A stretch of DNA of 64,000 nt from Ktedonobacteraceae bacterium (GTDB lineage Bacteria; Chloroflexota; Ktedonobacteria; Ktedonobacterales; Ktedonobacteraceae), in NCBI GenBank assembly GCA_035653615.1, contig DASRBN010000019.1:124001-188000 (forward strand). Reading direction: 5' to 3'. Of this stretch, positions 1-64,000 are shown piece by piece (position 1 is the first letter of the stretch; every line of letters starts with the position of its first letter). The notes under the pieces were generated by a model. That model searched no databases. It had not been told where the DNA came from and was given only the letters and a program-made list of their open reading frames with translations. The translations under genes were made by a program, and so were the position numbers.

Positions 1-7
1 GGTTCCC

Positions 8-62
8 CGGCGAAGCCGTAGGGGCCGATTGATCGCGCCCATCGCCGATTCATCGCCCGTCC
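8..62. repeat. Dispersed GTAGGGGCC repeat, copy 1
   Basis: This stretch carries GTAGGGGCCGATTGATCG followed by CGCCCATCGCCGATTCATCG, a short motif that recurs about ten times in the window in both orientations. Copies lie near 1170-1240, 3352-3470, 7700-7765, 10289-10319, 23494-23594, 39225-39256 and 63650-63682. Each copy pairs GGGGCCGAT with ATCGGCCCC-like segments and so can fold. No gene is seen in positions 1-267 apart from this repeat and the promoter of the next gene. Confidence 0.75.
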
Positions 63-145
63 GTCGCCATAGGTAATTTGTCAAAGCTCATTAGATAAAA
101 TTGGCCTCCAGACTATTTTGCATAAAAAACTTAATGGTGAACGTA

Positions 146-174
146 TTGACACGCCCTGAGACATCGGACATAAT
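146..174 (+). promoter_or_regulatory. Sigma70-type promoter for the gene at 268
   Basis: TTGACA at 146-151 and CATAAT at 169-174 are separated by 17 bases, which is a near-consensus vegetative promoter. The predicted transcript would start about 85 bases before the ATG at 268. Confidence 0.55.
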
Positions 175-267
175 TAATTTCAAGCGACATAGCGAGCGCG
201 GATTATACTAATTTCGCTGTTCTCATCGTTCAGTTTATTTAGTGACCACAGCAGAAAGGCAGAGCTA

Positions 268-1116
268 ATGCCGGGCGAAAGAAGCGATAACAGGCAGTCT
301 CAGCAGAAGCAGCCCACGGGACCAACAAGAAGAACTCAGATCAACCCATCTCCCTATACCACGGGTATGGTGCGGCGTGGAAAAGATACACAATGGGAAG
401 ATGAGGATGACTTATTTCACGAAGAGGACTCCATTCCCTCCAATCCTCCTCGCCCTACCACCAGTACCATACGCTGGAGTGGTCAGGTTCCCGCCAGGCG
501 TGCTACCCGTGAGATGGATACGGAAATGACCGGGCAACACTATCCGGTTCCACCTCGTCGCACCGCCTCGCCATATGCGCAAGCCCCTGGCTCACAGCGC
601 GCACGCAACGTGCGCAGCACTACCATTCAGCAGGCTCCCGTCTACGCTAACAAAGAGTCGCATGATGGCAGAACTATGCACTGGATGCTGTATGTAGGTG
701 TTGGCATGATCGCAGCCCTGGCATTGTGGGTACTTGGTTCATCGCTGCTTGCCTGGGGAACCGCGAAATACGATGACATCGTCTATGGCTATCCACGTAC
801 CTTCCAGACGGACGCTGTTGTTGGACATGGCGGAGACAGCGCAGCCCAGCCCAGCCACTTCGTCGCTATGAACCTGCACGGCCAGGTCATCATCATCGAG
901 CTAATGGCCGGCAACCCGGCGAAATCAATCAACTACACAGGCCCTGACCTTTTCGAATCCGGCGGAGACCGCATACCCGTAACATTGGAGTTTCGTGATG
1001 TCACGGGCGACGGCAAGCCTGATATGCTGGTTCATATCCAGGACAAAGTATTCGTCTTTGTCAATGACGGCACGAAATTCCGGCCCGCCAACGCCAACGA
1101 TAAGATACATTTATGA
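268..1116 (+). CDS. Single-pass membrane protein with a VCBS/FG-GAP-like loop
   Basis: A 282-residue protein of unknown function. Residues 1-130 are rich in Pro, Arg, Thr and Gln and look disordered. One hydrophobic helix follows at about 138-163, and then a domain of about 115 residues that is probably extracytoplasmic. This outer part contains DVTGDGKPDMLVHI, the acidic calcium-loop pattern of FG-GAP/VCBS repeats, but only one clear copy is present. The N-terminal tail probably stays in the cytoplasm because no signal peptide is seen. AAAGGC lies upstream of the ATG and a strong promoter lies at 146-174. A small hairpin follows the stop, so it is probably transcribed alone. Confidence 0.75.
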   Translation: MPGERSDNRQSQQKQPTGPTRRTQINPSPYTTGMVRRGKDTQWEDEDDLFHEEDSIPSNPPRPTTSTIRWSGQVPARRATREMDTEMTGQHYPVPPRRTASPYAQAPGSQRARNVRSTTIQQAPVYANKESHDGRTMHWMLYVGVGMIAALALWVLGSSLLAWGTAKYDDIVYGYPRTFQTDAVVGHGGDSAAQPSHFVAMNLHGQVIIIELMAGNPAKSINYTGPDLFESGGDRIPVTLEFRDVTGDGKPDMLVHIQDKVFVFVNDGTKFRPANANDKIHL

Positions 1117-1134
1117 AGCCAACCAGGCTTCATA
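1112..1134 (+). terminator. Hairpin at the end of the 268-1116 gene
   Basis: Perfect 9-bp arms (TATGAAGCC at 1112-1120 and GGCTTCATA at 1126-1134) enclose a 5-base loop. The left arm contains the TGA stop. The following TACTGCCTTTT has only a weak T run, so termination is likely but not certain. Confidence 0.5.
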
Positions 1135-1169
1135 TACTGCCTTTTAACAAAAAACTCTGACAACAGGAC

Positions 1170-1245
1170 GATGAATCGGCCCGCCGCCGAAGCCGTAGGG
1201 GCCGATTCATCGCGCCCACTGCCGATTTATCGGCCCGCGCCCGTT
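1170..1245. repeat. Dispersed GTAGGGGCC repeat, copy 2
   Basis: ATGAATCGGCCCGCCGCCG is followed by GTAGGGGCCGATTCATCG and GCCGATTTATCGGCCC. This is a member of the family seen at position 8, here with inverted half-units on both sides. It fills most of the gap between the two converging genes. Confidence 0.7.
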
Positions 1246-1334
1246 GCCTGGCGGGTTGGTGAAAATTCATGATCGGCCCCGGCATAGCCGTAATAATCTG
1301 TTAAAACGCATTTTGTTTTATGAAGGAATAGTAT

Positions 1335-1481
1335 TCAAACCGGCAGGCCGCCCTCAATGTATTTGCGCTGCTCGCTCATCTGGATATTAAACAGTTCAAA
1401 GCGATACGCGTAAGCGGTGACGGCAACACACTCCTCCATCGTGAGGAATGGACTATTTAATGCAAGCTTCGTTTTTGTCAT
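1335..1481 (-). CDS. Possible small protein (48 aa)
   Basis: A 48-codon reading frame starts just after the stop of the 145-residue membrane protein upstream on the same strand. Codons in its second half mostly end in G or C, as in neighbouring real genes, which favours coding. There is no clear ribosome binding site before the ATG at 1481 and no family is recognised. It could be a small downstream cistron or chance. Confidence 0.3.
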   Translation of the reverse strand: MTKTKLALNSPFLTMEECVAVTAYAYRFELFNIQMSEQRKYIEGGLPV

Positions 1482-1485
1482 AAAG

Positions 1486-1923
1486 TTAATGCGCGAATAT
1501 CTGCCTGTAATGCTCCGCAACCAGCTCAGCCGGGAAGAATCGCAGCAGACTCACGACCACCAGCGCGAATCCGACCCAGTCGATTCCGGCGTCGAGTGGC
1601 ACACCAAAAGCGGTTCCTACCAGCGGCAAGACCGTCGTCAGCACAAACTCGTTGATCAAATCGGGGAAAAGCAGGATAACCAGCAGGCCGATAATAGAAC
1701 CAAAAAAGAAGACCTTGCGCCATAAAGCAATGCGGCGGTCGACCAGTAACGACCCGATCAGTTTGAAGGTTTTGATGGCGTGTAAAAAGACATCGATACG
1801 CCTGGGGCGAGTGCGGCCTGTAGGCGGTGTTGGCGGCATTGTCTGGAATGATCTGCCCCTCACGCTATCCGCGGGATAAGTGTACCCGGTACTATGCTGC
1901 TGAAATGAACTGGACGATTTCAT
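1486..1923 (-). CDS. Small membrane protein, DUF1232/YkvA-like
   Basis: A 145-residue protein. The first 45 residues are polar (Pro/Thr/Arg). Then come RRIALWRKVFFFGSII, a hydrophobic helix and LLFPDLINEF, followed by a second hydrophobic region around residues 85-125. The placing of a short helix before an FPDLI turn resembles the YkvA/DUF1232 family, whose function is unknown, but the match is loose. GAGGAGG lies 7 bases before the ATG. The gene lies 59 bases after the membrane cytochrome-like gene on the same strand and may be the last member of that transcription unit. Confidence 0.6.
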   Translation of the reverse strand: MKSSSSFQQHSTGYTYPADSVRGRSFQTMPPTPPTGRTRPRRIDVFLHAIKTFKLIGSLLVDRRIALWRKVFFFGSIIGLLVILLFPDLINEFVLTTVLPLVGTAFGVPLDAGIDWVGFALVVVSLLRFFPAELVAEHYRQIFAH

Positions 1924-1982
1924 GTTTTTTCCTCCTCTACTCTACATAACCTATTACGCAACGCATCGCGGTCAGGTTGCAT

Positions 1983-3005
1983 TTATTTATGTATCAGTGC
2001 CGGCAGGAGTAATTGGAGCGCATAGACAATATGCCAGATCATCAGGCCGATTGTCAGCAGGGCAAGCGCTATGTGAAACTTGCGCCAGTAGCGAATGACG
2101 TACCGGTAAAATTGTTCGCGTTTCATCGCTCGCTCGACCACGCGCAGTTCGGCGATCTGCTCCTGCGCGCCGGGCATCAGCGCACCCGGTCGTGTCAGCT
2201 CGCTTTTCTTGTCCGGCACGAAGCGATAGTGACCTGACTGGCGGTTGATCTCCTGTGGGGTCGCGTCCAGCGAGATGTAGGCTAAGTCCCAGGGCGTATG
2301 CAGGCGCTGCTCCTTAGATGTGAAAGGGAGAGCGTTCGATATGGGGCCGGATAACGGAACCAGTGATGTGGGGGCAGGACTTACATTCGCGCTCCTATCC
2401 CGTTCCGCCGGCTTATCAGCAGGAGAAAAACTGCGCAGCGACTGGTTGTTATGGACGACGATGGACTGTAATTTCTGCGAGATGACCTCGATACGATCAT
2501 CGCCCTGCTCGGTCAGAGCCTTTTGCACCTCGTTTGTAATCAGGTACGGCATGATACGATCAAGCACGCGTCCGATAAGGCCGCTGATGACAAGGGCAAT
2601 CATGCCATAAAGCGCGTATGTGCCCGTGCGCGGATTGAAGTTGCCGAACGAATGCAAAAAGAGCAGGAACAGGCCCAGCACGCCGAAGCAGATATGCCAT
2701 TGCAGGGATGTGTTCAGCTTGCCCACCGCCCCCTTTTTAGCAGAGCGCCGCCGCCAGGTATAGAGAATGGCCGCCAGGACCAGGCAGGTCGTGCCCAGAA
2801 TCGCGAAGCCATACCCGGCATAACTGTCCGGTGAAGCATCGTTGCTGTTGTGTATGTACCAGGCGAAGAAACCGGCGGCGGCGAGCATGAGCAGTATAGT
2901 GACCAGAAGACGTTTTATCTGCGTAGCGCCGCCTGTGAAGGATAGCCAGGAATAACCCTTTTCGCCATTTTCAAGAGGAGCTTCACGTCGATAGGTGAAT
3001 CCCAT
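1983..3005 (-). CDS. Membrane protein with two His pairs, predicted di-heme b-type subunit
   Basis: A 340-residue membrane protein. Hydrophobic helices lie near residues 31-50, 64-83, 104-120, 129-148 and 311-335, with a polar cytoplasmic loop of about 160 residues before the last. Helix 3 holds H104 and H118, and helix 5 holds H311 and H325. Both pairs are 14 residues apart, the spacing of His ligands that stack two b hemes in bis-heme cytochromes and ferric reductases. The ATG overlaps the stop of the upstream ferredoxin gene (TAATG) after GGGAGG, so the two are translationally coupled; an upstream in-frame start would lie inside the ferredoxin gene. I infer that it passes electrons between the ferredoxin and a quinone or outer acceptor. 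No flavin domain is present in the protein itself. Confidence 0.72.
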   Translation of the reverse strand: MGFTYRREAPLENGEKGYSWLSFTGGATQIKRLLVTILLMLAAAGFFAWYIHNSNDASPDSYAGYGFAILGTTCLVLAAILYTWRRRSAKKGAVGKLNTSLQWHICFGVLGLFLLFLHSFGNFNPRTGTYALYGMIALVISGLIGRVLDRIMPYLITNEVQKALTEQGDDRIEVISQKLQSIVVHNNQSLRSFSPADKPAERDRSANVSPAPTSLVPLSGPISNALPFTSKEQRLHTPWDLAYISLDATPQEINRQSGHYRFVPDKKSELTRPGALMPGAQEQIAELRVVERAMKREQFYRYVIRYWRKFHIALALLTIGLMIWHIVYALQLLLPALIHK

Positions 3006-3325
3006 TATTCCTCCCGCCCAGAGCGCAGCAGGCGTACTTTGAGCCACATCATCATCGCGTCACGGTGCAGACCTACGGGACAGGGCGCCACACACGCGCC
3101 GCACTGGAAGCACGAGCGGGCGAAGCGCGCCACCGGGGCAGAGATCGTTCCACCCAGCGTTTCACGGTTGAGTACGTCAATGGTAATCGGCTCGGCCAGC
3201 GCGGGACAGGCGAGCAGGCACTCGTTGCAGCCGATGCAGGCATGCAGTTCTTGCACCACCTGTGGCCCTGTTTTGTGCAATAGCACCCCACTATTCGATC
3301 TCTGCCTCACTCCAGCTTTTAACAT
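3005..3325 (-). CDS. Two-cluster [4Fe-4S] ferredoxin-type subunit (HdrC/GlpC-like)
   Basis: A 106-residue soluble protein with two full CxxCxxCxxxC motifs: C30, C33, C36, C40 and C72, C75, C78, C82, each followed by Pro. This fits two [4Fe-4S] clusters in the arrangement of HdrC, GlpC or succinate-dehydrogenase-type iron-sulphur subunits, where the protein links a flavoprotein to a membrane heme subunit. GGAG precedes the ATG at 3325. Its stop overlaps the start of the predicted di-heme membrane subunit, and a FAD/NAD(P) reductase gene lies upstream on the same strand. The pattern of clusters is certain; the electron partners are inferred from position. Confidence 0.85.
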   Translation of the reverse strand: MLKAGVRQRSNSGVLLHKTGPQVVQELHACIGCNECLLACPALAEPITIDVLNRETLGGTISAPVARFARSCFQCGACVAPCPVGLHRDAMMMWLKVRLLRSGREE

Positions 3326-3351
3326 CTATCAGCTCCTTCCGCTAGTCCATA

Positions 3352-3470
3352 ATGGCCGATAAATCGGCGGTGCCCGCGATGAATCGGGGCCTACGGGCCT
3401 GCCCGCGGCGTAATCGGCCTTACCGTAGGGGCCGATTTATCGTACACACCGCCGATTGATCGGCCCTCCG
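3352..3470. repeat. Dispersed GTAGGGGCC repeat, copies 3-5
   Basis: Several half-units lie here, in both orientations: GCCGATAAATCGGCGG, GATGAATCGGGGCCTACGGG, CGTAGGGGCCGATTTATCG and CCGCCGATTGATCGGCCC. The group fills the space just upstream of the ferredoxin gene and would lie in its leader on the minus strand. Confidence 0.7.
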
Positions 3471-3518
3471 AGATGACCATATTACTTTGTCACCTCCCAC
3501 TATCGACCAGCAACCCTC

Positions 3519-3622
3519 GGTGCCAGAAGTATCGCGCCCCCGCGGTAGGGCAGGCAAGGCTGATCGGGGGGGAAGGACAGCCCCGCCACCTCCCTACCTG
3601 GGAGCGCGATACTTCTGGCACC
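3519..3622. repeat. Long imperfect hairpin between the reductase and ferredoxin genes
   Basis: A perfect 19-bp pair (3519-3537 with 3604-3622) is continued inwards by GGTAGGG at 3544-3550 against CCCTACC at 3592-3598. The structure is therefore about 100 bases long. It starts about 25 bases after the stop of the FAD reductase gene on the minus strand. It could end or process the transcript, or be a folded dispersed element. Confidence 0.6.
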
Positions 3623-3646
3623 TGCCATCCCAAACCATCCCATTCC

Positions 3647-5347
3647 TCAATCTCCACCAGACCTTTCCATTGGCGTGATGAACTGTTTTCCCTGTTTCGG
3701 ACGAAAACGAGTGTATGCCTGGTTACCCGGAACCACCTGCATTTTGTTGCTGTAGGACCACAGGTTGCGCGACGCCTGCTGTGATGAGCGCGACGGCAGT
3801 GCTACAAGTGTTGATTCGACAATACGACGCCCCGCTTCACAACTTTGCTGGCGAGCTGCCAGGGGGCCGGTATCCGGCAAGACGCGCACGAGACGACCCG
3901 AAGTAGTGGATGAAGCTCTTTCCGTATGCTTCAATGATGGCGATTCATTGTGTAGATAGCCTGCCGCCGGCGCCTCGCTGTCCAGGGAGAGATCGCGCGT
4001 GGTACGCGGCAATGGCGTCGGCAATTGGCCCGTCGTAACCATACGTTCCGCGGCGCTGCTGCGTTTGCGCGAAAAGTAGGTGCGAGCATCGAATTTGCCC
4101 TTGAGCAAATCCTTTTTGATATCGCGAATCGAGAGGCCCTCGTCAATGATGCGTTTGATGGCAAGCGAATCGGGCTGCGCCGGTCCGAGCGAGAGGTAGC
4201 CGATCAGCCGGTCGTCCATAATTGTCAGGCGCCGGTAGCTGCCCCTGCTGCTGTCGGTTAAAATTGCCGCATTTTCGCGCCAGAGCAGCGGATTTCCCAC
4301 CGTCAGCATGGAAAGCTCGCCCAGGCGCGTCGCGTGCCAGGGAACGCCAAAACCCTCTTCATGCGGGGTTCCCGTCATGGCCGCCGCCGCGACACGTCCC
4401 TGTAAGACCGCCGCGTACCACTGCGCGCGCGTAGAGTGCCTGCCTGTTTGTGGGTCTCGCAGCGCGGCCACGTCACCGGCAGCATAGATGTCCCGCGTGC
4501 TGGTGCGCAGGCTATCATCAACCAGGATGCCATGCTTTTGCTGTAGGGGAAGATCGCAGTTCCCGGCCAGCGTGGTGACGGGCGTAGTTCCGGTGCATAC
4601 TAAGACAAGCTGGCAGGGCAACATCTGGCGCTGGTTTGTCACCACGCCTGCCACCGCGCCGACCCTGCCCACAATTCCTATCACTTCTGTCTGTGTGTAA
4701 ATTTTTGCGCCCGCGCGCCGCGTATAGTCCAGCACCATTTCTGAGGCCGGACGATCCAGCATGCGCGGCAGGAAAGTATCGCTGCGAATCAGCCAGTGGA
4801 CGGATATGCCCCAATAGAGCAAGGACATAACGGTCTCAATAGCGTGCGGGCCCCCGCCGATCACCACCGCGTCTTCCACCTCCGGCAGCCGTCGCCGCAA
4901 ATCAAGGTAATCCTGTAAACGATGCAGCGTGAGGACACCGTCGAAATCGCGCCCGGGCAGATCAAGAGGCAGACCTGTGGCAGCGCTGCCGGTGGCGATG
5001 AGCAGGTTATCGTAGCCAAAACAGCGCCCGCCCGCGAGACAAACATATTTGTTCTGAGCGCAGATGCTCTCAACGCGCGCATTGACGACATGGATCATCT
5101 GCGCGCGTTCGGTTCCGGCAGGATAGGCCAGCAATTGTTCGCGCGCCAGCTTCCCAATCGCAAACTGCTTGAGCGCGGGCGTATTGATCGTTGGATGGCT
5201 TTGATCTGTGATAATAGCAATACGCTCATTGGGAGCCAGGCGGCGCGCCTCTACTGCCGCCGTCAGCCCGGCTATGCCATTGCCGATAATCACGATACCG
5301 GCACGATCTACATATTTCGCAATACCCGGTGCGTTTTGCCTGCTCAT
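3647..5347 (-). CDS. FAD-dependent NAD(P)H oxidoreductase
   Basis: A 566-residue flavoprotein of the pyridine-nucleotide oxidoreductase family (NirB/rubredoxin-reductase-like). The FAD fingerprint is IIGNGIAG (GxGxxG at 22-27). The NAD(P) fingerprint is VIGGGPHAIE near residue 165. The second FAD motif is YAAGDVA near 290. There is no CxxC redox-active disulphide, which argues against glutathione- or thioredoxin-reductase function. After about residue 430 the chain is Ser/Arg-rich without a recognisable domain, an unusual tail of about 130 residues. It probably oxidises NAD(P)H and passes electrons to the downstream two-cluster ferredoxin and di-heme membrane subunit; this link rests on gene order only. 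Confidence 0.85.
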   Translation of the reverse strand: MSRQNAPGIAKYVDRAGIVIIGNGIAGLTAAVEARRLAPNERIAIITDQSHPTINTPALKQFAIGKLAREQLLAYPAGTERAQMIHVVNARVESICAQNKYVCLAGGRCFGYDNLLIATGSAATGLPLDLPGRDFDGVLTLHRLQDYLDLRRRLPEVEDAVVIGGGPHAIETVMSLLYWGISVHWLIRSDTFLPRMLDRPASEMVLDYTRRAGAKIYTQTEVIGIVGRVGAVAGVVTNQRQMLPCQLVLVCTGTTPVTTLAGNCDLPLQQKHGILVDDSLRTSTRDIYAAGDVAALRDPQTGRHSTRAQWYAAVLQGRVAAAAMTGTPHEEGFGVPWHATRLGELSMLTVGNPLLWRENAAILTDSSRGSYRRLTIMDDRLIGYLSLGPAQPDSLAIKRIIDEGLSIRDIKKDLLKGKFDARTYFSRKRSSAAERMVTTGQLPTPLPRTTRDLSLDSEAPAAGYLHNESPSLKHTERASSTTSGRLVRVLPDTGPLAARQQSCEAGRRIVESTLVALPSRSSQQASRNLWSYSNKMQVVPGNQAYTRFRPKQGKQFITPMERSGGD

Positions 5348-5385
5348 AATACAAACTCGGTTCTATAATGAACACCTAATAAATG

Positions 5386-5736
5386 CTAATCAACATCCAC
5401 CGCCAGCAGAAGACCACACGGCTTCCCCGCGCAATCCTGCTGGACGTAATACACATCCGTAGAAGCGTGTTCTCGCATATGCCGTTGCAAATGGCTCAGA
5501 GAAGCATGGCATGTCTGGCTGCATTGAAAAAAGAGGCGTTTCCCCGTCGCCATTTGCAGCGTGAAATCCATGCCCGGGCCGATAGCGACAATCTTGCCGT
5601 TGGCGTGTTCCACATTGTCTCCATGTTGAAACACCGGCCCCAGCACCGCTATCCCGCCAATGCATGCCAGTGATATGCTGCCGATTAACAGAAATACAAA
5701 CAGCGCAGCTGTAAAACGGGGAAAGATCGATAACAA
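5386..5736 (-). CDS. Small membrane-anchored protein with Cys pairs
   Basis: A 116-residue protein with one hydrophobic N-terminal helix (about residues 8-33), probably an uncleaved anchor, and an outer domain of about 80 residues. That domain contains two Cys pairs, CSQTC and CAGKPC, that could form disulphides or bind metal. AAGGAG lies 7 bases before a TTG start at 5736; a competing longer frame here lacks such support. It precedes the FAD reductase on the same strand by about 40 bases, so it may belong to that electron-transfer group. No family is recognised. Confidence 0.6.
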   Translation of the reverse strand: MLSIFPRFTAALFVFLLIGSISLACIGGIAVLGPVFQHGDNVEHANGKIVAIGPGMDFTLQMATGKRLFFQCSQTCHASLSHLQRHMREHASTDVYYVQQDCAGKPCGLLLAVDVD

Positions 5737-5888
5737 AAACGCGCTCCTTTTCCGTACCCGACTTCATCGGCCTGTAAAGTCAATCCAGCGCTCTATTCAG
5801 ATATTTACACCTACTCATTGTATATCAGGCTATTTCATGCTCTGCTGTGATTTCGCGGAAATTAGCCAGAATGTCTTATCACCCGGTG

Positions 5889-5978
5889 AACATCTCCACA
5901 AATCGACAGAAAGCCAGAAGAGACCGACCCCCGCGGGGATTGGTCTCTTCTGGCTTTCTGTCGATTTGTGGAGATGTT
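5889..5978. terminator. Perfect 37-bp palindrome at the RNase J stop
   Basis: Arms 5889-5925 and 5942-5978 are perfectly complementary over 37 bp, and the CCCC/GGGG centre can extend the stem. The arm includes most of the TAA stop of the RNase J gene (5977-5979). No T run follows on either strand. A stem this long should block RNA polymerase or stabilise the mRNA 3' end, and it would form duplex RNA if read through. Confidence 0.7.
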
Positions 5979-7638
5979 ATACTTCCATCACGATTGGCAA
6001 GATCATCGGGCGGCGATGCGTCTTCTCGTACAGGAACTCACTGAGCGTATGCTTGATCTTGTCTTTGACAAACGCCCAGTCGGAGCCGTGTCCGTTCAAA
6101 CCGATGAATGACTCCAGCACCCGCTCGCGCGCGTTCTCCAGCAGTTCTTCGGAATCGCGCATGTAGACGAATCCGCGCGAGATGATATCGGGACCTGCCA
6201 GCGGCTGCCCCGTCTCCCTATCGACGGTCAGCACAACCATCAGGATACCATCCTGAGCAAGCACCTGCCGGTCGCGCAGCACAACCTGTCCAACATCGCC
6301 AACCCCCAGCCCATCGACGAAGACATTGCCGCAAGGCACGTGGCCCGCGATCTTGATGGACTCCGGAGTGACTTCAATGATGTCTCCATCCTCGCCCAGG
6401 ATAATATGATCTGCCGGAATACCGAGCGAGTCGGCCAGCTTCGCGTGCAGGAAGAGTTGCCGGTATTCGCCGTGGACGGGTATGAAGAAATGGGGCCGGA
6501 TCAGGTTGAGCATCAGCTTCAGTTCTTCCTGGGCCGCGTGCCCCGAAACATGCACATGCGCGTTGCCCGAATAGAAGACTTCCGCGCCCTGGCGGAAAAG
6601 ATTGTTGATGGTGCGGCTGACCATTTTCTCATTGCCGGGTACGGGCGTGGCCGAAAGAATGACGGTATCGCCCGGCTGGATGCGTACTAACCGGTGGTCC
6701 TGGTTGGCGATGCGCGTGAGCGCCGAGGTCGGCTCACCCTGGCTGCCCGTGCAGATAATCACCACCTGTTCCGGTTGGAACTTGTTGATATCTTCGGCGC
6801 GGATCAGCATCCCCTTGGGAACGCTCAGATAGCCAAGCTCGATAGCCATCTGTACGTTATTGACCATGCTGCGCCCTACCAGCGCGACGTGGCGGTCGTA
6901 GCGCGCCGCATTATCCACGATTTGCTGCACCCTTGAAAGCAGGGAAGCAAACGTGGCGATGATGATGCGCCCCGGCGCATTGGCAAAGATTTTGTCGAAC
7001 GATTCGTTGAGTACGCGCTCCGATGGTGTATAGCCGGGCGATTCCACACGCGTGCTGTCGCCCATCATCACCAGTACGCCCTCGTTGCCCAGGCGCGCCA
7101 GCGTTCCAAAATCGGCTGGTCGCCCGTCGACCGGCGTATAATCGAATTTATAATCGCCGGTATGGAAGACGGTGCCGATAGGCGTATGAATGGCGAGCGA
7201 AACGGCGTCTGGTACGCTATGATTGATACGCACAACCTCAACGAGGCATTTCCCCACTTCTACCTGGTCACCGGGGGTAATAACATTGATCGTGACTTTA
7301 TCGAGTAGTCTATGCTCTTTGAGTTTGACGCTGGCGAGGCCCTGGGTCAAACGGGTCGCATAGATGGGAGGGAAACCGATCATGGGCAAAACATAGGGCA
7401 GACCGCCGATATGGTCCTCGTGACCGTGAGTAATGAAGATGCCCCGTATGTTCTGCTTTTTATCGCTCAGATAGCTCGTATCGGGAATAACAAGATCGAC
7501 GCCGAACATCTCCTCATCTGGAAACATCACGCCGGCATCGATAATGATGATGTCGTCACCATACTCTACGACCATCATATTCTTTCCGACCTCTCCCAGG
7601 CCTCCTAATGGGATCAGTCGAATATTTTCTGTTGTCAA
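5977..7638 (-). CDS. rnj: Ribonuclease J
   Basis: A 553-residue metallo-beta-lactamase-fold nuclease. The zinc motif THGHEDHIGG lies near residue 75, with later RNase J motifs MMGDSTRV and HVSGHAAQEEL and a C-terminal RNase J domain. These enzymes act in mRNA turnover and 5'-end maturation as 5'-3' exonuclease and endonuclease. The start is taken as TTG at 7638, after GAGGAGG with suitable spacing, which gives the usual family length of about 555. An upstream in-frame ATG would add a repeat-derived, unconserved extension. The gene stands alone and ends in a long palindrome. Confidence 0.95.
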   Translation of the reverse strand: MTTENIRLIPLGGLGEVGKNMMVVEYGDDIIIIDAGVMFPDEEMFGVDLVIPDTSYLSDKKQNIRGIFITHGHEDHIGGLPYVLPMIGFPPIYATRLTQGLASVKLKEHRLLDKVTINVITPGDQVEVGKCLVEVVRINHSVPDAVSLAIHTPIGTVFHTGDYKFDYTPVDGRPADFGTLARLGNEGVLVMMGDSTRVESPGYTPSERVLNESFDKIFANAPGRIIIATFASLLSRVQQIVDNAARYDRHVALVGRSMVNNVQMAIELGYLSVPKGMLIRAEDINKFQPEQVVIICTGSQGEPTSALTRIANQDHRLVRIQPGDTVILSATPVPGNEKMVSRTINNLFRQGAEVFYSGNAHVHVSGHAAQEELKLMLNLIRPHFFIPVHGEYRQLFLHAKLADSLGIPADHIILGEDGDIIEVTPESIKIAGHVPCGNVFVDGLGVGDVGQVVLRDRQVLAQDGILMVVLTVDRETGQPLAGPDIISRGFVYMRDSEELLENARERVLESFIGLNGHGSDWAFVKDKIKHTLSEFLYEKTHRRPMILPIVMEV

Positions 7639-7699
7639 GGTATAAAAATCCTCCTCACTACACCTCTTTCTCCTCGCGTCCTGCCTGCTCCGTCCCAAC

Positions 7700-7765
7700 C
7701 GCCCGTAGGGGCCGGGCAGTCCTGTCTGGGGGACAGGCATACCGCGCCCACCGCCGATTGATCGG
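7700..7765. repeat. Dispersed GTAGGGGCC repeat with an inner hairpin
   Basis: CCGTAGGGGCCGGGCAG and CACCGCCGATTGATCGGCCC flank an inner CCTGTCTGGGGGACAGG hairpin. This is a longer version of the dispersed element and lies just upstream of the RNase J gene. Confidence 0.65.
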
Positions 7766-7932
7766 CCCGCCTATCAATCCTTCGCGCCTCCTCCAGTGAT
7801 GAACTGTTCTCATCACAATCGGGAGCCAGTAATGATAACAGTTCATCACAATCGAGAGCCGGTGATGAACTGTTATCACCACTATCGGGAAGCGCCCTCT
7901 GGTCCTGTCAATCGGGAAGCATCCTCTCGCCA

Positions 7933-8002
7933 TGTCATTCTGAGCGAAGCGAAGAATCTGCATCGGTGATCACCGAGATTCTTCGCTTCGCTCAGAATGA
8001 CA
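7933..8002. repeat. Inverted pair of the TCATTCTGAGCG repeat
   Basis: A perfect 27-bp pair (7933-7959 with 7976-8002) of the second dispersed family, TCATTCTGAGCGAAGCGAAG. The loop is itself the palindrome CGGTGATCACCG. Together with direct repeats of ATGAACTGTTATCA-type text at 7798-7890, this is the main content of the gap between RNase J (7638) and the S53 gene (8328). No gene is seen there. Confidence 0.75.
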
Positions 8003-8254
8003 CGATCAGCCTCTACCTACCGATCTTGATCGTCACACCCGCGTAAGCAGGACGAGTTAGTGTTCAATGTAGCGTTACTAAAATGTTCTATTGTTGTGTA
8101 TCTATCTATCTCCACTTCTGCCTTCGCCTGCAGAAGTAAAAGCCAAAAAAAGAAATATCAGATGGGTAAATTAACCCTATTACTCCATTAAAAAGTTTAT
8201 CACATCAAAGAAGAAATGGCAAGCGACCTGGCGACAAAGAAAGATGGGTGACAG

Positions 8255-8312
8255 GCCCAAAAAACAAGCGGGCCAAGAACCCATAGATTCTCGGCCCGCT
8301 TGTTTTTTGGGC
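8255..8312. terminator. Bidirectional intrinsic terminator after the S53 gene
   Basis: Perfect 20-bp arms (8255-8274 with 8293-8312) and an extra 4-bp inner pair. An A6/T6 run lies inside the stem, which gives a T-rich tail on either strand. It lies 15 bases past the stop of the minus-strand S53 peptidase gene. Confidence 0.75.
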
Positions 8313-8327
8313 TTGACTCCCAATGCC

Positions 8328-10196
8328 CTATTTCGCCGTCGCTACCAGGTCCGTAGCAAGATTAGCTGCATTGAAAGTGCCCCAGCCCGTAGCCATATCG
8401 TAACCGTTGGTCACGGGATAGGCGCCGCCATTGATACCCAGCTCGTCATTATTGGAGGGCAGGCTGGGATCGCTGGGAGGCGTAATGTCGTGGAAATCGC
8501 TGCCGTAGCGAGATCCAGAGGCAATTTTATACAGCGCCGGATTCAGGAAACCAAGCACTCCTTTGCCCTGATGCGCAGCCTTCTCGTTGGCAAGCGCGAC
8601 CATAGCTGCCCACATAGGAGCCGCCGCCGATGTGCCGCCAACCGTGATCCAGCCGCTGGCGCCACCGAGTCCTCCGCTACTGCTGCACGATGAGCCGGCC
8701 GTGCAGTAAACCGGGTAGCCGGTAGAAGGATCGGCGTCAAGCGAGACATCCGGCGTCTCTCGCATACCGTTGGAGTACGAATTTTGCACGCCGGGTCCGG
8801 TCTGCCAGGACGGCTGCTTCCAGAACTGGCTGATGCCACCACCACCCGCGCCACCGAGAAAACCGCCGTTCCACACGGTTTCAGAGGCATAGCTGTTATC
8901 GCTATTGATGGTCAGGTTGGTTCCACCCACACCGGTGACATAGGGTTGCGCCGCCGGGTCATCCGCGTTGAGAGCGGTGTTGAAGCCGCCACCTGTGAGC
9001 TGGAAGCAACTTTCGCTGCCGCTGTCGCCCGCCGCGACCAGGATCGTCTGCCCCTGTGCTGCCGCCTCCTGGAAATACTGGTTTTCCTGGTTCGCCTCCT
9101 GCTGGCCCATGTTGCTTTCGCAATCGCCCCAACTGACGCTGATAACGGGCGTTTTGTCGCTGACGATGCGCGCGAATTCATCATTGTAGCCCTGCGTGGT
9201 ATTGGGGGCTTCATAGACGATGAGCTTCGCGAGATGAGGAGCCTGGCTCAGGATCATCTCGACGTCGAGTTCGACCTCGATTGCACCCGCGCCCGGCTGG
9301 CCGTTGAATCCATCCAGTACCACATTCTGGATGGGCACGCTGCCGCCGCCGAAGCACTGCGTATAAGCAGTGATATCGCTCTGCGAGTAACCATCGAGTT
9401 CGAAGACGCCGACCGTCTGGCCCTCGCCCTGCAGCCCTGCACTATGCAGCCCATCATAGTTATAGGCCTTCGAGAACTGGCTGGGAATGTAGGCGGTGCC
9501 ACTGCCGCCGAAGAGACCGCCTCCACCGCCGCTGCCGCTCGTCCCGGGAGCCGGGCAGTTGCTTCCGGCCTGCGAAGTAACCCTGGGAGCCGCTTTGCTG
9601 ATCACCGGTGGATGATAGAACTGGTTCGCGTTATCCAGGCCACTGATATTTGTGACGTAGGACGCGAGGTAGGCCGGCAGTGTAGGTCGCGAGGAATTGG
9701 CGAAGAACTCTCGCCCATCGGGACTCCGGTAGTCGTTGATGGACACGCCAAAGACTCGTTCCGTCAGCGATTGCGGCCCGCTGAAATCGATCAGCATGCG
9801 GTTGGGATACGTCTGCGTGATGGTGAATCCCTGCGAGGTCAAATAGTTGATGACCGCCTGCTCTTGGGCGACCGTTGGGGCAAATTCGCTTGCGAACTGC
9901 TCCACGCTGAGGAACTGGTGATAGCTGGCCGAGGAAGGATCATACAGGTTTTGCAGGAAAGAATGAAGCTGGTCTGAATTACGGAGCGAAAGACCAATAC
10001 TCATCTGCAACGTCCGGTTTGACCGGTCCGCGCCCAGTTGCCGGCTGACCTTAACGAGTGGGGGTTGACTGCCGACGCTCATCGGCTGCAGTTGTTGCTC
10101 CGCCCGGGCTGAGTGCGAGAAACGACTGCTGAAAAGAAGACTGCTACCAAGTAAAAGGACTACGAGAACAAGCGCTACGAAGATTTTTTGGCGCAC
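8328..10196 (-). CDS. Secreted S53 family peptidase (sedolisin/kumamolisin type) with prodomain
   Basis: A 622-residue exported acid-type serine-carboxyl peptidase. The N-terminus has a hydrophobic export signal (RQKIFVALVLVVLLLG). An activation prodomain of about 170 residues follows (typical SYHQFLSVEQFASEFAP text). The catalytic domain carries EVELD (the ExxxD acid pair), SVSWGD and the nucleophile motif GGTSAAAP. The C-terminal calcium site appears as FHDI and GYDMATGWG. The start is GTG at 10196 with AGGAGG five bases before it; the longer frame runs back into a dispersed repeat. A bidirectional terminator follows. It probably digests external protein. Confidence 0.93.
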   Translation of the reverse strand: MRQKIFVALVLVVLLLGSSLLFSSRFSHSARAEQQLQPMSVGSQPPLVKVSRQLGADRSNRTLQMSIGLSLRNSDQLHSFLQNLYDPSSASYHQFLSVEQFASEFAPTVAQEQAVINYLTSQGFTITQTYPNRMLIDFSGPQSLTERVFGVSINDYRSPDGREFFANSSRPTLPAYLASYVTNISGLDNANQFYHPPVISKAAPRVTSQAGSNCPAPGTSGSGGGGGLFGGSGTAYIPSQFSKAYNYDGLHSAGLQGEGQTVGVFELDGYSQSDITAYTQCFGGGSVPIQNVVLDGFNGQPGAGAIEVELDVEMILSQAPHLAKLIVYEAPNTTQGYNDEFARIVSDKTPVISVSWGDCESNMGQQEANQENQYFQEAAAQGQTILVAAGDSGSESCFQLTGGGFNTALNADDPAAQPYVTGVGGTNLTINSDNSYASETVWNGGFLGGAGGGGISQFWKQPSWQTGPGVQNSYSNGMRETPDVSLDADPSTGYPVYCTAGSSCSSSGGLGGASGWITVGGTSAAAPMWAAMVALANEKAAHQGKGVLGFLNPALYKIASGSRYGSDFHDITPPSDPSLPSNNDELGINGGAYPVTNGYDMATGWGTFNAANLATDLVATAK

Positions 10197-10288
10197 GATA
10201 ACCTCCTGAGAAGTAAGGTTTAGTTTGCTCCGTCTGCTTGAATGAACGCTTCCCCAGAGGTAAATCGCTGATGAAAAGGCCTGAAATG

Positions 10289-10319
10289 TCGTAGGGGCCG
10301 ATTGATCGGCCCCTACAGG
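10289..10319. repeat. Dispersed GTAGGGGCC repeat, compact palindrome
   Basis: GTAGGGGCCGATTGATCG followed directly by GCCCCTAC makes a compact, nearly perfect palindrome. This is the simplest copy of the family in the window and may be its core unit. It lies between the M16 and S53 genes. Confidence 0.75.
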
Positions 10320-10334
10320 GTTCATTGGCCTGGC

Positions 10335-11606
10335 CTAAGACAACAATTCTTGCTCATTCAGAGGCCCAAGCGTGGTAAGCACCTGCTTTTCCCGCAAGGG
10401 AAAGCGACGGAACGATTGCACCACTTCATCCGTCGTAACCTTCTCGATGCGTTCCATCTCCTCTTCCACCGTCAGCAGGCGCCCCTCCGTGACCCAGTCG
10501 TTCGAGAGCGAGCGCATGCGGCTGAACGTGGACTCGCTGCTCAGCACCAGGTGGCTGATCCATTTATCCTTGGCGCGGCGCAGCTCGTCCTCGTACACGC
10601 CATCATTCAGAAAGCTATCAAGCTCGGCGCGCAGCAATTTGAGAACACGGGGAGCCTCTTCGGGCGTCGAATTGGCCTCCAGCAGCAACATGCCCGTACC
10701 CTCCATAGACCAGATACCCGCGCTGGCCGACTCCGCCAGGCCTTTCTGGTAGATATTCCAGTACAGGCGCGAGCCGTCGCTATCGCCCAGGATGCTGCTG
10801 CCCAGCATGGCAGCGTAGTAATCGGGGTCTGTCACGCCCACGGAGGGCATAGCGATCAGCATGATCTGCTGCTTGAACTTCTTATCAACAATGATATCGT
10901 TAATGGAGTGGGCAGGCTCATATGGCTCAATGCTTCGCCCGGCTTCTCCTGTGCGCCAGCCGCTGCACTGCTGCTCGGCCAACTGCACGAAATGGTTCCA
11001 ATCCACATTACCGGCCACGGCCAGGATCAAGTTGTTGGCGGCGTAACGCTGCTTCCAGTAATCGCGCATCTGCTCGATACGCATACCGCGGATGCTCTCG
11101 CGCGTGCCCAGCACATCGTGCCCCAGTGGATGCTCGCCAAAATACGTTTGCACCAGCCGGCGCACGGCCAGGTTATAGGGCTGGTCTTCCGAACGTGCAA
11201 TCTCGTTGACGATCACCTCTTTCTCCGTCTCGAAATCGCTCTCGTTCAGGCGCGGGTACATCATATCGCTGAGTAGTTCAAAGGCGCGGTCCAGGTACTC
11301 GCCCAGCACGCGAGCGTAAAAGACGGTGGATTCGTGCGAAGTAAAGGCATTGATTTCCGCGCCGATCTTATTGAATTCTAGCGTGATCTGCTGCCAGTCC
11401 AGGTGTTCCGTTCCTTTAAATACCATATGCTCCAGGAAATGTGAGACGCCCGCGATAGCAGGATCAGGTTCATCGCGCGAGCCGGTCTGGACATAATAAG
11501 AGACGGCCACCGATTCAAAATCGGGCATCGGTTGCGCCAGGATTTGCAGGCCATTGGCCAGGCGATGCGTATGAAACACAGTCCCGTTGCCTGTGGATTC
11601 AGTCAT
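10335..11606 (-). CDS. M16 family zinc metallopeptidase (processing-peptidase-like)
   Basis: A 423-residue protein of the insulinase/M16B family. The inverted zinc motif HFLEH (H56, E59, H60) is intact, and the distal Glu is expected in VNEIARSE about 75 residues later. The C-terminal M16 domain carries the usual aromatic and Arg-rich end. Bacterial members of this length work as single-chain or paired peptidases on short peptides or exported precursors. No second, inactive partner gene is adjacent. The ATG at 11606 follows AGGAGT. The gene is read toward the S53 gene. Confidence 0.92.
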   Translation of the reverse strand: MTESTGNGTVFHTHRLANGLQILAQPMPDFESVAVSYYVQTGSRDEPDPAIAGVSHFLEHMVFKGTEHLDWQQITLEFNKIGAEINAFTSHESTVFYARVLGEYLDRAFELLSDMMYPRLNESDFETEKEVIVNEIARSEDQPYNLAVRRLVQTYFGEHPLGHDVLGTRESIRGMRIEQMRDYWKQRYAANNLILAVAGNVDWNHFVQLAEQQCSGWRTGEAGRSIEPYEPAHSINDIIVDKKFKQQIMLIAMPSVGVTDPDYYAAMLGSSILGDSDGSRLYWNIYQKGLAESASAGIWSMEGTGMLLLEANSTPEEAPRVLKLLRAELDSFLNDGVYEDELRRAKDKWISHLVLSSESTFSRMRSLSNDWVTEGRLLTVEEEMERIEKVTTDEVVQSFRRFPLREKQVLTTLGPLNEQELLS

Positions 11607-11710
11607 GGAGTACTCCTTCTATAGAAGTAAGGGTTTTGTTTTCTTTATAGCATGATAGCCCTGGGGGAGGGAGAATGTCAAATTTGACCTGGGAAATTTC
11701 TCTAGCTACC

Positions 11711-11739
11711 TTGCCTGGCTTTCTCTGGTCATGTATACT
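11711..11739 (+). promoter_or_regulatory. Promoter of the restriction-modification pair
   Basis: TTGCCT at 11711-11716 and TATACT at 11734-11739 are spaced by 17 bases. A start near 11746 would exclude an upstream in-frame ATG at 11675, which supports 11783 as the methyltransferase start. Confidence 0.5.
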
Positions 11740-11782
11740 GTGCCTCATAGGGACTAAGTTTATCAAAGAGGTTTGTAATACT

Positions 11783-12763
11783 ATGATGAATACTCCTTTA
11801 TTTCAAACAGTGTCAAATTTCCAGCCTCTTGTCATTATGGATAGCTATAATGACGCAAATCTTGTGACTCTTCATCACGGGGACTCAAGTGCTTTTTTGA
11901 AAACCATACCGGATGAGAGTATTTCTCTGGTTGTCACTTCCCCACCTTACAATATTGGCAAGGTTTATGAGCGGAGACAGGATATCAGTTCGTATCTTGC
12001 CGAACAAGAAGGAGTAATCTCTGAGTTAGTACGTATCCTTGATGAACGAGGCAGTATTTGCTGGCAAACCGGCAATTACGTCGAAGACGGTGAGGTTTTT
12101 CCTTTAGATATCTTTTATTATCAGATTTTCAAAAAGCATGGGCTAAAGCTAAGAAATAGAATTATCTGGCACTTCGAACATGGTTTGCACGCATCGAAAA
12201 GATTTTCTGGCCGCTACGAAACCATCCTATGGTTTACGAAGAGTGATGACTATACATTTAACCTTGATCCAGTTCGTATCCCGGCTAAGTATCCAGGGAA
12301 ACGCCATTTCAAGGGACCTAATAAAGGGCAACCCTCTGGAAATCCGCTAGGAAAGAATCCCTCTGACATATGGGAGTTTCTCGCCGAGGAATGGGAAAGC
12401 TGCCTATGGGAAATTCCAAATGTAAAGGCTAATCATATAGAAAAAACGATTCATCCCTGTCAATTTCCTGTAGAACTGGTCGAACGCTGTGTTCTGGCTC
12501 TTACTAATGAAAATGATCGAGTCCTGGATCCCTATTGCGGTGTCGGTTCAACAATTATAGGGGCACTTATGCATGCTAGAAGAGCTATAGGCGTTGACAA
12601 GGAGAAGGAATATCTGGCTATCAGCACTAACCGAATCTATCAACTCTACAATGGAACACTAAAAACGCGCCCTCTAGGACGACCCGTTCATGTGCCTTCA
12701 GGACGTGAGAAAGTCTCACAGGTTCCCCTCGAATGGAAACGTCGTCTTAATGGAGAAGAATAG
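11783..12763 (+). CDS. Type II DNA methyltransferase (N4-cytosine or N6-adenine class)
   Basis: A 326-residue DNA methyltransferase. The catalytic motif IV is TSPPYNIG near residue 53, and the AdoMet-binding motif I is DPYCGVGS near 250. This order (catalytic motif first) defines the beta group, which methylates exocyclic amino groups. TSPPY is usual for N4-cytosine enzymes. The ATG at 11783 is preferred because AGAGG lies upstream and a promoter sits at 11711-11739. The gene ends 2 bases before a BglII/BstYI-type endonuclease. I infer that it protects RGATCY- or AGATCT-like sites in the host. Its DNA is plainly more AT-rich than the flanking genes, which suggests acquisition. Confidence 0.92.
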   Translation: MMNTPLFQTVSNFQPLVIMDSYNDANLVTLHHGDSSAFLKTIPDESISLVVTSPPYNIGKVYERRQDISSYLAEQEGVISELVRILDERGSICWQTGNYVEDGEVFPLDIFYYQIFKKHGLKLRNRIIWHFEHGLHASKRFSGRYETILWFTKSDDYTFNLDPVRIPAKYPGKRHFKGPNKGQPSGNPLGKNPSDIWEFLAEEWESCLWEIPNVKANHIEKTIHPCQFPVELVERCVLALTNENDRVLDPYCGVGSTIIGALMHARRAIGVDKEKEYLAISTNRIYQLYNGTLKTRPLGRPVHVPSGREKVSQVPLEWKRRLNGEE

Positions 12764-12765
12764 TA

Positions 12766-13413
12766 ATGCGCATTGCCGGAATATATTCATTTAATAAGGG
12801 TAAGGAGGTTATTACCCAGCAGCATCGAAATGAGTTAGAAGAAGTATTACAGGTGATAGAAGCTGTAGATGCAGAAAGTTGTAAGACGAAGGTCAGCAAA
12901 GAAAAAACAATGAGGGATAAAGTGTTGTATAGCCCTCCTGAACTAAATCGTGTGTTCAAAAAGCAATTTGCTGCCAGAAATTGGATAAATCACAAAGTTA
13001 TCGCTGAATATTCAAAGGAATACTATGTTCCAGGCTATACCCCTCGAGCCAGAAGTGGTAGAGAACCAGCGCCGTTCAGAGACATGGATTTTGTTAAAAA
13101 TAAGTTGGGAGTGGAAGTACAATTCGGTAAGTACTCATTTATGGTTTACAATGTATGCGCAAAAATGACGATTTTTGCCAAACTTGATGTGATTGATTGT
13201 GGTGTAGAGATTGTCCCTGTAAAGGCATTTGCCGAAGAAATGTCTACCGGTGTGTCTTATTTTGAGCAGTTTGTCTGGGATTTAGAGCATCGAGGCGTAT
13301 CGGATATTGATATACCGGTTCTCATCCTTGGTATAGATACCGATGGAGTGAGGCCAAGGGAGCTGAAAATAGCCGAAGCAAGACAAAAATATTCATTCTC
13401 AGAACTGTTCTAG
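12766..13413 (+). CDS. Type II restriction endonuclease, BglII/BstYI family
   Basis: A 215-residue protein that resembles BstYI from memory over most of its length: the RIAGIYSFNKG start, DAESCKTKVSKEKT, VLYSPPELN, and VEVQFGKYSF. The BglII active-site pattern of D, then E nine residues on, then Q two further on is present as D108, E117 and Q119. BglII cuts AGATCT and BstYI cuts RGATCY. The exact site here cannot be read from sequence. It begins 2 bases after the methyltransferase stop, so the two are co-translated with the protective enzyme first. No controller (C) protein gene is seen. Confidence 0.88.
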   Translation: MRIAGIYSFNKGKEVITQQHRNELEEVLQVIEAVDAESCKTKVSKEKTMRDKVLYSPPELNRVFKKQFAARNWINHKVIAEYSKEYYVPGYTPRARSGREPAPFRDMDFVKNKLGVEVQFGKYSFMVYNVCAKMTIFAKLDVIDCGVEIVPVKAFAEEMSTGVSYFEQFVWDLEHRGVSDIDIPVLILGIDTDGVRPRELKIAEARQKYSFSELF

Positions 13414-13517
13414 AGTAATAGCCCATGAGCCGGTATCAATACACTATCATTACTTGCTTGTGTGACGCAAGGGAAAGTCCTGGAAGTTGAACCAGGCAGT
13501 ATGGCAGCGCAAAAACA

Positions 13518-13548
13518 ATGGCCGGACACCCCTCGGGTCTCCGGCCAT
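13518..13548 (-). terminator. Intrinsic terminator of the secreted HExxE gene
   Basis: Arms 13518-13526 and 13540-13548 pair over 9 bp with an inner 4-bp pair (ACCC/GGGT). On the minus strand the hairpin is followed by TGTTTTTG. It lies 37 bases past the stop of the gene at 13586-14551. Confidence 0.75.
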
Positions 13549-13585
13549 CGCCTGACGAAGATTCAAGCCCTTTGCGGGCAGGTCT

Positions 13586-14551
13586 TTAGTAGGAGGTTAC
13601 ACAGCTACTGCTCGCGTTGCTCCAGAGCGGTTGCACCGCGTAGTAGTGTGGGCCAAGTGTAATATCGGTGGAGTTGCTGGCCCAGGCGCACAGGTCGCCG
13701 ATTTCCTCGCCAGAATTGGTAATCCAGCCGTAGTTGTTCAAGGATCTCTCAGGATGAGGATCGGTCATCGCCTCGGCATATTCGTGGCCCGCGACAATGG
13801 AGAAGCCATCGAAGTAGCCGTTGCCATAGCTGTTGTTGCTCGAGTTGACGAAGTTCATGCCGCAATTCGCCCCGGCATCGGGCATATAGGGGATATAGGC
13901 ATAGGCCATTTGTGTCCCAGAAAGAGGCTCATCATGCCAGGCACACCAGCTCGTGCCAAAGCCACTCATCGAGTGACCATGAGGAGTGAAGACGAAATAG
14001 GTCGCGTTGGCATTATAGCCGCCGAAGTGGTTCATGAGCCGCGTGGCCGCGTTCTGAATCTGAGACTGCGTCGGTTGAGTTGGGACCCTGGTCGTATCTA
14101 CCCACGTTCCTGCCAGCTGGCCTGGGGGGTTGGTAATATGCGTGCCACCACCATTACAGTTCGTCGCACCGATCTGAACACCTTCACAATACTGCGTGTT
14201 AATGTTATCCCAGGAACTGCCCCCAACATTGCTGAAGAAGCCTTCGATGTACGTCTGGGCCTGGGCGCTTGTATAGCCGCCTGTCGAGAAACCGGTATTC
14301 CATTGCTTCCCCCACCAGCTGATGTACACCAGCGGAACCGTTTCGACAGCTCCACCCTGGTAGACCAGGTTCGTGGCATGAGGTTTGAGCTTCGTACCAT
14401 GGTAGATGCCCATACTATGGGCATTATTCACCTGAGAAAGGCTGGCGGCAGCAGCGGAAGCTGGCCCGCCGGCCAGAGTCAAAGCCAGGGTCAAGACTGC
14501 AACGCCAATAGCTAGACGGGAAATCAAAGATGGGATCATTCTGCGGGGCAT
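13586..14551 (-). CDS. Secreted HExxE protein, EXORDIUM/PHI-1-like
   Basis: A 321-residue exported protein. The signal peptide is clear (MPRRMIPSLISRLAIGVAV, then LAGGPASA with an ASA cleavage site). The mature part has a metal-site-like motif GHEYAEAMTDP followed by SGEEIGDLCAW. It also has six Cys and many Asn/Gly/Trp/Tyr residues. HE(L/Y)AE..T(D/N)P and the following DLC recall the plant EXORDIUM/phosphate-induced protein 1 family and some predicted secreted metallopeptidases. No proteolysis can be claimed. The ATG at 14551 has GAGGAG eight bases before it; the longer frame lacks this. An intrinsic terminator follows. Confidence 0.72.
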   Translation of the reverse strand: MPRRMIPSLISRLAIGVAVLTLALTLAGGPASAAAASLSQVNNAHSMGIYHGTKLKPHATNLVYQGGAVETVPLVYISWWGKQWNTGFSTGGYTSAQAQTYIEGFFSNVGGSSWDNINTQYCEGVQIGATNCNGGGTHITNPPGQLAGTWVDTTRVPTQPTQSQIQNAATRLMNHFGGYNANATYFVFTPHGHSMSGFGTSWCAWHDEPLSGTQMAYAYIPYMPDAGANCGMNFVNSSNNSYGNGYFDGFSIVAGHEYAEAMTDPHPERSLNNYGWITNSGEEIGDLCAWASNSTDITLGPHYYAVQPLWSNASSSCVTSY

Positions 14552-15120
14552 GAAAAGTCTCCTCTTCTCTAAACACACTTCGTCGTGCATATGCACAACA
14601 CTCGTTGTATCGTCTGTACAGGACCTCCCTATGCTGCTTGTCATAGTACAGACGGGACTGCGCAGGATGAGAAACTACAGGGGACACATTATAAAGGATT
14701 TGCGGATGGCTCGAATATCCCCGTTCATAACATCCATGCCGAGGTATTGAGCTGGCTCAAATGCCTGGCGTGATGAAATGGAGAGTGCGAGCTTGCCACC
14801 GTAAAAGATGGTCTGGTGAGGCACCTCCTTGCTGAGCAAACGACGAGCTTTCCTTGCTCTAAGGTAAGAAGGAATTACAGGATATCTCCTAGCGCTGGAC
14901 TGCTAGTAGTTAAACAGTGTACATGAAAACAGGCCGTTTGTCAAGGAAAGGCGCGGGCCGCTGGCGGAAAGAAATGAATAAGCTCTTTTCTTTCTCACTA
15001 TTGGTATGATTGACTCTCAGGCTTGAACATAAATGGCCCATAACATGAGCTACAATTTAAGGTATCATATATCCTGTTAAAATATGAACTCTGGATTTGA
15101 TTTGCAAAAGGAGGCTCTCA
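14552..15120. other. Intergenic region without a supported gene
   Basis: About 570 bases between two divergent genes. TATAAT-like text on the minus strand near 14690-14700 may serve the secreted gene. Short frames here have no ribosome binding site or recognisable product. The DNA is AT-richer than average, as expected for two divergent promoters. I see nothing else in it. Confidence 0.5.
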
Positions 15121-15645
15121 TTGCATACCTTTTTAGATGATGTACATGCCATCCTCTCCACCACCCCGGAACGCTGGCAGCGCCTGGTCGCTACGCTTCC
15201 CAATGCTCTACTGACACGCCGGCCTGCCGCGGGCGAATGGTCGGCCCTCGAGTGCTTGCAACATTTAGTGGACGCGGAACTCCTGGTCTTTCCCGTCCGC
15301 TTCCGCGCTATCCTTGCCGCGCAGGCTTTCGTCGATTTCGACCCGAACGAGCCGCATGCCGACTATACTTCACAAACTCCTGAGCAGCTTGCCGCCGACT
15401 TCGCACGTTACCGTCAAGAAAGCCTTGCGCTGCTCGCGCAGGTGAAGGACGAGGACCTGGAACGCACCGCGCTCCATCCGAAGTTGGGCACCGTCACCCT
15501 GACACAGTTGCTGCACACCTGGGCCGCGCACGATTTGAACCACACCATCCAGGCCGAACGCGCGCTCATACAACCGTTTATGTTGGGTTGCGGTCCCTGG
15601 CGCTCTTTCTTTAAAGATCACGAGATCACTATTATACAAGATTAA
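15121..15645 (+). CDS. DinB family protein (four-helix metal-binding)
   Basis: A 174-residue protein of the DinB/YfiT-like superfamily. Family marks are the early GEWSALECLQHLVDAE and the late HDLNHTIQAERAL. Their His residues (in LQH, AAHD and LNH) form the predicted divalent metal site. Members include thiol-dependent S-transferases and many stress-induced proteins of unknown reaction, so no substrate can be named. TTG at 15121 is chosen as the start because AAAAGGAGG lies six bases before it; an upstream TTG at 15097 would place that sequence inside the gene. A second, distinct DinB gene lies at 32889-33368. Confidence 0.85.
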   Translation: MHTFLDDVHAILSTTPERWQRLVATLPNALLTRRPAAGEWSALECLQHLVDAELLVFPVRFRAILAAQAFVDFDPNEPHADYTSQTPEQLAADFARYRQESLALLAQVKDEDLERTALHPKLGTVTLTQLLHTWAAHDLNHTIQAERALIQPFMLGCGPWRSFFKDHEITIIQD

Positions 15646-15686
15646 ATGCAACACACGGCATAATCCCTCGCCCGGAACATGCTCCG

Positions 15687-15719
15687 GGGCATGTCATTCT
15701 GAGCGCAGCGAAGAATCTC
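15687..15719. repeat. TCATTCTGAGCG repeat, single copy
   Basis: GTCATTCTGAGCGCAGCGAA followed by GAATCT, preceded by the small palindrome CATGCTCCGGGGCATG. This is one unpaired copy of the second dispersed family. Confidence 0.7.
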
Positions 15720-15806
15720 CCACCTGTACTACCGCCAACGGGAGCTTCTACAAGATAATCTTCGTCTTCTTTTGTAGAAAATGCTACCGGAAAGGAGGCC
15801 AGAGCT

Positions 15807-16142
15807 ATGTCACGCTTCAAAATAGTGTGCGCTGCCGCCATCTTGCTTGCTCTTAGGATCGTAGGAGTTACCTGGTTCACGAATGCGGCAATCGCTACCT
15901 CTATCAAACCACCGGCTCCGCCGCCCAGCCACCATCCTTTTCAAATCTCGCAAACCTACGTTGCCGGTAGCCTCGCTATCCATCCACACCTGGCGCAGAA
16001 TGGATCAGGAGCAGCCTTCTTGCCTACGCGGGCAGCATTTTCTAATGGAGAATCATCACTAATCACCCCTTGCTTGCTCGCCACCAATATGTTATACTCT
16101 CAACGAGGTCACCCGGCCCTCCATCGACAGTATCACCTCTAA
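15807..16142 (+). CDS. Possible small secreted protein, or remnant
   Basis: A 111-codon frame with GGAGG before its ATG and a hydrophobic start (FKIVCAAAILLALRIVG) like a signal peptide. The later part is of odd composition, with no domain. The segment may be the start of a decayed exported protein whose reading frame now drifts into unrelated sequence. I keep it with low confidence. Confidence 0.3.
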   Translation: MSRFKIVCAAAILLALRIVGVTWFTNAAIATSIKPPAPPPSHHPFQISQTYVAGSLAIHPHLAQNGSGAAFLPTRAAFSNGESSLITPCLLATNMLYSQRGHPALHRQYHL

Positions 16143-16418
16143 CCGGCTATCCCGCCATCAACTCATCTCGAGTCCCGGCCCACTAATCACCCCGCAGAAA
16201 GCGCATCCATGCAATTGAAACACCGTCCCAAATGTCCCAAATGTCCCAGCCAGTCCTGGATTCTGTCCCATCCTTACCATGAAAATTGGCAAACTCCCCC
16301 AAATTACGGTACAATTCCCCAGAAGATAGGACGATATGATACCTGATGGAACGCCTGGAAGTATTTATCCGCGTGATAGCCATTCAGTACCATTTTTCTG
16401 TGTATATAGGAGGATTTC

Positions 16419-16913
16419 ATGGCCGTAGAAAGTTCATTTGATATAGTATCGCAGTTCGATGAACAGGAATTGCTCAACGCCGTCGATCAGACGCGGCGCG
16501 AAGTCGCGACCCGCTATGATCTCAAAGACACGAAAACAGAGATAACACTGGCGAAGGATGCGATCACCATCGTTACCGATAGCGAGTTTACACTGCGCAG
16601 CGTGCGCGATATTCTTGAGACCAAAGCAGTGCGCCGCAATCTTTCACTGAAAATCTTTAAGCCGGGCAAAGAGGAGCCTGCCGCTGGTGGGCGCGTGAGG
16701 CAGGTCATCGCCTTGCAGCAGGGCATCTCGCAGGAACTGGCAAAAGAGATGAGTAAATATATTCGCGATAAGTATCCCAAGGTGCGCACGCAGGTACAGG
16801 GGGACGCGGTTCGCGTCATGGCAAAGAGCCGCGATGAGCTACAGGCCGTCATCCAGCTGCTCAAGCAAAAGGATTATCCTGTAGCCCTACAGTTCATTAA
16901 TTATAGAGGGTAG
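16419..16913 (+). CDS. yajQ: YajQ family nucleotide-binding protein
   Basis: A 164-residue cytoplasmic protein matching YajQ along its whole length: the [14 protein letters not shown] start, ATRYDLK, the central [12 protein letters not shown], and the [12 protein letters not shown] and QFINYRG end. The family has two ferredoxin-like domains and binds nucleotides. Some members bind cyclic di-GMP and affect transcription or virulence. Whether this one does is not visible. The start has GGAGG seven bases before the ATG. A tandem structured repeat begins right at its stop. Confidence 0.95.
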
Positions 16914-17217
16914 TTAGTTTCAATTCCTACCGGGAAGTCGGGAAAAGGCCCGGTTCCTGCCGCTTCTCATAGCGAGGGTATACGCTTAAACCCGAAAGAG
17001 TCAAGCGGAAAGGCAATAGGCATAGCCGAACCATAAGGTACTTTAGTACCAAAAAGGGAGTCCGGTAGCTCACAAAACCCAAATTTGTAGTAACCTAGAC
17101 TTAGTTAGTTTCAATCCTCAGCGGGAAGTTGGGAAAAGGTCCAGTGCCTGCCGCTTCTCCATGGGGAGAGTATAGTGGCCAAACCCGAACATGTCAAGGG
17201 CAAATGCACTGGACCTT
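16911..17217 (+). ncRNA. Candidate structured RNA, two tandem imperfect copies
   Basis: Two related blocks begin at 16911 and 17102, 191 bases apart. Both read TAGTTAGTTTCAAT, then a CGGGAAGTYGGGAAAAGG core, CCTGCCGCTTCTC, GTATA, AAACCCGAA and GTCAAG. In copy 2 a perfect 12-bp pair (17136-17147 with 17206-17217) encloses a CTTCTCC/GGAGAG hairpin. Between the copies lies GGTACTTTAGTACC. This keeps motif order while the stems vary, as in a folded RNA. It fills the gap between yajQ and the large TPR gene; strand is assumed from the neighbours. It could also be a mobile repeat. Confidence 0.4.
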
Positions 17218-17363
17218 CTAGCGTATGCAGTGCGAGGCATGGTAAAGATGGCGTGGCCCGCGAGGGCTTCTATCGCGTCTCCAAAGCTGCACTATACAGC
17301 AAAGACGGCATGACATCCCACCGGATGCCATAGGCGACTCATAGACCAGAAAGTGAACCTTTC

Positions 17364-20300
17364 ATGCCTGGGAACAGACAAGTTTTCAGTACAGCAATGA
17401 ATGCGGCGGATCGCTATCGTTGGGATAGCCAGTGGCCTGAGGCGGCGGCAGAATACCAGCGAGCGCTAGGGGAGTTCCCAGACGACGCGGCGGCACGAAG
17501 TGGATTGGGGTTCTGTTACATGCAGACCAAGCAGTGGCAGCAGGCCCTGAATGAGTACGAACACATTCTCAAGCGCGACCCCAGCAATGTGATTGCCTTG
17601 AGCAAGACCGCCGAACTCTACGTTATTCTTAACCGGCGTGGCGATGCCTATAAAGCGTATCTCCACCTGGCAGAGTTATATTCGCAGGCGGGGCAGGGAG
17701 CGCGCGCGGAAGCTGCCTGGCAGAGGGCCGTTCAGTTATCTCCCGGCAATCCAGAGCCGCATGAGCGCCTCGCCACCTATTATAGTGGAAAAAAAGATCT
17801 AAGTATGATGATTCAGGAGCGCCTGGCTGCCGCGCAGGGCTACCTGGCACGTAATGAGAGCGCGGCAGCAAAGGCTCAATGTGAAGAAATACTGCGCCTG
17901 GACGCAACCAATACGCAGGCGCAACAGCTTCTCGCTCGCATAAGAGGGCAAAAGCAAACCTCAGGTTCTCTCGCACAGGGAGCCGATGCGGCCTTACCGT
18001 CTACAGCGGAGCCGCAGAGTAGAGCTTCTGGCCCGCTAGCGGCGGCAGGCAATTCTGCGACTGAAATCGTTACAATGAGCAATATAAGCGGAGGTAATAC
18101 TGGCATCATGGGTAATATGGGCAGCGCGGGTAATTTTAATGGGGGAGCTAATCCTGGTCCGGCTATGACGGCCGGCGCCGGAATGGGTCCTGGCCCTCGT
18201 AAACGAATCACAGCAAGCCAGGTCACGGGCGTGCTCCAGCAGGCTCAGACTTTTCAGACCCAGGGGCGTTTTAACGATGCTATCGACCTCTGCGAACAGA
18301 TTCTTGAGAGCGGCTTCGACCGGCCCGACGCGCGCTATTTCCTGGGCTGGCTCTATCAGGAACAGAGGCGCTGGGATGACGCCATCCGCCAGTTCCAGAC
18401 CCTGCTGAACGATCCTGACTATGCCCTGTCCTGCTATTACGCGTTAGGACAGTGCTACCGCGCGCGCGGCGATTTACGCACCGCTACCATGCACTTCGAC
18501 GAGGCCGTTGATAGAGTCAACCTGGATGTCTTGACCGAAGAAGAATCCGAGCAACTGGTGCAGCTTTGCCAGGAGGCAGCAGAGGCCCACCGGCAGCTAG
18601 GCGAGATGGAACAGGCCTTTACGGTCTATAACGCGCTGCTGGGTTTCTTGCGCAGCCGCGGGTGGAACGAGAAAGTTGTCCAGGTCGAGTTCATGCTGAA
18701 GCAGTTGCAGAACATGCCCGCTTCACCCCCTGCTCAGGCGAGGCCGCAAACTTCCACGCCTTTCCCGCAGGCGGTCTCCAATATGCAATCGCCGGCGCAG
18801 CCGATGCAGCCGGAAACACCGCCTCATGGCAGCAGAGCGCCTATGATGCCCGCAGAGCAGATGCCAACAATGCAACAGCCGTTCGTGCCTCAAGCGCCAA
18901 ATCAAAATGTGACCGATGCCGCGACGATGGCATTTAACGCGAACGGTATGCCGCCGATGCCCCCAGCGCCTCCGGCCCCTAATCAGGCCAATGGCGTGCC
19001 TCCCACCGTTTCCATACCGCCCGCGGCAGCCGGTACGCTCGGAGAACTGCCGGACTGGTTGACCGGAATCCTGAACGACGCGGATAAGACGACGCCTGCT
19101 AATAAACAGCCTGCGCCACCTGCTCCTGCGCCGCCCCAGGCACAACCTCCCGTCATTGAGCAGCCAACCATTCAGCAGGTCCTGCCCGCGAATGCGCCTG
19201 CGCAACCCGCAGCTGCTGAAGTGACGAAACGGGCGGAAGAGCCGGCGGCAGAGGCCTCGACCTCGTGGTTGACAGATGGTGGAAAGCCCGCTAACACGAC
19301 ACGCGCCTTGCCGCAGGACCAGGCTCCAGCAGTACCCGCGGCGCAGGATGTCTTTGTAGCGCCTCCTCCCCTGGAATCTTCACCGGCGGCGTCTCCACCT
19401 GCGCCCGCTGCCCAACCAACCCAGGTCATGCAGCCCGCGGCCTCACAACCGGAGCCTGCTGCTGCCAGTGCATCCGCGGCGAGTGCTCCTGTTGTGGATA
19501 AGCCCATGTCACCGGCAGCTCCTCCAGAAGTGCCCGCGGCGCCAGAGGTGCCGGGGATACCGGCCACTCCGAAGCTTGAGCCGGTAATCGAACAGGCCAG
19601 CCCGGTACTGCAAGTTCCAGGCGCGAAAAGTTCGAAGAGTACCGCGGAAGACCTGTTGAGCCAGATAGCGGGAACCGCCGGGAAAGATGAGCAGGTTGCC
19701 GATTCCGTCCTGGCCAGCACCGCCAACCTGCCAGAGAAGACTCGCCTGCAGGTGGTGCAGTCCATGCAGGATATCCAGCGCTACATCGATCATGGCCTGC
19801 TCATTCCTGCCGCCGAAGAGTGCCTGCGCGTCATCGATATGGCCCCGCAATACCTGGATATTCACCAGGTCCTGTGCGAAATCTACGTGCGCCAGGGCAA
19901 GATCGAACAGGCGATTACGAAGTATGCCATTCTGATTGATACCTACATCGTCAGCGGGCGTATCGATGATGCCATCGCCACCTACCGCCGCATCCTGCAA
20001 CTGGAGCCGGATAACCTGACGTACCGCATGCGCCTGATCAGCCTGCTGGCATCGCAGGGCAACAGGGAAGATTTACTGCGCGAGCGCACGCTGGCCGCGG
20101 AGTCCTACTTGCGCCTGGGTTATATGGACCGCGCGCTGACCGAACTTGAGCAGGCCTTGCAGGAAAACCCGACCAACGTGCCCACGCGCCTGAACTACGC
20201 GCTGGCCCTGCAGAAGTTGGGGCGTTCCCAGCAGGCAGTCGCGGAATACCAGCGCGTCTTGCAGGTAGACCCGCGCAACATCACCGCCCTGGTGCGCTGG

Positions 20301-21539
20301 CATATCGCCATGATTACCGGCATTGGCACGCCGCGTGCCACCACGCTGGAAGTGTTGAGCCGCATTCGCTGGCAATTGCGCGGCGAGGGCCTGAAAAACT
20401 ACGATATGGTAGTGCGCGAGTATAACGCGGCGGCAGAAATTTATCCCAATAATGCCGATGTGCGTTTCGCGCTTGGACAGGTTCACCAGCAGTCCGGCAA
20501 TTTCGACCGGGCAATCGATGCCTATCAGCTGGCGATGCGCGATAGCTCGTTTGAAGTGATGGCGCGTGTCAGTTCGGCGCGGTGCCTGCTCGCACAGGGC
20601 AAGCTCGAAGCTGCTATCCAGCAACTCGAACAGGCGCTGCAAGTCGTGCGCACCGGGGCGAAAGGTTCCATCGATCCTGCCGCGTGGGCAGCTCGTCCCC
20701 GCGAAGAGGGTGAAGAACATCAGGCGCCGGAAGTCGAAATCTCCCTGGCGCTGGCGAAAGCCTATGGGCGCGCCGGCAAGCAGGAGAAAATGGAAGCCAT
20801 CCTGCGCCGCGTGAAGCAAAAAACCTCTTACCAGGATGAAGTTGCCTCGACGCTGGCCGAGATTTCCGCGCGCCAGAGCGACCTCAACGCAGCCCTACAA
20901 GAATATGCTGAGCTGGCCCGCCAGTATCGCAGCAAGCGCCAGGTGGATAACGCGCTCACCGTCCTGAAGGAGATGGCGCAGCTCGCCCCGCAGGATCCGC
21001 GCGCGCACGCCGAACTTGCCGACATCTATATTAACCGTGGCCTGCTTGACGAAGGCATCGCTGAACTGCGCTTGCTGGCCGATATCTACCTGCGCAATGA
21101 CCAGTTTGACGAGGCCGGTGAAACACTCCAGCGTATCGGCAACATCAATTCCGAGATGGGCAACACCGAAGAGGCCTTTATGAACCTGCGGCGCGCCGTT
21201 GAACTGAAGCCCGACGACATGGGCCTGCTGCGCGAAGTGGTTGCCTATGCCTGGCAGATCGGACGCCCAAAAGAGGCCGCCGAATACCAGGAAATCATCG
21301 CCCGCCACTACTTTGAGACGCAGCAGGTGAAGGAAGCCGTCGCCGCCCTGCAGCAGTTGATCGCGCTTGATCGTCACAACTACGAGGCCTACGACATGCT
21401 TGGGCAAACCTACCAATCCGTGGGCGAATACGAGCAGGCCAGCCGCGTCTATAAAAATCTTGCCAAAGTGAATCCGGATAGCGCTATTGCCCGCGAACGC
21501 CTCGCCTCGCTGCAAGAATTGCGGGCAAAGAGCTTTTGA
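17364..21539 (+). CDS. Large tetratricopeptide-repeat protein (1391 aa)
   Basis: A 1391-residue cytoplasmic scaffold. TPR blocks lie at about residues 1-195, 285-450 and 800-1391. They are separated by a Gly/Met/Ala linker (about 200-280) and a very Pro/Ala/Gln-rich stretch (about 450-770) likely to be disordered. TPR units are plain, for example AYQLAMRDSSF, YNAAAEIYPNNADVRFALGQ, and YKNLAKVNPDSA at the end. There is no catalytic domain, signal peptide or membrane helix. It probably assembles a complex, but no partner is shown by context: the R2-like oxidase gene downstream is separated by 97 bases with its own folded leader. The start at 17364 keeps the first TPR helix intact. Confidence 0.85.
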   Translation: MPGNRQVFSTAMNAADRYRWDSQWPEAAAEYQRALGEFPDDAAARSGLGFCYMQTKQWQQALNEYEHILKRDPSNVIALSKTAELYVILNRRGDAYKAYLHLAELYSQAGQGARAEAAWQRAVQLSPGNPEPHERLATYYSGKKDLSMMIQERLAAAQGYLARNESAAAKAQCEEILRLDATNTQAQQLLARIRGQKQTSGSLAQGADAALPSTAEPQSRASGPLAAAGNSATEIVTMSNISGGNTGIMGNMGSAGNFNGGANPGPAMTAGAGMGPGPRKRITASQVTGVLQQAQTFQTQGRFNDAIDLCEQILESGFDRPDARYFLGWLYQEQRRWDDAIRQFQTLLNDPDYALSCYYALGQCYRARGDLRTATMHFDEAVDRVNLDVLTEEESEQLVQLCQEAAEAHRQLGEMEQAFTVYNALLGFLRSRGWNEKVVQVEFMLKQLQNMPASPPAQARPQTSTPFPQAVSNMQSPAQPMQPETPPHGSRAPMMPAEQMPTMQQPFVPQAPNQNVTDAATMAFNANGMPPMPPAPPAPNQANGVPPTVSIPPAAAGTLGELPDWLTGILNDADKTTPANKQPAPPAPAPPQAQPPVIEQPTIQQVLPANAPAQPAAAEVTKRAEEPAAEASTSWLTDGGKPANTTRALPQDQAPAVPAAQDVFVAPPPLESSPAASPPAPAAQPTQVMQPAASQPEPAAASASAASAPVVDKPMSPAAPPEVPAAPEVPGIPATPKLEPVIEQASPVLQVPGAKSSKSTAEDLLSQIAGTAGKDEQVADSVLASTANLPEKTRLQVVQSMQDIQRYIDHGLLIPAAEECLRVIDMAPQYLDIHQVLCEIYVRQGKIEQAITKYAILIDTYIVSGRIDDAIATYRRILQLEPDNLTYRMRLISLLASQGNREDLLRERTLAAESYLRLGYMDRALTELEQALQENPTNVPTRLNYALALQKLGRSQQAVAEYQRVLQVDPRNITALVRWHIAMITGIGTPRATTLEVLSRIRWQLRGEGLKNYDMVVREYNAAAEIYPNNADVRFALGQVHQQSGNFDRAIDAYQLAMRDSSFEVMARVSSARCLLAQGKLEAAIQQLEQALQVVRTGAKGSIDPAAWAARPREEGEEHQAPEVEISLALAKAYGRAGKQEKMEAILRRVKQKTSYQDEVASTLAEISARQSDLNAALQEYAELARQYRSKRQVDNALTVLKEMAQLAPQDPRAHAELADIYINRGLLDEGIAELRLLADIYLRNDQFDEAGETLQRIGNINSEMGNTEEAFMNLRRAVELKPDDMGLLREVVAYAWQIGRPKEAAEYQEIIARHYFETQQVKEAVAALQQLIALDRHNYEAYDMLGQTYQSVGEYEQASRVYKNLAKVNPDSAIARERLASLQELRAKSF

Positions 21540-21551
21540 CGAACTGGCACT

Positions 21552-21628
21552 CTACCTTTCTTTCGGGTACAATGATCACGTACTGTTGTGATCGCCATGC
21601 TCTTTACGCTTACGCCGAAAGAAGGTAG
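21552..21628 (+). promoter_or_regulatory. Folded leader before the R2lox gene
   Basis: CTACCTTTCTTTCGG-type text at 21552-21566 nearly pairs with CCGAAAGAAGGTAG at 21615-21628. It encloses GATCAC/GTGATC (21574-21579 with 21588-21593). The right outer arm contains the GAAGG ribosome binding site of the next gene, so the fold would hide it. Confidence 0.4.
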
Positions 21629-21636
21629 CCACATTC

Positions 21637-22554
21637 ATGTTTTACACGGTTCACGAGGCATTCGCGACAACCAGCGAACGCGGCCTGCGCCATGACATCC
21701 TCCCCATGCGCCTGTATCACAAGGCCAAAAAGTTAGGTATATGGGACCCGCGCAGTATCGATTTTACGCAAGACATCCTTGATTGGCAGCGCTGCACCGA
21801 CGAAGAGAAGCAAACGCTGCTACAGCTCGCTTCGCTCTTTCAAGCCGGTGAGGAGAGCGTGACCCTCGATTTGCTGCCATTGCTAATGGTGGTAGCGCAA
21901 GAGGGACGCCTGGAAGAGGAAATGTTTCTCACCACATTTTTGTGGGAAGAGGCCAAGCACACCGAATTCTTCCGCCGTTTCCTGGACGAGGTAGCGCAGG
22001 AACATGGAGATCTGCACCAGTTTCACACGCCCAGTTACCGCCGCATCTTCTATGAAGAACTCCCGCAGGCCATGCACGCCCTGCTCACCGACACCTCACC
22101 GGCAGCGCAATTGCGTGCCTCAATCACCTATAATATGATTGTCGAGGGAGTGCTGGCGGAGACCGGCTATCACGCGTACTTCAACATGCTGGATCGCAAC
22201 AACATCATGCCCGGACTCAAACAGGGCGTGGGTTTGATCAAGCGCGACGAATCGCGGCACCTGGCCTATGGCGTGTTTCTCATCTCTCGCCTCGTCGCCC
22301 AGGACAAATCGCTCTGGCCATTCGTAGAACAGCAAATGAACATGCTGCTGGTTCCCGCGCTTGGTGTGGTGACGGAACTCTACGAGGGCTACGAGGATAC
22401 CACTGAACTGCCTTTCGGGTTGAGCATGGAAGAATACGTCAACTACGCAACCGGCCAGTTCAGCAAGCGCTTCACCAGGATTGAACGCGCGCGCGAGCAA
22501 ACCCTGGAGCAACTCTACCAGACACCAGGATCAGAGGTCGTTGAGGAAGAATAG
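21637..22554 (+). CDS. R2-like ligand-binding oxidase (R2lox)
   Basis: A 305-residue ferritin-fold protein with a dimetal site. Every key residue known from the Geobacillus R2loxI enzyme is present with a constant offset of three: metal ligands E72, E105, H108, E170, E205 and H208, and the cross-linking pair V75 and Y165. In that family a Mn/Fe cofactor forms an unusual Tyr-Val ether bond and a fatty acid binds nearby. The substrate is unknown. It is not a ribonucleotide reductase R2 subunit, and no large subunit lies nearby. The ATG at 21637 follows GAAGG. A 35-bp palindrome starts five bases after its stop. Confidence 0.93.
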   Translation: MFYTVHEAFATTSERGLRHDILPMRLYHKAKKLGIWDPRSIDFTQDILDWQRCTDEEKQTLLQLASLFQAGEESVTLDLLPLLMVVAQEGRLEEEMFLTTFLWEEAKHTEFFRRFLDEVAQEHGDLHQFHTPSYRRIFYEELPQAMHALLTDTSPAAQLRASITYNMIVEGVLAETGYHAYFNMLDRNNIMPGLKQGVGLIKRDESRHLAYGVFLISRLVAQDKSLWPFVEQQMNMLLVPALGVVTELYEGYEDTTELPFGLSMEEYVNYATGQFSKRFTRIERAREQTLEQLYQTPGSEVVEEE

Positions 22555-22559
22555 GAACC

Positions 22560-22638
22560 AGGGCGACCGCGAGGGTACATCCCTACCCTGCACGCGATAT
22601 GCTCGTGCAGGGTAGGGATGTACCCTCGCGGTCGCCCT
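22560..22638. terminator. Perfect 35-bp palindrome between R2lox and modC
   Basis: Arms 22560-22594 and 22604-22638 match perfectly over 35 bp around a 9-base loop. The arm reads AGGGCGACCGCGAGGGTACA at its outer end. It separates two genes of the same strand and ends 12 bases before the modC start, so it may both stop R2lox transcription and shape the modC leader. No T run follows. Confidence 0.7.
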
Positions 22639-22650
22639 AGAGGCTTATAC

Positions 22651-24072
22651 ATGCTAACAGTCAATCTCCAGCATCGCCTGGGCAATTTTCACCTGTCCGT
22701 CGATTTTCAGGTGCCGCTGAATCTCACCGTGCTTTTCGGCTTCTCAGGAGCCGGCAAAAGCCTGACCTTGCGCGCTCTGGCCGGCCTGCTGCATCCCGAA
22801 CGCGGCTCTATCTCCATCGATGGAGAGGTGCTTTTCGACAGCGCTTCGGGCATTGACCTGCCGCCCCAGGAGCGCCGTATAGGGTATGTGCCGCAGCATT
22901 ACGCCCTCTTCCCGCATCTCAACGTCGTCGAAAATATCCTCTTCGCGCTGCCCCGCCGCTCCTACTGGCCCGGCAGCCGCCGGATAGATGCGGCCCACAA
23001 AGCGCGGCTGGACGAACTGCTCGCGGCCCTCGAATTAGAGGGATTGGAGCGCCGCTACCCGGCCACCCTCTCCGGCGGCCAGCAGCAGCGAATCGCCCTG
23101 GCGCGCGCACTGATGGCCGAACCCCGCCTGCTATTACTCGATGAGCCATTCAACGCCCTCGACGTATCGGTACGCGAGCGCCTTCGCGACACCTTGAGAC
23201 AATTCCAGCGCCATTTCGCCATACCCATCGTGCTTGTCACCCACGACCACACCGAAGTACAGCAACTCGCCGACCAGGTAGTAGTGCTGCAACGGGGTCA
23301 GGTCGCCCAGGTAGGCAGCGTCCAGCAGATCTTTCTCTCACCCGCCACATCCACCGTAGCCCGTCTCGCCGGCCAGGACAACCTCTTCAGCGCCCATCTC
23401 GCCGCACCACCACCCGATCAACCCCACGCCCCCGCCAAAGCGCTCCTCCTGAACCCATCGCCCGCCGATTCATCGGCCCCCACAGCGCAGCCGCGTAGGG
23501 GCCGATTGATCGCGCCCAGCGCCGATTTATCGGCCCCCGAGGTGCAGCCACGTAGGGGCCGATTGATCGCGCCCAGCGCCGATTTATCGGCCCCTGCTTC
23601 TATCGCCTCGGTGCAGCACAGCAAAGCGCGTTTCAATCCTTCGGCCCCTTTGCGCACCTCTACCACCCCCGCAAAACTTGCCGATCCCATTTCAATCGCC
23701 CCGGCCCCCTGGCTCCCACTCCCCTCCACTATAGCTTCATTGCCAACATCCACATCCCCAATCACCGGCTGCATTCTCAACGACGAAGTTCAGGTGCAAC
23801 GCTGGCCCGGTTCCACTATGCCGCCTGCCTGGACAGAGCGCGGCTCCGCACAATGGCCTGCGGAACTGCTGGAAGCGCAGGTACAGGGACCCTCGATGCG
23901 CCTGCTTGTGCGACCGCAATGCATGCCCCGGCCATCAGCCCAGGACATCGCAGAAAGCGCCATCTTGAAAATCTACCTGAGCAGGACTCAATGGCGCGAG
24001 GTCGAAGTAATGCCCGGCGAAATGCTTTTGCTGGAAATTGGCCCGGAAGCGATCCACGTGTTCGCGAAATAA
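22651..24072 (+). CDS. modC: Molybdate-type ABC transporter ATP-binding protein
   Basis: A 473-residue ATPase of the ModC/PotA group. The nucleotide-binding domain has Walker A GFSGAGKS, signature LSGGQQQR, Walker B LLLLDEPFNALD and switch LVTHD. The C-terminal 120 residues resemble a regulatory TOBE-type domain (LLEAQVQGPSMRLLVRPQ). Between them lies a long Pro/Ala/Ser linker that contains two in-frame copies of the dispersed DNA repeat, read as RRGRLIAPSADLSAP. The start is ATG at 22651, after AGAGG and outside the palindrome. No permease is adjacent; ModA and ModB at 35.4-37.3 kb lack an ATPase and are the natural partners. The last codons lie in a palindrome. Confidence 0.88.
   Translation: MLTVNLQHRLGNFHLSVDFQVPLNLTVLFGFSGAGKSLTLRALAGLLHPERGSISIDGEVLFDSASGIDLPPQERRIGYVPQHYALFPHLNVVENILFALPRRSYWPGSRRIDAAHKARLDELLAALELEGLERRYPATLSGGQQQRIALARALMAEPRLLLLDEPFNALDVSVRERLRDTLRQFQRHFAIPIVLVTHDHTEVQQLADQVVVLQRGQVAQVGSVQQIFLSPATSTVARLAGQDNLFSAHLAAPPPDQPHAPAKALLLNPSPADSSAPTAQPRRGRLIAPSADLSAPEVQPRRGRLIAPSADLSAPASIASVQHSKARFNPSAPLRTSTTPAKLADPISIAPAPWLPLPSTIASLPTSTSPITGCILNDEVQVQRWPGSTMPPAWTERGSAQWPAELLEAQVQGPSMRLLVRPQCMPRPSAQDIAESAILKIYLSRTQWREVEVMPGEMLLLEIGPEAIHVFAK
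23494..23594. repeat. Two in-frame dispersed repeats inside modC
   Basis: A 44-base unit starting CGTAGGGGCCGATTGATCG occurs at 23494-23537 and 23551-23594 with a period of 57 bases, or 19 codons. Both copies keep the reading frame and encode the same peptide. The inserts lie in the linker between the ATPase and the C-terminal domain. An inverted half-unit precedes them near 23464-23480. Confidence 0.85.
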
Positions 24073-24116
24073 AGCGGCACGCGAGCAATGCGCGTGCCGC
24101 TTTATTTCGCGAACAC
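24058..24116. terminator. Perfect 26-bp palindrome between modC and a TPR gene
   Basis: Arms 24058-24083 and 24091-24116 match over 26 bp with a 7-base loop. The left arm contains the last codons and the TAA stop of modC. The right arm ends four bases before the stop of the convergent TPR gene. It can act as a terminator for both genes. Confidence 0.75.
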
Positions 24117-24119
24117 CCT

Positions 24120-25031
24120 CTATCCTAAACTCCGTAACACGTTCTGCACCTTGTTGAGGTCGTTCATCACGCGCTGGATCTGCGGCTCCATGTATTGCGA
24201 GCGGAAAATGTACAGCGCGGCCTGGTAGCAGAGCGCCGCATTGCGCAGGTTCGCCTCGCGGTCTCCCGCCAGCAGGTCGCGGTAAGCGTTGCCGCGATTG
24301 TACTGCGTCACCGCCCAATCGATGGGCAACGTATCGCGCGTGAACACCTTCAATGCCGCCTCGTAGCTGGCAATAGCTTTGAGCAGGTTTTCTTGCAGCC
24401 TCTCATGAGAGACGATGCTGTAGGCATTGCCCAGATTGTGCTGCGTCCTGGCCCAATCGATGGGGAAATTCTCGCGGTTATACACCCTCAAAGCCGCGTC
24501 GAAGCAGGCAATAGCCTTTTCGAGATTCTGCTGCTCGTCCTCGCCCAGCAAATTATAATAGGCGTTGCCGAGGTTATGCTGCGTCCTGGCCCACTCCACC
24601 GGAAACCTTTCGTAGCTATAGACCTCGAGCGCGGCCTGAAAACAAGCAATAGCATACCTGAGCGTCGCCTGCTGTTCCGCGCCATGCAGCGAGGCATACG
24701 CATTGCCGAGGTTATGCTGCGTCTCCGCCCATTGCCTGGGAAACGCCTCGCGCGTGAAGACCTGCAGAGCCGCCTCATAGCAATCAATGGCCTGCGACAG
24801 GTTCGCCTGCCGTTCCGTGTTGAGCAGCTTACGATGTGCATTCCCCAGCCCTAGCTGTATAGCCGCCCATTCCTGGGGAAATGCCTCGCGTGTAAAAACT
24901 TCTAACGCTTGCCGGAAGCAGGCAATGGCCTTTTTCAGATTAGCCTGTCGATCCCCATCGAGAGAAGTGCTATAGGTGAGTCCGAGCTGGTATTGAATAT
25001 TGGCATCTTTCCGCACATCACGTTCGATCAT
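24120..25031 (-). CDS. Tetratricopeptide-repeat protein with regular 49-residue units
   Basis: A 303-residue cytoplasmic protein built of about six near-identical units of 49 residues. Each unit holds WA.TQ.NLGNAY, then an acidic loop with NL..AI.C, then AAL.V(F/Y) and an AFP-type turn. This is the long-spaced TPR form found in many Chloroflexota and cyanobacterial proteins, often next to CHAT or kinase domains, but none is attached here. It has no enzyme domain and should bind protein. The start is ATG at 25031, after AAAGGGG; a GTG further upstream is less well supported. It faces modC across a shared palindrome. Confidence 0.8.
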   Translation of the reverse strand: MIERDVRKDANIQYQLGLTYSTSLDGDRQANLKKAIACFRQALEVFTREAFPQEWAAIQLGLGNAHRKLLNTERQANLSQAIDCYEAALQVFTREAFPRQWAETQHNLGNAYASLHGAEQQATLRYAIACFQAALEVYSYERFPVEWARTQHNLGNAYYNLLGEDEQQNLEKAIACFDAALRVYNRENFPIDWARTQHNLGNAYSIVSHERLQENLLKAIASYEAALKVFTRDTLPIDWAVTQYNRGNAYRDLLAGDREANLRNAALCYQAALYIFRSQYMEPQIQRVMNDLNKVQNVLRSLG

Positions 25032-25784
25032 TGACACCCCTTTTTCGTGTTCTGCTTGTAAATATGGCACTATCTTATAGAAAACGCGCTACTGTTGAAC
25101 GTCGCAATTGGTATGCTGGAAAAAGACAATGGGCACAGGTAACTGTGAGGATTGCCTGCTCGCTAAATGTATGAGCTTTGCTATAGATTGTAAGAAATAT
25201 GTTCCCACATGTCAATGCATAAACCGGATAAATCAGTACTAATATGCTAAGAAAAAGAGTCCAGGTCCTGTCATTCTGAGCGCAGCGAAGAATCTGCACC
25301 ATGCGAAGAAAAAAAGTAGCCAGGTCCTGTCATTCTGAGCGCAGCGAAGAATCTAAGTGCGATGAGCCGCGGATATAAGCACTTTTTAAACTTCACATAA
25401 TGCTTATTTAATACCCATCTGCTACCCTATGGATGTGAGAAAAAATCCAATTGAGCAGGGTTGTTCATGATGCTGTCATCAAAGAGCAGACATGTTGCAG
25501 CATCTCCAACTCATCCTCGATTCTCCACCGGCTAGTGACGCTGGTTGCCACCTCGCCCCGCGTCATCCTCGTCTATAACGACATCTGTCGCTGGCGACAG
25601 CAGCAGGCGCTCGTTGAATGGGCGAGAGGTAGACTCCGAGCCTCTCGCTCGTGGGGATGAAGAATACTCCCTATAGCTATTTCCGGGTAGCGCAGGCCTT
25701 TTTAGAATTAGAAATATATGTGGTAAATGCCCGCGAAGTCTTCAATTCTTGCGAGAGAGGGCCATTTTGTAGTAGGATAAACAT
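25032..25784. other. Intergenic region with repeats and a hairpin
   Basis: About 750 bases without a supported gene. Two direct copies of a CAGGTCCTGTCATTCTGAGC unit lie at 25260-25295 and 25320-25354. A hairpin CGAGAGG/CCTCTCG lies near 25622-25649. A short frame at 25451-25660 has no ribosome binding site or recognised product. The last 60 bases should hold the promoter of the YdeI-like gene. Confidence 0.55.
25260..25354. repeat. Direct repeat of the TCATTCTGAGCG unit
   Basis: Two nearly identical 35-base copies, about 59 bases apart, are in the same orientation. Paired inverted copies elsewhere (7933-8002, 39079-39184) fold, whereas this direct pair does not. Confidence 0.75.
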
Positions 25785-26105
25785 ATGAGTATGAACAACA
25801 ATGACATCTCCGGTGGTGTGGTTCACGAATTGCCAGAGGACTTACAGCAGGCCCTCGCTTCTGACGCGGAGGCGCTAGCACTATGGGAGGATCTGACGCC
25901 TCTTGCGCGCAATGAATGGATATGCTGGACGATCTCTGTGAAAAAACCAGAAACCAGAAGGCAGCACGTTGAACGGGTGCGCTCGGAACTCAAAGAGGGC
26001 ATGCGCAGGCCTTGTTGTTGGATAGGCTGCGTTCACCGCACGGACAAGGAAATAAGCCCGTCGGTGCAGTGGGTGCTCGATAGAAAAGCTAAAAAGTCAT
26101 CATAG
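25785..26105 (+). CDS. YdeI/OmpD-associated family protein
   Basis: A 106-residue protein that fits the small YdeI/OmpD-associated domain: VHELPEDLQQALASD, then LTPLARNEWICWTISVKKPETRRQHVERV and a basic end. This domain occurs in proteins linked to peptide or bacteriocin resistance in some bacteria, but its action is not known. It lacks the DUF1801 domain found in longer relatives. The next gene downstream is a decayed DHFR-like pseudogene only 8 bases on, which may once have been co-transcribed with it. Confidence 0.8.
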   Translation: MSMNNNDISGGVVHELPEDLQQALASDAEALALWEDLTPLARNEWICWTISVKKPETRRQHVERVRSELKEGMRRPCCWIGCVHRTDKEISPSVQWVLDRKAKKSS

Positions 26106-26112
26106 AGGCCCT

Positions 26113-26312
26113 ATGTCAAACGTAATCACCGGCGCAACCCTATCCCTGGATGGCTTCATGGCTGACCGTCATGGCGATATTCGCCGCCCGTCCTCTTTGG
26201 TGAGGGTCTGCGCTTTTTCGAGCCGCCCGTCGATGAACAGGTGAAGCTGGAGAGAACCAGGATATTCGAGTCGCCGGCAAGAACCGATCTGTGGTTCCGG
26301 GTGGTCAAGTAA
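26113..26312 (+). pseudogene. Decayed dihydrofolate-reductase-like (RibD C-terminal) gene
   Basis: The first codons read MSNVITGATLSLDGFMADRHG, the typical start of this family, and then the frame is lost. Another frame resumes with LRFFEPPVDEQVKLERTR and ends in FRVVK and TAA, the normal end of such proteins. The middle of about 130 codons is missing. Two intact relatives lie at 27947-28504 and 28549-29121. Confidence 0.75.
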
Positions 26313-26318
26313 GAGCTT

Positions 26319-27284
26319 TCAGTTGCCCTCGTCGCGATCCGCCAGTTGCGCAATTTCCGCTGCCAGGTTGCGCAGCGCGGCACGAAGTTCGGGTGGCTCG
26401 CGCACGTTAAAGCGGCAGCGCAGTGTAACCAGGTAATAGGCCATCCAATCCAGGTCTTGCGTATAGCAGCTCATGACCACGCCATCCGGTTCTTGTTCCA
26501 GCATCGCCATTGTTGGTGATACTTCGCGTTCAGCCTCCTCCCACGGCATCTCGAGCAAAACCTCTACCCTCCAGGTTCCTGGCATACTGGCCATGGAGCG
26601 CCTGAGATGGGCAAGGCTGTCGAAATCAGGCGGGCGCGTAAAGCTCTCTTCGAGCAGTTCTGCCTTGAGCACCCGGTCCAGGCGAAATACGCGCAGGTCT
26701 TGCCGCAGGTGGCAATAGCCGACCGTGTACCAGATGCCGGAGTGGAAGATCAGGCCATAGGAATCGACGGCGCGCTCGGTCTCCTGGTCCTGGCCAGAGT
26801 GGTAGCGCATCCAGACGCGCCTCTGCTGCCGCGTAGCCGTACTAAAAGTGAGTACCACTGCGCTTTCCGGCGATGAGCGGTAGCGCGCAACGTTTTCGAG
26901 TATAAGCGTTTCCTGCACGGCTTGCACCCGCTCACGCAAAGCCTCGGGCAGCACGCGATCGATTTTGGCAAGCGCGCCTTCGACCGCCGGGGCCGCCATA
27001 ACCAGGCCCAATCGTTTCGCCGCCAGCAGTCCTAGCGTGAGCGCCAGCGCCTCGTCCTCGCTGAACATCAAGGGGGGCATTTTATAGCCGCGCATCAGGC
27101 GATAATTGCCGTAGCGCCCGCGTTCCGCCTCAATGGGGATGCCGAGGTCTTGTAGCATCATAATATAGCGGCGCACGCTGCGTACATCGACCTCGAGGCG
27201 TTCAGCGAGCTTTGGCCCGCTCATCTGCCGGTGTGCCTGCAGCAGTTCAAGTACGGTCAGGACACGCGTTGTGGGATGGTACAT
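26319..27284 (-). CDS. YafY-type transcriptional regulator (HTH plus WYL domain)
   Basis: A 321-residue regulator. The N-terminal winged helix-turn-helix (residues 5-60, LAERLEVDVRSVRRYIMMLQ) binds DNA. The WYL domain (about 140-230) carries the ligand-sensing core YGLIFHSGIWYTVGYC, and a WCX-like end follows. WYL regulators sense nucleotides or similar ligands and often control stress, DNA repair or phage defence genes. ATG at 27284 is preferred; a GTG lies one codon earlier. The gene is divergent from a 78-residue small protein gene (27400), which is its most likely target. Confidence 0.9.
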   Translation of the reverse strand: MYHPTTRVLTVLELLQAHRQMSGPKLAERLEVDVRSVRRYIMMLQDLGIPIEAERGRYGNYRLMRGYKMPPLMFSEDEALALTLGLLAAKRLGLVMAAPAVEGALAKIDRVLPEALRERVQAVQETLILENVARYRSSPESAVVLTFSTATRQQRRVWMRYHSGQDQETERAVDSYGLIFHSGIWYTVGYCHLRQDLRVFRLDRVLKAELLEESFTRPPDFDSLAHLRRSMASMPGTWRVEVLLEMPWEEAEREVSPTMAMLEQEPDGVVMSCYTQDLDWMAYYLVTLRCRFNVREPPELRAALRNLAAEIAQLADRDEGN

Positions 27285-27399
27285 CACTTTTTCCCTTTGC
27301 TCGCAAATACGTGCTTATCAGGACCGATTCTATCCTCTTATCAGAGTATACTTAAATCAGTGGAGAAAAACAAACGAGTATCAGAGAGGAGAAAGAGCA

Positions 27400-27636
27400 A
27401 TGTCATTCAACCCATACCTCTATGAGAAGTCAATCGAGGAGCGTCACAGCCAGATTCGTCACGATTTCGAGCAGATCCGCCTGCAGGCTAATGCCGGGCA
27501 GAAGTCTCCTTTTGTAAGGTCAGTTGTCGGCAAATTCGGTACATTGTTGGTAGGACTCGGTTCTCAGTTGGAGGGGGTTGGGGAGCGAGGGGAAGCAGTC
27601 GTCCAGCCCTCGGTGTCTGTGCAGCGAACCAGATAG
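27400..27636 (+). CDS. Small protein of unknown function (78 aa)
   Basis: A 78-residue protein that starts MSFNPYLYEKSIEERHSQI. Residues 5-35 look helical and charged, and a mildly hydrophobic part follows (VVGKFGTLLVGLGSQLEGV). GAGGAG lies 9 bases before the ATG at 27400, and TATACT lies in the divergent promoter region at about 27346. The gene sits head-to-head with the WYL regulator, which may control it. No family is recognised. Confidence 0.6.
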   Translation: MSFNPYLYEKSIEERHSQIRHDFEQIRLQANAGQKSPFVRSVVGKFGTLLVGLGSQLEGVGERGEAVVQPSVSVQRTR

Positions 27637-27946
27637 CCATCAGCACGCCCAGTACTCCGGTGGTAATGGCTGCCTGGTAATGGCCTACCAGGCAGCCGCT
27701 CGCTCCCTTTCATGCTGCTCTGCGTTCATAGATCTCCCCCCCTTGCACTTGATTTTCTTGATATTACAGTGGGTATACCGTTTCGTACATAGCTCTTGTA
27801 CTTTTATCTCAGCACTCTGTATATCTCCTCGTTTGCCAGTTGCCCTCTAGGATATACTATCTTTACCGTTCAATAGCAGGGCAAAAAGAATAGCATCATA
27901 TCGTTCGCAAAGAAAAGAAAATTGTTCCCGAAGATTGGAGAGCACG
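27637..27946. other. Intergenic region with a hairpin
   Basis: About 310 bases with no supported gene. A perfect 12-bp hairpin lies at 27668-27697 and the rest is AT-richer sequence that leads into the DHFR-like gene. I see no other structure. Confidence 0.5.
27668..27697 (+). terminator. Hairpin after the 78-residue gene
   Basis: GGCTGCCTGGTA (27668-27679) pairs perfectly with TACCAGGCAGCC (27686-27697) around a 6-base loop. The following sequence has only short T runs. Confidence 0.5.
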
Positions 27947-28504
27947 ATGAGAAAAGTCTTTTTATTCATGATGGTCACGCTTGATGGTTTCTATGAGGGG
28001 CCGGATCACTCAATCGATTGGCATAATGTGGATGAGGAGTTCAACGATTTCGCTATCAACCAGCTTAACGATATCGGTATGCTGGTGTTTGGCCGCGCGA
28101 CGTATGAACTCATGGCAAGTTTCTGGCCCACCGATTTCGCGAGAGAGGACGATCCAATCGTTGCCGAAAAGATGAATACGATCCCCAAAATTGTGGTTTC
28201 CAGGACGCTTGAGAAGGCCGACTGGCAGAATACGCGCCTGGTGAAAGAGCATGTCGCCGAGGAAATTTCGGAATTGAAGCAGCAACCCGGCAAAGACATC
28301 GCTGTCTTCGGTAGTTCCGACCTCGCGGTGAGCCTGCTAGAAATGGGCTTGCTCGATGAACTGCGTATTATGGTGAATCCCGTCGTCCTGGGTAGTGGCA
28401 AATCCTTATTCAAGGGCCTGCATGAGGGATTGAAGCTGAAGCTGCTCAAGACACAGCAATTCCAGTCAGGAAACGTTCTTCTTTACTACGAGCCGATAGT
28501 GTAG
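27947..28504 (+). CDS. Dihydrofolate-reductase family protein (RibD C-terminal type), copy 1
   Basis: A 185-residue protein of the RibD C-terminal/DHFR-like superfamily. Marks are the MRKVFLFMMVTLDGFYEGP start, GMLVFGRATYE, KIVVSRTLE, the nucleotide-binding DIAVFGSSDLAVSLLEMGLLDE and NPVVLGSGKSLF. Such YyaP/YwjB-like proteins have the NADPH fold, but their substrates are unknown. The start is ATG at 27947, after TTGGAGAG. It is followed 44 bases on by a paralogue and preceded at 26.1 kb by a decayed third copy. All lie on the plus strand. Confidence 0.88.
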   Translation: MRKVFLFMMVTLDGFYEGPDHSIDWHNVDEEFNDFAINQLNDIGMLVFGRATYELMASFWPTDFAREDDPIVAEKMNTIPKIVVSRTLEKADWQNTRLVKEHVAEEISELKQQPGKDIAVFGSSDLAVSLLEMGLLDELRIMVNPVVLGSGKSLFKGLHEGLKLKLLKTQQFQSGNVLLYYEPIV

Positions 28505-28548
28505 GCCGGGTTCTGACTTTCAGGATCAACGAAATGAAAAGAGGATGT

Positions 28549-29121
28549 ATGCGAAAAATCATCACGACAACGTGGGTCACGCTTGATGGCTTTATAGCAG
28601 GGCCAAACGGCGAAATGGATTGGGTGAGGGTTGAAGAAGAGATGGGAAAATATGAGGACGACCTGATAAGCTCGGCGGACACGCTGCTCCTGGGACGCGT
28701 GACGTATCAAAGTTTTGCCGGGGCGTGGCCGTATGTGCCTGATAATCCTTCGGCCTCTGAGGGTGAGAAGATATACGCCCGCAAATTGAACGCCATGCGC
28801 AAAGTTGTGTTTTCGCGCTCGCTGGAAAAGGCGGAGTGGAACAATTCGACCCTGTTTAGGGAAATAAACCCGCAAGAGGTCGCGCAACTGAAAGAGGCAC
28901 CTGGCAAGAATATCGTGATCTACGGCAGCGCCAGCATTGTGCAGGCCCTTACCAATCACGGCCTGATCGATGAATACCAGGTTCTGGTTCATCCCGTTGT
29001 CCTGGGCGGCGGCAAACCCTTGTTTAAGAACATTCAGGATAGGGTCGGGCTGAAGCTTGTAGAGACAAAGGCATTTCCTTCGGGTGTTGTTGGACTGTAC
29101 TACCGACCGGACAGACAATAG
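28549..29121 (+). CDS. Dihydrofolate-reductase family protein (RibD C-terminal type), copy 2
   Basis: A 190-residue paralogue of the preceding gene. Shared blocks are TTTWVTLDGFIAGPNGEMDW, TLLLGRVTYQSF, KVVFSRSLEKAEW, NIVIYGSASIVQAL and HPVVLGGGKPLF. The two proteins differ enough to be old duplicates or separate gains. AGAGGA precedes the ATG at 28549. It probably binds NADPH and reduces a small molecule, but no pathway is shown by its neighbours. Confidence 0.88.
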   Translation: MRKIITTTWVTLDGFIAGPNGEMDWVRVEEEMGKYEDDLISSADTLLLGRVTYQSFAGAWPYVPDNPSASEGEKIYARKLNAMRKVVFSRSLEKAEWNNSTLFREINPQEVAQLKEAPGKNIVIYGSASIVQALTNHGLIDEYQVLVHPVVLGGGKPLFKNIQDRVGLKLVETKAFPSGVVGLYYRPDRQ

Positions 29122-29180
29122 CTGATCTGCTGTTTCCGCTCATCACAATATTCCTCGTCGCGGCACCTGTTCATTTGACC

Positions 29181-29211
29181 CATCACATCGTCAAAATGTG
29201 GCGATGTGATG
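29181..29211. repeat. Inverted repeat before the membrane protein gene
   Basis: CATCACATCG (29181-29190) pairs perfectly with CGATGTGATG (29202-29211) around an 11-base loop. It may end the DHFR-like transcript or bind a regulator. No T run follows. Confidence 0.45.
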
Positions 29212-29370
29212 GATGTTCCGCCGTTACTTGCGAGCTGATCGTCTCTGGTGCTTGCTCACCGGATTGCGCGGATGGAGGGGTAGCAGCAACTGAGATGAGG
29301 TAGGGCTATTGAAGAATGCATGATAGAATAGGGAAAAATGTAGAGATTCGCTCTGAAGGAGGAATATATC

Positions 29371-29919
29371 GTGCAAGAGGCTTTGATAGCCCCGCTGGAT
29401 TCCTGGCAAAACTTTTACGTCATCATTGGCTCCGCTGCCGCGGCGCTCACGGGATTGATGTTCGTGGTGATTACATTGATCGCGGGAACGCGCATGCGGA
29501 GGTCAGATGGAGCAATCGCAGCGTTTGGGACGCCGAATGTGTTGCATTTTTGTGCCGCGCTCTTCATTACCGCTGTTCTCAGCGCGCCATGGCCGGCGCT
29601 CTGGAATGCCAGCCTTTTGCTCGGCCTTCTGGGTCTATGGGGAGTGGCATACGTGCTGATTGTTTTACGGCGGACGCTGCGGCAGACAGACTATAAACCG
29701 GTACTGGAAGATTGGTTGGGGCACCTCATAGGCCCGTTTATCGCCTATACAGCGTTCATTATCGCGGCGATTGTACTCCCATACAATCCAGTATCCGCAA
29801 TGTTCGTCGTCGGTGGGGCGACGGTTCTGCTCCTGTTCATCGGCATCCACAATGCCTGGGACACTGTCACCTATATCACCATCGAACTCTCTCACGGGGA
29901 GAACAAAGGGCAGGACTAG
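29371..29919 (+). CDS. Integral membrane protein of unknown function
   Basis: A 182-residue protein with about five membrane helices (near residues 16-40, 52-72, 76-96, 118-138 and 144-165). The first helix contains YVIIGSAAAALTGLMFVVITLIAG. Conserved-looking polar residues are few, and no transporter or enzyme motif is seen. It resembles small multi-pass proteins that are common as unannotated genes in actinobacteria and Chloroflexota. GTG at 29371 is the start, with GGAGG eight bases before it. It seems to stand alone. Confidence 0.7.
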   Translation: MQEALIAPLDSWQNFYVIIGSAAAALTGLMFVVITLIAGTRMRRSDGAIAAFGTPNVLHFCAALFITAVLSAPWPALWNASLLLGLLGLWGVAYVLIVLRRTLRQTDYKPVLEDWLGHLIGPFIAYTAFIIAAIVLPYNPVSAMFVVGGATVLLLFIGIHNAWDTVTYITIELSHGENKGQD

Positions 29920-30027
29920 CCGGCCTGCCCATACCCTGGCATCATGCGTCGTTTCCCCCTCTCAAAACGTGATATAGCGTAGTAGGAATATGACAGTCGA
30001 TTGAGATCAAGTGAGGAGGAAACAGCA

Positions 30028-30534
30028 ATGCCAGAGCAGCAAAATGAGCAAGCGAGGCCAATGGTCGGTGTCTCGGTCCTGATCAGCAACGGTGATCGCG
30101 TACTGCTGGAGAGGCGCAGCAAGGACCCTATGAAAGGCGCCTGGAAAGCCCCCGGCGGCCATATGGAATTTGGGGAAACGCCCGAACAGACGGCCATGCG
30201 CGAAGTGCAGGAAGAATTGGGCGTCACCCTGAGCGATCTCAAATTCAGAACCATCACCAATGACGTCTTTGAGGCCGAAAAAAAGCATTACATCACAATC
30301 TGGATGGATGCCCACATAGCCGCGGGCGAGCCGAAGTTGCAAGCTCCTTATGAAGAGACTGAGATTGGCTGGTTCACATGGGATGCATTGCCGCAGCCGC
30401 TTTACCTGCCGATCCAACACCTGCTCGAAGGTAAAACCTATCCCTCGCAGACAACGGACACGAAAATAGGAGCGGCTATAGAGACGACGCCCATCCTACC
30501 GGGCGCCGGTTCCGAGGCGCTCCGGGCAGAGTAG
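30028..30534 (+). CDS. Nudix hydrolase
   Basis: A 168-residue hydrolase with a complete Nudix box: GGHMEFGETPEQTAMREV then QEELGV, matching Gx5Ex7REUxEExGU. The box binds magnesium and cleaves nucleoside-diphosphate-linked compounds. The neighbouring text GVSVLISNGDRVLLERRSK resembles MutT/CTP-pyrophosphohydrolase-like members, but the substrate cannot be told. The last 35 residues are a polar tail outside the domain. GAGGAGG precedes the ATG at 30028; the longer frame is less likely. Confidence 0.88.
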   Translation: MPEQQNEQARPMVGVSVLISNGDRVLLERRSKDPMKGAWKAPGGHMEFGETPEQTAMREVQEELGVTLSDLKFRTITNDVFEAEKKHYITIWMDAHIAAGEPKLQAPYEETEIGWFTWDALPQPLYLPIQHLLEGKTYPSQTTDTKIGAAIETTPILPGAGSEALRAE

Positions 30535-30588
30535 CGGCATAAGGTCAAGTATAAATATGCTAACAACAAGATGAAAGGATACAGAATC

Positions 30589-30945
30589 ATGCAACAAAAT
30601 ACGGGAAATATAATGGCGCGGGTAGAATTTCAACAGTGCGTGCAGGACTTGCAGACCTGCCACGATATGTGCATGCAGATGGTGGAAGATGAGCGGCATG
30701 CCAGTGGCGAACATGGACAATCCGGGCATACTTCGATGCTGCGCGATTGCGCCCGGCTGTGCCAGGTAACCGCCCACTTCTTACAGGATAACAATCCCCT
30801 CTATGGCTATGTCACATCGGCCTGCGCCCAGGTAACGCAGCACTGCAGCGAAGAATGCCAGCGCATGGGCGATACGGATTGCGCGAATGCCTGCCAGAAT
30901 GCAGCCTGGTCGCTCCAACAGATCAGTAAATTAGTACAGTATTGA
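30589..30945 (+). CDS. Cys-rich four-helix protein (DUF326/copper-storage-like)
   Basis: A 118-residue protein with Cys residues at regular helical spacing: CVQDLQTCHDMC, CARLCQ, CAQVTQHCSEEC and CANAC, about eleven in all, with added His and Met. This is the pattern of DUF326 four-helix-bundle proteins, among which are copper-storage proteins that bind many Cu(I) ions in the bundle core. No signal peptide is present, so it acts in the cytoplasm. Whether it stores copper is inferred. ATG at 30589 follows AAAGGAT. Confidence 0.8.
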   Translation: MQQNTGNIMARVEFQQCVQDLQTCHDMCMQMVEDERHASGEHGQSGHTSMLRDCARLCQVTAHFLQDNNPLYGYVTSACAQVTQHCSEECQRMGDTDCANACQNAAWSLQQISKLVQY

Positions 30946-30972
30946 GAATATAAACGCAGGACAATCGGCCCT

Positions 30973-31085
30973 GTCATTCTTCGTTGCGCTCAGAATGACG
31001 GGATGCACGGATGCAGATTCTGAGCGAAGTGCAGAATGACGGGATGTACGGATGCAGATTCTTCGCTGCGCTCAGAATGACGGGA
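30973..31085. repeat. Three copies of the TCATTCTGAGCG repeat
   Basis: Three related copies at about 30973-31002, 31014-31043 and 31054-31083 are joined by GGATGCACGGATGCAGA. Two are in reverse orientation (TTCTTCGCTGCGCTCAGAAT), and the middle copy has lost part of its core. They fill the space between the Cys-rich protein gene and the LuxR-type regulator gene. Confidence 0.75.
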
Positions 31086-31095
31086 TGCACGGGTG

Positions 31096-31920
31096 CTATT
31101 CTTCTTCAGGAATCAATCCCTGTCGCAGCGCAAAAATGGCTGCTTGCGTGCGATCGCGTATGCCTAATTTCTGGAAGATAACCGAGAGGTAGTTTTTCAC
31201 CGTCTTCTCTGAATAGGCCAGCCGGTCCGCGATCTCCCTGTTGCTCATACCTGCCGCCACGTAGCGGATGATTTCAAGCTCTTTCTCTGTAAGTGCCGTG
31301 ATCGATGAACTGCCCGGCAGCGCGTTGGATAGACGGCGATAATCGTGGACAATAGCGCCCGCCAGTTCCGGCTCGATACATATGCTGCCCGAGTGTACCT
31401 TGCGGATGGCTTCCGCGAGTTCTTGTGATGAGACGCTCTTGAGCAAGTACCCGCGCGCGCCGTTTTTCATCGCCTGCAACATTTGCTGCTGCTGGCGATG
31501 CATGGTCAGAATAATCACGGCCAGTGAGGGAATTTCCTGCGTGATCTGCCGCGTCACGGCCAGGCCATCTACAACGGGCATGCTGATATCCATCAATACC
31601 ACGTCGGGGCGCAGCTTGCGTATCTTTCGCAGCGCGTCGTACCCATCGACTGCCTCACCTGCTATCTTCATGTCCTGTTCCAATGCCAGCAGTGAACGCA
31701 GCCCCTCGCGCATCAAGGCGTGATCATCAACCACCAGTACGCTGATCAAACCTGTGCGCAACTCCGCTTTTGAACGGTCGCGGCGTTCATTTATCTGAAG
31801 CGTACCCACTTCCGGGCGTGTTGGCGTCTCAATATGTGTGTCTATAACCGCGGTATTCGCGAGCGGCGTCTTCGTTGCCACGGTTGCAGACGATCTATCA
31901 GCATTTTGAGTATGTTGCAT
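31096..31920 (-). CDS. NarL/LuxR family response regulator
   Basis: A 274-residue two-component regulator. After a polar N-terminal extension of about 57 residues comes a receiver domain (SVLVVDDHALMREGL, phosphorylated Asp in VVLMDISMPVVDG, Thr in VIILTM, Lys in YLLKSV). A LuxR helix-turn-helix follows (LTEKELEIIRYVAAGMSNRE, then IADRLAYSEKTVKNYLS). The 57-residue Thr/Ala-rich leader is unusual for this family; an internal start close to the receiver is possible but no better site is seen. No sensor kinase gene is nearby, so it is an orphan here. Confidence 0.92.
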   Translation of the reverse strand: MQHTQNADRSSATVATKTPLANTAVIDTHIETPTRPEVGTLQINERRDRSKAELRTGLISVLVVDDHALMREGLRSLLALEQDMKIAGEAVDGYDALRKIRKLRPDVVLMDISMPVVDGLAVTRQITQEIPSLAVIILTMHRQQQQMLQAMKNGARGYLLKSVSSQELAEAIRKVHSGSICIEPELAGAIVHDYRRLSNALPGSSSITALTEKELEIIRYVAAGMSNREIADRLAYSEKTVKNYLSVIFQKLGIRDRTQAAIFALRQGLIPEEE

Positions 31921-32187
31921 GAAAGACTCCCATCAGGCCTTCCAGCGTAGTGAAAGGCAGAACTGGTAACGTTGTGCTTTTAATAGCATCTTGTGCTATG
32001 ATTTCTATTGTCTAGTATGAGCAAGCGGGCGCTATAAGACATCACCCACCTGGGTGATTTTTCAAGGATGATGAGAAAAAGGGAAGATTTTGCCGGCTAG
32101 CGCAGCCTGTAATCGTATTATCTGGTAATGGAGTCATGGCACAGGCGGGCGAAAGGAGATGACAATTTAGTACCTATGGAGACACTC

Positions 32188-32832
32188 ATGAAAGAAGCAG
32201 AGATTGAAGCAGAAATTTACAGCGAGGTGCAGCGACGTTTTGCCGGGTTTGACGATCCCGCTCATAACTGGGAACATGTAAGCAGGGTGTATCAACTTGC
32301 CACACACATCGCGGAACAGGAACACGCGGACCGTTTCATTGCCGGTACAGCTGCGCTATTGCACGATATTGGCCGCCTTGCGCGCGATACAACACGCCAT
32401 CACGCTGAACTTTCAGAAGCACTGGCCTCTGAATTGCTCTCAGCCTATCCTATAACATCCGAACAGAAAGACGCCATCCTGCACGCAATCATGGCACACA
32501 GTTACAGCCAGGGTATCGAGCCGCGTACAGTAGAGGCGCGCGTGGTGCGCGATGCCGACCGGCTGGATGCCCTGGGAGCCATCGGCATCCTGCGCTGGGC
32601 GATTACCGCGACCATGCGGCGTACTCCTCAAACGCGCTCCTATCAGTGGGACGATCCCTTCGCGGAACAGCGCCAGCCCGACGACCGGCTTTACATGCTC
32701 GACCACTTTTTCACCAAGTTGCTCAAGCTCGCCGATAGCATGTCAACGGAGACAGGCCGCGCCATGGCACGGCAGCGCACAGCTTTCATGTATGCCTACC
32801 TGGAAGAATTGAGGAGAGAATTGGGAGCATAA
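32188..32832 (+). CDS. HD domain phosphohydrolase
   Basis: A 214-residue HD-superfamily hydrolase. The metal-binding residues are all there: H in HNWEHVSRV, HD in ALLHDIGRLA, H in HAIMAHSYS, and D in VRDADRLDALG. This matches the small YedJ/YpgQ-like group, thought to act on nucleotides or phosphates. The start is uncertain between ATG at 32188 (GGAG seven bases before) and 32176. It converges with a DinB gene. The last three codons of both genes, GGA GCA TAA, lie in one shared palindrome. Confidence 0.88.
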   Translation: MKEAEIEAEIYSEVQRRFAGFDDPAHNWEHVSRVYQLATHIAEQEHADRFIAGTAALLHDIGRLARDTTRHHAELSEALASELLSAYPITSEQKDAILHAIMAHSYSQGIEPRTVEARVVRDADRLDALGAIGILRWAITATMRRTPQTRSYQWDDPFAEQRQPDDRLYMLDHFFTKLLKLADSMSTETGRAMARQRTAFMYAYLEELRRELGA

Positions 32833-32898
32833 AAAACAGAACGAATAAGACAAACGCGCACGCGCGTTTGTCTTATTCGTTCTGTTTTTTATGCTCCC
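32823..32898. terminator. Perfect 37-bp palindrome shared by two convergent genes
   Basis: Arms 32823-32859 and 32862-32898 match perfectly over 37 bp with almost no loop. The arms include the GGA GCA TAA ends of both the HD gene and the DinB gene, and a run of six A (or T) that gives a T-rich tail for each direction. It should terminate both transcripts. Confidence 0.85.
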
Positions 32899-33368
32899 CC
32901 TTTGATGTCGGCCAGTTGTTGCGCGTGCATCTGGTCGTGGAGCGGCAGGACATTCACCAGTTGATAAAACTTGCGCTCGCCCCACTTGGGATGGCGGAAT
33001 GGGCGCTCCCACGCGTCCGCGGGCAAAGCGGCAAGATACTCGAAAATCTCCTCGCGCCGAGCTGCCATGCCCGCCAGCACGGCATCCAGAGAGGCGGGAG
33101 GCTCCGAAGCACGTGTCAGGCGCGGCGTTTCGTCTTCTGTCGCTACGATCATGGGATTATCCTCGGTCTGTACGAGCTGCATCTGCTCCAGTACCAGGCC
33201 ATCGGCGATATAGAGGTGATGAGCCAGCTGGATGGGCGACCACTCATCTGGAGCCGGCTGCTTCGGTAGTTCATCTTTACTGAATCTTGCCAGCTGTTTC
33301 ATGAACTCCAGCCGGGCGGCCACCATCTTGGTGCGTACCTTTTCGTAGGGGTTCTCAAGCGTTGCCAT
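32889..33368 (-). CDS. DinB family protein, second copy
   Basis: A 159-residue DinB-like protein. The early motif is DEWSPIQLAHHLYIADGL, with metal-ligand His in LAHH, and the late motif is VNVLPLHDQMHAQQLADIKG with two His. It differs strongly from the DinB protein at 15.1 kb. Members are predicted metal-dependent transferases or hydrolases and no reaction can be set. The ATG at 33368 follows AAGGAT. The gene may be co-transcribed with parA-parB upstream on the same strand, as only 24 bases separate it from the parB stop. Confidence 0.85.
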   Translation of the reverse strand: MATLENPYEKVRTKMVAARLEFMKQLARFSKDELPKQPAPDEWSPIQLAHHLYIADGLVLEQMQLVQTEDNPMIVATEDETPRLTRASEPPASLDAVLAGMAARREEIFEYLAALPADAWERPFRHPKWGERKFYQLVNVLPLHDQMHAQQLADIKGGA

Positions 33369-33392
33369 ATGTTATCCTTTTATCTAGATGAC

Positions 33393-34424
33393 TTAGTCTT
33401 CGTGTTTCACCAGTTGGCTATATAAACGCTCAAGCTCTTCCTCGTTATTGAAGTGTAGGACTAGTGTCCCCCTGCCCTTCGTGTTGCGCTTCAGATCGAC
33501 CTTGACCATCAACGCATTGCGAAACTCTGCTTCCAATGCTTCTATATCAGGCGCGCGTCTTGAAGTACGCACGACGATATCCTCCCGCGCTGCGTCGTCG
33601 CGTTCCACCGCCTTGATGCGGGCCGCCAGTTCTTCGGCCTGCCGTACATTCAGTTTCAGCGCGATGATTTTCTGCATGGCCGCAACCTGGTCTTCCTCGC
33701 GTGTAATGCCGATCAGCGCGCGCGCGTGTCCCTCCGTGAAATTTTCGAGCTGGTTGACCAGCGCTTCCCGCACTTTCGGCGCCAGTTGCAGCAGGCGCAG
33801 CGCGTTGGTGATGGTTGAGCGATCCTTGCCGACCTGCCGCGCAACCATTTCCTGCGTCAGACCAAATTCGGCAATCAAGGCAGAATAGGCCAGCGCTTCC
33901 TCAATCGGATTCAGGTCGGCTCGTTGGATATTCTCGATCAGGGCCAGTTCGAGCATTTCCAGCGGTGTGACCTCTTTGACCACGACCGGTATCTTTGTCA
34001 GGCCTGCCAGCCGGGCAGCGCGCCAGCGCCTCTCACCGGCAATGATCTGATACTGCACAACGCCGGCTTTATCTTTTTGAGCAGGCGCGCGATTATCCAC
34101 CGGCGCGGCCCCGAACCAGCTATCCGCTTGCTCCGCCGCATTTCCGGGCGCGGTATTGGAAGTCGCATTTCCATCCAGGCGCGTCACGACCAGGGGCTGC
34201 AGCAGTCCATGTTCTTTAATCGAGGCGCTCAATTCGAGCAGCCTGGGATCATCCTCGCGAAAGACCTTACGCGGCTGGCGTGGATTGGGCATAACACTAT
34301 CGATGGGAACCAGCAAGATATTCTGTTCATTCACGCGCGAGGGCTGCTGAGCCGCCATGACCTCTGAAGCGCCCGAAATCAAGGCATCCAGTCCCCGTCC
34401 CAGGCCGAATTTCTGCTTAGCCAC
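33393..34424 (-). CDS. parB: Chromosome-partitioning protein ParB
   Basis: A 343-residue ParB with [10 protein letters not shown] at the start, the CTP-binding core [33 protein letters not shown], and the central helix-turn-helix ([20 protein letters not shown]) that reads parS. It loads on parS, spreads as a CTP-dependent clamp and works with ParA to segregate the chromosome. Residues about 85-123 are a Pro/Ala/Asn-rich insertion in the N-terminal domain, just before the GERR box, that most ParB proteins lack. It overlaps the ParA gene by 8 bases. No certain parS site is seen in the window. Confidence 0.95.
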
Positions 34425-35223
34425 GAGCTATTACCTCCTCCGCCAATGTACGATAGGCGACCGCTCCTGGAGAGGAGGGATCATAATCAAGAATAGACTG
34501 CCCAAAACTTGGCGCTTCGCTCAAACGAACGTTGCGGCTGATAATCGTCTGGAACGCCTCCTTGGGGAAGTGATTCCGCACCTCGCGTACAATCTCCCCG
34601 GCCAGCCGCGTGCGCGGGTCAAACATGGTCAGTACCACGCCCGCGATGAAGAGGTCAGGGTTGAGTTTGGACTTGACGATCTGGATGGTATTGAGCAGTT
34701 GGGTCAGGCCTTCCAGCGCCAGGTATTCGCATTGAATAGGAATAATCAGGCCATCGGCGGCAACCAGCGCGTTCACGGTCAGCAGGCCGAGCGATGGCGG
34801 GCAATCGATCAGAATGTAATCGCAGCGGTCGCGGATAGGTTCCAATATTTGCCGCAGGCGGCTCTCGCGCGCCAGGGCTCCCACCAGTTCAAGCTCCGCC
34901 GCGGCCAGGTCTACCGTGCAGGGCGCGACAACCAGCTCGCGCCGTTGAGTGGGCACCAGGACATCGAAGATGGTAAGCTCGTCGTCCTCCTGCACCAGCA
35001 AGTCATAGATTGTTTGCGGGCGCAGGTTCTTGGACACGCCGATACCGCTGGTTGTATTGGCCTGTGGGTCCATATCTACCAGCAAGACACGGCGGCCCGC
35101 GGCCGCTAAATAGGTGGCGAGATTGATAGCGGTAGTAGTTTTTCCCACTCCTCCCTTCTGGTTAGCGATTGCATATACTTTTGACACCGGTTGCTTCCGT
35201 ACCTTTCCTCTGACCATACCCAT
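34417..35223 (-). CDS. parA: Chromosome-partitioning ATPase ParA/Soj
   Basis: A 268-residue deviant-Walker ATPase. Key motifs are [16 protein letters not shown] (P-loop with the signature Lys), [12 protein letters not shown], and [14 protein letters not shown]. It forms ATP-bound dimers on DNA that carry ParB-parS complexes. The exact start is unsure: ATG at 35223 or GTG at 35205. parB follows with an 8-base overlap. A promoter at 35258-35286 drives it divergently from modA. Unlike in many genomes, no gidA, rnpA or dnaA gene lies beside it. Confidence 0.95.
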
Positions 35224-35257
35224 GAATACACTCTATTATCTCATATTTAGTGGACAC

Positions 35258-35286
35258 ATTGTAACAAAAGAGCGAGCGAGAAGCAA
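35258..35286 (-). promoter_or_regulatory. Promoter of parA-parB
   Basis: On the minus strand TTGCTT (35286-35281) and TACAAT (35263-35258) are spaced by 17 bases. A transcript would start about 30 bases before the parA ATG. Confidence 0.5.
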
Positions 35287-35306
35287 CGGGTATGCCATCA
35301 ATATCC

Positions 35307-35335
35307 TTGACAGCGCCATATTCCTTCCTTACAAT
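35307..35335 (+). promoter_or_regulatory. Promoter of modA-modB
   Basis: TTGACA at 35307-35312 and TACAAT at 35330-35335 are spaced by 17 bases. The promoter is back-to-back with that of parA, about 20 bases apart, so the two may influence each other. The leader before modA is about 80 bases. Confidence 0.6.
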
Positions 35336-35425
35336 ATAAACAATGATTGAATACTCATAGATTGAGTTCTCAGTTATTGGCCCGTTTGTATCCCATATCC
35401 TTCCGAATACTACAAGGAGGCCTCT

Positions 35426-36463
35426 ATGTTTCCAGGACAACGTGCTTTTACACCCAGACATCCCTTCAGATTGGCGGTCGGGTTGTGCGGGCTTTTATTT
35501 CTCCTTACTCTACTCTTAACGGCCTGCGGCAGTTCCAGCGGCAGCGGTTCGGCAACTCCTACGGGAGCGTCTAAAAGCAAGGTATCCGTACTCTATGCCG
35601 GTTCGCTGGTCAACCTGATGGAGAAAAAGGTTGGCCCGGCCTTCACGCAGGCCACGGGCTATCCCTACCAGGGCGAGGGCAAAGGCTCGACAGCGCTGGC
35701 CAACGAGATCAAGGGCAAACTGCGCGCGCCGGATATCTTCATTAGCGCGTCTGCCACTGTCGATAAAAGTTTGATGGGGGCCACGAATGGAAATTATGTC
35801 TCCTGGTATGCTCCTTTTGCGCGCACTTCGATTGTGATCGGCTATAACCCCAGCAGCAAATTTGCAAGCGACTTGCAGGCGGCAGCAAATGGCAGCAAGC
35901 CGTGGTACCAGGTGCTGGAAGAACCCGGCTTTCGCCTGGGGCGAACCGATCCCGCTCTCGATCCGAAGGGCGTGCGCACTATTATTGTGATGGAACTGGC
36001 CGAGAAGTATTACAACCAGCCTACCTTAGTGCAGAAGATTCTGGGTTCCGCCGAAAATACCGGCCAGATCTTCCCCGAAGAGGAACTGGTGGCGCGCCTG
36101 GGTTCAGGCCAGCTCGACGCGGGTTTCTTCTACCTCAACGAGGCCAAAGAAGCGAACATTCCCTATATCACGCTGCCGGACCAGATCAATCTGGGCGATC
36201 CCGGCCAGAACAGTTACTATGCCCAGGCCAGCTATACCGACCCGAAAACCGGCACCGTGACGAAAGGCTCTGCTACTGTGTATACCATCACCATTCCCAA
36301 TACGAGCAAAAACATGGCAGGCGCGATTGCCTTCGTGAACTTCCTCTTTTCGCAGCAAGGCGAGTCGATTCTGACGGGAGATGGCCTGACGCTGGTAACG
36401 CCCACCGTCTCCGGCGACGCATCAGCTGTGCCCGGCCAGCTACAATCGATATTGCACTCGTGA
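35426..36463 (+). CDS. modA: Molybdate/tungstate-binding lipoprotein (ModA/WtpA type)
   Basis: A 345-residue extracellular solute-binding lipoprotein. A lipobox LLTAC (Cys near residue 36) ends a hydrophobic signal, and a Ser/Gly linker follows. The body shows VSVLYAGSLVNLMEKKVGPA and later GSTALANEIKGK, PDIFISAS, LGRTDPALDPKG and FPEEELVARLGSGQLDAGFFY, all typical of WtpA/ModA proteins that bind tungstate or molybdate. Which oxyanion binds cannot be read. It is followed 8 bases on by the permease. GGAGG precedes the ATG. The matching ATPase is not here, but modC lies at 22.6 kb. Confidence 0.92.
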   Translation: MFPGQRAFTPRHPFRLAVGLCGLLFLLTLLLTACGSSSGSGSATPTGASKSKVSVLYAGSLVNLMEKKVGPAFTQATGYPYQGEGKGSTALANEIKGKLRAPDIFISASATVDKSLMGATNGNYVSWYAPFARTSIVIGYNPSSKFASDLQAAANGSKPWYQVLEEPGFRLGRTDPALDPKGVRTIIVMELAEKYYNQPTLVQKILGSAENTGQIFPEEELVARLGSGQLDAGFFYLNEAKEANIPYITLPDQINLGDPGQNSYYAQASYTDPKTGTVTKGSATVYTITIPNTSKNMAGAIAFVNFLFSQQGESILTGDGLTLVTPTVSGDASAVPGQLQSILHS

Positions 36464-36470
36464 GGTCGCC

Positions 36471-37271
36471 ATGCAGTATCTACTGAGAAAACGCGGCGCA
36501 GGCTCCGGTTCTCTGGCGCTGCTGGGAGCGCTGTTGTTGCTCTACCTGGTCAGCCCGCTGGTCTACTTCTTATTCACGCTGCCCTGGTCTTATGTGCCGG
36601 GGCAGCTTGCGGACCCGCAGGCGATTTCATCGCTGATCACCTCGCTGCTTTCCGCGAGCCTGGCGATAGGCATCACTACGCTGTCTGGCGTACCGCTCGC
36701 CTACATCCTGGCGCGTAGGCCGTTTCCAGGCAGGGCTTTACTGACGATGCTGGTCTACCTGCCGCTCGTATTTCCCCCTGTTGTGAGCGGTATCATGCTG
36801 CTGCTGCTTTACGGCCCCTATGGACCTATCGGCGGGCCATTTGCGAACGCAGGATTGGAGCTTGATACATCGTTCGCGGGTATTGTGCTGGCGCAAATCT
36901 TTGTTGCCTCGCCATTCGTCATCATCGCGGCCCGTTCGGCGTTCGAGGCGGTAGACCCGGCCCTCGAGCAGGTGGCGGCGACATTAGGCAAAGGCTCCTG
37001 GGAGATCTTCTGGCGCGTGAATTTGCCTGTGGCGCGGAACGGCATCATCGCGGGATTGCTCCTGGGCTGGCTGCGCGCGCTGGGCGAATTCGGGGCCACG
37101 GTTGTGCTGGCCTATCATCCCTACACCCTGCCCGTCTACCTGTACGTGCAATTGAGCGGGACAGGTGTGGATGCCGCGCTGCCCCTCGCGTTGCTCTCGC
37201 TGGCCGTCAGCGTGCTAGGAGTGGGGCTGGTATTCTGGATACAATCTATGAGCCGGAGAAAGAGAGCGTGA
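36471..37271 (+). CDS. modB: Molybdate/tungstate ABC transporter permease
   Basis: A 266-residue inner-membrane permease with about six helices. It carries the ModB/WtpB cytoplasmic loop signature GWLRALGEFGATVVLA (EAA-type loop that docks on the ATPase) and FPPVVSGIMLLLLYGP. It should form a homodimer with ModC at 22.6 kb. The ATG lies 8 bases after the modA stop, in one operon. The next gene is convergent, only 9 bases away, and no strong terminator is seen between them. Confidence 0.92.
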   Translation: MQYLLRKRGAGSGSLALLGALLLLYLVSPLVYFLFTLPWSYVPGQLADPQAISSLITSLLSASLAIGITTLSGVPLAYILARRPFPGRALLTMLVYLPLVFPPVVSGIMLLLLYGPYGPIGGPFANAGLELDTSFAGIVLAQIFVASPFVIIAARSAFEAVDPALEQVAATLGKGSWEIFWRVNLPVARNGIIAGLLLGWLRALGEFGATVVLAYHPYTLPVYLYVQLSGTGVDAALPLALLSLAVSVLGVGLVFWIQSMSRRKRA

Positions 37272-37279
37272 ATTCTCTT

Positions 37280-37915
37280 TCACCCCTTAACCTGGCCAGG
37301 GTACATATAGACATTTGCCCCTACGCGCTGCATCCTGGTTAGAGGCAGGCCCATATCATCTTTGAAGCTATCCGTGTAGATCAGGATCAGGTCAATAAGC
37401 GTCCAGATGCCGAAGCCGCCGAAGGTGAGCAGCTGGAAGATGCCGCTGATGACGTGTCCTGTGTAGAAGCGATGGATGCCAAGCCATCCAAGAAACAGGC
37501 ATAAAAAGGCCGTAGTGGTCCAGTTTCTGGTTCCTCCCATCACCGGTGGATGATAGAGCGGGCGGTTATACTGATCTTTGAAATCGCCGCTGACGATCAT
37601 GATCAGATCGATCAAGGTCCAGATGCCGAAGCCGCCCAGGGTGAGCAGTTGAAAGATGCCACTAACAATACGCCCGGTGTAGAAGCGATGTATGCCGAGG
37701 TGGCCTAAAAATTGGCATAGCAGCACAGTGGTAAGCCAGCTTTTCTGCGGCTCCATAGCCATCAGCGGTACCTGTCCTGGGTATTGACCATATTGCGGGG
37801 GCGCGGAATAGAGCGGCGCCTGCCATTCTTGCTGCGATTGCTGTGATGGCGGCGCCTGCCATTGAGCCTGCTGCTGCTGTGGCTCTCGCGGGTCATAAGA
37901 GCGAAAATTGTCCAT
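37280..37915 (-). CDS. Double TM2-domain membrane protein
   Basis: A 211-residue protein. Residues 1-60 are Gln/Pro-rich. Two TM2 domains follow (about 62-118 and 132-190), each with LGIHRFYTG, GIFQLLT and GGFGIWTLIDLI. TM2 domains are paired helices with a short turn of unknown role that occur near cell-envelope and phage-defence genes. The two copies are close duplicates. It follows the FemAB gene with a 15-base gap on the same strand and is probably co-transcribed. Confidence 0.88.
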   Translation of the reverse strand: MDNFRSYDPREPQQQQAQWQAPPSQQSQQEWQAPLYSAPPQYGQYPGQVPLMAMEPQKSWLTTVLLCQFLGHLGIHRFYTGRIVSGIFQLLTLGGFGIWTLIDLIMIVSGDFKDQYNRPLYHPPVMGGTRNWTTTAFLCLFLGWLGIHRFYTGHVISGIFQLLTFGGFGIWTLIDLILIYTDSFKDDMGLPLTRMQRVGANVYMYPGQVKG

Positions 37916-37930
37916 AATGCTGGTTCCCTT

Positions 37931-38986
37931 TCACGATAAATCGCGTCTTGCGGGTGTCCGTTTCGCATCCCTTCTGCGCTTCACCTCCAGCATACGCATA
38001 TAAATGCCATAAATCAAGGGCTGGTAAACCAGGTCGTGCGTTTCAAGCGAGCGCATGGCGTAGCCGCCGAAGCCGCGCTTGAAGACATAGACGCCGTAGA
38101 GTTCCTGGCCTTCCTCCAGCACTTCGGGGATGCCGCGGAAATTGTAGTACCAGCAACCATGCGCTTTGGCCCACTGCATGCCGGTCCATTGCAACAGGTG
38201 GTTGGGCATCAGGTTGCGATACTCGTTGGCGGACGCGCCATACATGTACCAGCTCCAGCGTCCCAGGCGCAGCACGATGGTACCGGCAATCGCCTTCCCC
38301 TCGTATTCGGCCAGGAAGAGCGCGGCGCGGTCGCCCTCGCTATACAGTCGCATCACGTCTTCATAGTGGTCTTTGTTGTGAATGAAGAAAGCGTCGCGCT
38401 CGCTGGTCGTCTGGTACAGAGCATAGAAGGTGTCGAGGTCGTCCTTGCCCTGGCCGCGCCGCACGGTCACGCCCTTGCGCCCGGCCAGTCGCACGTTATA
38501 GCGCCATTTTTCCTTCATCCCCGCCAGGATATCCTTTTCAGCTGGTCGGATGTCCAGCACCCATTCGTTGCGAATGTGTACCGCGTAGGGATTGGTACGG
38601 AAGCCGCGTTTCTTCAGCGCTGAGAGCCAGCGCTTATCGCCGTCGAGAACGCTGGGTTCGATCTTGAGCATAAACGCGCCGCGCCGCCGCGCCTCGGCCT
38701 TTACAAAATTGAGCAGCACAGTCATGGCCGGTGAATCGGGGTCGTCGATGACGGGTCCGCGCGGTGAATAGAAATAGGTGCGGCGCAGGATGGGAGCCTT
38801 CGTAATCAGGATGAGCATGGCGGCACACATCTGTCCATCTTCGTCTACGACGCCAACACGCAGCGCCTCTGCCCCCAGGTGGGGAGCCAGTTCGCCCCAT
38901 TCATAGGATTGGGTGATATTACAACAGGCCGATGCCGCGACGAAATCGTTCCATTGCCGGCAATCGGTGATGATTCGTGCTTCCAT
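37931..38986 (-). CDS. FemAB-type peptidoglycan bridge transferase, copy 1
   Basis: A 351-residue transferase of the FemX/FemAB family (lipid II-dependent aminoacyltransferases with GNAT folds). Signature segments are FFIHNKDHYEDVMRLY, RNLMPNHLLQWTGMQWAKAHG, YYNFRGIPEVLEEGQ and VYVFKRGFGGY. Such enzymes add amino acids from aminoacyl-tRNA to the stem peptide of cell-wall precursors. Which amino acid is added is unknown. ATG at 38986 is chosen because GAGAGGA precedes it. A paralogue lies upstream, separated by two dispersed repeats. Confidence 0.9.
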   Translation of the reverse strand: MEARIITDCRQWNDFVAASACCNITQSYEWGELAPHLGAEALRVGVVDEDGQMCAAMLILITKAPILRRTYFYSPRGPVIDDPDSPAMTVLLNFVKAEARRRGAFMLKIEPSVLDGDKRWLSALKKRGFRTNPYAVHIRNEWVLDIRPAEKDILAGMKEKWRYNVRLAGRKGVTVRRGQGKDDLDTFYALYQTTSERDAFFIHNKDHYEDVMRLYSEGDRAALFLAEYEGKAIAGTIVLRLGRWSWYMYGASANEYRNLMPNHLLQWTGMQWAKAHGCWYYNFRGIPEVLEEGQELYGVYVFKRGFGGYAMRSLETHDLVYQPLIYGIYMRMLEVKRRRDAKRTPARRDLS

Positions 38987-39078
38987 AAAGTTCCTCTCAA
39001 CGTGCATATTTTATGATATTTGTGGGGCTGTACGGGGCCGATGATGAATTTTTACCATCAAAATCGCTAAGCACCCCA

Positions 39079-39184
39079 GCCGTGTCATGCTGAGCGCAGA
39101 AGCCGCAAGCCCTGAGCGGAGCGAATGGGGAAGAATCTGGGCTCGTCGCGCTGAGATTCTTCGCTGCGCTCAGCATGACACGGC
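39079..39184. repeat. Inverted pair of the second dispersed repeat
   Basis: A perfect 21-bp pair (39079-39099 with 39164-39184) reading GTCATGCTGAGCGCAG-type text flanks a centre with further partial units. It lies between the two FemAB genes. A copy of the GTAGGGGCC family follows at 39225-39256. Confidence 0.75.
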
Positions 39185-39224
39185 CTGAACCACTGGGATG
39201 ACCGGTTTTGATCGTGAAAGTTCA

Positions 39225-39256
39225 ACATCGGCGGCGGGCGCGATCAATCGGCCCCT
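39225..39256. repeat. Dispersed GTAGGGGCC repeat, reverse copy
   Basis: GGCGGCGGGCGCGATCAATC followed by GGCCCCTACG is the reverse complement of the copies at position 8 and in modC. It touches the end of the second FemAB gene; the last codons of that gene lie just after it on the other strand. Confidence 0.7.
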
Positions 39257-40361
39257 ACGTTCCCTGACCCTTCCCTCTGGCAGCGCGCTCCAGCTCTACT
39301 TTCTGGCGTTCTTTATGGCGGCGGGCGCGTCTCACCTCAACCAGTTTGCGCCAGGCATTGTAAATGAGCGGGCGGTAGACGTAATCCTGCGTGGGCATGT
39401 TCAGGCGGGAGAAGCCACCGAATCCCTTCTTGTATTCGTAGACGCCCCACATCTCTTCGCCCGGCTCCAGCACTTCAGGGATGGTGCGGAAATCGAAGTA
39501 GCTGCAACCTTTCTCTTTCGCCCACTGGATGCAGCGATACTGCAACAGGTAGGTGGGTTTGAGGTTGCGCTTATTGTTGGATGAAGCGCCAAACATGTCC
39601 CAGCACCAGTCACCGAAGCGAATCAGCATCTTGGCGGCGATGGCCTCGCCCTCGTGTTCGGCCAGGTAAAGGACGACATCGCCTTTGGATGCGAACTGGC
39701 GATAAATTTCCTTGTGATAGTCTTTGCTGTGAATAAAGAAAGCGTCGCGCTCGCTGGTCATTTTGAGCAGGTCATAGTAGGCATCGAAATCGGCGTCGCT
39801 TGTTGCTTCGCGGATAATCACGCCCTTGCGCTCGGCGCTGCGCACATTCTGCCGCCAGGTCATTTTGAAATTGGCCAGCAGTTCTTCGGCGGATGGTCGA
39901 ATATCCAGCACCCAGCTGCGCCTGCCATGTATCGCGTATGGGGTGGTCACAAAGCCCAGTGCGCGATAGGCGGCGATCCACGTTTCCATATTGGGGTCGT
40001 CGTCGGCGATGTTGGGTTCCAGGCGCAGCACGACGGCGCGTTCTTTACGCGCGATCTGTTGCGTGAATTCGATCAGCGCCTTCAACGCGGGCGAATCCGG
40101 GCTTTCGACGGTGGGGCCGCGCGAGCAATAGAGCCAGTTGAAGCGCAAGCCAGGCGTGGGAATGGGAACCGGCGAGACGGTTAATTGCATCGCGCCCACC
40201 ATGCGCCAGTTTTCTAATGCTCCCAGGCGGTAGACGCGACCACCCAGGTAGCGATTGAGCTCGCCCCATTCAAACGATTGCAGCAGGTGGCCGCGGGGCT
40301 GGCGAATTAAAAAATCGTCCCATTCTTCGCGGTCAGTAATTTCTGTAATGCTGGTGGTCAT
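39255..40361 (-). CDS. FemAB-type peptidoglycan bridge transferase, copy 2
   Basis: A 368-residue paralogue of the gene at 37931-38986. Shared marks are GHLLQSFEWGELNRYLGG, FFIHSKDYHKEIYRQF, RNLKPTYLLQYRCIQWAKEKG, YFDFRTIPEVLEPGEEMW and KKGFGGF. Two different FemAB proteins often add successive residues to one interpeptide bridge. The ATG directly follows the TAA of the GNAT gene, so the two are translationally coupled. Its last 20 residues are basic and border a dispersed repeat. Confidence 0.9.
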   Translation of the reverse strand: MTTSITEITDREEWDDFLIRQPRGHLLQSFEWGELNRYLGGRVYRLGALENWRMVGAMQLTVSPVPIPTPGLRFNWLYCSRGPTVESPDSPALKALIEFTQQIARKERAVVLRLEPNIADDDPNMETWIAAYRALGFVTTPYAIHGRRSWVLDIRPSAEELLANFKMTWRQNVRSAERKGVIIREATSDADFDAYYDLLKMTSERDAFFIHSKDYHKEIYRQFASKGDVVLYLAEHEGEAIAAKMLIRFGDWCWDMFGASSNNKRNLKPTYLLQYRCIQWAKEKGCSYFDFRTIPEVLEPGEEMWGVYEYKKGFGGFSRLNMPTQDYVYRPLIYNAWRKLVEVRRARRHKERQKVELERAARGKGQGT

Positions 40362-40937
40362 TTAAGATTCAATGCTCTCTAAGTATTCGCTGCGCAGGAT
40401 GCTGTAGACCCGCACATCGTGATATTTGCCGAAACGCAGGATGGCCTGGCGCAGCGTCCCCTCGTACTTCATGCCCGCCTTCTCGTCGGCGCGCCAGCCG
40501 CCGATATTGCCCTCCATATCCTGTGTCTGGATGCGGTTGAGATTCAGTTCCATAAAGCCATAGCGGAACATCAGCCGTGTGGCCTCGGTTCCATACCCTT
40601 TCCCCTGGATGCCGCGGTCGCCGATAATCACATAAAATTCAGCGGTCTGGTTGATATAATTGATATCTTTCAGGCCCACCAGCCCTATCAGGCGGTTATC
40701 GCTTTTGAGGGCGACACCGAAGATGATGTGCTTGCCATCCTTGTAGAGTTGTTCCAGGCGCTCTTTGCCGCGTGTATCGCTGGTGGGATAAATGGAGAAA
40801 TATTGCCTGATCTCTTCATCGTTCATCCAGGTCGAGTACAGGTGGTTATCCTGCGCCGGTTCCAGGGGGCGCAGGTAGAGGCGCTCGCCGATGATAAAGG
40901 GATTCTGCATGCTCGATGTATCTGAATTTTGTGACAT
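40362..40937 (-). CDS. GNAT family N-acetyltransferase (RimJ/RimL-like)
   Basis: A 191-residue acetyltransferase. It has the RimL-type start GERLYLRPLEPAQDNHLYST and the acetyl-CoA phosphate loop RGIQGKGYGTEA. A late MRxx-like end is missing. Members acetylate N-terminal or small-molecule amines. Position directly before a FemAB gene suggests a role in cell-wall precursor or sugar chemistry, though this is only context. The start is ATG at 40937, after AAAGGA; the longer frame is not supported. Confidence 0.88.
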   Translation of the reverse strand: MSQNSDTSSMQNPFIIGERLYLRPLEPAQDNHLYSTWMNDEEIRQYFSIYPTSDTRGKERLEQLYKDGKHIIFGVALKSDNRLIGLVGLKDINYINQTAEFYVIIGDRGIQGKGYGTEATRLMFRYGFMELNLNRIQTQDMEGNIGGWRADEKAGMKYEGTLRQAILRFGKYHDVRVYSILRSEYLESIES

Positions 40938-41100
40938 TTGTGATTTCCTTTCCGCTTTTTTTCCGATGGAAAGTATAACATAGCTTAGCACGGGAGGCAA
41001 TTTTAACGCCCATTCAGGGGTGTGGCTCTATTGTCTCGCCAGCAAGCCTTCCGCTATGCGGCACTTCCATCAGGATAATGGAGAGAAAGATGATTCGTGT

Positions 41101-43719
41101 TCAAGAAAATCTCTGCCTGTCCTGCTTTTTATCGTGCGCCTGTATCTGAGGGTACGAGTCGTGGTGGTTAGGGGGCGGCAGAAACGGCTCGCGTTTGTGG
41201 TCGTCTGCCTCGTCGTTCTCTTCGTCGGGAGTGGCGGGCCGCGGCACCGGTTGTTCGCGCGGAGTCGGCTTGCGATCTTCCAGGTAAAGAGGTATGGCGC
41301 CTGGCGCCAGTTTCTCTTCATGCTGCCTGTGATTCTCGATGCCGGGCGGGGCATCGAGTAGGGCGGCTTCGATCACCTGGTCCATCGAATCGACCAGCGT
41401 GAAGTTGATGCGCTGGCGCACTTTGGCCGGAATATCGGCCAGGTCTTTCTTATTTTCTCCCGGGATCAAGATGTGGTAGATATTGGCGGAGTGGGCTGCC
41501 AGCACTTTTTCTTTCAGACCACCGATACCCAGCACGCGCCCGCGTAGCGTAATTTCACCGGTCATGGCGATGCCGCCGCGTATAGGACGCCCGGTCATGG
41601 CCGAGATGAGCGCCGTGGCGATGGTGATACCGGCGGATGGGCCATCCTTGGGCAGAGCATTCTCCGGCATGTGAATGTGCAGGTCGGTCGTGTCCTGGAA
41701 ATTTGGATCGATCTGCAGTTCATCGGCGCGGGAGCGGATGTAGGAAAGCGCGGCCACGGCGGATTCGCGCATCACGTCCCCCAGCTGGCCGGTGATAATC
41801 AGATCGCCTTTGCCAACCATGGTGGCCACCTCCACGGGCAACAGGATGCCGCCCAATTCTGTGACGGCCAGGCCCATCGCCACGCCTACCTGCGTATTGG
41901 AGTTGACCGGACTATCGCTGTAGCGCGGCATGCCCAGATATTGCTCCAGGCTGTGGGCGGTCAGGCGTACATGTGTGTCGGGTTTCTCGATGATGCGGCG
42001 CGCGGTTTTGCGGCAGATGGTTGCCAGTTGCCGCTCGAGGTTGCGCACGCCTGCCTCGCGCGTGTATCCGGTTACGATTTGCTGCATCACGGACTGCGGA
42101 ATCTTCAACTGGTCGGGAGCAAGACCATGTTCCGCCAGCACCTTGGGCAAGAGGTGGCGCTGGCCGATATTGACTTTCTCCTCCAGCATGTAGCCGGGCA
42201 GGTCGATGATATCCATGCGGTCGGCCAGCGGACGGGGAATCTGGTATTTCACGTTGCCGGTGCAGATGAAGAAGACCTCGGAAAGATCGAAAGGCACTTC
42301 CAGGTAATGATCGGTAAACATGCTGTTCTGCTCAGGATCGAGAACTTCCAGCAGAGCCGCCGCCGGGTCTCCCTTGTATTCAGAAGAGAGCTTGTCTATC
42401 TCATCGAGCAGGAAAACCGGATTGCGCACACCGACCGTCTTCATAGATTGAATGATGCGACCCGGCAGAGCGCCGACATAGGTGCGGCGATGCCCGCGTA
42501 TTTCGGCTTCATCATGGACGCCGCCCAGCGAGATACGCGCGAATTTACGACCGAGCGCGCGCGCTATCGAGCGTCCCAGGGATGTTTTGCCGACTCCCGG
42601 CGGGCCGATGAAACAAAGTATCTGGCCCTGGCTCTCGCTGTTGGCGAGGCCGCCCGCGCTGGCGCGCTTCAGGCGCAGCTGGCGTACCGCCAGGAAATCG
42701 ATGATGCGCTCTTTGATGCCCTCCAGCCCGTAATGATCCTCGTCCAGGATACGGCGCGTCGCCTCGATACTGAAGCTGTCCTCGGTGCGCTCCGTCCATG
42801 GCAGGGCCAGTATCCAGTCGATATAGGAGCGCAGTACGGCAATCTCTGCCGACTGAGGGGGCGTATTTTCGAGACGATCAATCTCTTTGCGCACCTTGAC
42901 CGCGACATCGGGCGGCAGGTTCTTTTCGTGCAGCCTTGCGCGCAGGTCATGCGCCTCGCTGGATGTCTCGATGCCTAACTCTTCCTGGATGGCCCGCAGC
43001 TGCTCGCGCAGGTAAAATTCTTTCTGCGTGCGATCCACCTGCGAACGCACGCGGCTGCGGATGGTCGATTCGAGCTCAAGAATCTCGATTTCATTGCCCA
43101 TAATCACACAGATCTTCTCGAGCCGTTCCAGGGGGTCGAGGGTTTCCAGCAGGTCTTGCTTCTGTAGAGGATCGGAGACAAGGTGCGCGGCGAGCATGTC
43201 TGAGAGGCGGGCAGGGGTCTTGAGGGCTACAATAGAGTTGATATCTTCGACGGAGAAGCGGCGGTTGAGCTGCGCGTAGCGCTCAAAAAGGCTGGTGGCG
43301 GAACGTACCAGGGCATCGGCCTGCGGGCCGCGCACGTGTGGCTCCTGCTGCACTTTGATGCTGACCTGAAAAAAAGGCTCCAGATCGAAAAACTCATCAA
43401 TGATGACGCGGCGCATGCCGCTTAAGAGTATCTGCACGCTGCCGTCCGGCTGGCGATGCACGCCGGTCAGCTCGACCAACGTGCCCATGGGATAAATATC
43501 TTTGGGTTGGGGATCATCGATATCGGGATTGCGCTGTGCCGCGGCGATCAGCAGGTGGTCCGGGCGCATCATCGCCTCTTCAACGGCGCATACCGATTTT
43601 TCGCGCGCCACTGACAGCGTCATACGAGTGCGGGGGAAAACAACCATATTTTTCAACGCCACCAGAGGATACGTCTCCTGGTCATCTACATGTGTATCCT
43701 GGTGTTCTTGTTCGCTCAC
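41101..43719 (-). CDS. lon: ATP-dependent protease Lon
   Basis: An 872-residue Lon protease with all parts in order: N-terminal LON substrate domain ([15 protein letters not shown]), AAA+ module (Walker [12 protein letters not shown], Walker [11 protein letters not shown]) and the Ser-Lys peptidase domain ([16 protein letters not shown] with catalytic Ser, and Lys in [11 protein letters not shown]). It degrades damaged and regulatory proteins in the cytoplasm. After the usual end a tail of about 75 Pro/Glu/His-rich residues is added, which is not typical. The start is GTG at 43719. ClpX and trigger factor follow upstream on the same strand. Confidence 0.97.
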
Positions 43720-43831
43720 GACTTGCCGCCTACTTCCTAAGTATAGAGAGATTTCCCACTAATTTCTGACGATTTTTATGATATGCAAGTCACCTGAAAA
43801 ATTCTGATCGAAAAAATCGAATGAGCCTGCA

Positions 43832-45100
43832 TTATGCAGACTCATCATAAGCAGTGGCCCTTTCCGTGCGTGTGATAAGCAATGGTTTATGATGGGCGTT
43901 TATCACATCACCGTTGATAATGACTTTTTTCACATCAGCGCGTGATGGGATTTCGTACATCACGTCTAGCAACACATCTTCAATGATACTACGCAGGCCG
44001 CGCGCTCCGGTACGCTGCTTCAAGGCGCCTTCGGCAGCGGCATCGAGGGCATCACTGGTGAAAACAAGTTCGACACGATCAAGTTGTAAAAACTTTTGAT
44101 ATTGTTTCACGATAGCATTTTTGGGTTCGGTCAAAATGCGAATCAGCGCGTCTTTATCGAGGCTGTCCAGCGAGACGGCGACGGGCAGGCGCCCGACAAA
44201 CTCCGGGATCAGGCCATACTTGAGCAAATCGTCGGGGATCAGCTGCGACAATACGGATTTCTCGCCCTTTTCAACCGGCGCGGATGATCTGAAGCCCATG
44301 CTCTTATTGCTACCCAGGCGCTGCTCGATGATTTTCTCCAACCCTTCGAAGGCTCCGCCACAAATAAAAAGGATATTAGAGGTATTGATCTGAATAAAAT
44401 CCTGGTGCGGGTGCTTGCGCCCTCCCTGCGGGGGCACATTGGCGACCGTGCCCTCGATAATCTTGAGCAAAGCCTGCTGTACGCCTTCGCCGGAGACATC
44501 GCGTGTGATGGATGGGTTATCGGACTTGCGCGCGATTTTGTCGATCTCATCGACATAGACAATACCGCGTTCGGCGCGTGCCACATCGAAGTCCGCGGCC
44601 TGGATGAGGCGTAGCAAGATATTTTCGACATCTTCGCCCACATAACCGGCCTCAGTGAGCGCGGTGGCGTCGGCAATGCAGAAAGGCACATCCAGTATTT
44701 TTGCCAGCGTCTGCGCCAGCAGGGTCTTACCGCATCCCGTAGGGCCGATGAGGAGAATATTGCTCTTACCCAGTTCCACATCGTCCACCTGCATCCCGAC
44801 GCCGATACGTTTATAGTGATTATAGACGGCCACGGACAGCGCCTTTTTCGCGCGCTCCTGTCCAATCACGTAATGGCTCAATTGCTCGTAAATCTTCTTC
44901 GGTGTGGGTATTTTGCCGCTTTGCAGGCGGGGCTTGGCTACAGTGGCTTGCTCTTCCTCGATAATTTCACGGCAGAGATCGATGCACTCATCACAAATAT
45001 AGACGCCGCCAGGGCCGGCGATGAGCCGCTGCACCTGGTCCTGGCTCTTGCCACAAAATGAACAACGATAGGTTGTTCGCATACTCTTCGAGTTTGCCAC
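43832..45100 (-). CDS. clpX: ATP-dependent Clp protease ATPase subunit ClpX
   Basis: A 422-residue ClpX. The N-terminal zinc-binding domain shows [10 protein letters not shown] and CDECIDLC. The AAA+ module has [29 protein letters not shown], the pore-loop text YVGEDVEN and the C-terminal [17 protein letters not shown]. It unfolds tagged substrates for ClpP and also works alone. GTG at 45100 is preferred because GAGAGG lies 8 bases before it; a TTG at 45124 is possible. clpP is absent between the trigger-factor gene and this gene, where many bacteria keep it. Confidence 0.96.
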
Positions 45101-45145
45101 GTCTGTTTCCTCTCCCTCAGTCAAAACCTGCTCTACGATGATTTG

Positions 45146-46585
45146 CTATTGTGCTTCGGTTTCGGTCGGCTCTGGAGTGATTGCTGCTTCACTGGCTTGA
45201 GCCTCGTCCTCGTCAATGATATCTTCGACATCCTTCTCGCCTGTGAGGGCCGCTGCCTCGGCGTTGGCTATGCTGGCCTCCTCTTCGGCCTGTTCTTCTA
45301 TTTCCTCGTCGGGATCGGGGTCGGTCGTCAATGCGACGAGTTTCGTGATCGCTTTCTCGCGGCGCAGGCTGCTCGCAATGGCGCGAATCTGCTCCTCGGA
45401 CTGCGGCAGATTTTGCCCGATCTGAGCATAAGCGCGGAAGAGCGATTCCACTTCTTCTGGAGTGACTTCGATCTCTTCCTTCTCCGCTACGGCCTCGAGC
45501 ACCAGTTGCCGCTTGACACGCTTTTCGGCCTCCGGTTCAAGCTCCTCCAGGTATTCCTGGCGCGATTTGCGCATCAGCATCAGGTACTGATCCATAGACA
45601 TGCGCTGCTGCTCCAGCAGGTGTGAGAGCTGGTGCATCATCTCTTCGGCCTCTTCATGTACGAGGACGTGATGAACCGTTACCTGGGCCTGCTCGATAAC
45701 TGCATCGACGACGCGTTCGCGCAGCTCATCACGAATACGGCGCTTCTTGGTTTCTAGCTGGCTGTCGCTGATGGCTTTGCGCAAGTCTTCCAACGTCTCG
45801 TACTTGCCGTTGCTGACCTTCGCGGCCAGCGCGTCGTCGAGTTCAGGTGCCTCTTTAAATTCTACCTTATGCACCGTCACCGCGAAACTGGCTTCTTTTC
45901 CGGCGATTTTCTCATTGGCGTAGTCCGCGGGAATGGTGGTGGTAAAGGTCTTGCTCTCGCCCGCGGACATGCCAACAATATGTTCATCCATGCCGCTGAA
46001 GAGGCCATGCCGCTCGCCGGTGAGTTCAAAAGGATTGTCCTTCAAATCAGAAATCGTCGCGTCCTCGACGGTCAGCTTGAGGTCTACCGTGACGCGGTCA
46101 CCAATTTGCGCCGGGCGCTGGACTTCTATCCATTGCGCTTGCTGGTCGCGCATCGACTCCAGTTCTTGCTCAACCTCTTCCGATGTCACGATGGCTTCCT
46201 CGCGTTCAAAGTGCAGCGAACGGTAATCACCCAGTTCGACGGGGCTGAGAATAGGGACTTTGATGGTGAAATGGTATGGTTCGCCGATTTCAAACTCTGG
46301 GGCATCCACCTCCGGCTGCGCGAGAGGAGTGAGATCGTACTCTTTGAGCGCGTTGCGGTACGTCTCGGTCATCAGATCGTCGAGACCTTCTTGATAGATA
46401 GATTCTTTGCCGAGCCTGCGCTCCAATATCGAACGCGGGGCCTTGCCACGGCGAAAGCCCGGTACATCAACCTTTTGTACCAATTTACGATATGCCTTGT
46501 CTGAGGCCTTCTGTACCTCTTCCCAGGAAAAATCAACTGCAACGAGAGCCTCACTGGAAGGCAATTTTTCAACCGAGACCTTCAC
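45146..46585 (-). CDS. tig: Trigger factor (ribosome-bound chaperone)
   Basis: A 479-residue trigger factor. The ribosome-binding loop is FRRGKAPRSILERR (G-F-R-x-G-x-x-P signature). The middle FKBP-like domain and the long helical C-terminal arms follow. The last 60 residues are an acidic Glu/Asp-rich tail that most relatives lack. It catches nascent chains at the ribosome exit. clpX starts 45 bases after its stop and lon is beyond it. Upstream lie tRNA-Gly and tRNA-Leu on the same strand, with the region 46586-46840 between them free of genes. Confidence 0.95.
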   Translation of the reverse strand: MKVSVEKLPSSEALVAVDFSWEEVQKASDKAYRKLVQKVDVPGFRRGKAPRSILERRLGKESIYQEGLDDLMTETYRNALKEYDLTPLAQPEVDAPEFEIGEPYHFTIKVPILSPVELGDYRSLHFEREEAIVTSEEVEQELESMRDQQAQWIEVQRPAQIGDRVTVDLKLTVEDATISDLKDNPFELTGERHGLFSGMDEHIVGMSAGESKTFTTTIPADYANEKIAGKEASFAVTVHKVEFKEAPELDDALAAKVSNGKYETLEDLRKAISDSQLETKKRRIRDELRERVVDAVIEQAQVTVHHVLVHEEAEEMMHQLSHLLEQQRMSMDQYLMLMRKSRQEYLEELEPEAEKRVKRQLVLEAVAEKEEIEVTPEEVESLFRAYAQIGQNLPQSEEQIRAIASSLRREKAITKLVALTTDPDPDEEIEEQAEEEASIANAEAAALTGEKDVEDIIDEDEAQASEAAITPEPTETEAQ

Positions 46586-46840
46586 GTTTCCTCCAACACA
46601 AATGTGATGATAATGTTCTTAAGCGCACATCCGTCATTTTCAAATCCTCAACCGGGCAGGTGTCCGTTTTCTCAATCTCCATTTCGATCCTCAACAGGCC
46701 GGTACGCTCAGAAGTATGCTGAGAGATGCCTGATCGGGATGGGTCTGGCGCCTACCGTTTCCTGTGGGCACAGGAGAGCTACCGAACCTGAAAACGTCAA
46801 ATGCACTATACACCACCCTGCCCTCAGCCCGAACATCTGG

Positions 46841-46912
46841 AGCGGGAGACGGGGATCGAACCCGCGACCTTCTCCTTGGCAAGGAGATGCTCTACCGCTG
46901 AGCCACTCCCGC
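46841..46912 (-). tRNA. tRNA-Gly (anticodon GCC)
   Basis: On the minus strand the acceptor GCGGGAG pairs with CTCCCGC. The D-arm GCTCAGCGGTAGAGC and T-arm GGTTCGATCCC are standard, and the anticodon loop TTGCCAA gives GCC. The 3' CCA is not encoded. It lies just downstream of tRNA-Leu and shares its promoter. Confidence 0.95.
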
Positions 46913-46986
46913 TTATTCCTTCTACTGCTTATTCCTTAAGGATCACGCGACACAGACGCCGAATCCGAAAATGACAGTTCCACAGG

Positions 46987-47068
46987 TGGGCGGTGAGAGA
47001 CTCGAACTCTCATGACTTGCGCCAACGGATCCTAAGTCCGTCCTGTCTACCAATTTCAGCAACCGCCC
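46987..47068 (-). tRNA. tRNA-Leu (anticodon TAG)
   Basis: On the minus strand GGGCGGT pairs with ACCGCCC as the acceptor. The anticodon stem ACGGA/TCCGT holds the loop CTTAGGA, giving TAG. A long variable arm (TTGGCGCAAGTCA) and T-arm GAGTTCGAGTCTC confirm a class II tRNA. CCA is not encoded. Confidence 0.93.
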
Positions 47069-47106
47069 GGAGTTGCACGTGAAAGCGACAAAAACCTCAC
47101 TTCAGG

Positions 47107-47136
47107 ATGATACATCAGTCGGCTATGCACTGTCAA
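47107..47136 (-). promoter_or_regulatory. Promoter of the tRNA-Leu/tRNA-Gly unit
   Basis: On the minus strand TTGACA (47136-47131) and TATCAT (47112-47107) are spaced by 18 bases. The start would be about 30 bases before tRNA-Leu. Confidence 0.6.
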
Positions 47137-47534
47137 GACAATCAATGGCGCGTGCGACATTTCGGCTACTTCAAAGTGTAACGGAAATTTCCCAATCTTA
47201 ATCTGTTCTTAACCTTTCTTCCATGGTAATTTCGCCTGTTCTCCTGCATAATCAGGCTGTGGCCATTTCCGGGCAAGGCGCGGAGGATAATGGTAACAAT
47301 AAGTGACCGGACTAGAAAGGAGATATTTGCGGTACTGGCATACAGAAATGGGAGATTGCCAGGTTCTTTGCTTCAGTATTGATTGAAGCATTGGCACTCC
47401 TTAGCTGGAACCTTTCCCATGCTGTCGTTCCTTTGTAGTAAATTGTCCTCGGAATACAGTGTCCTCGTATCGTTCGATGGCAAAGGCTATTGAACGCGCA
47501 TCTTCAAACTCAAGAAATGGGGAAATATTTCGAA
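47137..47534. other. Intergenic region without a supported gene
   Basis: About 400 bases between the tRNA promoter and the second S53 gene. A short minus-strand frame at 47209-47397 has no ribosome binding site and no recognisable product. The region is AT-rich and should hold the promoter of the S53 gene, but no clear consensus is seen. Confidence 0.45.
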
Positions 47535-48908
47535 ATGAAGAGCTTCAAATATTCAAACCGCATGGCGGGCGCAGGAATTGCCCTTGTCATGCTGCTCGGC
47601 CTTTTTGCCGGTGCGCTCTATTTCCATGGCAGCAGCGCTGACGCACACGCCGCTAACCCTGGGACGATTCGGCCTCACGCGGTCAATGTCAGCCCGAAAT
47701 ATCTGAGCGCCGGTGCTCAACTAGGCAATGGTGATGTCAAATTCAATTGCCAGGCTCCCGGAGCGCCTGTACGCTGCTATGGACCGAACCAGATTCGCAA
47801 CGCATACGCCATCCAGCCGCTGCTGGATAAAGGTTTGAACGGTCAGGGAAGAACCATCGTGATAATCGATGCCTTCCAGAGTCCAACCATCGTGCATGAC
47901 CTGCACCTGTTCGACAGCGTCTTCGGTCTGCATAACCCAACCTTGAATATCATTGCTCCCTATGGACTGACGCCGTGGAATCCTAACGATCCTAACCAGG
48001 TCGGTTGGTCGGCTGAAATCACTCTTGATGTTGAATGGTCGCATGCCGTGGCTCCGGATGCCACGATTGACCTGGTACTCGCCCTGAGCAACCAGGACCA
48101 GGACCTGTTCAATGTCACGAAGTATGCTGTCGATCACAATCTGGGCGATGTGCTTTCTCAGAGCTTCGGTGAGGCGGAGACCTGCGCCGATCCTAACCTG
48201 CTGGCGCAGGAGCACGCGCTTTACGAGGAAGCAAGGCAGAAAGGTATTACGGTTTTCGCCTCTTCCGGCGACCAGGGCGCGGCTCAACTGACGTGCGACG
48301 GCAGCACCTACTTCCTCAGCGCATCTACTCCGGCCAGCGATCCGCTGGTGACGAGCGTCGGCGGTACCTACCTGAACGCCAACCCCCAGAGCGGGAAGTA
48401 CCAGGGTGAGGCGGCCTGGAACGATTCATTTGGTGCCAGCGGCGGCGGCTTCAGCACCATTTATGCTCGTCCCGGTTATCAGGGCGGCTTCTTCAGCAAT
48501 AAGGGGCGCGGCGTGCCGGATGTGGCCTACAATGGCGACGTAAATGGCGGCGTGCTAGGGGCCTGGAGCGAGTCCGGCCAGGGCAAAAACCTGTTCTTCA
48601 TCTTTGGTGGTACCAGCGCCGGTTCTCCGCAGTGGGCCGCTCTCACCACCATCGCTGACCAGGCGGCGCACGGGCGTTTGGGTTTCATCAATCCCAAACT
48701 CTACTCTATTGCCAGGAATCCATCCCTCTATGCAGCCTGCTTCCACGATATTACCGTTGGGGACAACACTTTCACCGGCGCTGGAAGCAATGGCCAGCAG
48801 GTGACCATCCAGGGCTATAACACGCATACAGGATGGGATGCTGTCACAGGATTGGGCACGCCTATCGCGAATGTGCTTGTGAAAGTCCTTTCAGGTGGGG
48901 GTCAATAA
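47535..48908 (+). CDS. Secreted S53 family peptidase lacking the prodomain
   Basis: A 457-residue exported sedolisin-like protein. The N-terminus is a signal or anchor (AGAGIALVMLLGLFAGALYF). After only about 40 residues the catalytic domain begins, whereas most S53 enzymes have a 150-200-residue activation domain. The active-site text is intact: the acid pair in AEITLDVEWSH, SQSFGEAE and the nucleophile GGTSAGSP. The calcium site shows FHDITVGDN and GWDAVTGLG. Some S53 proteins without prodomain are known, and how they fold and activate is unclear. The start is uncertain (ATG at 47535, 47517 or 47490). A hairpin terminator follows. Confidence 0.88.
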   Translation: MKSFKYSNRMAGAGIALVMLLGLFAGALYFHGSSADAHAANPGTIRPHAVNVSPKYLSAGAQLGNGDVKFNCQAPGAPVRCYGPNQIRNAYAIQPLLDKGLNGQGRTIVIIDAFQSPTIVHDLHLFDSVFGLHNPTLNIIAPYGLTPWNPNDPNQVGWSAEITLDVEWSHAVAPDATIDLVLALSNQDQDLFNVTKYAVDHNLGDVLSQSFGEAETCADPNLLAQEHALYEEARQKGITVFASSGDQGAAQLTCDGSTYFLSASTPASDPLVTSVGGTYLNANPQSGKYQGEAAWNDSFGASGGGFSTIYARPGYQGGFFSNKGRGVPDVAYNGDVNGGVLGAWSESGQGKNLFFIFGGTSAGSPQWAALTTIADQAAHGRLGFINPKLYSIARNPSLYAACFHDITVGDNTFTGAGSNGQQVTIQGYNTHTGWDAVTGLGTPIANVLVKVLSGGGQ

Positions 48909-48942
48909 TTCAAGCCCGCTCCTACCGCTACCGGCAAATACG

Positions 48943-48970
48943 AACAGCGTCCCTGTAAAGGGGCGCTGTT
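48943..48970 (+). terminator. Intrinsic terminator of the second S53 gene
   Basis: AACAGCGTCCC (48943-48953) pairs with GGGGCGCTGTT (48960-48970), with one G-U pair, followed by GTTTTAT. It lies 35 bases past the stop. Confidence 0.75.
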
Positions 48971-49123
48971 GTTTTATGTATGGAGGCACTGGTGAATTGC
49001 GCTGTGAGGGTGCGAGGTGATAAAATGAGATATTGGGTGAGATATTGGAGTCGAACAAAATATTCGAGGATTCCTTATAGCCATATTGTGCCTTCTATCG
49101 TAGATCACAGGACCGTTTCGTAC

Positions 49124-51265
49124 ATGTATCATGATCTTACGGCTGCCACTCCCGTTTCGGATTTAGGCCGCCCAGAACTTTACATTAATAGAGAGCTAAG
49201 CTGGATCGAGTTTAACCGGCGCGTATTCCAGGAGGCTCAGGATAGTCGCCACCCGTTGCTCGAGCGGGTGAAATTCCTTTCGATCTTCGAAACCAACCTC
49301 GATGAATTCATTATGATCCGGCTGGCGGGCTTGAAAGACCAGATCGTCGCGCATGTCACAACGCTTAGCACGGATGGGCTGGCGGCGCAGGAGCAGCTGG
49401 CCGCGGTGAGGCAATGCCTGGCACCACTCGTACAGGAGGTGCGACGCTACTGGAAAGATGAGCTCTTGCCCTTGCTGGAGGCGCAGCATATTTACATCCT
49501 CGATTACGAGCAACTTGATGAGCAGCAGCAGGCGGCCATGCGTACCTACTTCGAAAAAGAGGTCTTTCCGGTGCTGACGCCACTGGCGGTTGATGCCGGG
49601 CATCGTTTTCCGCATATCTCGAATCGCAGCCTGAACCTGGCCGTTGTAATCACCGATCCCCCTGACACCAAGCGGTTTGCCCGCGTGAAAGTTCCGCCCA
49701 CGTTGCCGCGCCTGGTACCGGTGCCTCTTTCAGGGAATAAAGAGCAGGCGGTAGCTTTTGTGTGGATGGAGCAGCTTATTGCCGCCAATTTGAGTATGCT
49801 CTTCCAGGGCTTCGATGTCTGGGAATCCTATCCCTTCCGCGTACTGCGCGATGCTGATATCGAATTGCGCGAAGACGAATCTTCCGACCTGCTTGAAACG
49901 ATTGAGCAGGGGGTGCGCGCGCGTCGTTTTGGGGTCGTCGTAGACCTTGCCGTGAATCCTTCGATGCCGCAGGATATTCTAGATCTACTGGTCGATAACC
50001 TGGAGATTACGCCGGATGACGTGTCGGTTATCGATGGGCCGCTGGGGATGGGCGATGTAATGGAATTGCACAGCCTGGATCGCCCGGATTTGAAGGATAC
50101 GCCATTTACGCCGCGCACGCCACCGGAGCTGCGTAAAGGACATGACCTGTTTGGCGCCATTCGCGAGCATGACCGGCTCGTTCACCTTCCTTACGATACC
50201 TTTGACGCGGTGGTCGACTTTATTCGTGCCGCCGCGCATGACCCCGGCGTGCTTGCCATCAAGCAGACGTTGTATCGTGTGGGGACAAACTCGCCAGTCG
50301 TCAGTACGCTTTTAGATGCCGTGGAGAACGGCAAGCAGGTAGCAGTGCTGGTCGAATTGAAGGCGCGCTTTGACGAAGAGAATAATATCGAATGGGCCAA
50401 GGCTTTAGAGCGGGCGGGTGTGCATGTGGTTTTCGGTCTGATAGGACTCAAGACGCACGCAAAGATCGCCCTGGTGGTGCGCAGGGAGGCCGATGGGCTG
50501 CGTCGCTATGTTCACCTGGGCACAGGCAATTATAACGCGACAACGGCGAAAATTTATGAAGACCTCTCCCTGTTCACCTGCAGGCCGGATATCGGCGCGG
50601 ATGCCTCGGCCCTCTTCAATACACTCACGGGCTACTCGCGGCAGACCCATTATCGTAAATTGCTGGTTGCTCCCGTTGGCTTACGCCAGGGCATCGAGGA
50701 ACGTATCGAACGCGAGATGCATATGCAGAAGCAGCATGGCAATGGGCGCCTGATTTTCAAAATGAACGCGCTCGTTGATCCCGAGATCATCGACCTGCTG
50801 TATCGCGCTTCGCAGGCGGGAGTGCGCATCGATCTGATCGTGCGTGGTATCTGCTGCCTGCGTCCCGGCGTTCCCGGCGTTAGCGACAACATTCGCGTCA
50901 TAAGCATAGTTGGGCGCTTCCTGGAGCACAGTCGTATCTTCTACTTCGGCAACGGCGGCAATGAGGAGATCTGGTTGGGCAGCGCCGATATGATGCAGCG
51001 CAACTTGAACAACCGCGTCGAGACGCTGTTCCCGATTGAAGACCCCGCGCTGCGTCAGGCCATCCGCGAGAACCTGCTCGATAAGGTGATGATTGATACC
51101 GTGAATGCCAGCGAGCTAAAGGCAGATGGACATTATGTACCTGTGCTGCCCGAACCAGGCGAGGAGCCGTTCGATAGCCAGGCCTGGTTTATTGATCATC
51201 CCATTGTAAGCCCGGCTGTGCCTGCCAGCAATGCTACCATCAGTGCTCTGCCATCAGGAGCGTGA
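49124..51265 (+). CDS. ppk: Polyphosphate kinase 1
   Basis: A 713-residue PPK1, which makes long polyphosphate from ATP. The N-terminal domain begins YINRELSWIEFNRRVFQEA. The core shows LRDADIELREDE, VEDPLG-like text, the active-site histidines in GLKTHAKIALVVRRE and YVHLGTGNYNATTAKIYED, and the late WLGSADMMQRNLNNRVE. The start is unsure. ATG at 49124 gives normal length, with a possible AGGA upstream, while 48980 would add 48 unconserved residues. A receiver-domain gene follows 139 bases on, on the same strand. Confidence 0.93.
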   Translation: MYHDLTAATPVSDLGRPELYINRELSWIEFNRRVFQEAQDSRHPLLERVKFLSIFETNLDEFIMIRLAGLKDQIVAHVTTLSTDGLAAQEQLAAVRQCLAPLVQEVRRYWKDELLPLLEAQHIYILDYEQLDEQQQAAMRTYFEKEVFPVLTPLAVDAGHRFPHISNRSLNLAVVITDPPDTKRFARVKVPPTLPRLVPVPLSGNKEQAVAFVWMEQLIAANLSMLFQGFDVWESYPFRVLRDADIELREDESSDLLETIEQGVRARRFGVVVDLAVNPSMPQDILDLLVDNLEITPDDVSVIDGPLGMGDVMELHSLDRPDLKDTPFTPRTPPELRKGHDLFGAIREHDRLVHLPYDTFDAVVDFIRAAAHDPGVLAIKQTLYRVGTNSPVVSTLLDAVENGKQVAVLVELKARFDEENNIEWAKALERAGVHVVFGLIGLKTHAKIALVVRREADGLRRYVHLGTGNYNATTAKIYEDLSLFTCRPDIGADASALFNTLTGYSRQTHYRKLLVAPVGLRQGIEERIEREMHMQKQHGNGRLIFKMNALVDPEIIDLLYRASQAGVRIDLIVRGICCLRPGVPGVSDNIRVISIVGRFLEHSRIFYFGNGGNEEIWLGSADMMQRNLNNRVETLFPIEDPALRQAIRENLLDKVMIDTVNASELKADGHYVPVLPEPGEEPFDSQAWFIDHPIVSPAVPASNATISALPSGA

Positions 51266-51404
51266 TGAGAAAGGCCGGTGGCTCTTGAATGATGACCAGT
51301 TAGATAACCCAACCTCGCTCCTCTTACATGCTTTCTCAACCTTAAAAAACTATATTTACGGTACAAATGGATTCCCTGCCTAAACTGGAAGGGAGGTGAC
51401 GTGA

Positions 51405-51800
51405 ATGTCTTCTCGCATTCTGGTTATTGATGATGACCAATCCATTCTCGATCTCTACCGCTTGCTGCTCGAATCTGAAGGCTATGAGGTATTTGCTTCG
51501 CTGCTCCCCTACGAGCACCTGGCCGATATTGAGGCGCTGCATCCCGATTTAATCATCCTGGATGTCAAGTTGGGCGAGCATTATGGTGGCCTGCTTTTAT
51601 TGCAGAAACTGAAGCTCTACCGGCCAACAAAAGACATTCCCATCATCCTCTGCACGGCAGCGGTACAGACCATGCAGGAGCAAGAGGAAACGCTGCGCCA
51701 GAAAGGTATTCCCGTGATTTATAAACCGTTTGACGTGGATGAACTCTTGCTGATCATTCGCCAGTTTCTTCCGTCCTCACCACTGGAAGCAAACATGTGA
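51405..51800 (+). CDS. Single-domain response regulator (receiver only)
   Basis: A 131-residue CheY-like protein: acidic cluster VIDDDQS, phosphorylated Asp in LIILDVKLG, Thr in LCTAA, and Lys in VIYKPFD. No output domain is attached. It probably acts as a phospho-relay or by protein contact, and no kinase gene is adjacent. A strong GGGAGGTGA ribosome binding site precedes the ATG. Its position after ppk gives no clear link. Confidence 0.9.
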   Translation: MSSRILVIDDDQSILDLYRLLLESEGYEVFASLLPYEHLADIEALHPDLIILDVKLGEHYGGLLLLQKLKLYRPTKDIPIILCTAAVQTMQEQEETLRQKGIPVIYKPFDVDELLLIIRQFLPSSPLEANM

Positions 51801-51976
51801 TATCGACAGGTTGCCCTGTGCTGCGCGAGCGAGGTAATTCGTCTCTATAGGACTTTCTGATTCTTTCCCGCTTCATCCCTGGCCTTCTTTATTCCTGCTG
51901 ACAAGTAACCTCGCTTAAGTATATACTAACTTGTGTTTTCTACGCCTATGAAATTATCAGATAAGGACTATCGAGG

Positions 51977-52627
51977 ATGGAAGAAAAAGAAACCGGCCGC
52001 CTGGAAGCTTTTAGCGATGGAGTGTTCGCCGTCGCGATTACCCTGCTGGTCTTGAATATCAGGTTACCGTCCGATACGCAATTACAAGACGCGGGCCTGG
52101 CTTCCTTCCTGGGTAATCAGTGGCCGGCCTTGCTGGCTTTTGTCACCAGTTTTTTGACCATAGGCATTATGTGGATTAATCATCACCGGCTTTTTACACA
52201 CATCCGGCGTACAGATACCGGCCTGATGCTTTTAAACCTCTTGCTCCTTCTAGTAATCGTTTTTATCCCTTTTCCTACAGCGCTGCTGGCGCAGCAATAT
52301 TCACATAATCAGGGGGAGCACGTATCGACTGTGCTCTATGCGGGGGTAAACCTGCTGATGGCGATTGCATTTAATCTTCTGTGGCGCTATGCCTCTTATC
52401 ACAATCGCCTCATCAGCAAAGATGCCGATAAGCACTCGGTAAATGCTATCAGCAGGCAATATTTGTTCGGGCCGCTACTCTATCTGGTTGTTTTCGGGTT
52501 AGCCTGGCTCAATACGCCTGCTAGCCTGACATTCACGTTCATCCTGGCGCTTTTCTTTGCTCTGCCTCCCCGGTCGCTGCTTGTGACAGTAGAAAAGGTA
52601 CAGGCGCAACAGGATGAGGCCGAATAG
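51977..52627 (+). CDS. TMEM175-like potassium channel family protein (DUF1211)
   Basis: A 216-residue protein with six predicted helices. The first carries RLEAFSDGVFAVAITLLVL, the hallmark FSDGxFA motif of the TMEM175 family, whose bacterial members form tetrameric potassium-permeable channels. HHRLF follows in the second loop. The protein has one six-helix repeat, as in bacterial members; animal TMEM175 has two. The ATG at 51977 follows AAGGACTATCGAGG. It ends at a bidirectional terminator. Confidence 0.9.
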   Translation: MEEKETGRLEAFSDGVFAVAITLLVLNIRLPSDTQLQDAGLASFLGNQWPALLAFVTSFLTIGIMWINHHRLFTHIRRTDTGLMLLNLLLLLVIVFIPFPTALLAQQYSHNQGEHVSTVLYAGVNLLMAIAFNLLWRYASYHNRLISKDADKHSVNAISRQYLFGPLLYLVVFGLAWLNTPASLTFTFILALFFALPPRSLLVTVEKVQAQQDEAE

Positions 52628-52650
52628 ATAGAGTCACAAGCAAGAATCAA

Positions 52651-52688
52651 AAAGCCGGCGGTTGTGACCTGATTGAACCGCCGGCTTT
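52651..52688. terminator. Bidirectional terminator
   Basis: AAAGCCGGCGGTT (52651-52663) pairs perfectly with AACCGCCGGCTTT (52676-52688). It lies between the convergent TMEM175-like and LysM-CHAP genes, with A/T runs on each side. Confidence 0.8.
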
Positions 52689-52714
52689 ACCCTTGTCTTA
52701 CTGTTATGTGCCGA

Positions 52715-53428
52715 TTAATAGGTGATGAACGTTACACCAGGGCCTGGAGAAAACTGCACATATGTTACCTCCCAGTAATAGATGCCCCAGTTCATATTGC
52801 TGGCGATAACATTCCCATTCTGAAGGATGCGCTCGACCACGGCTACGTGCCCCAGGCTATACGCTCCCTGCACCCATGGCTGCAAATCCACAATAGCCCC
52901 GACCGTTGGCGAGCTTGAGACGTGCCAGCCAAACTGGTAGGCGCGCGCGGTCCACTGCCAGGCATCCGATTGCGTCGTCCACGGCACGTAAATGCCGTGC
53001 AACTGGTAGTAACGCTGATTGGCATACCACGTACACTGGCCATAGGGGAAGAAATTCCCCAGGCCTTTTGGCGCGTTCAAGCCGCCGGAGCCACCGGAGC
53101 CGCCTAAATGTGCGCCTGGGATGCACACTTTCTGATTGATGTAAATCAGATTGGGATTGGGAATATGATTATAGGTGGCCAGTTTCTGCCAGGTTGTACC
53201 ATAACGGGCCGCGATGCCTCCCAATGTATCGCCGCTCACGACGATATACGTCTGATCCCCGCTGGAGCAGGCGGATTGCGCGAAGGCGCCAAATATGTTC
53301 ATCCCCAACCCATTCCCCAGGACGAGTAAGCCCAGTATCCCGATCACCGAGATGTGTCCGATCACAATACTGGCTATTCGATGCTGCTGAAGATAGTGCC
53401 AGATTCGCTGGTGTACTTGCATCTGCAA
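52715..53428 (-). CDS. LysM and CHAP domain cell-wall hydrolase
   Basis: A 237-residue exported protein. A membrane helix ([20 protein letters not shown]) lies near residues 22-45. A LysM domain follows ([17 protein letters not shown], binds glycan chains). After a Gly-rich linker comes a CHAP domain with the catalytic Cys in [12 protein letters not shown] and His in [15 protein letters not shown] enzymes cut peptidoglycan peptide or amide bonds. It probably serves in wall remodelling. The start at 53428 lies after AGAAGAGGGG. Confidence 0.9.
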
Positions 53429-53739
53429 TTAACCCCTCTTCTATTTACTATTCGACTGCCGCGTCGCGGGAAAAACTCACGTACTCAGTCAGGTCACAGT
53501 TCCCGCAACCAAATAAATGTATACTGATGTGCATATTAGTATATGGACAGGATGAGTAAGCTTGAAACAATCTGAAATGTAGGACAAAAGGGCTAAACGT
53601 GGTAAAGGCCTGAAAGATTGCTTTGGGGGGATTGGTGTTACAAAATTCGGCCAAAAAGGGTCTTGACGGATAGGAGAGGCCATGCTATAGTGTGTCGCGT
53701 GAGGGGGAGAGCGAGAGACCTTTCACAGGAAGTAAGCAT
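53429..53739. other. Intergenic region with the tRNA-Phe promoter
   Basis: About 310 bases without a supported gene. The only clear element is the promoter at 53663-53691. Short frames on the minus strand lack support. Confidence 0.5.
53663..53691 (+). promoter_or_regulatory. Promoter of tRNA-Phe
   Basis: TTGACG at 53663-53668 and TATAGT at 53686-53691 are spaced by 17 bases. It starts transcription about 40 bases before the tRNA. Confidence 0.65.
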
Positions 53740-53812
<73 letters not shown>

Positions 53813-53836
53813 CTTTTTTATGGTTCCCGAACGAAA

Positions 53837-53879
53837 TAACAAGCCTGAAACAGCTTCTAGACTAGCTTCAGGCTTGTTA
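53837..53879. terminator. Hairpin downstream of tRNA-Phe
   Basis: TAACAAGCCTGAA (53837-53849) pairs perfectly with TTCAGGCTTGTTA (53867-53879), followed by CGTTTTTC. This is a good intrinsic terminator for tRNA-Phe. Confidence 0.7.
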
Positions 53880-53949
53880 CGTTTTTCACTCCCACTACTC
53901 AGTGCAACAATTACCACAAACTCAGGCGTAGGCAGGGACGGCTCCACCA

Positions 53950-54085
53950 TCACTATCGTCGTCTCCCCTGTGATAGGCCTCTCCGAAGTTGGGGTCACCA
54001 CCATGCTCCCGGCGCTCACCCCCACGTAGACCATCTCGCGCTCAAACACTCTTCCAAAGTCTCGGTACTGCTTAGAGGATACCAC
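53950..54085 (-). pseudogene. Fragment of a peptidase S51 (dipeptidase E-like) gene
   Basis: On the minus strand a frame reads FGRVFEREMVYVGVSAGSMV and VTPT. YVGVSAGSMV is the nucleophile elbow of the S51 family (catalytic Ser in SAGS). The rest of the expected protein of about 220 residues is missing and the frame then runs on through unrelated text and the tRNA. It is a short relic next to tRNA-Phe. Confidence 0.55.
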
Positions 54086-54100
54086 ACATGAAACGTTTGT

Positions 54101-54706
54101 TCAAGAGAGCGTGTTCTGGTGATTTCCTAAAAACCGGAACTCCCCCCGCCCCAGATCAAACTCCCCCCGCTCACCATTACCCGCATCAAGCATCACCACC
54201 CCGTTCCTCACTCCCACAATCGTCAGCGCCCCAACCCCTTTTGTGGTCTCATACATATGCAGGCTTTGCTGACCCGTCTTTAGATTCTCTCGTAAGATGA
54301 CCAGCGCTCCGGTATCTGGCGCGCGTGCCATTGAACCGGCGTAAATAGACATCATCACATCGTTAACGATCACGCGGGCAATATTGGTGGGATGGAACAC
54401 GTTGGCCGGTACAGGAATCGGCCCGCCCACGGAGAGCGGCAATACACCTGCCGTTTGCTGCGCGATGGGCGTATTGCGGCTCTCCGTGGGCGTTTCATAG
54501 AAGGCGTTTGTTGCCTGCGCAGAAGTGGTAGCAGCGATGGTTGAGGGCTGGTTCCTGCTGGCAGCATATGCTGCCAGCCACATGCAGGCGATCAGCAGTG
54601 CCAGCGCGCCCGGCTTCCAGCCGCGATGCAGGAGGGAGAGTATGCCGGGCCGGGCGACCAGCTTTCTTGTTTTTACGCGACGACGTTTAGCGGTGCGTTT
54701 CTGCAT
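54101..54706 (-). CDS. Single-pass membrane protein of unknown function
   Basis: A 201-residue protein. The N-terminus is very basic (KRTAKRRRVKTRK). A helix follows at about 31-48 (GALALLIACMWLAAYAA), and then an outer domain of about 150 residues. The outer domain has a beta-like pattern (VIVNDVMMSIYAG, LVILRENLKTGQQSLHMYE, ALTIVGVRNGVVMLD) that might form a small beta-propeller or sandwich. No family is recognised. The stop of the secreted protein gene upstream lies 22 bases before its ATG, so the two may be one operon. Confidence 0.65.
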   Translation of the reverse strand: MQKRTAKRRRVKTRKLVARPGILSLLHRGWKPGALALLIACMWLAAYAASRNQPSTIAATTSAQATNAFYETPTESRNTPIAQQTAGVLPLSVGGPIPVPANVFHPTNIARVIVNDVMMSIYAGSMARAPDTGALVILRENLKTGQQSLHMYETTKGVGALTIVGVRNGVVMLDAGNGERGEFDLGRGEFRFLGNHQNTLS

Positions 54707-54727
54707 GTTGCTCTCGTTTCTCTCTGG

Positions 54728-55729
54728 CTAATGAGCGTAAAAGATCTCGGTCGAGAAGATCATGCCGGGCAGGTCTTTGGCCGTGCAGCTATTCGAGGCT
54801 TCGGCGTTGTACATATCGACGAAGGCCTGGTAGGGCGAGTTGGTGCCGGGGGCGTTCTCGGCCATCGTGCCCTTGAAGTACATGGGTTCACCCTCGTTGT
54901 AGCAGGCCCAGATGCTTAGCGGCTCCCAGTCGTAGGTCGCGTCGGCGTTGTAGTAGATCTCCGGCAGGGGCAACTGGTCCGTGGCGCCATAGGCGATGTA
55001 CCAGACCTGGTAATTGCTCCACCAGCCGGGGGAGTCGTCGCCGAAATCGAAGTAGACATGGCGGGTGACGCTGTTATAGCCGTTCACGAGACTGCTCGTC
55101 AGCGTGAAGCTGTTCCACTCCACTTCCAGGTCCCCGGCGCCGTTGATGCCGACCACGCCCGTATAATGGTTGTCGTTGATAAAGCTCTGCAAGGTGTTGA
55201 TCATCTCGCCCCACTGCTGGCCATCGGCGTACCAGGCCCAGGTGGTGAGGGGAATTGCATTATCGGAGTAGTAGTTGCTTTCGCCGACGGCGATGGCGAT
55301 ATCCGTGTAACGAGTGCGGCAGTACCAGACGCCCTGGGCGAAGTTGGCCACGGCGTGCATAATGGCGGTATCTGTATCGTCATGGCCGCCGAAGTCGTAA
55401 GTACCGTACACGTTCCCGCCAAAATACACCGGCTGGCCCCAGTCCAGGATGATCAATCCGGGCGCTCCCTGGGCGGCGCCGCATCCCTGGTTGTACATCG
55501 TAACGTTATTGGTCGTGTTTTCGTACAGTGAGATAGTGTTGGCAGGCACGCCCAACAGCGCCTTCTGCTTTCTGGGCAGTATTTGCAGGCTATTTTTGGC
55601 CGGACTATGGTGCGGCTTCAATATGGCATTCGCGCTTGCCACCTGTAACCTGACTGCGTTCAGTCCAATAAACATGCCTGGTAGAATCAGTAGAACGATG
55701 ATGCCGGCAAACCGGCGTCGAAATTGCAT
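54728..55729 (-). CDS. Secreted protein of unknown function
   Basis: A 333-residue exported protein with a signal peptide (RRFAGIIVLLILPGMFIGL). The body is rich in Tyr, Trp, Asn and Asp: LIILDWGQPVYFGGNVYGTY, TDIAIAVGESNYYSD, GVVGINGAGDLEVEWNS, VWYIAYGA and YYNADATYDWEPLSIWA. The alternation of short beta-like strands with acidic ends (DWG, DLEVEW) recalls TIM-barrel glycoside hydrolases such as GH25-like or DUF1906 proteins, but no family is certain. It has about four Cys that could form disulphides. It is followed on the same strand by the single-pass protein gene. Confidence 0.65.
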   Translation of the reverse strand: MQFRRRFAGIIVLLILPGMFIGLNAVRLQVASANAILKPHHSPAKNSLQILPRKQKALLGVPANTISLYENTTNNVTMYNQGCGAAQGAPGLIILDWGQPVYFGGNVYGTYDFGGHDDTDTAIMHAVANFAQGVWYCRTRYTDIAIAVGESNYYSDNAIPLTTWAWYADGQQWGEMINTLQSFINDNHYTGVVGINGAGDLEVEWNSFTLTSSLVNGYNSVTRHVYFDFGDDSPGWWSNYQVWYIAYGATDQLPLPEIYYNADATYDWEPLSIWACYNEGEPMYFKGTMAENAPGTNSPYQAFVDMYNAEASNSCTAKDLPGMIFSTEIFYAH

Positions 55730-56256
55730 AATGTAGTACCTCGCTTCCTATGAAGGCAAACTTTCCGAAACTCATTAGTTGCCAGATACCTATATCGACC
55801 AGTTTATCGGCTCACAATATGGGCTAAACGTCCCGTTTCTTTGGAAGCTAGAGTCCCGTCATCTCTTGACTTCTATTGAGAATGCGGTAGTCTGGGAAAG
55901 GGCAATTACGAAGGTTGTGGCGAGACGCTTGACACCGGTTGCAATCTCCCTTCCCATGGGGTATGCTCTAACATTGATGCCATCGATACCCTTATCGGGT
56001 GAAACGTTGGAAAGTTTCCGCAATTTTGCAGTCAAGATGTATAGAGAGTAGTAGCAGGTGCAAAAAGGGTTTGGATTTCGCGTTATTGAAAGGGAATCAG
56101 TCCGCTGATTCCATTCAGGCAGCGCTGCAACGTGGCTTCGCTGCTTGACACATCTGGTAAAAAAGATCACAGGATTATGATGCAGGGCGCTCAAAAATAA
56201 AGATCAAGGGGTAAAAAGTAGCCAGTACGCCTGGCTTTTGCATGGAGGATAGAGGC
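55730..56256. other. Intergenic region without a supported gene
   Basis: About 530 bases between divergent genes. Two overlapping short frames on opposite strands (55779-56051 and 55859-56194) lack ribosome binding sites, and neither product is recognised. They could be remnants. GGAGGATAGAGGC near 56240-56255 is the ribosome binding region of the next gene. Confidence 0.5.
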
Positions 56257-57702
56257 ATGAGCGAGCAGAAGCCATCTCTTCGACCAGAGGAGCAGCCATC
56301 TTTGACCAAAGATTCACGTAAGCGATTGCAGAGACGCGAGCAACGCCTGCTTGAACGCCTGCAAGAAGCCCAGGCAGCGCAGGCCAAAGCGCTGGAACGC
56401 TTTCAGCGGGCGCAGGCGCGTTTGCAGAAACGCACGCGGCGCGTGCAGCGTGTAGAGAGCCGCCTGTCAGAAATTCGCCAGCAGCTCTCTGGCGAGTCCC
56501 AAACAGGAGCTCTAGCAGTTCAAGAGACGCAAGCCGCAACCGGTAATGAAGAGGAAAAGGCCGCGGGGCAGGCGGAAATTGAGCCATCGCCGGTAGCTTC
56601 CGGGCAGGAGGCCGCAGGCGAGACGCAGCAGGAGCCTTCTACCGGTGATGCGTTTATGCAGGAAGTCTTGCTGGTTGATGATGCTGAACATGCAGGCCCA
56701 CCTTTCGCTTACGCTGGCGAGAGCCGGGAGCAACTTGCCGGAGAAGTCGGGACCGCCGCTCCACAAGAGACCAGCAGTAGAGCCGCGCAGCGTGTCCGGG
56801 ATGCACGTGCCGCAGCCGAAGCCGCGGAAGAAAACGCGCGTCTCGCGGCGCAACGAGCAGCCGAGATAGCTGCCCGTGTGGAGCAGGTGGGTTCTGGTCG
56901 CCATCTCATACAAGAACTCTCGCGGGCTCAGGCCGAGGCGGAGCGTGCCAGGGCTTTTGCCCGCGAAGCCGAACGCGCTGCCGAGGAGGCCGAACGGGAG
57001 GAAAGTACAGCCCCTGAGCCTGGCGCTGGGCTTGAAGATTCCGGCGAAGAGCAGCTTCTCCAAAGCGGAGGACAGGAAGACGAGGCCGGGGGCTATTCGA
57101 AGATAGAGATAGAAGTCTATGCAGGCTCGCCTGACGAGGCGGTCGCGATGGAAGAAACTCCGCCTTCCCAGGATGCCGCGGAAATCCAGGATGGCGAGAT
57201 CGCCGCGCTAGAGGTGGAAGAGGAGATCGTAGATGCCCTGGCGGCAAGGTCTGTTGCCGAAATTGCTGCCGAGCGCGCGGCCTCAGCGGAAGCGATTGCG
57301 GAGGCCAGCAGCGCGCAAACGCGGGAAGCGCGCCGCCGCGTGCAAGAGGCCGAGGCGGCATTGGGGCAGGTGCGGCTCGCCATCCGCAGTGGCGCCTTAA
57401 GCGGAGCAGAGGCCGACCTGGCGCTGCGAAACGCGGAAGATGAGCTAACGCGCGCGCTGGCTTTTCTGGCCGATGCCGAAGCGAACGAGGAGCAGGCGGT
57501 CAATAATGCCATGAACGCCGAAGCGGAGGCTGAAGTTGCCGAGGGCATGTCCTATGCCGCTACCGAACGCGAACTCGAAGACCTTGAAAAACTCGACAGG
57601 GCGTCTACTGAGGTAGAAGTGGCAGAAAGTGCTCCGATTGAAGTAGATGATGAGGATAGCACCATAAAGATTCCTATAATTCACCCACCTGAGTCGATGT
57701 GA
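56257..57702 (+). CDS. Ala/Glu-rich coiled-coil protein
   Basis: A 481-residue highly charged protein. Residues 10-90 form a coiled coil (RLQRREQRLLERLQEAQAAQ, KRTRRVQRVESRL). A Glu/Gln-rich linker follows, and then long Ala/Glu/Arg heptads (about 180-250 and 330-455). There is no signal peptide, membrane helix or enzyme domain. Its composition is biased and its length may vary. GAGG lies before the ATG at 56257. The next gene (DUF2851) starts two bases after its stop, so they are probably co-transcribed. Function unknown; it may be a structural or nucleoid-type protein. Confidence 0.75.
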   Translation: MSEQKPSLRPEEQPSLTKDSRKRLQRREQRLLERLQEAQAAQAKALERFQRAQARLQKRTRRVQRVESRLSEIRQQLSGESQTGALAVQETQAATGNEEEKAAGQAEIEPSPVASGQEAAGETQQEPSTGDAFMQEVLLVDDAEHAGPPFAYAGESREQLAGEVGTAAPQETSSRAAQRVRDARAAAEAAEENARLAAQRAAEIAARVEQVGSGRHLIQELSRAQAEAERARAFAREAERAAEEAEREESTAPEPGAGLEDSGEEQLLQSGGQEDEAGGYSKIEIEVYAGSPDEAVAMEETPPSQDAAEIQDGEIAALEVEEEIVDALAARSVAEIAAERAASAEAIAEASSAQTREARRRVQEAEAALGQVRLAIRSGALSGAEADLALRNAEDELTRALAFLADAEANEEQAVNNAMNAEAEAEVAEGMSYAATERELEDLEKLDRASTEVEVAESAPIEVDDEDSTIKIPIIHPPESM

Positions 57703-57703
57703 A

Positions 57704-58921
57704 GTGAACGCGTATGCCTATCTCCAGGAAACCGACGTTGCTCGCCGCTGGTGGACAGTATCACGCGATATCGTCATGCCGCTCAGCGATGGCGCCACCT
57801 GCCGGGTGGATTTCCAGGGCCGTCCGGGAGGCTCAATGGGACCGGATGTGCGCGACGCGGTCCTCATTTTTATGCATGGCAGAAAGTTACCGGCGCGGGA
57901 CGCTTCCGGGCGGCAACGAGATGAAAAACGGGTGGTAGGCGATGTCGAATTTCACATCCGCTCCAGCGATTGGTGTGCTCATGCTCACGATAGCGACCCG
58001 CGTTACAACAATGTCATCCTGCATGTCGTCTTAATTTATGATGACGTGACCCCGATACGCCGCCAGGATGGTCGCATCATCCCCACCTGCTGTCTCAATG
58101 ACCTGCCGCCTCTCGCCTATGACCCACCTGTTTGGCCGTGCCGGGAAAGCTTTTCGCGCGTGAGCGACGCGGAATGCGCTCGCCTGCTGACCTTTGCCGG
58201 CCTGCTGCGTTTCGAACAGAAGACACAGACCTTGCTCGCCCTCTTGCGCGCGGCATCCCCCCACGGCGATTTCAGCGCCTATGATACCTGCTTGATAAGC
58301 GCGCTTGCAGAGGGTCTTGGATACGGGCGAGATCGCGTTTTCTTTCGCGCCGCCGGTCTGCACCTGCTCGATATGCTGGACAAAGGCGACATTCCCGAAC
58401 CGCTGGGTCACAGCAACGAGCCACCGCCTCTAGATGCCCGCCGCCTGGGCATCCTGGGCCGCCTCGTTCGAAGCTGGCGCGCCACCGGCTTGTGGGAGAC
58501 GTTGCGAGAAGTGCTACTTCCCACCTGTGCCACGGAGGTATTTACACTACCCTATTATGAAAGCGGGTCGCATCCCAGCAGGTCATCGCAAATTATCCAG
58601 CGTATCCGTGCCATATTCGAAGGCCTGAGCCCGGCGCGAACGGACATCCTGATCTGCAATGTGGTACTCCCATTTGCCGCTGCTGTGGGCCTGTTGGAGA
58701 ACGATGCGCGGCTCGCGGAACAGGCTGAAAGCCTCTATGTAAGGTATCCGGCGCTCCCTTCCAATACCATCACACGGGCGATGTGCCGCCAGCTTCAGTT
58801 GAGTGGTGAACCCAGGAGCGCCTGCCAGCAGCAGGGATTGCACTATATCTATGCCGCGACCTGCCGCGAGAAGCTTTGCGCGCGCTGCATCGCCGGTAAG
58901 TACGAATGGAGGACGCTATGA
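57704..58921 (+). CDS. DUF2851 family protein
   Basis: A 405-residue protein of the DUF2851 family. Family text includes RWWTVSRDIVMPLSDGATCR, VDFQGRPGGSMGPDVRDAVL, VGDVEFHIRSSDWCAHAHDS, DPRYNNVILHVVLIYDD and a late C-terminal CARC motif. The GDVE.H..S.DW block contains conserved acidic and His residues that look like an active or metal site, but no reaction is known. GTG at 57704 lies just after the upstream stop. Its stop overlaps the next gene (ATGA), so translation is coupled. Confidence 0.88.
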   Translation: MNAYAYLQETDVARRWWTVSRDIVMPLSDGATCRVDFQGRPGGSMGPDVRDAVLIFMHGRKLPARDASGRQRDEKRVVGDVEFHIRSSDWCAHAHDSDPRYNNVILHVVLIYDDVTPIRRQDGRIIPTCCLNDLPPLAYDPPVWPCRESFSRVSDAECARLLTFAGLLRFEQKTQTLLALLRAASPHGDFSAYDTCLISALAEGLGYGRDRVFFRAAGLHLLDMLDKGDIPEPLGHSNEPPPLDARRLGILGRLVRSWRATGLWETLREVLLPTCATEVFTLPYYESGSHPSRSSQIIQRIRAIFEGLSPARTDILICNVVLPFAAAVGLLENDARLAEQAESLYVRYPALPSNTITRAMCRQLQLSGEPRSACQQQGLHYIYAATCREKLCARCIAGKYEWRTL

Positions 58922-59658
58922 CGCAGCAGGAGGGCGAAAGGCTGGCGCGGTTTCTGGCGCGTGCGGGCGTGGCATCGCGCCGCCATGCCGAGGAGCTTAT
59001 CGCAGCCGGGCGCGTGCAGGTGAACGGTGCTACGATTACCAGTCAGGGCACGCGCATCAATCCGCAACGCGATACGGTGACCGTCGATGGTAAGGCGGTG
59101 CAGACCCCCACCCGGCACGTCTATATCATGCTGCACAAGCCCACCGGCTACGTCACCACAGCCGCTGATCCGCAGGGCCGCCCGACCGTACTGGATCTGC
59201 TCCCTGTCGAACTGCGCCGCCTGCGTGTCTATCCGGTGGGCCGCCTGGATATTGATACCAGCGGCCTGCTCCTGCTGACCAACGACGGCGACTTCGCGCA
59301 GCGCATGACCCATCCTCGCTACTCGACTGAGAAGCACTATGAAGCGCTGGTGCGGGGCTGTCCAACTGAGGAAGCCCTGGCCGCCCTGCGCGAAGGAGTA
59401 ACGGTGGTCGTGGATGACGAACGCAGCTACCGCACCTCGCCCGCGCAAGTACGCATTTTGCAGCGCGCGGGCGCGAATTGCAGGCTGGCGCTGACAATCC
59501 ACGAGGGGCGCAAAAGGCAGGTGCGCCGGATGATCTCTACCGTAGGATACAAGGTTTTGGAGTTGAAACGAGTGGCCGTGGGGAAGCTCACGCTGGGGGA
59601 TTTGCCGGTGGGGGAGTGGAGGTATTTAAGGGATGAAGAGGTGAGAGGGCTGATGTGA
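58918..59658 (+). CDS. rluB: RsuA/RluB family pseudouridine synthase
   Basis: A 246-residue rRNA pseudouridine synthase. The N-terminal S4 RNA-binding domain (ARFLARAGVASRRHAEELIA) is followed by the catalytic domain with GRLDIDTSGLLLLTNDGDF, whose Asp is the nucleophile. RluB modifies the 23S rRNA; the exact target here is not provable, so the symbol is tentative. The ATG at 58918 overlaps the upstream stop and follows GGAGG. Cytidylate kinase comes next, after a 49-base gap. Confidence 0.9.
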   Translation: MTQQEGERLARFLARAGVASRRHAEELIAAGRVQVNGATITSQGTRINPQRDTVTVDGKAVQTPTRHVYIMLHKPTGYVTTAADPQGRPTVLDLLPVELRRLRVYPVGRLDIDTSGLLLLTNDGDFAQRMTHPRYSTEKHYEALVRGCPTEEALAALREGVTVVVDDERSYRTSPAQVRILQRAGANCRLALTIHEGRKRQVRRMISTVGYKVLELKRVAVGKLTLGDLPVGEWRYLRDEEVRGLM

Positions 59659-59707
59659 TATAATCCCTCTGACTGAGTATCGGCATCGATAAATGTATGG
59701 AGGGAAC

Positions 59708-60406
59708 ATGCAGAAGCCAGCGTGTATCGCTATCGATGGGCCTGCCGGGTCTGGCAAGAGTACGATAGGGAAACTATTGGGGCAGCGATTGGGTTATCTC
59801 TATATCGACACGGGGGCAATGTACCGCGCGGTCGCGTGGCTGGCATTGCAGGAAGGCGTCGATATTACCGATGGACCCGCCCTGGCGCGGCTGGCAGAGC
59901 ATGCCCACATCGTCATTAGCCATCCACATATTCAAGATGGCCGCCAGTATACCGTCACCGTTAGAGGACGCGATATTACCTGGGATATCCGCAGCGCCCC
60001 CGTCACGCGGGCCGTCTCCATCGTCTCGGCCCACCCCGAAGTACGCGCCATCCTCATTGCTCAGCAGCGGGCCATGGCACACCAGACAGGCCGCGTCGTC
60101 ATGGTGGGACGCGATATTGGAGCCGTGGTGCTGCCCGATGCCGAACTAAAAATTTACCTTACCGCCAGCCTGATGGAGCGCGCTCGCCGCCGTTATGCCG
60201 AGTTGGAACAGCGACAGCAAGCCACGGGTGCAGCGAACAGGCAACTTCCATCGTTAGAAGAAGTAGTACAGGATATTGCGCGCCGTGATGAGATCGATCG
60301 CGCTAACCTGCAGCCTGCCCCGGATGCCATTATAATTGCGACCGACAACCTTACAATTGAGCAGGTACTCGATCTCATCTCTAGTTACCTGGAGGATCCA
60401 GTATGA
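59708..60406 (+). CDS. cmk: Cytidylate kinase
   Basis: A 232-residue CMP/dCMP kinase: P-loop AIDGPAGSGKSTIGK, the CMP-binding text YIDTGAMYRAVAWLAL and VMVGRDIGAVVLPDAELKIY, and the LID-like RRRYAEL. It makes CDP and dCDP for nucleic acid and lipid synthesis. The ATG at 59708 follows GGAGGG. Its last four bases overlap the start of the acyltransferase gene. The pairing of cmk with plsC is common in Firmicutes and Chloroflexota. Confidence 0.95.
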   Translation: MQKPACIAIDGPAGSGKSTIGKLLGQRLGYLYIDTGAMYRAVAWLALQEGVDITDGPALARLAEHAHIVISHPHIQDGRQYTVTVRGRDITWDIRSAPVTRAVSIVSAHPEVRAILIAQQRAMAHQTGRVVMVGRDIGAVVLPDAELKIYLTASLMERARRRYAELEQRQQATGAANRQLPSLEEVVQDIARRDEIDRANLQPAPDAIIIATDNLTIEQVLDLISSYLEDPV

Positions 60407-61212
60407 CGCAGGATGTCAATTCAACTACCTCTTCTGGTGGGCACAACGACCCGCAACAATCGCCGCTTCCGCAACAGGCAACAGCTGATCTGAAAAAGCC
60501 AGCTAAGGCAAAAAAGCCGGAAAAAAATCTGTATGAACCGTATGATACGCCGCTCATCGCCTGGAATCTGATTCGTATTCTGGCGCGCATTATCTTTCCG
60601 TTTGTCATGCGCGTGCGCGTGCTGGGCCGCAAGAATCTCCCATCGAAAGGGCCTCTCATTATCGCAGCCAACCATCTTTCGTGGACTGATATTCCGCTCA
60701 TTCCCGCCTTTCTTCCTTATAAAGTGGTCGCGATGGCGAAAGAGGAGGCTTTCCATAGCAATGTAGGCTGGCTTGTGCGCTTCATGGGCGGCTTCCCGGT
60801 CAAGCGTGGTGAAGGTGACCGCCAGGCCATCCGCACAGCTGATGAACAGTTGAAACAGGGCAAAGTGCTGCTGATATTTCCTGAGGGCACGCGCAGCAAG
60901 ACGCACACACTGGCAAAAGGGCATGCAGGCCTGGGCATGATCGCGCTGCGCTCGGGCGCCCCGGTCGTGCCGGTAGCGATCTGGGGCAGCGAACACGTGC
61001 TGAAAAAGTTTCGCCCGCGCGTTACCATCGCCTATGGTCCACCGATCATCCTGAAACCGGCGGGTACAAAGATCACGCGCGAAGATATCGACGTGGCGAC
61101 CGAGCAGGTCATGCGTAGCATCGCGGCGATGCTGCCCCCCGCATACAAGGGTGTGTATGGGGAAGAGGGAAGAAGGGTAATGCCAGACGACGAGAGTCCC
61201 GAAAGCCTGTAG
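60403..61212 (+). CDS. plsC: 1-acyl-sn-glycerol-3-phosphate acyltransferase (PlsC family)
   Basis: A 269-residue membrane-associated acyltransferase. The catalytic NHLSWTD (HxxxxD) and the substrate motif FPEGTRSK are intact, followed by PVVPVAIWGSE. It makes phosphatidic acid. The first 40 residues are a Gln/Lys-rich extension of unknown role and about 30 residues longer than usual. Its start overlaps cmk (ATGA), so it is translationally coupled. Confidence 0.93.
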   Translation: MTQDVNSTTSSGGHNDPQQSPLPQQATADLKKPAKAKKPEKNLYEPYDTPLIAWNLIRILARIIFPFVMRVRVLGRKNLPSKGPLIIAANHLSWTDIPLIPAFLPYKVVAMAKEEAFHSNVGWLVRFMGGFPVKRGEGDRQAIRTADEQLKQGKVLLIFPEGTRSKTHTLAKGHAGLGMIALRSGAPVVPVAIWGSEHVLKKFRPRVTIAYGPPIILKPAGTKITREDIDVATEQVMRSIAAMLPPAYKGVYGEEGRRVMPDDESPESL

Positions 61213-61249
61213 GTTCCGGGCACCCTCGTTATCTAGTATCACCTTTCGT

Positions 61250-61672
61250 TTACGCCATCGATGGAATCATACCAAGTTGCTGCATCAGGCCCAGGTCGTC
61301 GCTGTTGCCCCAGTGCTCGACAATTTTGCCATCTTTGACACGAAAGATGTTGATGCCGGTGATTGAGCCGCTTACGCCGGTTGGTGGCATGCCGAAGAAA
61401 TCCCCTTTGTGCGTTCCCCCTGATGTAAAACGCTCTACTACTTTGTCGCCCTCAACGATCACGTCATCGGCGACCGAATAGATATCCGGGAAAGCCTTAC
61501 GGAAGAGCGTGGCCCATTGTCGAACTCCCTCGATACCCGGCGCTAATCCAGGCGGCGCGCTGTGTGAGACGAAATTGGGGTCGACGATCTCATCAATGAC
61601 GCTGAGTTCTTTCTCGTGGTTCCATAAATCCGCCCAACGATAACCTAACGTCCTGTTCTGTTCTGCTGACAT
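61250..61672 (-). CDS. SnoaL-like ester cyclase, copy 1
   Basis: A 140-residue protein with the SnoaL/NTF2 fold: VIDEIVDPNFVSHSAPPG, GIEGVRQWATLFRKAFPDI, VVERFTSGGTHKGDFFGMPP, then INIFRVKDGKIVEHWGNSDD. Known relatives close rings in polyketide synthesis, but many are general small-molecule proteins of unknown use. AGGAG precedes the ATG. A related copy lies 48 bases upstream on the same strand. Confidence 0.88.
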   Translation of the reverse strand: MSAEQNRTLGYRWADLWNHEKELSVIDEIVDPNFVSHSAPPGLAPGIEGVRQWATLFRKAFPDIYSVADDVIVEGDKVVERFTSGGTHKGDFFGMPPTGVSGSITGINIFRVKDGKIVEHWGNSDDLGLMQQLGMIPSMA

Positions 61673-61720
61673 GGAAAGTACTCCTTTTTTGGATTATTGC
61701 TATGGAATGACCATAGCATA

Positions 61721-62161
61721 CTATATCGCCTGCGCGGGCTGTCCCAGCGGGGGCACTATGCCCAGTTGCTGCAACATGCCAAGCGCGTCGAAGTTAACGT
61801 GATTCTCGGCGACCTTGCCGTCGACAACACGGAAAATGCCGGTCGCCCTGACGCTGGCGCTCTTGCCCGTTGGCGGAATACCCAGCAGTTCGCCGGTGTG
61901 CGTGCCCTGGTTCAACCAGCGAATAGCCACCAGATCTCCTTCGGCAATAACGGACTCAAAGGTTACCTGCATATCCGGTATGCCCGCGTGGAAGAGATTG
62001 CTCAGCGCCTGCGCGCCTTGAGGACCGCGCGGCAGTGGCGGCAGATTGTCATCAAAGTTGGTCCAGTCCCCGGTCACAATTGACGCGAGGGTAGCGAGGT
62101 CATTTTTGCTCCAGGCCTCGAGGAATTGTTGGACAACGGCTTTGTTGGTTTCGGTTGACAT
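61721..62161 (-). CDS. SnoaL-like ester cyclase, copy 2
   Basis: A 146-residue paralogue: VVQQFLEAWSKNDLATLASI, GAQALSNLFHAGIPDMQVTF, VAIRWLNQGTHTGELLGIPPT and TGIFRVVDGKVAENHVNFD. The catalytic-type Asp and His positions of SnoaL are partly kept. With copy 1 and the VOC gene upstream it may form a small unit on the minus strand. No polyketide synthase gene is in the window. Confidence 0.88.
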   Translation of the reverse strand: MSTETNKAVVQQFLEAWSKNDLATLASIVTGDWTNFDDNLPPLPRGPQGAQALSNLFHAGIPDMQVTFESVIAEGDLVAIRWLNQGTHTGELLGIPPTGKSASVRATGIFRVVDGKVAENHVNFDALGMLQQLGIVPPLGQPAQAI

Positions 62162-62210
62162 GGGATGTGTTCCTTTCTAATCTGTGTTGGTTGGATGTTG
62201 TCGGACGATA

Positions 62211-63146
62211 TCATCTCTGCATTTTCGCGAGCGAGATCACCTCCTCGTTGCTTTGCGGCAGATCGGCCATGACAAGAATGGTATTGCCATCCGCGTCATG
62301 CAGTACGAGCGCGTTCAAGTCTGCCCCGTGTCCCCGGTGTTTCCAGCGTTCCCAGGGAATACCTGCCGCCTCCAGTTGTGCTGCGATGCGCTCGACTGCC
62401 GCCGCATCCCGCAGGCAGATGACGAAGAAGCGTAGCCCAACGACATTCTCGCGCGGGCGTGATGCCCCCAGACTGTTCCAGGTGTTCAGGCCAAGATGGT
62501 GATGGTAGCCGTGCGCGGCAAGAAAACACGCTCCTGCGATGCCCGTGATTGTCTCGTCCAGACCGAACGCTTTGCGGTAGAAGGTCGCAGCATGGCCGAG
62601 ATCGGCAACCTGCAAATGGATATGCCCGATACATGTGCGGGATGGTAAACCTCGCCAGGTATAGTCGTTCTCGTCCAGTTCCGACAGTAAGTTCTCCAGG
62701 TCCAGCGGTTCGCTGCTATTTGAGCCATACAAGCGCCCGTTCTGCCAGGGCCAGGTGCTGCGCGGGCGATCGCGATAGATCTCGATGCCGTTGCCATCGG
62801 GATCGTCGAGGTAAAGCGCCTCGCTCACGATGTGATCGGAGGCATCGCGCAGTGGATAAGCAACCTCGCGCAGGTGACGCAGGGAGCCTGCCAGGTCTGC
62901 TCTGCCAGGTACCAGGATCGCGATGTGATACAGGCCCAGGGCGTTGATGGGCCTGGGGCCTGCATCTTTCTCCTGGATAAGCAGGAGCATAGCCGTGTCC
63001 ACGCCCAACAGGGCATTGTCATTGTCACGCTGCACCAGCCGAAAGCCAAGCGTCTCGCGGTAAAACGCGATGGAGCGTTCCAGGTGCGAGACACTCAGCG
63101 CGGCCAGGCCGAAGCGGATTTCGGGAGCGAATACATCAGTTTCCAT
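62211..63146 (-). CDS. Two-domain VOC protein (CatE/YwbC-like)
   Basis: A 311-residue protein with two vicinal-oxygen-chelate domains. Domain 1 (about 10-130) shows LSVSHLERSIAFYRETLGF, NALGLYHIAILV and DPDGNGIEIYRDRP. Domain 2 (about 165-290) shows IGHIHLQVADLGHAATFYRK, YHHHLGLNTW and DADGNTILVM. In CatE-like catechol dioxygenases the second domain binds metal through two His and one Glu. Here both His are present, but the Glu position reads as Leu in NTILVM. Its activity is therefore uncertain. Confidence 0.85.
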   Translation of the reverse strand: METDVFAPEIRFGLAALSVSHLERSIAFYRETLGFRLVQRDNDNALLGVDTAMLLLIQEKDAGPRPINALGLYHIAILVPGRADLAGSLRHLREVAYPLRDASDHIVSEALYLDDPDGNGIEIYRDRPRSTWPWQNGRLYGSNSSEPLDLENLLSELDENDYTWRGLPSRTCIGHIHLQVADLGHAATFYRKAFGLDETITGIAGACFLAAHGYHHHLGLNTWNSLGASRPRENVVGLRFFVICLRDAAAVERIAAQLEAAGIPWERWKHRGHGADLNALVLHDADGNTILVMADLPQSNEEVISLAKMQR

Positions 63147-63245
63147 CTCTTGTATCTTCCTGAACAGTAGGCTAGAATATCTTTGAACTATCTGCGCCTA
63201 CTGTACCAGGGCATCGTGGCAAAGACGTGAAAAGAGCGTGAACAA

Positions 63246-64000
63246 ATGGGTCAATTGAGCCTCGCATTGCTTGGAACTCCGGAGGTGCTCCACTCTGGAC
63301 AACCGGTGAAATTCCGCACGCGTAAAGAACTGGCCCTGCTCATTTACCTGGCCGTAGAGGGCGGCCTGCATTCGCGCGAGAAGATCACGACGCTGTTCTG
63401 GCCCGAGAGCGATGTCGTCCAGGGACGTACTACGCTGCGCCGGGCGCTGGCCAACCTGCGCAGCGTGCTCCATGATATGGAGGAGTCCGGGGCATCGCAC
63501 CTGCATATCGAACGAGAGGTTCTGGGTCTCGATCTCACGTCGAATGTTGAACTTGACGTTCATACGCTTGCGGCGGCACTTGCCCTCGATGCCGGTGGGC
63601 GTGGTGATGAACGGCTTCAGGCGCGCAATACGACGGGGGCCGGTACATCGGCGGTGGGCGCGGTCAATCGGCCCCTACGGGAGGTTGCCGGGCTGTATCG
63701 CGGCCCTTTTCTGGAGGGCTTTTCGTTGAACGATGCCCCCGACTTTGATAACTGGCTGCTCTTGCAACGCGAAACCTGCCATCGCCGCATGAGCCTGCTC
63801 CTGGAACGGCTATCCGCTTCGCAATTGAGAGATAGGGCCGTCGCGGATGCCATCGAGACCGCTGCTCGTTGGATTGCGCATGATCCTCTCAATGAAAGCG
63901 CTCGCATGCGCTTGATGGAGGCGCACCTGGCCGCGAGTCATCGCAATGCCGCGCTACAGGCCTACGAAGCCTACCGGACCTATCTTTCCTCAGAGCTGGA
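63246..64000 (+). CDS. SARP/AfsR-type BTAD transcriptional activator (partial, runs off the window)
   Basis: An open frame from ATG at 63246 to the window end with no stop, so the protein is incomplete. It starts MGQLSLALLGTPEVLHSGQP and has the winged-helix DNA-binding domain (RTRKELALLIYLAVEGGLHS, LFWPESD, RTTLRRALANLRSVL). A BTAD domain follows (WLLLQRETCHRRMSLLLERL, RWIAHDPLNESARMRLMEAH). Larger relatives add an ATPase and TPR domains, which may lie beyond the window. Between the domains a dispersed DNA repeat is read in frame as TSAVGAVNRPLRE. It diverges from the VOC gene, about 100 bases away. Confidence 0.88.
   Translation, partial: MGQLSLALLGTPEVLHSGQPVKFRTRKELALLIYLAVEGGLHSREKITTLFWPESDVVQGRTTLRRALANLRSVLHDMEESGASHLHIEREVLGLDLTSNVELDVHTLAAALALDAGGRGDERLQARNTTGAGTSAVGAVNRPLREVAGLYRGPFLEGFSLNDAPDFDNWLLLQRETCHRRMSLLLERLSASQLRDRAVADAIETAARWIAHDPLNESARMRLMEAHLAASHRNAALQAYEAYRTYLSSEL
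63650..63682. repeat. Dispersed GTAGGGGCC repeat inside the BTAD gene
   Basis: TCGGCGGTGGGCGCGGTCAA followed by TCGGCCCCTACGG is the reverse form of the family seen at 39225. It is part of the coding frame of the regulator and sits between its two domains. Confidence 0.75.

Follow-up and report, generated by a model that had tools for sequence, protein, structure and literature searches.

A conserved gene unit of Ktedonobacteraceae as a candidate membrane-spanning relay from NAD(P)H to an extracytoplasmic acceptor

Five neighbouring minus-strand genes, P5_116, FADR, FDX, MEMB and TM145, were found to make up a unit in the window, the 64,000-nucleotide stretch of Ktedonobacteraceae DNA that was analysed. 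The unit probably encodes a membrane-spanning relay, in which electrons would pass from NAD(P)H to FAD, to a 2[4Fe-4S] protein, through two b hemes and on to an extracytoplasmic acceptor. This proposal was built on features read from the sequences, namely the gene content, cofactor motifs, invariant histidines, gene order, co-occurrence of P5_116 with MEMB and the multiheme-cytochrome neighbours of related genes. No description of the FDX-FADR-MEMB combination was found in the open-access literature.

Layout and conservation of the unit

The features of the locus are as follows.

268..1116, plus strand: neighbour gene, convergent; one TM, FG-GAP-like C-terminus; often kept beside the unit
1486..1923, minus strand: TM145, a small and hydrophobic membrane protein, encoded downstream of MEMB
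1983..3005, minus strand: MEMB, 340 aa, five TM, putative two-heme b-type membrane protein
3005..3325, minus strand: FDX, 106-aa 2[4Fe-4S] ferredoxin; TAATG overlap with MEMB
3351..3622, no strand assigned: dispersed repeats, palindromic, in the FADR-FDX gap
3647..5347, minus strand: FADR, 566 aa, NirB/ferredoxin-reductase-type FAD/NAD(P)H oxidoreductase that lacks a redox disulphide; disordered tail
5386..5736, minus strand: P5_116, one TM anchor and a predicted extracytoplasmic OB-fold domain; first gene of the unit

An earlier sequence-only reading had described FADR, FDX and MEMB as consecutive minus-strand genes, with a TAATG overlap between the last two. Both points were confirmed, and to them was added a gap of 321 bp between FADR and FDX; the palindromic repeats that it holds are no part of the mechanism. 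The three genes stand as described, but the range given for the module (1983-5347) leaves out two conserved neighbours, P5_116 and TM145, which belong to the unit. The gene at 268..1116 is probably a neighbour of the unit and not a component. An alternative MEMB ORF of 354 aa begins at an upstream GTG; the 340-aa form, whose ATG lies within the TAATG overlap, was preferred because it agrees with the residue numbering of the earlier reading. A promoter and terminator scan gave the same counts as shuffled sequences.

FADR, FDX and MEMB, which had been expected to stay together, lay side by side in all Ktedonobacterial genomes that were inspected; the order FADR-FDX-MEMB was seen in 26 other genomes of the same family and in all three genomes of the same order that carry MEMB. 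At one locus (L070), FADR and FDX are fused as a single chain of 1397 aa. No MEMB relatives were found on plasmids. TM145 was present in 17 of the examined loci; no Pfam match was obtained for the window copy, and none above the cut-off for four homologues.

The membrane protein and its histidine pairs

The AF2 model of MEMB has helices at residues 27-53, 62-89, 94-119, 128-163 and 280-338, with a predicted cytoplasmic loop at approximately 150-300. Two histidine pairs had been noted from the sequence, H104/H118 and H311/H325, each 14 residues apart; these were located on TM3 (helix 94-119) and TM5 (helix 280-338), respectively. Their conservation, on which the earlier reading had staked its proposal, held throughout, with all four residues invariant in 39/39, 27/27 and 23/23 homologues in three alignments that included sequences with as little as 17% identity to the window protein. 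Basic residues flank the membrane segments in the TM2-TM3 loop, at the end of TM4 and at the start of TM5, and therefore the first histidine of each pair was placed on the cytoplasmic side. We infer from the histidine pairs that MEMB is a putative two-heme b-type subunit.

In line with the earlier reading, which could name no matching module, the membrane subunit reached no named Pfam or NCBIfam family. The suggested likeness to Hdr/Dsr/Gpd-type modules was not borne out: MEMB appears to resemble the cores of ferric reductases, NOX, STEAP and b561 proteins more closely than Hdr/Dsr subunits, while falling under every Pfam cut-off. No HdrE/DsrM/NarI-type family was matched by the window protein in Pfam or NCBIfam at E≤1, and such families were absent from the 25 Pfam families most often matched by 23 MEMB homologues and likewise from the NCBIfam matches. 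The sub-threshold Pfam matches of the MEMB family were Ferric_reduct (PF01794) and Ni_hydr_CYTB (PF01292). For PF01794, the best relative scored 27.6 bits, below the 28-bit gathering cut-off, and the window protein gave no match up to E=1; PF01292 was matched weakly by 14 of 23 family members (window protein 10.3 bits, best relative 27.4, cut-off 30.1). Alignment by hhalign with the FRD, b561 and cytochrome b domains of Chloroflexota, based on small alignments, gave probabilities of 0.1-2% (FRD 1.5%), and phmmer and profile searches against PDB sequences yielded nothing relevant.

Among structures, the best VIA matches were STEAP4, NOX5, STEAP2, Dcytb and SpNOX (S. pneumoniae NOX), with Z scores of 7.5-8.6, although a Z of about 8 on a helical bundle is close to what a common arrangement can yield. 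The top match was STEAP4, with 156 residues aligned at Z 8.6 and an rmsd of 5.0; Foldseek by itself gave no significant match for MEMB. In the ferric reductase domain (FRD; PF01794), TM3 and TM5 each carry two of the four heme-ligating histidines (PMC3591440), and the histidine pairs of MEMB are distributed in this way. Like the FRD superfamily (ferric reductases, NOX, STEAP and MsrQ/YedZ), MEMB would ligate heme through TM3 and TM5, with the TM3 histidines 14 residues apart, and the proposed path likewise leads from NAD(P)H to an extracytoplasmic acceptor. In contrast to that superfamily, the TM5 spacing is 14 and not 13, there are five TM segments and not six, the score is below the Pfam cut-off, and a separate PNDR-type flavoprotein and a 2[4Fe-4S] ferredoxin replace the FNR-type dehydrogenase domain. 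Prokaryotic cytochrome b561 (PF01292; FdnI/HydC and the membrane part of CbcL) is similarly a small b-type subunit with Fe-S and c-type partners; MEMB differs from it in its two histidine pairs on TM3 and TM5 and its score below the cut-off, and the donor here would be an NAD(P)H flavoprotein and not a hydrogenase or formate dehydrogenase.

The flavoprotein, the ferredoxin and P5_116

FADR matched Pyr_redox_2 (E=2e-46; 159 bits against a cut-off of 26.1), which places it in the pyridine nucleotide-disulphide oxidoreductase superfamily, and the CxxxxC redox disulphide was absent, in agreement with the earlier reading. Its disordered tail holds a conserved R[NK]LWSY motif. Its closest sequence relatives are the PadH/AorC-type NAD(H) subunits of phenylglyoxylate and aldehyde oxidoreductases, HcaD and the N-terminal domain of NirB, but FADR stayed far under the equivalog cut-offs, with the PadH model (NF045765) matched at 144 bits against 475. 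These relatives are FAD enzymes with Fe-S proteins as their electron-exchange partners; FADR differs in that it would be coupled to a membrane cytochrome. Arginine occupies position 188 in 50 of 51 sequences, a position that is usually acidic in NADH enzymes, and FADR may prefer NADPH. FDX was confirmed as a two-cluster ferredoxin, with two CxxCxxCxxxCP motifs whose eight cysteines were invariant in 13/13 aligned sequences (Fer4_10, 36.2 bits against a cut-off of 25.5).

The AF2 model of P5_116 (pLDDT 87) gave SilF/CusF as its best structural matches (Z 8.2-9.2). The invariant residues are A10, G47, F58, F70, C72, C76, H82, R85, H86, E89, A91, T93, Y96 and D116; an HxxRHxxE helix is kept, and a CxxxC motif is kept within the family. 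CusF binds Cu(I) through Met, Trp and His, and assignment of P5_116 to the CusF/SilF copper-silver chaperones was rejected, as there was no Met or Trp among its invariant residues. A heme c reading of its CSQTCH sequence was also rejected, since, apart from the window copy, just one relative has a histidine after the second cysteine. P5_116 was present in 27 of 32 genomes with MEMB and in 0 of 29 others. Five same-family genomes keep MEMB without it, some of them on contigs that end near FADR, and for this reason P5_116 was not considered indispensable.

Direction of electron flow and the acceptor

Homologues in other Chloroflexota families form FDX-FADR-MEMB-multiheme cytochrome c clusters. 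All four genes were present in 14 of 18 loci and one further locus lacked FDX only; the cytochrome, a large protein, adjoined MEMB in 17 of the 18. A single-sequence search with a cluster-type MEMB found the window protein at 5e-13. Because a multiheme cytochrome adjoins MEMB in these relatives, an outward path is favoured over quinone reduction. STEAP4, NOX5, STEAP2, Dcytb and SpNOX carry electrons from cytosolic donors outward, and as these are the best structural matches of MEMB they lend the outward reading further support. The direction had been described as not visible from the sequence; it is still one that we infer, but the adjoining cytochrome makes outward flow the better reading.

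In the proposed relay, whose proteins would form a physical complex, FADR would oxidise cytosolic NAD(P)H at its FAD and pass single electrons onward. The two [4Fe-4S] clusters of FDX would deliver these to MEMB, where they would reach first the heme b on the cytoplasmic side (H104 with H311) and then the one on the outer side (H118 with H325), before leaving at the outer face for an extracytoplasmic acceptor. In the other Chloroflexota families this acceptor would be the multiheme cytochrome c encoded beside MEMB. In Ktedonobacteria the most likely acceptor would be P5_116, the best candidate, or else a metal ion or an oxidised substrate of the envelope that P5_116 serves. A search of 29 Ktedonobacteraceae genomes for homologues of this multiheme cytochrome found none, using a query that was positive in 6/6 cluster-bearing genomes, although the family does have genes for cytochrome c assembly.

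A special case of the outward relay is an assimilatory or protective surface metalloreductase, in which P5_116 would bind or deliver Cu(II) or Fe(III) for reduction by the MEMB of Ktedonobacteria. This is consistent with the SilF/CusF matches, the HxxRHxxE helix and the within-family CxxxC of P5_116, and with the likeness of MEMB to STEAP/Dcytb metalloreductases; however, the Met/Trp ligands of CusF are missing from the invariant residues, OB folds are common and no conserved metal transporter was seen near the unit in the compared loci, and the reading was judged somewhat unlikely. An NAD(P)H:menaquinone oxidoreductase, unlikely in our estimation, would use the same FAD, Fe-S and heme path, with MEMB feeding the quinone pool as HdrE/DsrM/NarI-type subunits do. 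Di-heme b subunits with Fe-S partners often exchange electrons with quinones, MEMB might hold a quinone site, and the lack of a multiheme cytochrome homologue in Ktedonobacteria would fit, but the cytochrome found beside MEMB in relatives would be superfluous for a simple NAD(P)H:quinone reductase, the nearest folds are outward reductases, and the predicted extracytoplasmic P5_116 occurs only where MEMB does.

Inward flow, with MEMB reduced by an extracytoplasmic source or multiheme cytochrome and FADR making NAD(P)H from FDX, is quite improbable. The parts are reversible in principle, multiheme cytochromes can carry electrons inward too, and Ardenticatena maritima (Chloroflexota) produces both anodic and cathodic currents (PMC5808234). 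Against it, NAD(P)+ could be reduced from outside only by a donor of very low potential or with coupling to an energy source; the unit has no ion-pumping subunit and no conserved electron-donor gene was found in Ktedonobacteria. Production of superoxide by a NOX-like enzyme with an atypical dehydrogenase is highly improbable despite the NOX5 and SpNOX matches, as the NOX marker, an extra TM3 histidine four residues past the outer heme ligand (His-119 of NOX2; PMC3591440), is replaced by N122 in MEMB, and a domain search found no FNR-type dehydrogenase domain.

Like CymA, CbcL and ImcH, the outward relay would supply multiheme cytochromes with electrons from the other side of the inner membrane; those proteins are quinol oxidases with heme c motifs (CxxCH), whereas the unit would start from NAD(P)H and MEMB has no CxxCH in its own sequence. 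It would share with the MsrQ-like and NapH-like flavinylated systems (eLife 2021, PMC8238504) a cytosolic donor, a transmembrane redox protein and an extracytosolic acceptor, but differs in its flavoprotein and ferredoxin, and no FMN-binding or ApbE partner was seen in the unit. Very large multiheme cytochromes occur in Anaerolineales and other monoderm Chloroflexota, at least one of which carries out extracellular electron transfer (PMC7399161, PMC5808234), and a survey of Chloroflexi recovered 0 CymA, 0 CbcL and 1 ImcH homologue (PMC6295460). With known feeders nearly absent from the phylum, FDX-FADR-MEMB is a candidate for the missing inner-membrane step. It is tentatively suggested, at somewhat less than an even chance, that the three genes form an unnamed, quinone-independent Chloroflexota feeder from NAD(P)H to large multiheme cytochromes, which in Ktedonobacteria was rewired to a new OB-fold partner and of which a paralogue gained FHA and cyclic-nucleotide-binding control domains. 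If so, the source would be NAD(P)H and not quinol, which would change the energetics of extracellular electron transfer, and a NOX/FRD-like membrane core would be working with a different, modular dehydrogenase.

Conservation of the gene unit

The unit lies on contig C19, in a genome of 6.6 Mb, and in the window it consists of five genes.

Genes of the unit in the window
5386-5736, minus: P5_116, an anchored extracytoplasmic OB-fold protein
3647-5347, minus: FADR, an FAD/NAD(P)H oxidoreductase
3005-3325, minus: FDX, a 2[4Fe-4S] ferredoxin
1983-3005, minus: MEMB, a putative two-heme b-type membrane protein
1486-1923, minus: TM145, a small membrane protein

The MEMB gene was present in 29/29 genomes of the same family, in 3/18 genomes from other families of the order, and in Ktedonobacter, Dictyobacter and Thermogemmatispora loci. 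When genomes were fetched with wide flanks (26 same-family and 3 same-order), FADR, FDX and MEMB had identical order and strand in all 29 other genomes; the proposed electron-transfer module, for which a loss of co-location had been set beforehand as refuting, was thus not refuted. P5_116 preceded FADR in 23 of these 29 loci and TM145 followed MEMB in 17. P5_116 was found in 27/32 genomes with MEMB, compared to 0/29 without it.

The window sequence confirmed that the FDX end and the MEMB start share a TAATG. The upstream neighbour is an RNase J-like gene, which was not found beside the unit in relatives' loci; a strong inverted repeat directly 3' of it (5895-5967; CCACAAATCGACAGAAAGCCAGAAGAGACC and its complement) is likely to be a terminator parting it from the unit. 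Between FADR and FDX (3351-3622) there are dispersed palindromic repeats of the GGCCGATAAATCGGC type with 43-nt arms, which have approximately 70 further matches elsewhere in the genome, and a second palindromic pair with 23-nt arms. A convergent gene (268-1116, plus strand) encodes a single-TM protein with an FG-GAP-like C-terminus and adjoins the unit in many Ktedonobacteria.

Properties of the components

FADR matches Pyr_redox_2 at 159 bits; it comes nearest to PadH, HcaD, NirB and rubredoxin reductase, with scores far under every equivalog cut-off. It has no redox disulphide in the stretch where its relatives have one, and FDX has eight invariant cysteines, for two [4Fe-4S] clusters, in agreement with the sequence-only reading of an oxidoreductase without a disulphide and a two-cluster ferredoxin. 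Of 51 FADR homologues, 50 keep R188; NADH enzymes usually have an acidic side chain at this site, and the arginine suggests, by analogy with glutathione reductase, that the cofactor may be NADPH. Fusion of FADR and FDX into a single 1397-aa chain at locus L070 argues that the two work together. In the window and at L039, L043, L078 and other loci, FADR ends in an extended tail that seems to be disordered and has an R[NK]LWSY motif close to its end. EEISPFTGNLP-like motifs recur in the tails of the relatives but are missing from the window protein. These tail motifs are possibly docking or phospho-Thr sites.

The two MEMB histidine pairs, H104/H118 and H311/H325, whose conservation also had been set beforehand as a test, were invariant in all three alignments (39/39, 27/27 and 23/23 homologues). 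The last reaches down to 17% identity and has only 12 invariant positions, four of which are these histidines. AlphaFold2 predicted five helices, with the pairs on helices 94-119 and 280-338 and a poorly predicted loop (pLDDT <50 at about 197-265). Basic residues (RRRSAKK, RVLDR) lie beside the loop between TM2 and TM3 and at the end of TM4, so that the first histidine of each pair would face the cytoplasm by the positive-inside rule. In NOX2, the heme histidines are His-101/His-115 on TM3 and His-209/His-222 on TM5; the MEMB spacing is identical on TM3 and one residue longer on TM5 (PMC3591440).

The best VIA-align 2 match of MEMB was STEAP4 (Z 8.6, 156 residues, rmsd 5.0), followed by NOX5 (Z 8.1, 147 residues, rmsd 5.6), STEAP2 (Z 8.0), Dcytb (Z 8.0, 135 residues, rmsd 3.2) and SpNOX (Z 7.5), but Z values of this size on helical bundles can reflect a common arrangement. 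Foldseek alone gave no significant match for MEMB, and its relatives narrowly missed the Pfam cut-offs for Ferric_reduct (best 27.6, cut-off 28) and Ni_hydr_CYTB (best 27.4, cut-off 30.1). Comparison by hhalign with Chloroflexota ferric-reductase, b561 and cytochrome b domains, using small alignments, gave probabilities of 0.1-2%, which speaks neither for nor against a relationship. For these reasons we say that MEMB would work like an electron conduit of the ferric reductase domain (FRD)/b561 kind, and do not claim membership.

P5_116 was modelled as one TM helix and an OB fold (AlphaFold2, pLDDT 87). Its best structural matches were SilF and CusF (Z 8.2-9.2), although their ligands are not conserved. 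H82, R85, H86 and E89 are conserved instead, as are C72/C76 within the family; a site for electrons or a metal on the outer side of the membrane is plausible, and nothing beyond that is claimed.

Relatives across Chloroflexota and the proposed direction of electron flow

Many Ktedonobacteria have a paralogous second cluster with a MEMB homologue (L063, L064, L065, L066, L067, L068, L132 and L135), in which the FADR chain includes a pair of FHA domains, while a pair of cyclic-nucleotide-binding domains and extra Fer4 (4Fe-4S) motifs are fused to FDX; this domain content suggests a signal-controlled version. A phylum-wide search detected MEMB in 59/400 genomes, and a non-Ktedonobacterial MEMB used as a single-sequence query retrieved the window protein at 5e-13. 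Among 18 loci from other families, 14 had the full set, in which a multiheme cytochrome c accompanies FDX, FADR and MEMB; L146 had all except a detectable FDX, L069 and L150 had MEMB plus the cytochrome, and L149 was a weak match with no cytochrome. These cytochromes are of the c7/c3 type, with up to 41 CxxCH motifs. The 41-motif protein (1042 aa, L142:10632-13760) is encoded directly behind an 18-motif cytochrome in a MEMB cluster. No homologue of the relatives' cytochrome was found in 29 Ktedonobacteraceae genomes; as a control, the same query found it in 6/6 cluster-bearing genomes tried.

From the observed motif content and gene order we infer a path, its direction and its acceptor: electrons from NAD(P)H would pass to the FAD of FADR, the two [4Fe-4S] clusters of FDX, the inner and then the outer heme b of MEMB, and an extracytoplasmic acceptor. 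The multiheme cytochrome at the end of the relatives' clusters speaks for outward flow; a path ending in quinone reduction appears unlikely, and inward flow is more improbable still.

CymA, CbcL and ImcH are nearly absent from Chloroflexota (PMC6295460). Multiheme cytochromes of this phylum have been described, and the portions of those reports consulted name no inner-membrane partner for them (PMC7399161, PMC5808234, PMC3971608). No description of FDX, FADR and MEMB together was found in the open-access literature searched; the combination is new, and its parts are of known kinds.
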